A stretch of 39,117 nucleotides of DNA, from contig MTLU01000019.1 in NCBI GenBank assembly GCA_002010975.1, positions 1 to 39,117 on the forward strand. The letters are read 5' to 3'. This DNA comes from Candidatus Bathyarchaeota archaeon JdFR-07 (lineage in GTDB: Archaea; Thermoproteota; Bathyarchaeia; Bathyarchaeales; Bathycorpusculaceae). The notes below the pieces were generated by a model. That model searched no databases and had not been told where the DNA came from. It worked only from the letters and a program-made list of their open reading frames with translations. Below are positions 1 through 39,117 of the stretch, piece by piece. Both the position numbers and the translations under genes were made by a program. Position 1 is the first letter of the stretch; the number at the start of each line of letters is the position of its first letter.

Positions 1-149
1 CTTCTACCCATCCCTACAATGAAGATTTTCTTGTTTTTTGCGGCAAGCAGAAGCTCGATTAATCGTTCAACTTCTTTTGTGTTAAGCTCTAGTATGGAGC
101 TTTTTATCCCTGCGATAATTTCTTCTGCTGCTGCTTTTAGCCACTCCAT
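1..149 (-). CDS. SIS-domain protein, 6-phospho-3-hexuloisomerase-like (N-terminus only, truncated by window edge)
   Basis: Minus-strand translation from ATG at 149 reads MEWLKAAAEEIIAGIKSSILELNTKEVERLIELLLAAKNKKIFIVGMGR; the KKIFIVGMGRS stretch is typical of SIS/PHI proteins. Not in the ORF track because it runs off the edge. Confidence 0.7.
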   Translation of the reverse strand, partial: MEWLKAAAEEIIAGIKSSILELNTKEVERLIELLLAAKNKKIFIVGMGR

Positions 150-203
150 TTTTCTAGGCTCCGAAAACCCATTACAAAGTGGCTGTGTTAAAAATCTTAC
201 GGT

Positions 204-992
204 TTAATTTATATTTGCCAAAAGCTGGTTTATCGAAGGAATTGGAAGGTAAAGGCGTATGTAGATTGCGACGGCTAAAATTCCTATAGTTATAGCTATC
301 AAGATAAAATCTCCTTTATGCATTTTAAGCACGTAAAGATTTGTGCGCTTTTTAGTGGCACCCCATGCACGTGATTCCATTGCTTCAGCAAGTTCCAAAC
401 TTCTTCTAATGGCACTCACTATTAATGGGATAAGAATTGGAATGTAATTTCGGATTCTCTTTAGAAAGTTTCCACGTTCAAGTTCTAAGCCCCTTGCTTT
501 TTGAGCATCCATTATTGTTTGAGCTTCTTCTGCTAGCACAGGAACGAAACGCACAGCAGTTGTGAAAGCAAAAGTAAACTCGTAAGGTACATGAGTTTGT
601 TCTAACGCTAGACCCAAATGATCCGGCGAGGTTGTTAGAAAGAATATGGAGAATGACTCAATGAGCACTATGAAACGTAATGTCATGGCAACAGCGTTTT
701 CTAGGCTTTGCCCTATTCCTCGAGCTCCTAAATAGGCGAACACAAAGTTTGTTAAGAAAATTATTGTTGCTAAGAATGCTGCTCCTCGCATAGAACGTAT
801 CCATTCTCGTTTAACTCCTGCTAAAAGTACAAACGGAATCTGAAATGTGAAGAGAATTATTAATGGAAGAAGTTCTCCAAACATAATTGCGATGACGAAA
901 ATTGCGCACACATAAATGAATTTTATTCTAGGATCCAGGTTATGAATGGGTGAGTATACCCTTCTGAATTTTAACCCGTCGAAAACACTCAC
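204..992 (-). CDS. ecfT: Energy-coupling factor (ECF) transporter transmembrane protein EcfT
   Basis: Multi-TM protein with the EcfT/CbiQ signature AQKARGLELERGNFLKRIRNYIPILIPLIVSAIRRSLELAEAMESRAWGA; 4-nt overlap with the upstream ATPase gene. Confidence 0.9.
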   Translation of the reverse strand: MSVFDGLKFRRVYSPIHNLDPRIKFIYVCAIFVIAIMFGELLPLIILFTFQIPFVLLAGVKREWIRSMRGAAFLATIIFLTNFVFAYLGARGIGQSLENAVAMTLRFIVLIESFSIFFLTTSPDHLGLALEQTHVPYEFTFAFTTAVRFVPVLAEEAQTIMDAQKARGLELERGNFLKRIRNYIPILIPLIVSAIRRSLELAEAMESRAWGATKKRTNLYVLKMHKGDFILIAITIGILAVAIYIRLYLPIPSINQLLANIN

Positions 993-1813
993 ATCGTTTT
1001 CCTCCTTATAGCTTTGAGCAGTATCTCTCTTGCTTCATAAATGTCAATAATGTTTCTTGGAAAGCCCAAATCAGACAATTGAAAGAAAATTTGAGCTATT
1101 TGAGGCGGCACAATAAAGGCTTGATTTAAAACTTCTGGTGTCGTCAGTATTTTACTTGCTTCACCATCTGCCACAATTTTTCCTTCACGCATTAGAATTA
1201 CTCTTGGATTGCATTCAGCCACAAACTCCACATCATGAGTTACGATAATTATTGTTTTTCTTTGAGCTTTCAATTGCAAAATGAATTGTCTAAGTTTTTC
1301 TTTTTGCTGATAATCCTGCCCAATAGTAGGTTCGTCCAATATCAATATTTTCGGGTCCCATGCCAAAACAGAGGCCAAAGCTACCCGTTTTCTCTCTCCA
1401 CCACTAAGCATGAAAGGGGAAGTTTTCCTATACTTTGTTAATCCTAAAAGGTTAAGAGCCCATGACACTCGCTTTTTTATGACTGTTTCTTTAAATCCAA
1501 AATTTTTTAGTGCAAAGGCTATTTCATCTTCAACAGTTTCACTAAAAAGCTGATGATCTGGATTTTGGAAAACGAAACCCACTTTTCTTGCAAGAGTCGC
1601 CACGCTTACTTTTGTAGTTTCAACTCCGTCTATAGACACTTTACCTTTAGTCGGCTTAAGAAGTCCATTAAAGTGCTTAACAAGGGTTGTTTTTCCAGCA
1701 CCATTTTGCCCCATTATAGCAACAAATTCGCCGTTTTTTATTGTTAACGATATACCCTTTAATGCTTCTATTCCGTTTGGATAAGTAAAGTAAACATCCT
1801 CAACTTCAATCAT
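989..1813 (-). CDS. ecfA: ECF transporter ATP-binding protein (EcfA-type)
   Basis: Walker A GQNGAGKTT, LSGGERKRVALA signature, Walker B ILILDEPT; followed by EcfT. Confidence 0.92.
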   Translation of the reverse strand: MIEVEDVYFTYPNGIEALKGISLTIKNGEFVAIMGQNGAGKTTLVKHFNGLLKPTKGKVSIDGVETTKVSVATLARKVGFVFQNPDHQLFSETVEDEIAFALKNFGFKETVIKKRVSWALNLLGLTKYRKTSPFMLSGGERKRVALASVLAWDPKILILDEPTIGQDYQQKEKLRQFILQLKAQRKTIIIVTHDVEFVAECNPRVILMREGKIVADGEASKILTTPEVLNQAFIVPPQIAQIFFQLSDLGFPRNIIDIYEAREILLKAIRRKTM

Positions 1814-2664
1814 TAAGTCTTGATAACCTCCCTCAGTAATTTAGTCATCTCTTCAGAAGATAATGGAATTTTTTTTCCCAGTTTTACTCCATCGTCTTCT
1901 TTTAGTATCTGGTATAGGCGCGTTGCTTTAGGAATCCCCACTCCAATAAGCCTGGTTTCCTTTGAACTCAATATTTCTCGGGGTTCACCGTCTAGAACCA
2001 CTTTACCTTGGTTCATTATAATGATGTGGTTCGAATATTGCGCTGTTAAATCCAGCCTATGTTCAACCAGTACTACCGTTATTCCAAGCGTGTTATTCAA
2101 TTCATAGATAACTTCAAAGATTTTTTTCGCTGTTAAAGGGTCAAGGAAAGATGTGGGTTCATCTAAAACCATAATTTCAGGTTGCATAGCTAGAACAGAT
2201 GCTATAGCTACGCGTTGTTGCTGTCCTCCTGAAAGTTCATGAGGGGCTCTTTCTCTTAACTCATATATTCCAGTTAGGTTTAAGGCCCAGTCGACTCTTT
2301 TCTGCATTTTTTCTCTTGGATATCCAAGGTTTTCTAATCCGAAAGCAACATCTTTCTCGACAGATAAAGCGAAAAGCTGATTTTCTGGATTTTGAAACAC
2401 GAGTCCTACATGTTTTGCCAGTTCAGAAGTTGGATGTTCCAGAATGTTTAAACCTGCTACGGTTATCTCACCGTTTATTTCTCCTTGGTAGAAATGGGGA
2501 ATTAATCCATTGAAACATCTACATAATGTGGTTTTTCCACATCCACTTGGGCCAGTAATTAGAACGAATTCGCCTTTTTCGATTTTTATAGAAACGTCCC
2601 TAATAGCTGGTTTTGTTGCAGTTGGATACATGTATGTCAGGTTACGTGTTTGTATTACTGCCAT
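1813..2664 (-). CDS. ecfA: ECF transporter ATP-binding protein (EcfA-type)
   Basis: Walker A GPSGCGKTT, LSGGQQQRVAIA, Walker B IMVLDEPTSFLDP; tandem with the second ATPase. Confidence 0.92.
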   Translation of the reverse strand: MAVIQTRNLTYMYPTATKPAIRDVSIKIEKGEFVLITGPSGCGKTTLCRCFNGLIPHFYQGEINGEITVAGLNILEHPTSELAKHVGLVFQNPENQLFALSVEKDVAFGLENLGYPREKMQKRVDWALNLTGIYELRERAPHELSGGQQQRVAIASVLAMQPEIMVLDEPTSFLDPLTAKKIFEVIYELNNTLGITVVLVEHRLDLTAQYSNHIIIMNQGKVVLDGEPREILSSKETRLIGVGIPKATRLYQILKEDDGVKLGKKIPLSSEEMTKLLREVIKT

Positions 2665-2724
2665 GTTTTTGATGCCCTGCCAAGTTAAGCGAGCTTAGCT
2701 GTCTCATTTAAGAGTAGCTACTTA

Positions 2725-3717
2725 TTATTGATTAGAAAGTTTTTCCTTTAAAAGACGTAAACATCGTTTAAGACCACTTTCTATATCTCCAAAGCCGTTG
2801 ACACCGGCAGCTGACGCATGTCCCCCACCCATTCCGTGAAGGAATTCTCCTAAAGGCTTGGCAATATCCTTCCCTAAATGTACGCCTGTTTTATTATGAA
2901 ATTCTCTGGTGCATCGTAAACTGATTTCTATGCTTTCGTTTTTCTGTCCAGCTACGACAGCCACGTGAGCACCTAATTCCATCAAGGCTCTGGCTGCAGA
3001 GGCTTGGTAAGCGCTAACGTGAGACAGGGCTATTATCCAATCTCTAATTTTGAACAGCCTGGCTCTCCTAGATGCTTTTAACCTGGCTACGCGCTCTGAG
3101 AAATCCATAGGCAAAGAAAGTAACGGCAGGGTTTCTTGGGCGTTGACTCCAGCATCTATGAGTTCTGCTATAGCTTTCAGAGTTGAAGAATTAGCTAAAA
3201 CGAAATGGCGTGTATCGAAGGCTATACCTAAAAATAGAGCTTTTGCCTCGTCTTTATCAGGTTTGGTGTTCATTTCCTTAAAAAATGTGTAAACTATTTC
3301 GCATGTTGAAGAAGCATCTTCATTGGTGATGCAAATGTGCGCTATTTTTTCCGTTTCTGGGTGAGTTGCGTGATGATCAATTACAATTATAGGTGCTTTA
3401 GAGTTTTTTATTTTCTCTGCCAGATTGTTCAATTGTTGAATCGTGTTGGTATCCAATAAGACCATAACGTCTGCTTTTTCTACATTGGGCTCTACTTTTA
3501 CGTTTATTGGCAGAAACTGAAGCAAATGTTTTGAAAGTCGACTTATTCCTTGAGGGGCTCCTATCTCCACTTCTACATGTGGCTTCAACCTTTTTAGCAA
3601 ACTTGCGAAAACATAAGAAGAGCATATTGCATCAGGATCAGCGTTGTGATGGCATAATAGAACCACTAGTCTAGCATCTAATTCATCCAATGTTTTAATT
3701 ATTTGATTGAATGACAT
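2725..3717 (-). CDS. DHH family phosphoesterase (NrnA/RecJ-like, DHH + DHHA1)
   Basis: Motifs HHNADPDAICS, VLLDTN, VIDHHATHP and C-terminal GGGHASAAG. Confidence 0.88.
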   Translation of the reverse strand: MSFNQIIKTLDELDARLVVLLCHHNADPDAICSSYVFASLLKRLKPHVEVEIGAPQGISRLSKHLLQFLPINVKVEPNVEKADVMVLLDTNTIQQLNNLAEKIKNSKAPIIVIDHHATHPETEKIAHICITNEDASSTCEIVYTFFKEMNTKPDKDEAKALFLGIAFDTRHFVLANSSTLKAIAELIDAGVNAQETLPLLSLPMDFSERVARLKASRRARLFKIRDWIIALSHVSAYQASAARALMELGAHVAVVAGQKNESIEISLRCTREFHNKTGVHLGKDIAKPLGEFLHGMGGGHASAAGVNGFGDIESGLKRCLRLLKEKLSNQ

Positions 3718-4001
3718 ACTAGTTTCCTCAAGTATTCTTCAGCTGAAACGAAAGCTTGCTTCACTGCATCATCAACTAGTTTTTGCACTTCGAAGTTCTT
3801 CATTAACGGTGAAAGCAGTATGTCTATGTCTACTGAGAGCATTAATGGCTTCGTTCCTTCCGCTTCTACGCTTATGTTTAATGTTTCTATTCGTTTTGAA
3901 GGAACTTTTGAGAGTACATATTTTCTAGCAGCATCCTCCGTGATCCCACATAGTTCTTCAATTTGTTCATCTGTCAGCTTTGGTATTCTCAAGTTTTCCA
4001 A
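3699..4001 (-). CDS. DUF3194 family protein
   Basis: 100-aa protein (LTDEQIEELCGITEDAARKYVLSKVP...) between prefoldin beta and a DHH phosphoesterase, the common archaeal context of DUF3194; overlaps the DHH gene. Confidence 0.65.
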   Translation of the reverse strand: MENLRIPKLTDEQIEELCGITEDAARKYVLSKVPSKRIETLNISVEAEGTKPLMLSVDIDILLSPLMKNFEVQKLVDDAVKQAFVSAEEYLRKLVCHSIK

Positions 4002-4034
4002 AAGTTTTCACCTAACTTCAATAGTTCGACAAAT

Positions 4035-4406
4035 TTATGTTGAAGGCTGAGATACTGGGCTTAAATCCTGTTGAAGTTTTGCCTGCAACTCTTTCATTTG
4101 GGTGCGTAACCTTTCTTCTTGTTTTCCTAAAACGGTGGCTCTGGTATTAAGAAGCTCCTTCCTCTCATTCAGGTCAGTTGTAACTTTCTCCTTTTCTGCC
4201 TTCACTAAAAGCGATCCTATAGCTTTGTATATCACTGCGTCTGCTGCAGTTTTCTGTAATTCGCTTAAAGCTTGTTCGATTTCTGTAAGTTCAAATTCCA
4301 CCTGTTGCTTTTGAGCTAGAACCGATTGTAAAGTTTGCTGAAGCTGCTGAAGCCTCAACAATCTCTGTTGAACCTCAGGTGGAAGCTTTGCAAGTTCATT
4401 ACTCAA
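4035..4406 (-). CDS. pfdB: Prefoldin subunit beta
   Basis: MSNELAKLPPEVQQRLLRLQQLQQTLQSVLAQKQQVEFELTEIEQALSEL: coiled-coil prefoldin beta pattern. Confidence 0.9.
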   Translation of the reverse strand: MSNELAKLPPEVQQRLLRLQQLQQTLQSVLAQKQQVEFELTEIEQALSELQKTAADAVIYKAIGSLLVKAEKEKVTTDLNERKELLNTRATVLGKQEERLRTQMKELQAKLQQDLSPVSQPST

Positions 4407-4566
4407 TTTTTATCCTTCCATCTGCACAGCAATAAGCCAAGCTATTAATTAACATTTTCCCAGATACAATTTCTCAAAAGACCTGTCATTCCAACAAACT
4501 ATTCAAAATTAGATATTTTTTAAATTTATAGCCGCTCTATAAACTTCGCCTTCCGAATAAGTGACA

Positions 4567-5031
4567 TTATTTTATATTAATTCTGCCATATCTTTTAAGA
4601 TACTCTTCAATTTTTGGAAACAGGTCGCTAACTCTTTCAAAACGCTTTTTCGTATTAATTTGGCTTTCAAGCATAATGATATCCCTGGGCTTACTGAAAC
4701 TTTCAATTTTATTGCTTTCTCTTTTTCTCATAATCTTTATGCAATCATCTACTATGCAACTTAAAACGCATGCGCCGCAATAGACACAAAGATCCTCAAC
4801 GATCCCAACTTCTCCGCTTTTCCAAAACAATGCATTGGTGGGACAAGCCTCAATGCATAACTTACACTCTACGCCTTGGCATATCCTTTTGTTAATCGCT
4901 ATTTTTCCATCAACAAAAAACTCTTTGATTCCTAAAGGCGCAAGAAGTTCTTCTCTTTTCTCTTTTTTAGTTTTCCGGGTAGTTTCTGTTAATATTTGAA
5001 AGATATCGACATAATTTTTTTCCTTAGACAT
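4567..5031 (-). CDS. 4Fe-4S ferredoxin-type protein
   Basis: Two Cys clusters: CQGVECKLCIEACPTNAL and CVYCGACVLSCIVDDC. Confidence 0.8.
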   Translation of the reverse strand: MSKEKNYVDIFQILTETTRKTKKEKREELLAPLGIKEFFVDGKIAINKRICQGVECKLCIEACPTNALFWKSGEVGIVEDLCVYCGACVLSCIVDDCIKIMRKRESNKIESFSKPRDIIMLESQINTKKRFERVSDLFPKIEEYLKRYGRINIK

Positions 5032-5169
5032 GCTTTCCCATCTGTCACCGAAATTATGTGGAATAGAATACTATAATGCTGCGAATTATAATTACTTATT
5101 CAAAATATACTCGCCAACAAAGAAGTTTATAGCATAGTTATTTATTATCATGTATGGGAATGATTAAAA

Positions 5170-5364
5170 ATGTGTGAATTTACAGTAATTCTTAACAATG
5201 AGACAGTTTTTAAAGATGCAGTTTATGCAAAAGTAGAAAATAACAATGTAATTCTCAAAGATGTATTGGGTAATTCTAAACAATTTGGCAATTGCCAAAT
5301 AATAGAGGTCGATGTTAACAACACAAAAATGGTATTGGCTAGCGTTAAAGAGAAACTATCCTAG
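5170..5364 (+). CDS. CooT-like small nickel-binding family protein
   Basis: 64-aa protein beginning MCEFTVILNNETVFKDAVYAKVENNNVILKDVLGN, matching the CooT-family MCE..V N-terminus and length. Confidence 0.65.
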   Translation: MCEFTVILNNETVFKDAVYAKVENNNVILKDVLGNSKQFGNCQIIEVDVNNTKMVLASVKEKLS

Positions 5365-6183
5365 CTTCTTGTGAAAAGAAAACCAGCTATCAGACCGAGA
5401 AATATTGGAAATGGTAAACCTGGAAATGTGCTTTTCTTCTCTAGCATTTTAAAAGCCAAAAAACAGCCAACCAAAATACCTAATGTAGCAGTCGAACCAA
5501 AGACTAGACCAAAATTAAAAAGAAAATGACCAGAAAGCATAGAATAAAAAGTTAAATCACCTAATCCCATCTGCACATCCTTAAAAGAGAAACCTAAACC
5601 TTTAAGCTGTTCAAGACCTTTATGCGCTATTTTTCCAACAGGACCGTGATAAACAGCAAATATGTCATATACACTCAGAAAACTCAAAATTAAAACGGTG
5701 CTTAAGGTGGGTATTGATACTCCTAAAAAAGCACCTAAAGCCCCTCCTAAAAAGAGAACAACTAGAGTGTGAGTTGCATTGTTTCCTTTTAAAACTGCTA
5801 AATCACCTAAGATTGCTATACACAATGACAAAATTAAAATTTTAATTCCCATTTCGGGTATTGTAAATCTAGAAAATAAGGCGTCTAAATAAACGATTGA
5901 GAGCATAAAAAAGGCTATTGTCAAAGATGTACCAATAACCAAACTTAACACTTTCATATTTTTGTTTTTAAAAAGCAAATACAAGTATTGAAGCACCAAT
6001 TCCAACTAAGAAAATAAAATACAATGCATTACCGAAGGAACCTATTCCTTCAGAAAAAGGAGTTATTTGATAGAGTTCTAAGGGAGACATTGAAAGCAAA
6101 AGTGCACAAAAATTTCCTAAGAGTAAGCTTGCTAAAACAGGTATCAAATGCGCAGTTTTTTGCTTTAAATTTTTCTCCCACAT
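5361..6183 (-). pseudogene. Presenilin/signal-peptide-peptidase-like (A22-type) intramembrane aspartyl protease, apparently split by a +1 frameshift
   Basis: ORF 5361..6005 carries SVYDIFAVYHG and VQMGLGDLTFYS (YD and GLGD catalytic motifs). ORF 5968..6183 supplies an N-terminal TM segment ending IGASILVFAF*. The two frames join across T5A5 at 5965-5974 to give a ~273-aa protein. Whether this is a real frameshift, a sequence error or recoding is unresolved. Confidence 0.7.
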
Positions 6184-6186
6184 TAT

Positions 6187-6738
6187 CTACCTCAGTTTTT
6201 CAATGGCATTTTCTATCCTGAAAAAGCATTGGGTGCAGAATAAACTTTGTTTTCTGTCTGTTTCAAAGATTGAATTAGAAAAATACATAACACAAAAAGG
6301 ATTAACACAGTGTCCTAGCCCTAGAGTGTGCCCAAGCTCGTGGATAGCTTCTTTAACACTTCTTTCCACAAAAAGCTCCTTATCTTGCTTTTTTCCGTAA
6401 AACTCTGGTCGAAGTCTCCATAAAGAGATCAATGCACTTTTTCCTGGACATTCTGCTTCTCCAAAAACAAAATTTAATCCTGAGACAAAAATATCGGCAT
6501 CTACAACTCCTAAAATACGATCAAAAGTTTTCTCTTTCTCTGCTTGCCTTTTAACAAGATTTAAAATAATGTCTGAACGATATTGCCCTCTCACACTGTC
6601 AAAAGCTTCCTCTGGGATCTTCAAAATGTCTGCAATAATTTTACAATCCGCATTGGGGAAAGCCATGATAAGATGTTCTCTAACTCTGTTGAGGACTGTA
6701 TCATCTACTTTTCCTACCCGCAAAATTCCAATTCTCAT
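6187..6738 (-). CDS. amzA: Archaemetzincin (zinc metalloprotease)
   Basis: HELGHTLGLGHCVNPFCVMYFSNS...DRKQSLFCTQC: HExxHxxGxxH plus conserved Cys cluster. Confidence 0.93.
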   Translation of the reverse strand: MRIGILRVGKVDDTVLNRVREHLIMAFPNADCKIIADILKIPEEAFDSVRGQYRSDIILNLVKRQAEKEKTFDRILGVVDADIFVSGLNFVFGEAECPGKSALISLWRLRPEFYGKKQDKELFVERSVKEAIHELGHTLGLGHCVNPFCVMYFSNSIFETDRKQSLFCTQCFFRIENAIEKLR

Positions 6739-6751
6739 AATATATATGCCT

Positions 6752-8017
6752 CTAAATTTTTACTACATCTCCCGTGCGGGGAGCAAACGTTTCGAATCCC
6801 ACTTCTTTTTTAACCCATTTAGCAAGGAGTTCACAGTTGCCCTCCGCACCATGAACTACAAAAACCTTGGGATTCCCACTAAGCTTTTTAATAGCTTCTT
6901 GAAGCTGACTTGCTCCGCAGTGAGACGAAAAGTCAAAATGCTCTACACGTGCTTTAACTTTCTTGATTTTGCCATCAATAAGGCATACGCCCTTCTCAAG
7001 AAGTTCTCTTCCAGGAGTGCCTGGAATCTGATAACTTACAAGGAATATGGCGTTACTTGTTTTTTTACCAATTTTAGACATATAAAACACGGCTGGACCA
7101 CCTTTAAGCATACCAGCCGGCGAAATTATAACACCAGCTTTCTTGGCTGCTCTACGTCGGTCTCTCCATCCCTCAACCCAATTGACAGAATGCATAGCAT
7201 TCATGAAAAGCTTAGGATCTCTCAAAAATTCTTTATGGTTCATCATTATTCTACTAGCTTCCCTGGCCATACCGTCTAAAGTAACGGGATACTCAAAATG
7301 GTGAGCAGCCAAAATGCAAGCAATTTCTTGAGATCTTCCAACTCCGAAAGCTGGAACTAAAACAATTCCTCCCCTTTCCACAACATCAGTTATCTCGTCT
7401 ACAAAACGTTTTTCCAGTTCTAGACGTTCTGCATGATCTTCATCCGCGTAGGTGCTTTCGATGATCACCGCGTCTAGATCCGCGTAATCCATTTGGGCGC
7501 CTTCTAAAAGTCTTGTATCTACAGTATTGAAGTCACTTGTGTAAAGAATTTTCTTCCCTTCTGCTTCAACTATTACCGATGCACTTCCAGGGACGTGTCC
7601 AGCATTCACAAGCTGAAATGTAATATCACCAACAGTTTCTTTATCATTGAAACCTAATGATTTATTACTTTTCATCATGGAACGCAATTCTAAATATTCA
7701 AAAGGTAAATAATAACTGGATAAGTGAATGAAATCAGCAATTAATAGATGGCTTAGATCTAGATTCAATTTGTTGGTGTACAAGGGCTTTTTTCCATGAA
7801 TATAAAAAATCGGAACCGCGCCGGAATGGTCAAGATGGCTGTGGGTTAAAATTACTGCGTCTACATCTTTTGGTGGTACATGCATTGGGAATCCTGGTTC
7901 ATGGTTTAACATGACTCCATAATCCAGCATAACCATCGTCTTTTCCGTTTTTACGGCTATTGCGATTCTTCCAACTTCATGGGTTCCGCCTAGAAATTTG
8001 ATCTGTAAAAGACTCAT
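6752..8017 (-). CDS. MBL-fold beta-CASP ribonuclease/CPSF-like exonuclease
   Basis: MBL motif THSHLDHSG, LYTSDFN, IIESTYAD, VLVPAFGVGRSQE, VHGAEGNCE; no N-terminal KH domains, so aCPSF2-like. Confidence 0.88.
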   Translation of the reverse strand: MSLLQIKFLGGTHEVGRIAIAVKTEKTMVMLDYGVMLNHEPGFPMHVPPKDVDAVILTHSHLDHSGAVPIFYIHGKKPLYTNKLNLDLSHLLIADFIHLSSYYLPFEYLELRSMMKSNKSLGFNDKETVGDITFQLVNAGHVPGSASVIVEAEGKKILYTSDFNTVDTRLLEGAQMDYADLDAVIIESTYADEDHAERLELEKRFVDEITDVVERGGIVLVPAFGVGRSQEIACILAAHHFEYPVTLDGMAREASRIMMNHKEFLRDPKLFMNAMHSVNWVEGWRDRRRAAKKAGVIISPAGMLKGGPAVFYMSKIGKKTSNAIFLVSYQIPGTPGRELLEKGVCLIDGKIKKVKARVEHFDFSSHCGASQLQEAIKKLSGNPKVFVVHGAEGNCELLAKWVKKEVGFETFAPRTGDVVKI

Positions 8018-8059
8018 CTTCTTTCATCCATTAATGCAGTAATCATGCCTTTTGCTGTT

Positions 8060-8668
8060 TTAAAAATGTATTGACTTTTTAGGCGCATAAGTAGCCCTAA
8101 CAGCTCCCTTTTTTATTGCTCTTAAGATTTCGTCAATATCTGTAAATGCTTCGATTTCGGTAAAAACACTCCACATCTCATCTGTATAGTGTGCATCACT
8201 ACCTGCAACCCCTGGCACTCCCATTTCCTTAGCCAAGTTTTCAGCCATTCTGTTGATATGCTTAGGAGAAATACCGTTTAAAACTTCTACAGCATCAATC
8301 TTATATTTTCTGACAGAATCTCCTAATCCATAGGCCCTATAAGGGTGGGCTGCTATAACTACTCCGCCCTCTTCATGTGCAAAATCGATAATGTTTTCAA
8401 CGGTCCATGGTTTAGAGGGGAGTTCTTCTACACCCAAGACCACGAGATCACCACCTATAGCCCTTATCTCTACTCCTGGAATAATTAAGATGTCTGAGTA
8501 GATAGAAGCAAGTTGCCTAACTTTTTTGCATCCCTCTACCGTATTATGGTCGGTAATTGCTGCAGCCCTTATGGAAGGATGACTGTAAAGCTGATTGACA
8601 ATGGTTTTTGGTGGTATTGCAGCATCGGCTGAATAAGTTGTGTGGAGGTGTAAATCCGCTCGAATCAA
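8060..8668 (-). CDS. PHP-domain metal-dependent phosphoesterase
   Basis: MIRADLHLHTTYSADA, ITDHNTVEG, IPGVEI, AAHPYR, GSDAHY motifs. Confidence 0.88.
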   Translation of the reverse strand: MIRADLHLHTTYSADAAIPPKTIVNQLYSHPSIRAAAITDHNTVEGCKKVRQLASIYSDILIIPGVEIRAIGGDLVVLGVEELPSKPWTVENIIDFAHEEGGVVIAAHPYRAYGLGDSVRKYKIDAVEVLNGISPKHINRMAENLAKEMGVPGVAGSDAHYTDEMWSVFTEIEAFTDIDEILRAIKKGAVRATYAPKKSIHF

Positions 8669-8721
8669 GAGTTATTCGCTCATTTCCTTTAATTTTTCGC
8701 ACTACTTAAAATTACTTTACC

Positions 8722-10287
8722 TTATTTGCTGAAAATCAAACGTTCAAATTTGATTTTTCTTCTTGCACATGTTCTTCGGCAAGTTTTAAAGATAGTATCT
8801 TTCCAGTTTTTCTGATCTTGTAATAGGACAACCGCTTTATAGTTAGTGTTCTTAATGTATTCTGCCACTTGCCTTGCTACATATTCCCTTGTTTCCTTGT
8901 CAAGTGGAAGAACTGTTTCATGTTGGGAAAGAGGATAGACTTCGTCAAGTTCTATCGGGATTACACCGAAAGGAGCAGCATAAAAACATACATGAAGCCT
9001 GTTAAATTTTTCTCCAAATGTTTCTTTAAGAATTTTTTTAATTTTTTTAAACTTTTTAGATTTATGGAATGGCTTGGTTTCAGTTTGCGGTAGAAGAACG
9101 AGTATGTCTTTCTTTTTGGGCAGAGAATATCTTTCTGTAATTCTTTTTCTATATCGAACAATTTCAGGTCTTATGAGTCCAACTGAATTGAAGAAAAAAA
9201 GACCACTCTTTTTTATTGCTGAGCTGCTTTCTTCTATGTAATCTTTATATTTTTGTAGTTTCTTTAAGGCTTGAAGTAAAGCTGGATGGCTGTGTACTCT
9301 AAGTTCTAAGAATTCCCATAATCTTCCATCTTTTATTGCCTGTTTAATTCTTTTCAACTCGGCAGTACAAACATAGAGATTGTGTTCAGCTAAGAAACAT
9401 TCTCTTTCTTCATCGGGAAGCTTAGAAACCTCTTCTGGCGTTTTTTCTGAACATTTAGGACATGTGCATGGAAAATAGTTAAGTTCACTTAGCCTAAAGG
9501 TACCTGTTTCTGTCATATACCGATTTTCTTTTGCGTATAAAGCATAAGCGGCTGAGTCAAAAAGATCACATCCTAAAGCTACAGCCAATGAAAACATAAA
9601 AGGATGACCGGCTCCGAAAAGATGAAGTGGTTTTTCTATGGGTAACTTCCTCTTTGCAGTTAAAATCATATCCACTAAAGCATCGAAACGATAGTTTTTC
9701 ATAACCTCTGTTGGGCTTCCTAGTGCATAAATGTCAAAAGGCATCTTTCCCAGTTCCTTGGCGGATTTAGATACAAGGTCTAAATATTTTCCACCTTGGA
9801 CAGGACCGACCCACAGGATGTCATAGCGAGTTTTTATTTTAGGAAGCTCCTCTGCTCTCTTTAAAGTTTCATTTACTGTTTGTTCCGCATATTTTTTGGA
9901 AACTTTCCAACCTGTTGGCCAATCTAGTATTGTAGCTATGTCAGTGTCAATTTGCTCTTGGTATTTTACAATTTCTTCTGGCTTTATTTCTATGTCGCCA
10001 TAAACAAGTATTTGATAAGCTCCAGAATCAGTCATTGTTATCCCTTCAAAATCCAAGAATTTATGTATCCCTTCTTTTGCAGGTTGATTTTGGAATCTTT
10101 TTTTCAATATGAATGCATTAGTTATTAATGCTTCAAAACGAAATGTCTCTCGAATTTTTCTAGGTGAAATTGGCTGTATAGTTGGATTAATAACGGGAAG
10201 TAGAGCAGGTGTTTCCAAAATCCCGCTTTTAGTTTTAAGCCTACCTATTCTTGCAAGTAAATCTTTCTCTTTTATCTCAAAGCTCAT
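8722..10287 (-). CDS. tgtA: Archaeal tRNA-guanine(15) transglycosylase
   Basis: TPALLPVINPTIQPISPRKIRETF, TMTDSGAYQ, HLFGAGHPF and Zn-site CTCPKCSEKT..EHNLYVC; C-terminal DUF5591/ArcS-like segment (YAAPFGVIPIELDEVYPLSQHE). Confidence 0.9.
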   Translation of the reverse strand: MSFEIKEKDLLARIGRLKTKSGILETPALLPVINPTIQPISPRKIRETFRFEALITNAFILKKRFQNQPAKEGIHKFLDFEGITMTDSGAYQILVYGDIEIKPEEIVKYQEQIDTDIATILDWPTGWKVSKKYAEQTVNETLKRAEELPKIKTRYDILWVGPVQGGKYLDLVSKSAKELGKMPFDIYALGSPTEVMKNYRFDALVDMILTAKRKLPIEKPLHLFGAGHPFMFSLAVALGCDLFDSAAYALYAKENRYMTETGTFRLSELNYFPCTCPKCSEKTPEEVSKLPDEERECFLAEHNLYVCTAELKRIKQAIKDGRLWEFLELRVHSHPALLQALKKLQKYKDYIEESSSAIKKSGLFFFNSVGLIRPEIVRYRKRITERYSLPKKKDILVLLPQTETKPFHKSKKFKKIKKILKETFGEKFNRLHVCFYAAPFGVIPIELDEVYPLSQHETVLPLDKETREYVARQVAEYIKNTNYKAVVLLQDQKNWKDTIFKTCRRTCARRKIKFERLIFSK

Positions 10288-10363
10288 CCGTAGAGCCCAA
10301 GGAAAATCAGCTAAACATAATTATTAGTGTTCTTATAAGCTAATCAGCTTGGAAGGATTCTAA

Positions 10364-11113
10364 ATGACTTGCAAAGTTAACATCCATGAAAAGCCAAAGC
10401 TTTACAATCCCATTTTAATCGAAGGATTGCCGGGAATAGGATTTGTGGCTAACATTGCAGCTTTACATCTGATTCATGAATTAAAAGGTACGCTTTTCGC
10501 TGAAATTGCTTCTGCATCTTTTCAAGATCTAGCTGTAACAACAGAAACGGGAGGCACACGTTCTCCTATAACCGAGCTTTACTATTGTAAGAGAAGGAAT
10601 GGTGGTCGTGACTTAATCATTTGGTATGGTAATACACAAGCGTTGACAACTTTTGGGCAATATGAACTTTGTGGGAGAGTTTTAGACATTGTTGAAGAGT
10701 TAGGTTGCCGTTTTATCATAACTTTAGGCGGCTTCAAGATTGATGAAACGAAAGAAATCCCGCAGATTTACTGTGCAGCCACTGATCATGAGACCTTAAA
10801 TGAAGCTTTAAAGTTAGGTGCAAAAATTATGGTTGGGCAAATATTCGGTGTGGCTGGTATATTACTTGGCATAGGTAGGTTAAGAGGTTTTAAGGGATTC
10901 TCATTGCTGGTAGAAACTTTAGGTATGTATCCAGATGCTAATGCCACACGACACGTTCTCTTAGCTTTAAATAAATTTCTCGATTTAGATATTAATCTGT
11001 CCCGTTTGGAGATGGCTGCTGAAAAAACAAAAAGGCTGCTGGAAACTTTCGGTTTAGTTTCGAGTAGTGTAGAAGAAAAGAAGGAAGAGCAACCATTCCG
11101 TTGGTTTGTTTAG
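10364..11113 (+). CDS. PAC2 family protein (proteasome assembly chaperone-like)
   Basis: ILIEGLPGIGFVANIAALHLIHEL...FAEIASASFQDLAVTTETG; SD-like GGAAGGA upstream of ATG. Confidence 0.85.
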   Translation: MTCKVNIHEKPKLYNPILIEGLPGIGFVANIAALHLIHELKGTLFAEIASASFQDLAVTTETGGTRSPITELYYCKRRNGGRDLIIWYGNTQALTTFGQYELCGRVLDIVEELGCRFIITLGGFKIDETKEIPQIYCAATDHETLNEALKLGAKIMVGQIFGVAGILLGIGRLRGFKGFSLLVETLGMYPDANATRHVLLALNKFLDLDINLSRLEMAAEKTKRLLETFGLVSSSVEEKKEEQPFRWFV

Positions 11114-11116
11114 CGT

Positions 11117-13096
11117 TTATTTTTGTCTACAAAATTCTGTGATTCTATCAATAATTTTGTTTATGCTCAGGTAAGTTTCCATCCCATTTCTCCAATCGAC
11201 TGGAAGCTTCCATTTAAATCTTCCCGCTGCCCGTCCATCCATAACAATTATTATTCCTCTATCTTCTGAACAACGTATTAACCTGCCAGCCGACTGCGCC
11301 AATGCATTCAAACATGGTATGCCATTAGAATACTCAATGGCTTTATCTCCGAACTTCTCCTTAAAATATCTGTAGAGGGCTTCTTGAAGTTCGGTTTTCC
11401 TAGGATAGGGCAAACCAACTGTCACAATACTGGAGAGAAGACTTTTGCCTTCCTCCGTCATATCAACTCCTTCGCTTATTTTTCCTCTAGCAACACCACA
11501 AACAACACAATTCTTATGAGCTTTAAAGAATTCTAGCACCCTTGAAATCTTTGTATGTTTTTCTTCAACTAGTAAAGGTAGGTTGAACTCTGTTTTTTCT
11601 AGCACTTTGTTCATTACTTCATAGGAGGGAAAGTAAACAGCGACTCTTCCATTGACCCGGTCTATTATTTTTGAGAGCCGTTCTGCTATTTTTTGCCATT
11701 GTTCTACGCCTCTTTTCTCGAATTTCGTTGTAACTGCCTTATCTACTAAAATGAGTCTGTTTTCTGGCGGAAATGGGTTTGGAAGTTCGAGGCTTTCACA
11801 ACGTTTTCTCTCGATCCCTAAAACATCTATATAGTAGTTTATGTGCCAAAGCGTTCCAGACATTAATATTACAGAACGTAGTTTCTTTATAATCTTGGTA
11901 GCTAAGGCTGGATCTAAGCATCTTATTCCTAATCTTACGTTTTTCTTGCCGAATCTGTCTTTTTCAACTTTTATATAGTGTACATAACTTGAATTTTCGA
12001 CACTAATCCATTGGGAGAGAAAGTTAGCACATCTAGAAAGATACGAGACAGGGCTTCTGCCTTCTTCAACTCTTTTCTGCCTAATAATTTCTCCTAGTTC
12101 TAAAAGTTCCGAAAACACGTACTGTAATCCGTCGCTTTTTGCCTGAAGAGATTTTGAAAGTTTATCTACAAGAACATCCTTTGGAATAAGGTGTTCTACC
12201 TCTAAACCGTACTTCTTATAGATGTTTTTTCCAAGCCTAAACATGATATCGTATAATATTTCCAAAACACCAAAATCTTCCAATCTGAACCTTTTAATTT
12301 CCCTTAAGGCTCTTCTAACCGAGGTGGAGGAGAGTTCATCTGATAGAATGCCGGCAGCATAGTATGGCAGGCTGTGTGCTTCATCGAAAACACAGTTTAT
12401 ATTCTCAGTTTTTATCCCTGCTCTTGCTAAAATAGACCTTCTTATAGCGGTTACTAAAATATAGTTATAATTCCCTATTATTATATCGGCATCTTTAGCT
12501 AGAATTTTTGTTGCTTCGTATGGGCATATTTCGCTTTTTCTGCATTTTTCATAAACTTCCTCTGGCATTAAGGGTCCAACATCTTTAATGTTGTTAATTA
12601 CTGCGAGAGTTCGCCAGCTTGGTTTACGTCCTTTGTAAGAATTTCCATAATATTTGCATGTTTTTCCAAAAATACCCTCTATTAATCCCCTACAGTAATA
12701 GAGAAAATCGCGATAGCTTACCTCTCTAAGTTTAGGCTCTTCTATTGTGTATGGGCACATTTCCCTTTTACTTTTAAATACTGAGGCCACAAGTCTAATA
12801 TCACCGTGCTGTTTGATATTCTTTAGTTCTTTGCAATAAATCTCAAGCTGGTTTTTAGTTCGTGTCAGTACTAGGAGTTTTCCTGTATTGTTATCTAATT
12901 TTTTTGCTGTAAGGTAAGCTGTAAGTATGGAAACAGATTTTCCAGTTCCGCATGGAGACGAAAGTAAACCTATTTTCTTGTTTTTAATTATGTTAAAGAG
13001 GAATTTTATGGCATCAAGTTGAAAAGGACGAAAATCTGGATATGGAAAAATTTCTCTGCCTTGCTTTTCATTTTTCTTTTCAAGTTCTTTTCCCAA
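11117..13096 (-). CDS. XPD/Rad3-family Fe-S DNA helicase
   Basis: Walker A SSPCGTGKS, DEAH box (FDEAHSLP), helicase motif QSAGRLIRCSEDRG, Cys residues between motifs Ia and II consistent with an Fe-S domain. Confidence 0.9.
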   Translation of the reverse strand: MGKELEKKNEKQGREIFPYPDFRPFQLDAIKFLFNIIKNKKIGLLSSPCGTGKSVSILTAYLTAKKLDNNTGKLLVLTRTKNQLEIYCKELKNIKQHGDIRLVASVFKSKREMCPYTIEEPKLREVSYRDFLYYCRGLIEGIFGKTCKYYGNSYKGRKPSWRTLAVINNIKDVGPLMPEEVYEKCRKSEICPYEATKILAKDADIIIGNYNYILVTAIRRSILARAGIKTENINCVFDEAHSLPYYAAGILSDELSSTSVRRALREIKRFRLEDFGVLEILYDIMFRLGKNIYKKYGLEVEHLIPKDVLVDKLSKSLQAKSDGLQYVFSELLELGEIIRQKRVEEGRSPVSYLSRCANFLSQWISVENSSYVHYIKVEKDRFGKKNVRLGIRCLDPALATKIIKKLRSVILMSGTLWHINYYIDVLGIERKRCESLELPNPFPPENRLILVDKAVTTKFEKRGVEQWQKIAERLSKIIDRVNGRVAVYFPSYEVMNKVLEKTEFNLPLLVEEKHTKISRVLEFFKAHKNCVVCGVARGKISEGVDMTEEGKSLLSSIVTVGLPYPRKTELQEALYRYFKEKFGDKAIEYSNGIPCLNALAQSAGRLIRCSEDRGIIIVMDGRAAGRFKWKLPVDWRNGMETYLSINKIIDRITEFCRQK

Positions 13097-13167
13097 TGAT
13101 TTTCCCTTTAAGGTATTATTGTAATAATTGAGAAATTAGAAAAATAAGAAATAAAATGTGTTTGTAA

Positions 13168-13593
13168 TTATTTCCCTTTGATTTCGCTTATGAACTGTTC
13201 ATAGACTCTTTGGACTCGTTCTGCCGCTGGTCCCGAACCTTCAACGACGCCTTTTTCTGTTACTTTAACCTTGTCCATCACCCATATGAATCCTTTGTCT
13301 TCGTATAGTTTAACCATTGTTGGAAAAACTTTTTCAAGGCGATCTGCTAAGGCTTTTAAATCGAATGGTTTTTCTATACTCAAAATTTGGGCTACAACAT
13401 TGCCGTTTAGAAAAACTCTATGTAAAGTTTTTCCTTTTTCATCTTTTGCTTCTGAAAGAACTAAACTTAATGTGTCAGGGTTGACTCCTGCCAAGGTTCC
13501 ACTATACGTCTTTCCTGTCGTTGTAGAAACAATTACATCCTTGTCTACCATCGCTGTAATTTCAGTGAAGAATTTCCTTTGAGCTATAGACAA
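13168..13593 (-). CDS. Lsm/Sm-like protein with C-terminal extension (SmAP3-like)
   Basis: FFTEITAMVDKDVIVSTTTGKTYSGTLAGVNPDTLSLVLSEAKD then FLNGNVVAQI, followed by a ~70-aa C-terminal domain. Confidence 0.75.
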   Translation of the reverse strand: MSIAQRKFFTEITAMVDKDVIVSTTTGKTYSGTLAGVNPDTLSLVLSEAKDEKGKTLHRVFLNGNVVAQILSIEKPFDLKALADRLEKVFPTMVKLYEDKGFIWVMDKVKVTEKGVVEGSGPAAERVQRVYEQFISEIKGK

Positions 13594-13653
13594 TAATTTA
13601 AACCTCCATTACTCTTCTAAGAGAAATGTAAAACACCTATTTAGAATTTTAAC

Positions 13654-14928
13654 TTAAAGTTTCAAGTCTTTTTGTTCTAAATTCTGTTTTAACATTGTAA
13701 TAGTATTGGCTGGTAAATCACGATAGACAATGACATTTGGGCCGATCTGGCTATTGCATCCAATTTTAACGCCTGGCATAAAGAGTGTGTTTATTCCTGC
13801 TTTAACGTTGTCTCCTAAAACAGTTCCAAGTTTTGTTCTCTTACTGTCTACGACTTTATCTTTTATCTTCATTTTTATTGTCTTGGCATCTAGACGATAA
13901 TTAGCTGTTATGGTTCCGGCCCCTAAATTACAGTTTTCTCCTACTATGCTATCTCCAACATAAGAGAGGTGTCCAATATGCGTGTTATCCATGATTATGC
14001 TATTCTTTATTTCACAAGCATTACCTATCCTAACTTTTTTGCCAATGCTTGTGTATGGGCGAATGTAACAGTTGGGACCTATATCACTTTCTTCGTCTAT
14101 AAATGCTGGTCCTTCAATATAAGCTCCAGAACGTATGTGCGCTGTTTCCGCCACGCTTATCGGACCAATTAGATGAGCACCGTTTTCTACTATTCCCAGA
14201 ACTTTATGTTCTTTTCTTAAGAGTATCCAGCGGTTTGCCTCGAGCAAGTCCCAGGGTCTCCCGATGTCTAACCATTCATTTCTAGGAATCTTTATGCCTA
14301 GAACTGTTTCTTCTCTCGACATAAGGGAAATGGCATCTGTTATTTCCCACTCTCCCCTTACTGAAACCTTGGTTTGTTTAATTTTTTCAAAGATTTTAGC
14401 AGAGAAAACGTATAAGCCAGCATTTGCTAGATTTGTTGGCGTCTCGTTTCGGCTTGGTTTTTCAATTATTCGCTTTACATGTCCATTTTCAAGTTCTACT
14501 ATGCCGTAGTTTTCAGGATTTTTAACGGGTACAACGCTTATCGTTGCTGCAGGTTTCTCCTCTTTGTGGAATGATACTACTTTTTCCAAGACATCCGCAG
14601 AAAAAATAAGGTCTCCATAAGATACAACAAAATCTTCTTCAATGTATGGTTCTGCAATGCTTATTGCATTACCTGTTCCTAGCACAGCTTCTTGTTCTAT
14701 ATAACCAATTTTTAATCCAATTTTTTCACCGTTTCCAAAATATTTGCGGATTGCCTCACTCATGTAATGTGTAACGATTAAAACTTCCTTTATTCCAGTT
14801 TTCTTTAAAGCGTTTAGACAGTACTCAAGTAGTGTTTTTCCACCGATTTTTATTAGATGTTTGGGTCTGGTTGATGTAATAGGTTTTAGTCTGGTACCTT
14901 CTCCGGCTGCTAATACTACAGCTTTCAC
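13654..14928 (-). CDS. Bifunctional sugar-1-phosphate nucleotidylyltransferase/acetyltransferase (GlmU-like)
   Basis: N-terminal MKAVVLAAGEGTRLKPITSTRPKHLIKIGGK nucleotidyltransferase motif; C-terminal left-handed beta-helix hexapeptides. Confidence 0.9.
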   Translation of the reverse strand: MKAVVLAAGEGTRLKPITSTRPKHLIKIGGKTLLEYCLNALKKTGIKEVLIVTHYMSEAIRKYFGNGEKIGLKIGYIEQEAVLGTGNAISIAEPYIEEDFVVSYGDLIFSADVLEKVVSFHKEEKPAATISVVPVKNPENYGIVELENGHVKRIIEKPSRNETPTNLANAGLYVFSAKIFEKIKQTKVSVRGEWEITDAISLMSREETVLGIKIPRNEWLDIGRPWDLLEANRWILLRKEHKVLGIVENGAHLIGPISVAETAHIRSGAYIEGPAFIDEESDIGPNCYIRPYTSIGKKVRIGNACEIKNSIIMDNTHIGHLSYVGDSIVGENCNLGAGTITANYRLDAKTIKMKIKDKVVDSKRTKLGTVLGDNVKAGINTLFMPGVKIGCNSQIGPNVIVYRDLPANTITMLKQNLEQKDLKL

Positions 14929-16337
14929 TTATTCATCCTCTCTATAGTTTTTCTTATAACTGCTACCCCTTTTCTCATTATTTTTTTGGCAGTTTTTAAT
15001 GGTTCGCCTTCCACTGTAATCCTTATAAGGGGCTCTGTGCCAGATGCTCTAACTAAAATCCATCCGTCTTTTAGGGTTAGACGTAATCCATCTATCTTTA
15101 AAAATTCTTGGAGGGAGGAAGAAAATGTACTTTTTAAGTTTTCCTCTGTTTTTTCTACAATCTTGTATTTTAGCTCGCTTCTACAAGGTATATTTTCTCT
15201 TAGAGTTATATAGCGAGGTGTTTCTGCAACAAATTCTGACAGCGTTTTATTCTCGTTTTCCAAGGCTTTTAGAAGCAAAACGGAGGATAGTATTCCATCT
15301 GGACAGTAATGAAATTGGGGATGTATCCAGGCTCCGCAAGGTTCTCCCCCAAAAACAGCTTTTTGCCGTCTTATTTCTTCTGTTACATAAACATCTCCCA
15401 CTTTTGTTCTGACAACTTTCCCTCCTTGTGCTTCCACCATTTTTTCAATACACATAGAGGCTTCAACATTAGTGATAATGGTTTTTCCCCTTTCATTTTT
15501 TACAATACTAGCGGCATAAGCTGCCAAAACAGCGTCAAAGTCTACAAAAACTCCTTGTTCATCTATGAAAGCTATTCTATCTCCATCTCCATCATATGCA
15601 AACCCAGCATCCACACCTAATTGCTTAACAAGCCTTGCCAAAGGCTTCAATGTGTCAGCATTTGGTTCTGGATTTCGAGCCGTAAAGAACCCGTCAGGAT
15701 GCGCATTTATCGATGTAACTTGACATCCTAAATGCTTGAAAATTTTGGGTGCAAGATTAAACGTGGCTCCACATCCGGGATCTACTATTATTGACCATTT
15801 TTTCCGTAGTTTTACTTTCTTCAGTATCATTTCTGTGTAGAAATTGCTTTTATCACAAAACTCGACTTTACCGATTTTTTGCCAGTCAGCTAACCTGAAC
15901 TTTTCTCTTCTGATTATTTTTTCAATTTCATTTTGTTTTTTATCGTTATAGGCTATGCCGTTTCTATCAAAAATTTTTATTCCGTTGAATTGTGGAGGGT
16001 TATGAGAAGCTGTAATCATAACGCCGGTGTTGGCATTAATATGTTTGGTTAAGTAAGCTAGTACTGGAGTGGGTAAAATCCCTAAAACTTTGACATTTGC
16101 TCCAGCTGCTGTAAGTCCGGAAACCAAAGCATTTTCCAACATTAAACCTGAGACTCTAGTGTCTCTTGCCACAAGGAGGTCTTGGGTATTAGAAACATTT
16201 ACAATAGCTATCCCTATCTTGTTCACTAAATCCGGTGTTAACTCCGTATTAACTATGCCACGTATTCCAGAACTGCCAAAAAGTTTCCATTCCAAACAAG
16301 ATTCACTCTTCTTTATGGTTAAAATTAAGGAATCCAT
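14925..16337 (-). CDS. glmM: Phosphoglucosamine mutase (GlmM-like phosphohexomutase)
   Basis: LFGSSGIRGIVN, active-site MITASHNPPQFNGIK, metal loop DGDGDR, RASGTEPLIRI; 4-nt overlap with the GlmU-like gene. True start may be the internal TTG giving MEWKLFGSSGIRG. Confidence 0.92.
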   Translation of the reverse strand: MDSLILTIKKSESCLEWKLFGSSGIRGIVNTELTPDLVNKIGIAIVNVSNTQDLLVARDTRVSGLMLENALVSGLTAAGANVKVLGILPTPVLAYLTKHINANTGVMITASHNPPQFNGIKIFDRNGIAYNDKKQNEIEKIIRREKFRLADWQKIGKVEFCDKSNFYTEMILKKVKLRKKWSIIVDPGCGATFNLAPKIFKHLGCQVTSINAHPDGFFTARNPEPNADTLKPLARLVKQLGVDAGFAYDGDGDRIAFIDEQGVFVDFDAVLAAYAASIVKNERGKTIITNVEASMCIEKMVEAQGGKVVRTKVGDVYVTEEIRRQKAVFGGEPCGAWIHPQFHYCPDGILSSVLLLKALENENKTLSEFVAETPRYITLRENIPCRSELKYKIVEKTEENLKSTFSSSLQEFLKIDGLRLTLKDGWILVRASGTEPLIRITVEGEPLKTAKKIMRKGVAVIRKTIERMNK

Positions 16338-17404
16338 TTAAATAATTTCGGTGAAACAAGCTCTTCTAAAAATTTGATTAATTCTTTTCTTGTAGGGTGA
16401 TTTCCTTTGCTGTTTGAAATGTAGTAGGCAGCGACGGCGTTAGCTAAAGTTAGCCTGCAATCGTCTGGCATCTCATATGCGTCTCCTAATATGTTTCCAG
16501 CGTTCCAAGCGTCTCCAGCACCTGTGGTTCTTAAAACTGGAACTTTAATGGCTGGAACGATCTCTTCAGATTTCTTGGTAAATGTTGCAGAAAAGCTTGT
16601 TGTGTGTAGGTCAACTCTTGCAGAAAGACGGGAAGCCAAAATTTTTGCTGATTCTTTTGCTAACTCCTCGAAACTCAGTTTTTTCCGTAATGTTTCTATT
16701 TCAGAGCTTATGTAAGATGCATAGCATATTGCTTCACTTTCATTTAAACTAAGAGTGTCTATGTATCCTTTCATTAGAACACCTTTGACCAATTCTGAGA
16801 TTTTTTCCTTATTTGGTATTGGATCTGCCGTGTCATAGTATGTTTTTCCTTTCCCTCTTTTTTTTGTAAATTGGAAAATGGTTTCAGCTAACTCTGTTCC
16901 AAAACTTCTGGTTCCAGCCCAATTGAAAACGCATACATAATCTGCATCTTCTATAACCCTAAAATCTTCACGATCTAAATTTTGTGGTCCAAATTTTTCT
17001 AGAGAGCCTACATCTCTTAACATAATGTTAACTATTCCCTTCTCTGTTTGAACCTCCAAAGATGTTGTCATAGAAATTCTATCTAACACCTTAATATGTG
17101 AAAAATTTACTTTCTCTGAGTCAAGGTAAAATTTCATGAGCTGTACTCCTAACATGTTTGTGCAAACTATTGGAGTAACATTTACATCCAGTGATGCAAG
17201 GGCAGAAGCTGTATTTACGGCGTTTCCTCCTCTAATATCTGTCTGTTTTATTCTGTTTATGCTTCCTCCCTTTCTTTTAGAAACGTTTTCAAGATTTTTG
17301 GAAAATTCCTTCAAAGAGAATTTTAAGTTTATTAGGCGGTCAAGAAAAAAATCTGGCATAACTACTACACTAAATTCTTTAGCTTTATTTTTCAAAAGTT
17401 TCAA
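16325..17404 (-). CDS. PfkB/ribokinase-family carbohydrate kinase
   Basis: RGGNAVNTASALASLDV and C-terminal VLRTTGAGDAWNAGNILGDAY. Confidence 0.87.
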   Translation of the reverse strand: MKLLKNKAKEFSVVVMPDFFLDRLINLKFSLKEFSKNLENVSKRKGGSINRIKQTDIRGGNAVNTASALASLDVNVTPIVCTNMLGVQLMKFYLDSEKVNFSHIKVLDRISMTTSLEVQTEKGIVNIMLRDVGSLEKFGPQNLDREDFRVIEDADYVCVFNWAGTRSFGTELAETIFQFTKKRGKGKTYYDTADPIPNKEKISELVKGVLMKGYIDTLSLNESEAICYASYISSEIETLRKKLSFEELAKESAKILASRLSARVDLHTTSFSATFTKKSEEIVPAIKVPVLRTTGAGDAWNAGNILGDAYEMPDDCRLTLANAVAAYYISNSKGNHPTRKELIKFLEELVSPKLFKWIP

Positions 17405-17544
17405 AGTTTCTTTTATAAGCTGATGCGTGGACAGTTTTATTTCACCATAGACAAGGTGAGGTTTAAGTATAGATAACCTTTTTTAATAAGGTAGGCTAGT
17501 ACCGTAGACTCCGCATGCAGCATATGTGTGATGGGGGTTAGGAT

Positions 17545-17742
17545 TTGAAATTTAAAATTGAGCTTTCTTTGCTCGTATCTGCGATTGTTCTTTGTGTTAT
17601 CAGCGCTTTTTGTTATTCTCAGGAACGAAGCCAAGGCTTACCTGTTATGAATTATTCCTGCAGAAATCTTGCTTTACCACTAGTTGGAGTTGCCTCAGTT
17701 TTTGTAGTGATCGCTGGGATTCTTTATTCTAAGCGAAAATAA
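17545..17742 (+). CDS. Small two-TM membrane protein, unknown
   Basis: 65-aa ORF from TTG with GGGGGTTAGG upstream; two hydrophobic segments. Tentative. Confidence 0.45.
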   Translation: MKFKIELSLLVSAIVLCVISAFCYSQERSQGLPVMNYSCRNLALPLVGVASVFVVIAGILYSKRK

Positions 17743-17763
17743 CAAGTGAAAGGGCGAACGTAG

Positions 17764-18492
17764 TTGCTGAGTAAGAAAACTTTCTTTGCTACGTTTTTAA
17801 CATTAGGTTTTGTTATCAAAATTGTTTCAGAATTTATACACGAAGTTTGTGGACATGGTGTTTTCGTGCTGTTATTCGGAGGAAAAATAAGAAGTGTGTA
17901 TATTAGTGTGTTATGGCCTTACGAACTTTCGTATATCAAATGGAGTCTTCCAAATGATGTTGGCTCGGTACAGATGGCGTGGTTATATGGTGGTGGAATA
18001 TTTGCCTGTTTGCTTACGTCTTTTGTGATTCAGTTTATTCTTTTTTGGAAAAAGAAGTTTACTTGGCCATGGACTATGGCTCTTTTTTGGCTTGCTTTTT
18101 GGACACTTTTGAATTCTGCTGGTTACCTTATAATCGGCGGGCTTGTGCCTTTCGGTGATATAGCAAAGCTTATTAGTTTAGGCGTTTTTACCGCGTATTC
18201 CTCTCTTCTCTGCGGTCTTTTCTTGTTTGCTGCAGGTTTTATTTCTTTTTCTTGGATTTTAAGAAAAGTGTTCATGAAGGTGTATTCGCTTAAAAAAGCA
18301 AGTTTTGCTGTAAGCCTTTTCTGGCTTATAATTCCTCTTCTTGTCATTATGATTATTGTTAGTCCAGAACGTGGTCTAGGGTGGAGTTATCTTCCTTTAT
18401 CTTTTATTCCATTTTTTCTGTCTATTGCATTAGAATATTCTTTATTTTTATCCAAACAAGAAGCTTACGAAAATCCAAACGAAATCTCCTAA
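17764..18492 (+). CDS. Multi-TM membrane protein with HEVCGHG motif (M50-like architecture, function uncertain)
   Basis: SEFIHEVCGHGVFVLLFGGKIRSVYIS...LNSAGYLIIGGLVPFGDIAKL; about six hydrophobic segments; TTG start. Confidence 0.6.
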   Translation: MLSKKTFFATFLTLGFVIKIVSEFIHEVCGHGVFVLLFGGKIRSVYISVLWPYELSYIKWSLPNDVGSVQMAWLYGGGIFACLLTSFVIQFILFWKKKFTWPWTMALFWLAFWTLLNSAGYLIIGGLVPFGDIAKLISLGVFTAYSSLLCGLFLFAAGFISFSWILRKVFMKVYSLKKASFAVSLFWLIIPLLVIMIIVSPERGLGWSYLPLSFIPFFLSIALEYSLFLSKQEAYENPNEIS

Positions 18493-19257
18493 TAACAAAG
18501 TTGTAATTAATCCAGCGGTTATGAATATTAGCATGGGTAATCCTGGGCTTGCCCACACCCTATCTTGGATTTTTTTGTCTTCAATTGCCTTAACTAGTCT
18601 TTCGACTATGGCTTCTCTCTCTTTATCACTGGGCAATAGTATAAGTTTACATTGCACCTTGTTCTCTTCTTTTTCTATGACGTCTTCTAGTGGGTAATAA
18701 TGCCATTTTTCCTTCAATTTTTTAATTGAAACTTTGTAACCCGTTATTAAAACAAGAATTTTTCTCCAGAAAGACTCATTTTTATGATTTTCTTCGAATA
18801 AGGTTGTTTTGGTCTTTTTATGCCAAATTATGTTGTATATGAGTAGGTAGATGGCTGTAGCTGCAGCTATTACGACAGAATTGCCAAAAACTGTGAAAGG
18901 CAAAAAGTTTTTCGATACAATTGAGATTTCTCCAAACAGTGGTGTTAACAGTTTTTCTGGGTAAAAGGGTATCGCAAGGGCTAGACACATTAAAGCTTTT
19001 GCGTCAGCGCCTCCAAAGCCGCCTAGATAGAAAATGGTGGTAGCGAAAATTACTGTGAGGCCAATACATATACCATAGGATATTAATGGAATTTGTTCAG
19101 TATACAGTGCTTCTATTATGGTGAGGGTAAAAGCGGTTGGAGCTAGATAAATCCAAACTGTGTTACTGACTTCTCGTGTTTTAAAATCGTTCCAAGAAGC
19201 ATAAACAAAGAAAACTAGGCAGAGAATTATGCGTGCGCCCTCTAAAATTTGGATCAG
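18448..19257 (-). CDS. Archaeal prepilin/prearchaellin peptidase (A24), extended upstream of the ORF-track start
   Basis: Track ORF begins at 18990, but the open frame continues upstream: ...ILCLVFFVYASWNDFKTREVSNTVWIYLAPTAFTLTIIEALYTEQIPLISYGICIGLTVIFATTIFYLGGFGGADAKAL|MCLA. Both A24 catalytic Asp contexts (NDFKTREVSN and GGFGGADAK) lie upstream of the track start. In-frame TGA at 19266-19264; CTG at 19257 sits 6 nt after GGTGA. Confidence 0.82.
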   Translation of the reverse strand: MIQILEGARIILCLVFFVYASWNDFKTREVSNTVWIYLAPTAFTLTIIEALYTEQIPLISYGICIGLTVIFATTIFYLGGFGGADAKALMCLALAIPFYPEKLLTPLFGEISIVSKNFLPFTVFGNSVVIAAATAIYLLIYNIIWHKKTKTTLFEENHKNESFWRKILVLITGYKVSIKKLKEKWHYYPLEDVIEKEENKVQCKLILLPSDKEREAIVERLVKAIEDKKIQDRVWASPGLPMLIFITAGLITTLLLGDFVWIFVSFLFG

Positions 19258-19295
19258 GGATAGTCACCGAAGAAATGGGATGAAGAGTAGAGATT

Positions 19296-19745
19296 TTAAG
19301 CTTTCTCGTTGAATGGCAAGACGTATCCGGATTCTGTTACTACTTTGAAGTAATATCTGGTTCCTGTTGAGTAAGAGGTGAAGTTTAGGTTGAAATCTTG
19401 CGATGATCCTGGTGAAATTGTTGTTGGAAGAGATGGGCTGATATTTGCATTCGTCAGCTTTGTGAGAGTTGTTGAGGATGTTCCCCAGTAAATTGCTACA
19501 ATTTTTACGTCTGATGTCCCTGTACTCCTTAATGTTATGGTTACATTAGTGCTGTCATGGAACTTTATGTTTTCTATAATTAGTTCTTCTCCTGCTCGCT
19601 GGGTTGCTCCACTCATGTACGTTATTACCCATGCGTATGTTACAACTACTGCTGCTACGGCTATGACTATTAGTAGTAATGTTGCAAGTATAGGTGATAT
19701 GGCTTTTTCGGATCTTAATATATTTTGGCTTTTCATTTTTATCAT
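19296..19745 (-). CDS. Archaeal type IV pilin-like protein
   Basis: Class III signal: RSEKA|ISPILATLLLIVIAVAAVVVTYAWV, then a small beta-rich domain. Confidence 0.88.
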   Translation of the reverse strand: MIKMKSQNILRSEKAISPILATLLLIVIAVAAVVVTYAWVITYMSGATQRAGEELIIENIKFHDSTNVTITLRSTGTSDVKIVAIYWGTSSTTLTKLTNANISPSLPTTISPGSSQDFNLNFTSYSTGTRYYFKVVTESGYVLPFNEKA

Positions 19746-19887
19746 CTCAGCTGCTTATTATGGTTTCTTAATATTTAAGATATATGAATCTTCAATCATT
19801 ATTCTGAATCATGTATTGTCTAGCAAGTAGTAAGATTTAATAAGCACTCTTGGCTAAACTACATTATAGAACACGGTGAGGTTACCT

Positions 19888-20397
19888 TTGAAATACAGAA
19901 AGCTTGTTAGACTGCTCCAGAATAGACGGGCTATCAGCGCCGTTATTTCAAATGTTATTCTTGTAGGAGCAGTCATCGCAGTTAGCTTTGTTGTTCTCTT
20001 TTGGGCGCAATACCGGTCTTCTGCTTATAACCAAGAGTACAGTGAAGCCGTGGATTCTGACATTGCTAAGCTTAAGGAAAGATTGGCATTTGAATACATT
20101 TTTTATAACGAGGACAATGACATCCTTTCGGTTTACTTAATGAACTGTGGGACTATAAACGATACTACTGTGGAAACGGCCTATGTTTCCACAAGTAGTG
20201 GCAACCTTATTGACGTTTTTACGGATATCACTTTGTTTCACTTTAATGGAAGTGAGATTTCCGATCAAGATTTGGACATAAGTGAAGAAGGATATTTTGT
20301 ACTTTCCTCGTTTGATGACCTCACAGTTGGGACTAGTTATCTTATTAAAGTTATAACTGGGAGGGGGTCTTCCTTTGAACAAAGCTTTATCGCTTAA
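19888..20397 (+). CDS. Archaeal type IV pilin-like protein
   Basis: NRRA|ISAVISNVILVGAVIAVSFVVLFWAQ. SD GGTGAGG precedes TTG at 19888, making it more likely than the track's GTG at 19876. Confidence 0.82.
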   Translation: MKYRKLVRLLQNRRAISAVISNVILVGAVIAVSFVVLFWAQYRSSAYNQEYSEAVDSDIAKLKERLAFEYIFYNEDNDILSVYLMNCGTINDTTVETAYVSTSSGNLIDVFTDITLFHFNGSEISDQDLDISEEGYFVLSSFDDLTVGTSYLIKVITGRGSSFEQSFIA

Positions 20398-21382
20398 GAA
20401 AATATTTAAGTGGTTAACTTCAAATCCGAAAGGTTTCTCTTCGGTGATAGGAACAACATTCATGGTACTTGTTGTAATGCTGTTGTCTTCTAGCGTTTTT
20501 CTGTGGACTCTCTCTCAGAACACCTTGTATAACGAAGCAGTTAGAGACAAAAATCAACTAGAAGCAGATCTTCTAAACGAAAGAGTAAGAGCCACTGAAG
20601 GTTCTTACACGGTATATGGCGATGGTAACGTTTTAGTTTCAACCCAGGTTCGAAACTTAGGACCTTTAGCTGTCGAAATTGTAAACTTATGGCTTATGAA
20701 TGTTAACACTGAACGTTATAACTTCACCGAATCTCTAAACATTAATTTGCAACCGGGAGAAAATTCGGCACTTGCAATTAATGTTTCACTGGTTGGATCA
20801 ACCGCAGAACATACCTTCACTTCGTGGTTTGTTACTAGAAGAGGAAATGTTGTGCCCATTGAAGCGGCATCTGTCGACGAAGAAGAAGCTGTTACATGGG
20901 CAAAACTTGCTGAAGGAATAGGTTCCATAGTGTTTAATTTCAGTACATTCAGATACTATACATATTCTGGCAATAAATTAGGAAACTATCCGGAGGGCAA
21001 TCCTACTTTCAGAATACCCTATGGCGAAACAATAGCATTTGGCTTTATGTTAACCAATCAAAATCCATATCAGGAAGCGATTACTTTTGATGAAGAGACA
21101 TTGATGTGGTCATATTTTCCCGCCTGTCCTGGACACGAAAACGGTCCTTTCTGGCATATAGCTAATGTCAATCCAGACGGCTCCATAAATGCTACGTATA
21201 CTCCTATAACATTAGAATGGGGAGAGTCAAAATTGATAGTCTTTGCAAAACAAAGCGGTGGTTGGAAGGTTCAACAAAGAAACTCTTTAGGCGCTATTAA
21301 TCTGTTGATATATGGAACTTTCGAATCAGGAATGGAATATGCCCAAAACATACCCTTTGTTTCAGTGTACGCATATGACTAA
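20375..21382 (+). CDS. Large pilin-like secreted protein
   Basis: NPKG|FSSVIGTTFMVLVVMLLSSSVFLWTL class-III-like signal; ~290-aa ectodomain; overlaps the upstream pilin by 23 nt, with SD GGGAGGGGG before the TTG start. Confidence 0.72.
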   Translation: MNKALSLKKIFKWLTSNPKGFSSVIGTTFMVLVVMLLSSSVFLWTLSQNTLYNEAVRDKNQLEADLLNERVRATEGSYTVYGDGNVLVSTQVRNLGPLAVEIVNLWLMNVNTERYNFTESLNINLQPGENSALAINVSLVGSTAEHTFTSWFVTRRGNVVPIEAASVDEEEAVTWAKLAEGIGSIVFNFSTFRYYTYSGNKLGNYPEGNPTFRIPYGETIAFGFMLTNQNPYQEAITFDEETLMWSYFPACPGHENGPFWHIANVNPDGSINATYTPITLEWGESKLIVFAKQSGGWKVQQRNSLGAINLLIYGTFESGMEYAQNIPFVSVYAYD

Positions 21383-21750
21383 TCTTTTTAATTATTTTAC
21401 TTATCAACTCTAATTTATCAAGAGAATTCTTGCTTTAAACATCTCTGGACAGATCAAGTAATTTCTAGATCTAACTAAACGTAATTGTTGTTTTAAAAAT
21501 TAAATTAATTGATAAGTACCTTACCCATTAAAATGATTAAAACGATAATAGGACATCTTCTCAGCTGGTTAACTAGAAAAAACTTCTAAGTTTTCTGCTT
21601 CGGATAGCTTCGATAGTTGTTAAAAGAAATTTTCCTTCCTCCTTCTATTTAATATTTCATTACATAAAGAAAAGAACTATTGCGTGTCTGAAAGACTCTG
21701 AAGAGAAAAAAAGAGAATATATAAACAACTTTTTGATTGAAAAATAAATT

Positions 21751-23448
21751 TTAGAATTTTACGAATATTGGCATAAGCTTAGCAGCGGTTACCGCTACCA
21801 GCACTAGTATAGCTGCATGTTTAAATCCTGCTGCAATAGATTCTTCACTTATTTTTCCAGCTACTATGCCTATCAGATAACTGTGGAAGATAGAGGCCGT
21901 GGTGAACATTGTTATTATTCCACCTAAATTATCTGTAGGCTGGGTTCCAGCAACGCCTAACGTCTTTCCAGTGAAAGCTATTATCATTATTGTTGTTGCA
22001 ACTAGCATTATCGCAGCGAAGTATGGCATCATTATATATGGACGGATAGCCATTTTTTTCTCTTTTTCCACTTCGTGAGTCAAGTTGTTAAATCTTGCAA
22101 TGGTTTCTATCATGGATACAGTGCCACCACCTACGTCCATAGTTTCGACCAGTAGAAACATTACGATTTGTGTCAACCAGCTTTTCGTTTTCTTGATAAA
22201 ATCGAGAATCACTTTTCTAGCTGGGACGCCCCAAGAGATTTTTGAGCTGATTTGTCGCAGTTCTTTACTAAAGGCACCGTAGTCGCGGTTAGCAAGGCTT
22301 TCGATGCATTTTTCTGGGGAAAGCCCAGTTTTTCTTACTTCTGTTAAATCTCTGAGAAAATTGTTTACTCCTCTCTCCATACTGGCTTTTCTTTTTGAAT
22401 CTTTCATATCAATTATAGCGGCTGGCATAACCGTTATAAAGAGTGACACGGCTATTGCAACAGGTAAATCAATTATTGGATGCAATTGATTGATAATTGG
22501 CACAGACATGTATCCCATGAAATCTGTTAACAAAAGAAACACCAATAATCCAATCCCGCTACAAATTACAAACACTTTATAAGGACGCATATTTGTAACA
22601 GGAGTCTTCGGCTGCATACCGTGGGCTAGATAGATAAACATCATGGACAATAATGGAGTAAAAAGATATGTGTAAAGTATCATGCTAGAACCTATAGAAA
22701 TTCCTAAACTATAAGTTGCCTCCACACTGAATAAGATGTAAAAACACAAGGACATTAACACCATTACGATTATAAAAGTTTCAAGAAGCATTCCAAGTCT
22801 TTCAGCAGCCGCTTTAACCCGCAAAGCTCTAGCTTTAAATATGTCCTCCGTTTTTCTCTCCAAAAAATGTGTGATATCTCCTCCAATTATAACTGTCGAT
22901 GCATACCCAGACAAGAAATCCTTAAAAGTTTCTAAAGGATTTTTCTTCGCTGCATTTTCCATCGCAGTCAACGGATCTATCCCAAAAATTTCAACGTCCT
23001 TTACAATGTCTCTAGCCTCTTCTCTCATCACTGGCATAAGCTCTACTTCCGCAAGCCGTTTAAAACTGGTGTAAGGAGATATGCCCCCCGAAGCCATAAC
23101 GCTCGTATAAGCAGCAGCAAAAGGGATTTCTCTTTCCAGAGCCCTAGCCCTCTCCCCTGCTTTATTAATGGGCACAATCATAAATCCTATCATAACATAG
23201 ATAGGTATGGGAACTAGAAAAATTATGGGAATGAAAAAATATAGATAAAGTATCATGATTGCAGCTATAGAGATGGGAATTGTCAGAACTGCAAAGAACA
23301 ACATCAGGGATACATAAGTTTCTGGATAAATTTTCATCCTAGCTCTTTCTAAGCAATCTTTAAATTCTACTACACTTTTCAGAAATTTTGGGGCAATCTT
23401 CCCAAAAATTCTAAAAGACCAAGCTTCAAGAGTATCGAGGAATGGCAA
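21751..23448 (-). CDS. Type II secretion F-domain membrane protein (TadC/FlaJ-like)
   Basis: 565-aa multi-TM protein with two T2SSF-like halves (AFAAAYTSVMASGGISPYTSFKRLAE-type and NNFLRDLTEVRKTGLSPEKCIESLA); overlaps the ATPase gene. Confidence 0.87.
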   Translation of the reverse strand: MPFLDTLEAWSFRIFGKIAPKFLKSVVEFKDCLERARMKIYPETYVSLMLFFAVLTIPISIAAIMILYLYFFIPIIFLVPIPIYVMIGFMIVPINKAGERARALEREIPFAAAYTSVMASGGISPYTSFKRLAEVELMPVMREEARDIVKDVEIFGIDPLTAMENAAKKNPLETFKDFLSGYASTVIIGGDITHFLERKTEDIFKARALRVKAAAERLGMLLETFIIVMVLMSLCFYILFSVEATYSLGISIGSSMILYTYLFTPLLSMMFIYLAHGMQPKTPVTNMRPYKVFVICSGIGLLVFLLLTDFMGYMSVPIINQLHPIIDLPVAIAVSLFITVMPAAIIDMKDSKRKASMERGVNNFLRDLTEVRKTGLSPEKCIESLANRDYGAFSKELRQISSKISWGVPARKVILDFIKKTKSWLTQIVMFLLVETMDVGGGTVSMIETIARFNNLTHEVEKEKKMAIRPYIMMPYFAAIMLVATTIMIIAFTGKTLGVAGTQPTDNLGGIITMFTTASIFHSYLIGIVAGKISEESIAAGFKHAAILVLVAVTAAKLMPIFVKF

Positions 23449-25054
23449 TTATTTTTACCCCCTCTCCAGTAACTATTTTTTCATAGATCTGCTCAGGCTG
23501 GCTGTAATATTCAGCTATAACCGCAGCTACGTCTCTGTAGCTTCTAAGATTCTGTTGTCTCATCCAGTGTAAAACTTGCTTACGTCTACCTATTTCTTCA
23601 AGCAACTCCTTTTTACTATTTCCCGTTCGTTCTGCTATACTTGAGAGTATTACGCTTTTGCCAAAAGTTGGTAAGTGCCTATCTTTCACAGGGTTCCATT
23701 TAAATACACAACGGTAATCCTCATAATCTGCAATCTCATTTACGTTTAATATCCGTCTACCCATTTTTCTCTCCGTTCCCTTCAATAAGGGAATTCTTTG
23801 TATGGAAAGAACAAGATTCATTAATGGAATGTATGCCGGTGAAATATCCATTGGTTTCTGTGTTAACCGTTTTACCGCCGAGTTCAAGTCTTCCGCGTGC
23901 ATTGTACACATTCCACCGTGACCAGTGGCTAATGCTTGGAAGAGTACGTAAGCTTCTTGTCCCCTTACCTCGCCGACAATAAGTATGTCTGGTCTATGCC
24001 TCATTGATGTCTTTACAAGATCAAAAAGTGTAACTTCACCAACATTGTTTCCGCCTAAACCGTAGCTTTGTCTAGATATAAGGGAAACCCAGTTTTCATG
24101 GGGCAAGTTAAGCTCTGCTGTTTCTTCTATGGTGACAATCTTGCTTCCTGGCTTTATTAAACAAGCTAATGCGTTTAACGCCGTTGTCTTTCCTGCAGCA
24201 GTTCCCCCTAAAACCATTATAGATGCTCTGTTCTCTAGACAAAGCCAGAAGTATGCCGCCATTTCTTCTGAAAGTGTCCCTAGGTTTATTAGATCTATTA
24301 TCGAATAGGGGTCTTCTCTGAATTTTCTTATAGTGAAAGCTGTTCCAAATGGTGTGACTTCTCGTCTGTAACAGACTGCGAGTCTATGTTTTCCCGGGAG
24401 AGAAGCGTCAACTATGGGATAAGCTGAACTGACATGTTTTCCAGCCATGTGAACAAGTTTTACCACCATATTGTCTAGTTCTTCGTCGCTATCAAACTTC
24501 AGGTTACTTTCTATGCTTTCATACTTTCTGTGCCATATGTAAACGGGCTTATTTACACCGTCACAAGAAATATCTTCAATATTTGGATCTCGCATAAGAG
24601 AATCTATTTTGCCAAATCCCACAAGGTCTCTTTCTGCATGATATAAAATTTTGTACCACGAAACATCGGGAAGCCAACCTAGGCTTATACGATACTTATC
24701 AACAATTTTCTTTGATTCTTCGGCGAAGAACTTTCTAGGATCGTGAACTTCTTCTTTTGGTGATTCAATCTCTGAAAGTAATATTTCTAAGACGCGGTTG
24801 TACACGTTTCTTTCTAGAGAATCGAGTTGCAGTTCGTCCAGTATGTATTTGGAAACACCTGTTTTAGGGTTTCTAACGATAACTGCATGGGCAAACGGTT
24901 CGTAAAGAGGGTATTTTTCTACGACTTTGAAGCCTCTTGGTATTGGTTTAGGGGGTGGTGGTGGAATCACTAGCTCTTTTTTCTTTTTTAGATTGAGTTT
25001 TATGCGAATTCTCTTTATTCTTGCCAAAGTGTTCTTTAGTTGAATTGTAGGCAT
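23426..25054 (-). CDS. Type II/IV secretion system ATPase (TadA/FlaI/GspE-like)
   Basis: Walker A GGTAAGKTT, ETAELNLPHENWVSLISRQ, RPDILIVGEVRGQEA, ATGHGGMCTMHAE. Start at ATG 25054 preferred (AGGAG 7 nt upstream) over the track start 25072. Confidence 0.93.
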   Translation of the reverse strand: MPTIQLKNTLARIKRIRIKLNLKKKKELVIPPPPPKPIPRGFKVVEKYPLYEPFAHAVIVRNPKTGVSKYILDELQLDSLERNVYNRVLEILLSEIESPKEEVHDPRKFFAEESKKIVDKYRISLGWLPDVSWYKILYHAERDLVGFGKIDSLMRDPNIEDISCDGVNKPVYIWHRKYESIESNLKFDSDEELDNMVVKLVHMAGKHVSSAYPIVDASLPGKHRLAVCYRREVTPFGTAFTIRKFREDPYSIIDLINLGTLSEEMAAYFWLCLENRASIMVLGGTAAGKTTALNALACLIKPGSKIVTIEETAELNLPHENWVSLISRQSYGLGGNNVGEVTLFDLVKTSMRHRPDILIVGEVRGQEAYVLFQALATGHGGMCTMHAEDLNSAVKRLTQKPMDISPAYIPLMNLVLSIQRIPLLKGTERKMGRRILNVNEIADYEDYRCVFKWNPVKDRHLPTFGKSVILSSIAERTGNSKKELLEEIGRRKQVLHWMRQQNLRSYRDVAAVIAEYYSQPEQIYEKIVTGEGVKIIAIPRYS

Positions 25055-25120
25055 TGTTCTTCTCCTATACATTTAATGGTGAGCGTGGAACTATTAAATA
25101 TTGCGTCTTACTAAACATTA

Positions 25121-27508
25121 CTATACTTTTCCCGGCTCTTCTTCAACGAAAACCATTATGATTTTAAGCTTGACTAGAATAACAATTGCAACCGCAACAG
25201 AAATGAAAACTATTATCAGCACAGTATAAATCCATGGCCACTCCCAAGGTTTAGGAGTCACAGTAATTGACATCAGTTTAGTTCCTGTCACATATCCATC
25301 CTTGGTTACACTAACAACTAAGTCAATATTCATTTCTACAGAAGTTTCAGGAATAAGGAGACTTAAGTGTCCGTAACCATTATTGTCAGTAACTGTTGTT
25401 AGGTTGGAGAAATCTTCGTATGTTGATATCAACCTAATTGTAGTATTACCTACAGGCTTATTATCTTCCTTACACTTAACATACACATCAATTGTGGCAG
25501 GCTTCCCAGCTTCAACCTCAGAAATTGACATTTGGATACTAAAAGTCCTTGGAATAGTTGTTAAACTGAACAGTGTCGTATCTTTTAAGTATCCCTGTTT
25601 TTCAGCTGTAACAACAAAAGTTATGTTAGTTTGCTCATTTACAGAAGGTGTAACCAAAGTAAACGTTAATTGTCCCTGATCATCTGTTTTTCCTTCTAGT
25701 GTGATGTTTTCGTAACTCATCGCAATTGAAACGTTAGCGTCTTCTACAGGATTTGCTTCATGACTCACCCGTACTAATAGTGTAAGATAAGCATCAGATA
25801 GTGTGGAGGACGATTCAGAATCAGAACTTACTTCCACTTTAAGTTGTTTGGGTGGATAAATTGTCAAATAGTCGTAATATGATCCATCGGTGAATCCACT
25901 TTTTGCGGCACTTGCAATAATCCTTGCATCCGTTATTTCAGTCACATTTGTAGCTCTCAAATAAGTCTCAAAGTATCCAGTAGAATTTGTAAAACCAAAG
26001 CTAGATGCAAAAACTCCGCCTTTTATGGAATAAAGAGTAACGTTAGCGTTTTCCACGGGATTCGTGCCGCTTAAAACATTTACCAATACTGGGATGGTGT
26101 CGTTATAGTTTGCAACATGGTTGCTGAGCGTAAAGAAAACATTTAATGATGGAAGATTTTCCACAGTTATTACCGTCCAAGCTATTGTGCTTTCGATTCC
26201 AAAGTCGTCCATCACTTTTAATGAAGCTATGTAAGTGCCTGTAGTGGTGTAATTATGTGTTACAACTGACAAGGTTGTCCAACCGCTATTTGTTCCGTCT
26301 CCAAAATCAAAGAAGTAACTATTCACTTGTCCGTCATCGTAAGAATTAGTTCCCACAAAGGTTATGGGCTGATTTGGGGCTGCTAGATTTATATCTGTCC
26401 AAAGAACGGCTGTGGGCGGTGTATTCAAATAATCTATGGATTTTGTAAGGTAAAATAGAAAGTCAAGGTTTACTCCGTTTCCACCAACAGGATTACCTCT
26501 TCCATGGGGATTTAAGGACGGATGGTGAGGCCCAGTTTCGTCTCCCCAGTAATTATAAGTGGCGTTCACAATGGTTTCTTCAGCTACATCCATTCCTAAA
26601 CTGTTGCCAAAAATATCATTAAAATGAACTTCGTGTTCTTCGCCAGCATCATAATACATTCCCACAATGTTGTTTGTTATGTAATTTCTACTAATGCTAG
26701 TGCTAGAGTTTGTTGAAATATAAACACCATAGTTATTTTGTGAAATTATGTTATTTCGAATATTAATATTATAGAATTCTTCTGCTTCGATATTTATTCC
26801 TGCGTTATTGTTAAGAAAAATTTTGTTTTGTTCTATACTTAATAATTCTACTCCAGTAAAGTTTGTGGCTAAGTTTATGCCATCTCCGTTTGAGGAAATA
26901 TCGTTATTCTGTATAATAATATAGTCTCCACCAAATATCTCAATTCCCTTAGGATTAGTTAATATTTCATTATTTACAACTTCTATGCTTCCGTTAAGTA
27001 TCTTTATCCCACTCTCTGAGTTAAACTGCAAAATTGTTTCTTGAATTTTTACAGCACCATTTCCCAAAAGTATCCCGTTCTTGCCATATTCTATAATACA
27101 ATTCGATAACAAAGATTGCTTGGAAGATTGGTTGTCCCAAAAAACAATAGCATTCCAGTCTCCAGACTCCTTAGTTTCTTTATTTGAAGTGAACCTTATG
27201 ACTCTTTCATCGGTTCCTGCAGCAACTAATCTCCCTTGAACTATTAAAGAAAATTCTCCTCCAAACCGAACTTCAACTCCAGGCTCTAACGTTAGAGTCA
27301 CGTTTGGGAAAACCGTAACGTTTTTAGATATAACATATGGGCTATCAACCAATGTCCAGATGGTATCTTGAACAATCAAGCCTTCCATGTATGTTGCCTT
27401 TGCACAAGATAAAAATTCAAAACTAGTTAATTCGAAGATTCCTAGACCCATAATTATCAGAATAAATAAAGCCGTAAACTTTTTTTTCATATCTCCACAT
27501 CCATTCAA
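25121..27508 (-). CDS. Secreted membrane-anchored protein: parallel beta-helix (NosD-like), PKD domain, three Ig/Big-1-like repeats, C-terminal TM
   Basis: Signal-like N-terminus; repeated N-rich turns (IIQNNDISSNGDGINL, ISRNYITNN); PKD YFFDFGDGTNSGWTTLSVVTHNYTTTGTYIASLKVMDD; repeats with NPVENANVTLYS / NPVEDANVSIAM / KPVGNTTIRLIS; terminal hydrophobic helix. Confidence 0.82.
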   Translation of the reverse strand: MNGCGDMKKKFTALFILIIMGLGIFELTSFEFLSCAKATYMEGLIVQDTIWTLVDSPYVISKNVTVFPNVTLTLEPGVEVRFGGEFSLIVQGRLVAAGTDERVIRFTSNKETKESGDWNAIVFWDNQSSKQSLLSNCIIEYGKNGILLGNGAVKIQETILQFNSESGIKILNGSIEVVNNEILTNPKGIEIFGGDYIIIQNNDISSNGDGINLATNFTGVELLSIEQNKIFLNNNAGINIEAEEFYNINIRNNIISQNNYGVYISTNSSTSISRNYITNNIVGMYYDAGEEHEVHFNDIFGNSLGMDVAEETIVNATYNYWGDETGPHHPSLNPHGRGNPVGGNGVNLDFLFYLTKSIDYLNTPPTAVLWTDINLAAPNQPITFVGTNSYDDGQVNSYFFDFGDGTNSGWTTLSVVTHNYTTTGTYIASLKVMDDFGIESTIAWTVITVENLPSLNVFFTLSNHVANYNDTIPVLVNVLSGTNPVENANVTLYSIKGGVFASSFGFTNSTGYFETYLRATNVTEITDARIIASAAKSGFTDGSYYDYLTIYPPKQLKVEVSSDSESSSTLSDAYLTLLVRVSHEANPVEDANVSIAMSYENITLEGKTDDQGQLTFTLVTPSVNEQTNITFVVTAEKQGYLKDTTLFSLTTIPRTFSIQMSISEVEAGKPATIDVYVKCKEDNKPVGNTTIRLISTYEDFSNLTTVTDNNGYGHLSLLIPETSVEMNIDLVVSVTKDGYVTGTKLMSITVTPKPWEWPWIYTVLIIVFISVAVAIVILVKLKIIMVFVEEEPGKV

Positions 27509-27649
27509 GTTTTCAACCTATCCCTTGAATTGTAACTGTTTAAGAATTATGAATTTAGAATATGAAGTAGTGAACTAAAGTGCTAGGAATTTTGAGTAAG
27601 AGATTTAACCAAGCCTAATATAACTTGAAAGGAATCTGGAGGAAATCTT

Positions 27650-28423
27650 TTGAAGTCTTTCACGGCCATAGCCCTCGAAAGTTTCCCGCTAATAAAGCCT
27701 GGTGATGACATACCAGATATTGTTGTTGAGGTTGCTGCGAGGAATGGTGTAAAGATCGAAAACGGAGACATTATAGTTGTGGCCCAAAAGATCTTTTCAA
27801 AGGCAGAAGGTAGAATAGTATCTCTTGGAAACATTAAGTCGTCAATAAAAGCTCGGGAAATTGCAGAAAAAACAGGGAAAAGTTCTAAGTTTGTTGAATT
27901 AGTGCTAAGTGAGACAAACACGATCATAAAAGCCAACTCTGAAGCGTTACTTGTCAAAGATAAACGTGATCTCATATGCATAAATGCTGGAATAGACAAA
28001 TCAAACGTTGAAGGTGCCAACAACTTTTCGCTGTTACCAGAGGATCCCGACATATCAGCAAAAAAATGTCGCCAAAGGATAGAAGAATTAACAGGTAAAA
28101 AAGTTGCAGTGATAATAAGCGACACATATAGCCGTCCTTTTAGACGTGGTCAGGTAAACTTTGCAATAGGGATAGCCGGTATCTCTCCCTTCAAGGATTA
28201 CAGAGGGAAAGAAGATCTTTTTGGCAACATCCTGAAAGTTAAAAATGTTGCAGTTGTGGATGAAATAGCTGCAGCGGCAGAGCTATTAATGGGGCAAGCA
28301 AAAGAAGCGAAACCTGTTGTCATTTTTAAAGGTCTAAAGAATCTAGTGCATCTAAGCGAAGAAAGCAGTATAAGAGAATTATACATTTCAAAAAATGAGG
28401 ATCTGTTCAAAAACACTCTGTAA
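27650..28423 (+). CDS. cofE: Coenzyme F420-0:L-glutamate ligase
   Basis: PGDDIPDIVVEVA, IIVVAQKIFSKAEGRIVSL, VIISDTYSRPFRRGQVNFAIGIAGISPFKDYRGKEDLFG; GGAGG upstream of TTG start. Confidence 0.92.
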   Translation: MKSFTAIALESFPLIKPGDDIPDIVVEVAARNGVKIENGDIIVVAQKIFSKAEGRIVSLGNIKSSIKAREIAEKTGKSSKFVELVLSETNTIIKANSEALLVKDKRDLICINAGIDKSNVEGANNFSLLPEDPDISAKKCRQRIEELTGKKVAVIISDTYSRPFRRGQVNFAIGIAGISPFKDYRGKEDLFGNILKVKNVAVVDEIAAAAELLMGQAKEAKPVVIFKGLKNLVHLSEESSIRELYISKNEDLFKNTL

Positions 28424-28733
28424 CGTGAAGAGTTAAGCATTAGCTACGACTTCTTTCAAGCTCTACCAAGAATATCTATTCACTCATAGAACTTTGACCT
28501 AGATTTTTGGCTGGTCAAAACGAACTTTATGGCAGCAAAATACGGGAAGTTAACAAACATTTTAACACCCTTAGAAGGAAATATTCGATCTTGTCACTTC
28601 CATTTATTCTTCCGCCTCAGATATTAAACACAAATATTTCCATGGACCTCCTGCCATTATACGTTGCAAGAGATGAAACGATTTTAGTTTCAAGCTCGTA
28701 ATTCAATGGTTGTTTCTTTTTAGGGCAGAATAA

Positions 28734-28904
28734 AAAGCCTTCCAAGTTGATGCCCTAAAAGGGGACAGCGTTTACACATTTAGCGGCCAACTTCCGAATG
28801 ATGTTTTGCTTTTAAGGACATGGTTGGCAAAAGAGCTGGACATACAAGAATCACAAGTTATGCAAGGAATTCTCGGAACAGATAAGTTTTATGTAAAAAC
28901 CTAG
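28734..28904 (+). pseudogene. Orphan 56-codon coding-like remnant without recognisable start
   Basis: Open frame after TAA 28731-28733 reads KAFQVDALKGDSVYTFSGQLPNDVLLLRTWLAKELDIQESQVMQGILGTDKFYVKT*; protein-like composition but no ATG/GTG/TTG near its N-terminus. Confidence 0.4.
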
Positions 28905-31555
28905 AGGCGCGAGCGACCAATTATTATTAACTGTCGAGGGGGCCTAGCAACTTTCTTCTTTTTTCTAATGTAATAAAGAAATATTAGTAAAAGAATAATT
29001 GCTAACCCTATCAGGAAAGGTGCGATTAACATTAGGAAAGAAACTTCGAAAATAGGTTTTATTATTATGTTTCCATCTACAAACCTGTTGTTCTCCATAT
29101 CTACTTCACCCTCAACTACTGTGGCGTTAGCGCTCAGCGTGTAAGTTCCAGGAACCACACCCTGAGTGTCCCAATCAAATGTCACTTCTTCAGCCATAGA
29201 CGGTCCTAAAGAAATTATAGAAATTGTGCCTACTTTTTTCGAGTCGTAATATACGGTCACATTAAAGCTTTCAGGAGAGCTTCCTAGGTTTACCACTATC
29301 ATTTTTATGGTCACGTTTTTCCCCACTTTTATTTCAGTTTGATCAGCATATAATTCAATAATTCCTATGTCATGAACAATTGTTGAAGGCGGTTTTACTA
29401 TCGACAAGGTGCCATCTACCAGCAAATTATTGTTGATGTTCGTTTCTCCAATTATGGAGTCTGCCTTAGCCCAGATGGTGTATTTGCCTATGTTTTCATT
29501 AATTGTATTCCATGTAAAGCTTATAGTTTCAATAGTTTTTGCTTTCATCTCAACAAACCTATATGACCATATCTCTGTCATATTAGCATATACAAATGTG
29601 TTAAATGTCTCGTTGAAATCTCCAAGATTAGCAACAGTTAGTATTATCTCTACTGTTTCTCCTCTATTAACAATTTTTTTAGTAACATTTAGGGTTGTTA
29701 TAGCAATGTCATGCTTCTTAACCAAGGCTTGAGGCTTTTTAATCCATATTTTGCCGTCTACAAGTTCATTATTCCCTATTTCTTCCTCTCCTTCAACAGG
29801 CGGTATGTTCCCCTTAATAGTGTAGTTTCCCTCAATAACTTGCGAAGTATTCCAGAAGTATTTTAAATTTAAAATTGCGCTAGGAGCAAGAAAGTTCACT
29901 TCTAAGATTGTAATGAGAAAATTGTCGTAAAATAATGTGACATCGAAAGCTTCAGGTTCACTTCCGAAGTTTCTAACCTGAACCTTGATTTCGACGATTT
30001 CGCCTATTTCAAGTTCTGATGGTTGAGCGTTAAGAAAAGTTATTGCTACATCGTGAATAATTTGAGGCGGTTTGTCCTTTATTTTTATGAGACACCCATA
30101 ACCTGTGTTGTCCTCAGTGTTTGTTTCTCCTTCTGCAGGGGTTGCTATAGCAATTATTCTGTACTCTCCTGCAGGGGTTGAAGTAGTGTTCCATTGGAAA
30201 GCTATCAGTTCTGTGGTCGCTGGTGTTAGATCTCTGATGACTTTTTCTTCTATCAAAAATTTGTCATAATATGTTCTCAGCTTTGATGATAAGGTTGCAT
30301 TTCCATTGTTTTTTACTGTTACATTTATAGTGACTATTTCCCCTTTAAAAACTTCGTTGCTTGAGCAGTCAACCTTTAAAACTTGTATATCTGGTATTAA
30401 GATTGGTTTTGTCAATTCTATTCGGAATGAGTATGTGTTATCAGATGAATCGGTTTCGTTCGGGAAGTTTTGGATAGCAATGTTAATAGTATATTGGCCT
30501 TCGGGCTGGCCAGCTGTGTTCCAAGATATGTTAAAGGATTTGGATTGTAGAGGTTCAAGTTTGTTTATGAATATTGAATCTATAAAGGAAGCGTCGGCGT
30601 GAATAGATACATAAAAATCGTTTAATGTTGTTGTTCCCTCATTTCTTACTATGACCGTTATTTCTATCGGTTTGCCTGGAGTTGTTTTTTTCGGGATGCT
30701 ACTGGCATAGGCAATTGCACCGTCGGTGAAATCTAGGTGAATCGGATCATAGATTGTTAACCAAAAGTCTGTGGATATTACAGGACAATAAGCAACGTTT
30801 TGGCTGTCTAATGCTACCACAAAAATTTTTGCTTTACCTGGTACTGCAAACTTTGGGATTGGTATTTTTTGGTATAGATACTGAATCTTGCCGTTGGGTG
30901 GAACTACAAAATTATTGATGTACAATGAGTTTATTGGAACATTTAATTCGTCAAAAATTGTAATCACTATAAATGCCGTTTTTGGGATCATTGCATTGTT
31001 TCTAAAAGAGATTTTGAACCCTACGTCTCCTCCTATGCCGAAGTAAACTCTATTATTTAGTTCGTCATCTATAGTTTTGATATGAAGTAATTCAATTATC
31101 CATTTCACTTGAAACGTTAAAATGTCCATGAAGATTTTATTGTTGACCTCAACTCTTCCAATAACTACCCATGTGCCAAAAGACTCTGTTTGATTAATCA
31201 CTGCTAAAGAAAAATTTATCGTGGCTATTCCGGAACAGTTAGTTTTAGCTACTAAGTGAAATTTGATATCTTGAATAACCTCAATAGGGCCACAAACTTC
31301 AAAGGATATAAGTTTTCCACATATTGGACCACCATCTGCTGTGAGCAAAGCATATACCTGTACTTCTTCTTGTGGTCTGAACATGTCGCTAGATTGATTG
31401 AAGCCTTTTCCGTTGTAAGGTTCTTTTTGCGTAAATAAATCTAAAGCTATTTTTTGTTCTCCATATGCGAACAAAGGCGAGTAATTTGTTGTGAATGTTG
31501 AAGTAAATGTTAAGAATATTATCATGAACCAGAAAAACTTAGGGATTTTCCTCAT
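28901..31555 (-). CDS. Secreted membrane-anchored protein with five CARDB-like Ig repeats
   Basis: Signal-like N-terminus; repeat blocks of the form HDIAITTLNV...GETVEIILTVANLG...ISFTWNT...GKYTIWAKA...GETNINNNLLVDG; C-terminal TM plus YYIRKKKK. Confidence 0.85.
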   Translation of the reverse strand: MRKIPKFFWFMIIFLTFTSTFTTNYSPLFAYGEQKIALDLFTQKEPYNGKGFNQSSDMFRPQEEVQVYALLTADGGPICGKLISFEVCGPIEVIQDIKFHLVAKTNCSGIATINFSLAVINQTESFGTWVVIGRVEVNNKIFMDILTFQVKWIIELLHIKTIDDELNNRVYFGIGGDVGFKISFRNNAMIPKTAFIVITIFDELNVPINSLYINNFVVPPNGKIQYLYQKIPIPKFAVPGKAKIFVVALDSQNVAYCPVISTDFWLTIYDPIHLDFTDGAIAYASSIPKKTTPGKPIEITVIVRNEGTTTLNDFYVSIHADASFIDSIFINKLEPLQSKSFNISWNTAGQPEGQYTINIAIQNFPNETDSSDNTYSFRIELTKPILIPDIQVLKVDCSSNEVFKGEIVTINVTVKNNGNATLSSKLRTYYDKFLIEEKVIRDLTPATTELIAFQWNTTSTPAGEYRIIAIATPAEGETNTEDNTGYGCLIKIKDKPPQIIHDVAITFLNAQPSELEIGEIVEIKVQVRNFGSEPEAFDVTLFYDNFLITILEVNFLAPSAILNLKYFWNTSQVIEGNYTIKGNIPPVEGEEEIGNNELVDGKIWIKKPQALVKKHDIAITTLNVTKKIVNRGETVEIILTVANLGDFNETFNTFVYANMTEIWSYRFVEMKAKTIETISFTWNTINENIGKYTIWAKADSIIGETNINNNLLVDGTLSIVKPPSTIVHDIGIIELYADQTEIKVGKNVTIKMIVVNLGSSPESFNVTVYYDSKKVGTISIISLGPSMAEEVTFDWDTQGVVPGTYTLSANATVVEGEVDMENNRFVDGNIIIKPIFEVSFLMLIAPFLIGLAIILLLIFLYYIRKKKKVARPPRQLIIIGRSRL

Positions 31556-31568
31556 GGTTGGTTTCCTT

Positions 31569-32087
31569 CTAAGGCTGGAGTATTAAAATCCAATTTGCTA
31601 TAGAGTAGACGTATATGATGGTTATCGCTGTGTATATTCCAACGGGGACAACTTTCCTTAGAAGGGTTGTAAACTCGGTTTTAGGCCGCATCCTTTCTGT
31701 CAGCTTTTTTGTTGAGAATAGTGTGAAACATGTTATTAGAAAGAATACTGGAGAGGCGATGTAAGGCGATATCCATTGGGATAGAAATGCAACATAAAGG
31801 TTTGGCTCAAGAAATGGCGAATATCTTAAGTAGCTTATTATTCTAAGAATTTCTTCTATCAGGACTAGCATAAATGCGAATGCAAAAAAGTTTTTCTGAA
31901 ATTTTAGAGCAGCGTTCGCTGGTATTTGAACTTTTTCGGCTAGAGGTTTTCGGGATGGTAGTTGTACTAGTTGATAAGTTGAACAATTATGCGTAGTGGG
32001 GTTCCTATGTTCCAGGCAAAAGTATTCTTTACAGTATGGACATATATGGGTGATGTATGTTTCTTTGTTGCAGTAGTTGCATCGCAT
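31569..32087 (-). CDS. AN1-type zinc-finger membrane protein
   Basis: CNYCNKETYITHICPYCKEYFCLEHRNPTTHNC matches AN1 spacing; followed by hydrophobic segments. Confidence 0.8.
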   Translation of the reverse strand: MRCNYCNKETYITHICPYCKEYFCLEHRNPTTHNCSTYQLVQLPSRKPLAEKVQIPANAALKFQKNFFAFAFMLVLIEEILRIISYLRYSPFLEPNLYVAFLSQWISPYIASPVFFLITCFTLFSTKKLTERMRPKTEFTTLLRKVVPVGIYTAITIIYVYSIANWILILQP

Positions 32088-32129
32088 TTTGCCGTCCTTC
32101 CGATGACTTGTTGGATTTTCTAGGGGCTG

Positions 32130-32765
32130 TTATGGTAGTTTCCCTGTTAGATAGTCAATTATGGCTGTCCATAAGGGTAAATATGCTGTGCCATCTATTT
32201 TTGCGAGAAGTTCTTGGTACCTTATTGTTAATGTCATTGTTAGGCTTGCAAATCCCATGTTTAACGTTCTGTAAGGATCTTTATAGTTTACCAGCACTTT
32301 TCCGAGGAGAATTTTGCATGTTGTTACGTTTGGAGCTGTTTCTACTGATTTTATGCTTGCATAGTCAGCTGATATTTCTAGTAGTATCTCTCCTTCAGTG
32401 TAGTTTAAGCTGAAATCGGATAACGTGAAGTTTACTAGCCCTATGTAGGGAAGGATTTCTTTAGCTGGGTCAATAGAAAATTCTGTGGCGAAAACTCTTA
32501 CGGGTACTGGTATTTGCAGGATGGTGGCTAAAACTATTGTTGCAATTATGGTGGATGTGCCTATTTTCCATCTCCAATTTCCGCCTCCGATCTTAGGAAA
32601 AGTTAAGCTTTTTCTGGTTGCTGCTTTCCTTGTTGGCATTTGGTCAGCTTCGGTTGGTATGTGGCCACATACAAGACATTTATAGTACAGTTCGTCTAAA
32701 AATCCGTAGGAATCTCTTCTGCATAATATCATCATATTGTCATTACTACATTTAGGACATTTCAA
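32130..32765 (-). CDS. Zinc-ribbon protein with one TM and extracytoplasmic beta-rich domain
   Basis: MKCPKCSNDN...YKCLVCGHIP zinc ribbon; hydrophobic IGTSTIIATIVLATILQIPVPVRVF; SD GGGAGG upstream of TTG start. Confidence 0.65.
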   Translation of the reverse strand: MKCPKCSNDNMMILCRRDSYGFLDELYYKCLVCGHIPTEADQMPTRKAATRKSLTFPKIGGGNWRWKIGTSTIIATIVLATILQIPVPVRVFATEFSIDPAKEILPYIGLVNFTLSDFSLNYTEGEILLEISADYASIKSVETAPNVTTCKILLGKVLVNYKDPYRTLNMGFASLTMTLTIRYQELLAKIDGTAYLPLWTAIIDYLTGKLP

Positions 32766-32904
32766 GGGGGTTCCTCCCTTTCTCCTTTAGATAAGAATAC
32801 TGTTCGCTTTTATTTAACTAGTTATGTAAAAAAATTCCATATTCTATTGGAGGAAATATTGTATCTGCTGAAAGACGATATATCCCTGAAAAACAATAAT
32901 GCTG

Positions 32905-33141
32905 CTAGCTAGAGCGTAGTTTAAGATACTTGTAGTAGATTTCTGAAGCTGTGGCACATGTTGCTATAGCAATTATCAGCAAACCGATTTCAAGGCTTGC
33001 GACTAGTGGGTTATGTTCGAAGGTCACCACATATGTACTGTTTAGATTTAAACAAAGGATAAAAAGAAAGAGTGCTGATGTTGCCATCGCCACGGATAAG
33101 CCGATACAGAATAGAAGAAACTTGAAGTTGTTTTTATTCAT
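32905..33141 (-). CDS. Small two-TM membrane protein, unknown
   Basis: 78-aa ORF with two hydrophobic segments; same orientation as neighbours. Confidence 0.5.
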   Translation of the reverse strand: MNKNNFKFLLFCIGLSVAMATSALFLFILCLNLNSTYVVTFEHNPLVASLEIGLLIIAIATCATASEIYYKYLKLRSS

Positions 33142-33244
33142 TTAAATCGGTCTAGACTGTTTTTGACGAAGGTTTAAGAATTGTGAATTTCAAGTATTTA
33201 CTTTGAGTATAGATTTTTAGTTTCAGAAAAATGGGAGGGTAGGT

Positions 33245-36010
33245 TCAGGCGTATAGTTTTCTGAAAACAAGAATGGAGGCTATTATTGCTGATATGGCGG
33301 CTATTAATGACAATGCAAGATTTGTGGGCTGTAGTCCTGTTTCTGTTTTAATGGAATCTATTGTTGCATAGAGGGTTCCAACTCTAGTTTCTATTGTAAC
33401 TGTTTTTCCGTGAATTTCGCTTATCGTTCCTTGTAGAATGCCAAGTGAGGTTTGTATGGCAACTGTGTTTTGCTTTGTTACTATGATTTCATTAATTATG
33501 TTATCTAGTTTCGCTGAGATTGCTCCAAGATCAGTACCTGCAAACCCTGCATTAAGGATTGCTATGCCATCTTCTATATTGCCTTCAACACTTTCTATCT
33601 TTAACTCAAGATCTTTTAGATCTAGTTCTATTTGACCTATTTTGGTGTTAACGGTTGCAATGTTGTCGTTGATGGCAGTTAAAGTCGCGTTAAAACCATC
33701 CAAGGTTTGGCTTACAATAAAGCTAGCTGTTCCGAAGCCGCTTAGTGAAAATCCGTCTAGGGATAATGTTGCATTTACTATTATGAAATAGTTTCCCTTT
33801 TCATTTGGACAAATGAATGAAGCTGCATAAACTCCTGTTGATATTTTCTGTGGGGCTAGGTTTTCTATTAGTGTGTTTTCTTGGTATAGTCTGAATGTTA
33901 TGGTTGTTGGGTCTGTTGCTGTCCCGTCTAGGTCAATTTCTGCGTATACTTTAACGTTTTCTCCGCTGAAATAGAGCGTGCCGGTATTTACTCTTACGTA
34001 TAAGGGGTCTTTAAGGACATAGAATGGTGTAGACGCTTCGAATTTGTATATGTCTTTTTCAATTGTAGCGTCGAATTGATACAAGAGTATGTCATATTCT
34101 CCTGGTGTTAAGGCTGGTACCTTCAAGAATGGAGAACCTATATGATATTGTTGGTCAGCGTCTTGCCAGCACAGCTTTCCATTCCATGCAGGGCTGGAGG
34201 GGTCGGGGTATTGATTTTCATCCATCGGGAAGCGATAGGCAAAGGGAAGGTATAATTTGCTAAGCCATGCATAGTCAAATTCGTTGTTTAGAATAAAGCC
34301 TTTTTCATATACCCAGTATTTGTTGGGTCCAAAATCTAGAACTAAATAGTAGTTATGTTTTTGTATGGTTGTTTTCTCTGTTGTGCAATCGTATATTTTT
34401 TCTATGTATTTGGGTAGTGGTAGGCCTTCTCCGAATATTTGTATGAATTGTCCGCTTAGACCTATTTCGGGATCTGTCCAGATTTTTGTTTTAACTCTGA
34501 AAAGGCCTGCCTGTGGATAGTCTGGCATCAAACCGCTTCTGATTTTTGTCTTTCTTTCTTCCGCATATATTGGATGGTATCCTCCATAGCTTTGTGGGAT
34601 GTTAAACGTGAAGGTGAAGGTTCCTCTTGAATTTGTTTTTGGAGGGTTCTTTTTTGGTGTTACTGTGAGGTTATCGAGTTGGGGTTTCCATTGAAGTTTG
34701 ATTCCTTCACTGCCCCATTCTATTGCCCATGTGTCGAAGTATCTGCCTTGGCTGACATCTCTATATATTACATCCATTTCTTTGTTTGGAGCGAATCCTT
34801 TGCCTGTTATAGTAACTTCGTCGTCTACGTATCCTTCTGTGGGCTCTATCCAGACCCATGGAATGACTCTGAAATCTGTTTCTACTGTAATTTTTCCATC
34901 GGTTGCCTTTATCTTGTGGGTGCCTCTGGTTGCTTCTGGAACCTTGAATGTGCATGAAAATGCTCCGAAACTATCTGTTTTTGTTCGGCAAACTTCTTGT
35001 TTATCAAAATAGCAAATTATTTCATGGTTGGGTAGAAAACCTGTTTTTCCTTTTACCTTTACTGTAGAGTCTACATGTCCTACTGGCTCTAAATATAAGA
35101 AGCATGGGTCGATAGTGTAGGCGTCAATTGGTCTTGCGGGTTTGTACCAGAAGAACATTACTGGTGTTGATTCTTTCTTGTTTTCTGCGTAATCGTATGC
35201 GATAGCTACTGCTTTGTGCCATGCTTCGTCTCGAAGATATTTAGTTTTTGTCTTCCACCAATAGACTTTGTTTTTCTTGTCGTATTTCATTAGTCCGACA
35301 AATGTGGGTCCTGTTGTTCCTGTTTTTTCTATGTATGTGAACCATAGTTCTACTTTTTTTATGCCCGAAGGATGTAGTCCATCAGGGTCGCTTGCTGTTG
35401 CGTTTACCCATACCCATTCTCCATATTGGAATACTGTTTCGTTTTGAGGGTATATTATTTCGACAATTGGAAGATGATTGTCTATTAATATGAATAGCTG
35501 GTGGAAGTTTGTGGCTGCAGTGGAGCCTGCGTCCACCGTCCAGACGTCAATGTTGTAGCTGCATTCGCTTTTTGGGCCTTGTGTCATAAATATGTCAAAG
35601 CGAGCAGTTTCCCCTTCCTGTATATAGTTTTGTGAGGAGTCTGTGCGGAAGTATAGGACTGTTGGTCTTTTGTTGGGTCCGAACTCGTCTGGTGTGGCGT
35701 ACCATCCTGTTTTTTGTTGGGTCTTAGTGAAATTAAAATATGAGTTTCCATCGGAGTCTTTCTTGAATACTATTTTTATCTCTTTTATTGGATCTGGACC
35801 GTTGTTTTTTACGGTGAAATTTATCCACTTTGGAGTATAACCGTTCCAGTAGTATTCATTTGCATCTCCAGGATGGGGAGGATATGTTGGATCAACTGGA
35901 GCTTCTTTAACCCATTGAACCTTCGCGGTGTGTGTTGCAAAGGTAATATTCATTAACATAGCATTAGCAGTTAAAACTATCAATATAATTATGGCTAGAA
36001 TTTTCTTCAT
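33245..36010 (-). CDS. Large secreted surface protein: Ig/IPT-like domains, coiled-coil stalk, C-terminal TM
   Basis: Signal peptide MKKILAIIILIVLTANAMLMNITFATHT; repeats such as WIEPTEGYVDDEVTITGKGFAPNKEM and YLEPVGHVDSTVKVKGKTGFLPNHEI; coiled coil IATVNTKIGQIELDLKDLELKIESVEGNIEDG; terminal TM ALSLIAAISAIIASILVFRKLYA. Confidence 0.82.
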   Translation of the reverse strand: MKKILAIIILIVLTANAMLMNITFATHTAKVQWVKEAPVDPTYPPHPGDANEYYWNGYTPKWINFTVKNNGPDPIKEIKIVFKKDSDGNSYFNFTKTQQKTGWYATPDEFGPNKRPTVLYFRTDSSQNYIQEGETARFDIFMTQGPKSECSYNIDVWTVDAGSTAATNFHQLFILIDNHLPIVEIIYPQNETVFQYGEWVWVNATASDPDGLHPSGIKKVELWFTYIEKTGTTGPTFVGLMKYDKKNKVYWWKTKTKYLRDEAWHKAVAIAYDYAENKKESTPVMFFWYKPARPIDAYTIDPCFLYLEPVGHVDSTVKVKGKTGFLPNHEIICYFDKQEVCRTKTDSFGAFSCTFKVPEATRGTHKIKATDGKITVETDFRVIPWVWIEPTEGYVDDEVTITGKGFAPNKEMDVIYRDVSQGRYFDTWAIEWGSEGIKLQWKPQLDNLTVTPKKNPPKTNSRGTFTFTFNIPQSYGGYHPIYAEERKTKIRSGLMPDYPQAGLFRVKTKIWTDPEIGLSGQFIQIFGEGLPLPKYIEKIYDCTTEKTTIQKHNYYLVLDFGPNKYWVYEKGFILNNEFDYAWLSKLYLPFAYRFPMDENQYPDPSSPAWNGKLCWQDADQQYHIGSPFLKVPALTPGEYDILLYQFDATIEKDIYKFEASTPFYVLKDPLYVRVNTGTLYFSGENVKVYAEIDLDGTATDPTTITFRLYQENTLIENLAPQKISTGVYAASFICPNEKGNYFIIVNATLSLDGFSLSGFGTASFIVSQTLDGFNATLTAINDNIATVNTKIGQIELDLKDLELKIESVEGNIEDGIAILNAGFAGTDLGAISAKLDNIINEIIVTKQNTVAIQTSLGILQGTISEIHGKTVTIETRVGTLYATIDSIKTETGLQPTNLALSLIAAISAIIASILVFRKLYA

Positions 36011-36096
36011 TTTCCCTTCTCCTTTGAAAGGGAAAAAGCTTGAATCATCAATTAAACTTTGTGGAATTATCTTATAGAATAGCTTTCTACATACTT

Positions 36097-36513
36097 TTAG
36101 TCAGGTGCGAGATTCTGTTGAAGTATATGCGTATCAAGAATGTACTTAGTTATGATTATGTTTTTGTCCATGAAATTGTTTATTTGTAGGTTTTCTATTT
36201 TTTCTGGCATATTGAGGGTGATTACTATCTTGTCGCCTAGAGCGTGGTTGATGCTTGTTTCTATGAGGTTTTTCAGGCCTAGGGGATGGATATAGTAGAT
36301 TGTGCGTGTTCTTACGTAGGGATGTGTTATTTTGTTTAGTTTTATGGCTAGCATTATTAAGTTAAGTTTTGGATGGTTTATTTCGTCTGTGGGCAGAATG
36401 ATTTCGCAGAAGCCTTGGTAGTGCTCTGAAAACTTGAATATGGCGTTGAGTTGTTCAATTAGAAATTCTTGTTGGGTTTGGATGGGGACGATAAATGTTA
36501 TTGTCGACTTCAA
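36097..36513 (-). CDS. Hypothetical protein with degenerate GT2-like pattern
   Basis: ITFIVPIQTQQEFLIEQLNAIFKFSEHYQGFCEIILPTDE...RTIYYIHPLGLKNLIETSINHALGDKIVIT parallels the GT2 N-terminal fold order without DGS or DxD motifs. Confidence 0.45.
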   Translation of the reverse strand: MKSTITFIVPIQTQQEFLIEQLNAIFKFSEHYQGFCEIILPTDEINHPKLNLIMLAIKLNKITHPYVRTRTIYYIHPLGLKNLIETSINHALGDKIVITLNMPEKIENLQINNFMDKNIIITKYILDTHILQQNLAPD

Positions 36514-36657
36514 TTTCTGTGTACCTGTATGTTTCTTGGGTTTTTGTTTTTAAAAGAGGTGTTCTGGGCTTATAATATGTCGTAATAAAGAATATTTCAA
36601 TTCTGGAATGGAAGGCTTCCTACATAATGTATAAATTGGGCTTTTCTAGAGAATTAT

Positions 36658-36879
36658 GTGGGGAGAGGATTGGCTTTAGAAGAAATTGAAGCATTCTGTT
36701 GGGGTTTAAAAGAGTGCCCAAAGTGTGGTTCTTCTGAGGGATTTTGGCTTGTAGCTAAGTTGAACAGAAGCTATGTTCAGTGCAAGCATTGCGGTGATAT
36801 ACTGGAATTTTGTGAAATTTTTCCTGTTGCTAAGAAGAGCGGATTTTCGAAGAGACTTTTTAGAAGTAGGGGTGTTTGA
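36658..36879 (+). CDS. Small zinc-ribbon protein
   Basis: ECPKCGSSEGFWLVAKLNRSYVQCKHCGDILEFCE: two CxxC knuckles. Confidence 0.65.
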   Translation: MGRGLALEEIEAFCWGLKECPKCGSSEGFWLVAKLNRSYVQCKHCGDILEFCEIFPVAKKSGFSKRLFRSRGV

Positions 36880-36900
36880 TTAACATGCTTGATTTTGTTT

Positions 36901-37977
36901 TTACCATTTGTTTTTCGGTTTTATTAGTGCTTTAAAGAATAAGGATGCATTGACGTAGCGTATGAAAAAGTATCTCGGTATTCCTGCCATTGCTTGTTTT
37001 ACCATGAAGATTTTTCTTGCCTCTATATAAGTTATGATTGTTAGTATTAATGTGTCAATAAGTAGCATCAGTATGACAAATAGCCATTGGAAGGTTGTTA
37101 ACAAGTATATCATTATAGCTAAGTATATTAGGAAGCTTAAAGATTCGCCTAAAACCCATAGAATTGTGAATTTTAAGCCTTTGCGGATTTCTTTGAAGTG
37201 TTTTGGCATGGCTGGTCTCCAGCTGAACCATCTTTCTATTTGCTGGAGGTAGGCTTTGAAAGTTTCTGGGTCTTCTGTGAAGCAGATTGCGTCTGGGTTG
37301 TAGTTGACGAGATGTTTTTTCTGGGCTTTCCATGTTAGTTCCAGATCTTCGACTAGTGTGTCTTTTGGTATTCCTCCATTTTTGAGAAGCCACCAGGTTC
37401 TCCACATTGTGGCACATCCTGTTAGAACCCATAAGCCCTTATATTTTGTTTGGAGGGGTTTGTAGGTTCTTTGTCCGTATAGGTATTCGACTAGTCTTGT
37501 TTTTTGTGTTGTGGTGAAGGTTTTGCTTGGAAGTATTTTTCCGCAGACACCCACTACATCTTTGGAGTAGAAGCCTCGCATTGCGTTGTGGGCGAAGCCT
37601 TGGGCTAGGTAGGTGTCAGCGTCTACGATTAGTACAAATGGTGTTTTTACGTAGGCTAGAGCGTAGTTTATTGCGTATGCTTTTCCATGGTTTTCTGGGA
37701 AACGGATGTATCGGATTCCCCTTTTCTCTGTGTATTTCTGCAATATTTCTGTAGTTCCGTCTGTTGAGCCGTCGTTAACTATTATTATTTCGTGGGGTTT
37801 TCTTGTTTGTCTTTGAATTGAGCGGATTGTGCTTTCTACGGTGTCGCGTTTGTTGTAGACTGGGACGATTACTGTGTATTCTAATTCTGGTGCTGCGCTG
37901 AGGAGTTTTGTGGATCTTATGAAGATGCCTAGGAGGGCTAGTCCGAATGGTGTCGGGAATGTTGGTTCGTAGGGCAT
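36901..37977 (-). CDS. Processive-type glycosyltransferase family 2
   Basis: YTVIVPVYNKRDTVESTIRSIQRQTRKPHEIIIVNDGSTDGT, VDADT, VEDLELTW and QIERW (QxxRW) motifs; C-terminal TM segments. Confidence 0.9.
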   Translation of the reverse strand: MPYEPTFPTPFGLALLGIFIRSTKLLSAAPELEYTVIVPVYNKRDTVESTIRSIQRQTRKPHEIIIVNDGSTDGTTEILQKYTEKRGIRYIRFPENHGKAYAINYALAYVKTPFVLIVDADTYLAQGFAHNAMRGFYSKDVVGVCGKILPSKTFTTTQKTRLVEYLYGQRTYKPLQTKYKGLWVLTGCATMWRTWWLLKNGGIPKDTLVEDLELTWKAQKKHLVNYNPDAICFTEDPETFKAYLQQIERWFSWRPAMPKHFKEIRKGLKFTILWVLGESLSFLIYLAIMIYLLTTFQWLFVILMLLIDTLILTIITYIEARKIFMVKQAMAGIPRYFFIRYVNASLFFKALIKPKNKW

Positions 37978-38123
37978 TGGCCTTTCTCCAGCGTCTCCTC
38001 TTCTTTTCTTGTGTATTGAGAATTTGTAAAAGTTTTAATAATTGATTATTCTGGGATTGTAATATTGTCTGTTAAGTAACAAATTGATGATTTGGTTCTA
38101 GTCTTATTGTTATGAAATTTGTA

Positions 38124-38744
38124 TCAGAGTGATAGAAAGGGGTTGAATTGTTTTTCTTCGCCTATGGTTGTTGGTGGGCCGTGTCCCGGGTAGACTTTTA
38201 AGTGGTCTGGTAGGGTTGCCAGCTTTTTTAGGGAGAGTTTCATTTCTTGTTCTGAACTTTCTGGGAAGTCTGTTCTTCCTATGGAACCTGCAAATAGTGT
38301 GTCTCCTGTGAAGATTTCTTTTTGTCCTAGGAGGGATATGCTTCCTCTGCTGTGGCCTGGTGTGTGTATGACTTTTAGGGTTTCTATTCCAAATTTTATT
38401 ACGTTTCCCTCATGTAGAATTATATCTGCGTTGGGCGAGTGATGTTTGAATATGAAGAATTGAGTGAGTTTTCCCATGATATTGCCTAGCATGTGGGCGT
38501 CGTTTTCATGTATTAGTATGGGAATTCCATATTTTTCTTTGATGATTCCATTTCCGCATGTATGGTCTGGGTGGCCGTGGGTGTTTACTATGTATTTTGG
38601 TTTTAGCGTGTTCTTGTGGATGTAGTCTAGTATTTGTTCTGCTTCTGCTTTGTTGTCGAAACCTGGATCCAATATAATAGCTTGTTTTGTTTTTTCACAG
38701 TTTACTACGTAGCAATTTGTAAAGAATTGTCCTACACTGAACAT
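38124..38744 (-). CDS. MBL-fold hydrolase (glyoxalase II-like)
   Basis: VNTHGHPDHTCGN, HTPGHSRGSISLL, FTGDTLFAGSIGRTDFP, VYPGHGPPTTIGEEKQFNPFL. Confidence 0.92.
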   Translation of the reverse strand: MFSVGQFFTNCYVVNCEKTKQAIILDPGFDNKAEAEQILDYIHKNTLKPKYIVNTHGHPDHTCGNGIIKEKYGIPILIHENDAHMLGNIMGKLTQFFIFKHHSPNADIILHEGNVIKFGIETLKVIHTPGHSRGSISLLGQKEIFTGDTLFAGSIGRTDFPESSEQEMKLSLKKLATLPDHLKVYPGHGPPTTIGEEKQFNPFLSL

Positions 38745-38779
38745 TTGTGTTTTCGTTCTTTATCCTTCCTTTTTCTGCA

Positions 38780-38962
38780 TTATTTGTTAGTGGAAGTTTT
38801 TGTAATAATTTCTTTTAAAGTTTGGTTGTTTCTATAATCTCTAATTCTTTCTAAGCCTTGTGAAACATATCTTTTCGTAGAAATTTTAACCAATAGATGA
38901 CCTACCCCCTCTCTCTGTTTTTTCTTGAGGGCGATTGTAAGATTTTTGCATTTCTTCATCAT
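38780..38962 (-). CDS. Small basic hypothetical protein
   Basis: 60-aa ORF (MMKKCKNLTIALKKKQREGVGHLLVKISTKRYVSQGLERIRDYRNN...); no convincing RBS or family. Confidence 0.3.
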   Translation of the reverse strand: MMKKCKNLTIALKKKQREGVGHLLVKISTKRYVSQGLERIRDYRNNQTLKEIITKTSTNK

Positions 38963-39056
38963 TTTTAAGAGCTGTTCAACTTTTGTGCTGTGACTTACAT
39001 TAAATTGTTTTGTTTTGCAGAAAATATTTTAAATTCTGCAGATCTATGCTTTAGAC

Positions 39057-39117
39057 ATGTTTTCAGTTTCTCGAAGTAGCGTTGATGAAGATAGTAGTGA
39101 ACAAGAAGATGGTCTTG
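39057..39117 (+). CDS. Possible start of a plus-strand CDS running off the window
   Basis: ATG at 39057 opens MFSVSRSSVDEDSSEQEDGL without a stop to the edge; only 20 codons visible. Confidence 0.25.
   Translation, partial: MFSVSRSSVDEDSSEQEDGL

Follow-up and report, generated by a model that had tools for sequence, protein, structure and literature searches.

Presenilin works as two chains following endoproteolysis, and its natural cut lies between the sixth and seventh transmembrane segments (TM6 and TM7). In human presenilin-1 (PF01080), a chain of 467 residues, the YD and GLGD aspartates sit on TM6 and TM7 of a nine-helix fold that also carries a P-x-L-P motif. The archaeal PSH from Methanoculleus marisnigri (PDB 4HYC/4HYG; NF041679) is a single-chain GxGD protease that is active without accessory subunits (PMC9282858). 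With respect to interrupted genes, homology-validated singleton frame transitions are expected to be sequencing errors (Antonov et al. 2013, PMC3711429), and many apparent pseudogenes are assembly artefacts (Cooley & Wright 2024, PMC11017572).

The gene described here encodes a presenilin-like intramembrane aspartyl protease with nine helices, an ordinary member of this known family. It shares with presenilin the two aspartates, the P-x-L-P motif and the fold, but at ~273 aa it is much shorter than presenilin-1, and in this genome it is cut by a frame change. Like PSH it belongs to the archaeal single-chain GxGD proteases of similar length and fold; by analogy with PSH, it would probably cut membrane-spanning substrates by means of its two aspartates (YD on TM6, GLGD on TM7). 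The frame break is a singleton, absent from relatives.

A presenilin-like gene in two overlapping frames

The window, that is, the whole stretch of DNA that was analysed, corresponds to positions 1 to 39,117 of contig C1 in a Bathyarchaeota draft genome (907,597 bases, 43 contigs, 64.6% complete). On its minus strand, the N-terminal ~67 residues of the protease (TM1-TM2) lie in one frame and TM3-TM9 in the next. The features of the locus are as follows.

5361 to 6183, minus strand: presenilin-family (GxGD) intramembrane aspartyl protease gene with one frame change inside, assigned from single-frame homologues of 272-291 aa that span both pieces, the PF01080 match and the AlphaFold structure predicted for the nearest intact relative
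5968 to 6183, minus strand: frame-A ORF of 71 aa with TM1 and TM2, ending ILVFAF and a stop; homology runs to GASIL, and the final four residues (VFAF) are out of frame
5361 to 6005, minus strand: frame-B ORF of 214 aa from TTG at 6005 (ATG at 5957), holding TM3-TM9 with YD, GLGD and PGLP; homology from about YLLFKNKN onward
5982 to 5986, minus strand: stretch holding the frame change, from a profile scan of all switch points and codon comparison; positions inside it are equivalent by homology
5965 to 5974, minus strand: T5A5 tract, which holds the first frame-A stop and by the same scan and comparison is not the site of the frame change
6187 to 6738, minus strand: archaemetzincin (Peptidase M54), the upstream neighbour of the protease gene, in conserved order
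5170 to 5364, plus strand: CooT-like small protein (PF10133), convergent, with a 4-base overlap with the end of the protease gene; in the same place at loci L002 and L031

The earlier note had described a presenilin-like gene at 5361-6183 split over two adjacent frames, together with T5A5 at 5965-5974. All of this was confirmed, the two overlapping minus-strand ORFs lying at 6183-5968 (71 aa) and 6005-5361 (214 aa). The 214-aa ORF alone scored 47.5 bits against PF01080, above the gathering cut-off of 34.3 (54.6 bits for the intact relative L002), and the motifs SVYDIF (YD), MGLGDL (GLGD) and FPGLPFP (PGLP) are all intact. The residues matching the YD, GxGD and P-x-L-P motifs are invariant across eight aligned relatives. 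The N-terminal segment also proved to be part of the gene, as the note had proposed: homologues start ~65-75 residues before MKVLSLVIG rather than at that point.

Structure was predicted with AlphaFold for the intact relative L031 from eight aligned sequences (mean pLDDT 77, pTM 0.77), and the model thus represents that relative and not the broken reading of the window. It has a nine-helix fold, with a Foldseek TM-score of up to 0.82 by query length against human presenilin-1 and of 0.64-0.69 against archaeal PSH. The predicted TM2 helix comprises residues 47-71 of the model, which would place the break inside TM2 and, along the chain, far from both catalytic aspartates (TM6, TM7). By sequence, the profile of the relatives is nearer to human presenilin-1 (52.6 bits) than to PSH (35.1 bits). 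Scores against the archaeal PSH equivalog NF041679 were 24.5 bits for the window ORF and 37 bits for L002, below its cut-off of 125 bits, and both copies also score below the signal-peptide-peptidase model PF06550.

The nearest named relatives carrying the presenilin-like gene are Bathyarchaeota metagenome-assembled genomes. In the nearest of all (G013, locus L031, PIXZ01000001; 74% identical), an intact 273-codon ORF lies in the order beta-CASP metallo-hydrolase, archaemetzincin M54, presenilin-like protease and convergent CooT-like gene, and the window has the identical order. Scans of the window for Rfam families and tRNA genes returned no matches. A ferredoxin-like gene (4567-5031, minus strand) lies between the CooT-like and prefoldin genes; the nearest relative (L002) has no such gene at the corresponding position. 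A 17-codon stretch upstream of prefoldin beta (4405-4455, minus strand) shares 88% identity with its counterpart in the nearest relative. The counterpart is in frame with the prefoldin ORF and the copy in the window is out of frame, which represents either another minor frame difference or a non-coding leader.

Position of the frame change

Every possible switch point between the two frames was scored against the profile of the relatives. The best switch, at 5982-5986, gives GASIL/YLLFKNKNMKV with 35.5 bits, compared to 17.0 bits for the T5A5 join GASILVFAF/KNKNMKV against the same profile. Homologues read GASILYLLLK, and frame B (YLLFKNKN) is already homologous upstream of T5A5, placing the break at ~5982-5986, about ten bases before the tract. 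Codon comparison agrees with this position: ATT TTG TAT CTG CTT TTG AAA in the nearest relative aligns codon by codon with TTG TAT TTG CTT TTT AAA in frame B of the window. No homopolymer longer than TT occurs in the stretch that holds the frame change.

The earlier note had placed a +1 slip at T5A5 itself. This was rejected, since homology shifts frame upstream of the tract, and T5A5 only provides the first stop reached after the frame change. The note had also proposed an alignment of homologues as a check on whether the tract and the break are conserved. Such an alignment shows the break in no relative with the joint readable, and several relatives have CTT TTA AAA at the corresponding place, read through in frame.

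Continuity in relatives, constraint and breaks in draft genomes

In tblastn comparisons, the two pieces align to adjoining segments of a single ORF in relatives. Among 32 distinct relatives, the joint was masked by Ns in one and readable in 31, and all 31 have a single frame running through it, indicating that the split exceeds chance. In 61 genomes of the same family and order, matches lie in open frames of 246-331 aa, except for the window and two truncated fragments of 206 aa and 159 aa. The 159-aa fragment begins with the first base of its contig, and the 206-aa fragment is presumably cut by a contig end; the N-terminal part of the 246-aa frame (G006, locus L021) is shortened by Ns. Apart from the window, all PF01080 matches from 200 genomes of the phylum sit in open frames no shorter than 274 aa. 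Of the 61 related genomes, 21 yielded no match, and 15 of these belong to the 38 genomes with a completeness of 90% or more, which implies that the gene can be dispensed with.

Both halves of the gene are under purifying selection. Compared to the nearest relative, dN/dS is 0.10 for the N-terminal part and 0.18 for the C-terminal part, with 0.125 for the neighbouring M54 gene, although these values are rough because synonymous sites are near saturation. No second lesion was found in the gene, and where the window alone departs from conserved columns, the substitutions are mostly conservative. With constraint on both halves and no second lesion, an old pseudogene was rejected. When lineage-specific changes were counted with the long-contig genome G005 as outgroup, the gene had 33 in the window and 10 in G013; a skew this large or larger occurs in ~10% of 148 genes, and the excess hints weakly at relaxation, if at all. 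An argument for decay from violated conserved columns (8 of 82) was also rejected, as the row included the out-of-frame VFAF and genome-wide comparison left a weak effect.

The background of such breaks was estimated by a strict census of genes intact in two other genomes, amounting to ~120 genes (~100 kb); the rates derive from 722 kb in the present genome, 506 kb in its nearest relative and 0.8-1.2 Mb in another relative. With the nearest relative as query the census missed the window's own break, where the frame-A match ran past the joint, and it therefore undercounts somewhat; the second relative recovered the break. This genome has two breaks in ~120 genes, one in the presenilin-like gene and one with Ns beside it. 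In G013 there are four clear breaks, in aIF2-gamma, uL11, a rhomboid protease and methenyl-H4MPT cyclohydrolase, and in G005 none or one. True loss of the universal genes aIF2-gamma and uL11 is very improbable, indicating that consensus indels occur in such drafts, and no homopolymer longer than four bases surrounds these two breaks. The present break resembles the singleton frame transitions of Antonov et al. 2013 (PMC3711429), being isolated and homology-validated with no conserved shift site, and differs from them in nothing particular.

This genome also contains 34 short N runs in 722 kb. Clusters of isolated Ns, which represent locally unresolved consensus, occur at 39118-39131 of C1 (just past the window end), ~18345 of C6 and ~10870 of C18, and two of the three coincide with frame breaks, one in urocanase and one in a PhoU-domain gene. 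An AAC(3)-family acetyltransferase-like gene at ~21774 of C5 (locus L128), intact in G013, has a frame change without Ns.

Weighing the explanations

In the organism, the gene would most likely be one continuous ORF of ~272 codons, the one-base frame change at ~5982-5986 most likely representing an indel in the assembled consensus. We infer that the gene is functional and that the indel is probably an error rather than a real recent mutation. The singleton status of the break, the absence of a second lesion, the constraint, the intact motifs, the breaks in draft genomes and the N runs all count for this, and the lack of any N or long homopolymer at the break itself counts against it. A real indel is also not improbable, given that this genome has only two breaks in ~120 conserved genes, fewer than its relative. 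It is possible, if short of probable, that a very recent one-base indel inactivated the gene in the strain or species. Such an event is consistent with one clean lesion at a site free of ambiguity letters, the slight excess of lineage-specific changes and the dispensability of the gene, but the gene has no other lesion, its halves remain constrained and its conserved-site substitutions are mostly conservative. Error and fresh pseudogene, both among the causes listed in the earlier note, are the likely two; the others on its list, programmed frameshifting and a two-polypeptide enzyme, have gained no positive evidence.

Programmed +1 frameshifting that fuses the two frames into one protein is extremely improbable. 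Judging from the sequence, TTT TAA A within T5A5 would by itself let a tRNA re-pair one base on, and the fused protein would depart from the family in three hydrophobic residues only. However, the homologous frame change sits upstream of T5A5 and does not coincide with the slippery site, so that the idea loses its site, and wherever the joint can be read, relatives have the gene uninterrupted, several of them reading CTT TTA AAA in frame; neither the break nor a shift site is conserved among them. We consider it very unlikely that an active protease is assembled from TM1-2 and TM3-9 translated as two separate chains. The downstream ORF does have possible starts (TTG 6005, ATG 5957) and all catalytic motifs, and presenilin itself acts as two chains after endoproteolysis, but the natural presenilin cut lies between TM6 and TM7 and not at TM2, the break would interrupt the predicted TM2 helix itself, and this reading was set aside because no relative has such an arrangement. 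Taken more broadly, a real frame change with an active protease obtained through ribosomal frameshifting or assembly of two- and seven-helix chains, peculiar to one lineage, is similarly a very improbable state of affairs. If the break were real, TM1-TM2 would be parted from TM3-TM9.

With a consensus indel as the preferred reading, the frame break matters little in itself, beyond a caution against taking isolated breaks in draft genomes as recoding. Of mild interest is that the presenilin-like proteases of this group fit eukaryotic presenilin models better than archaeal PSH or signal-peptide-peptidase models, and a tree that includes sequences from eukaryotes and Asgard archaea might bear on the origin of presenilin.
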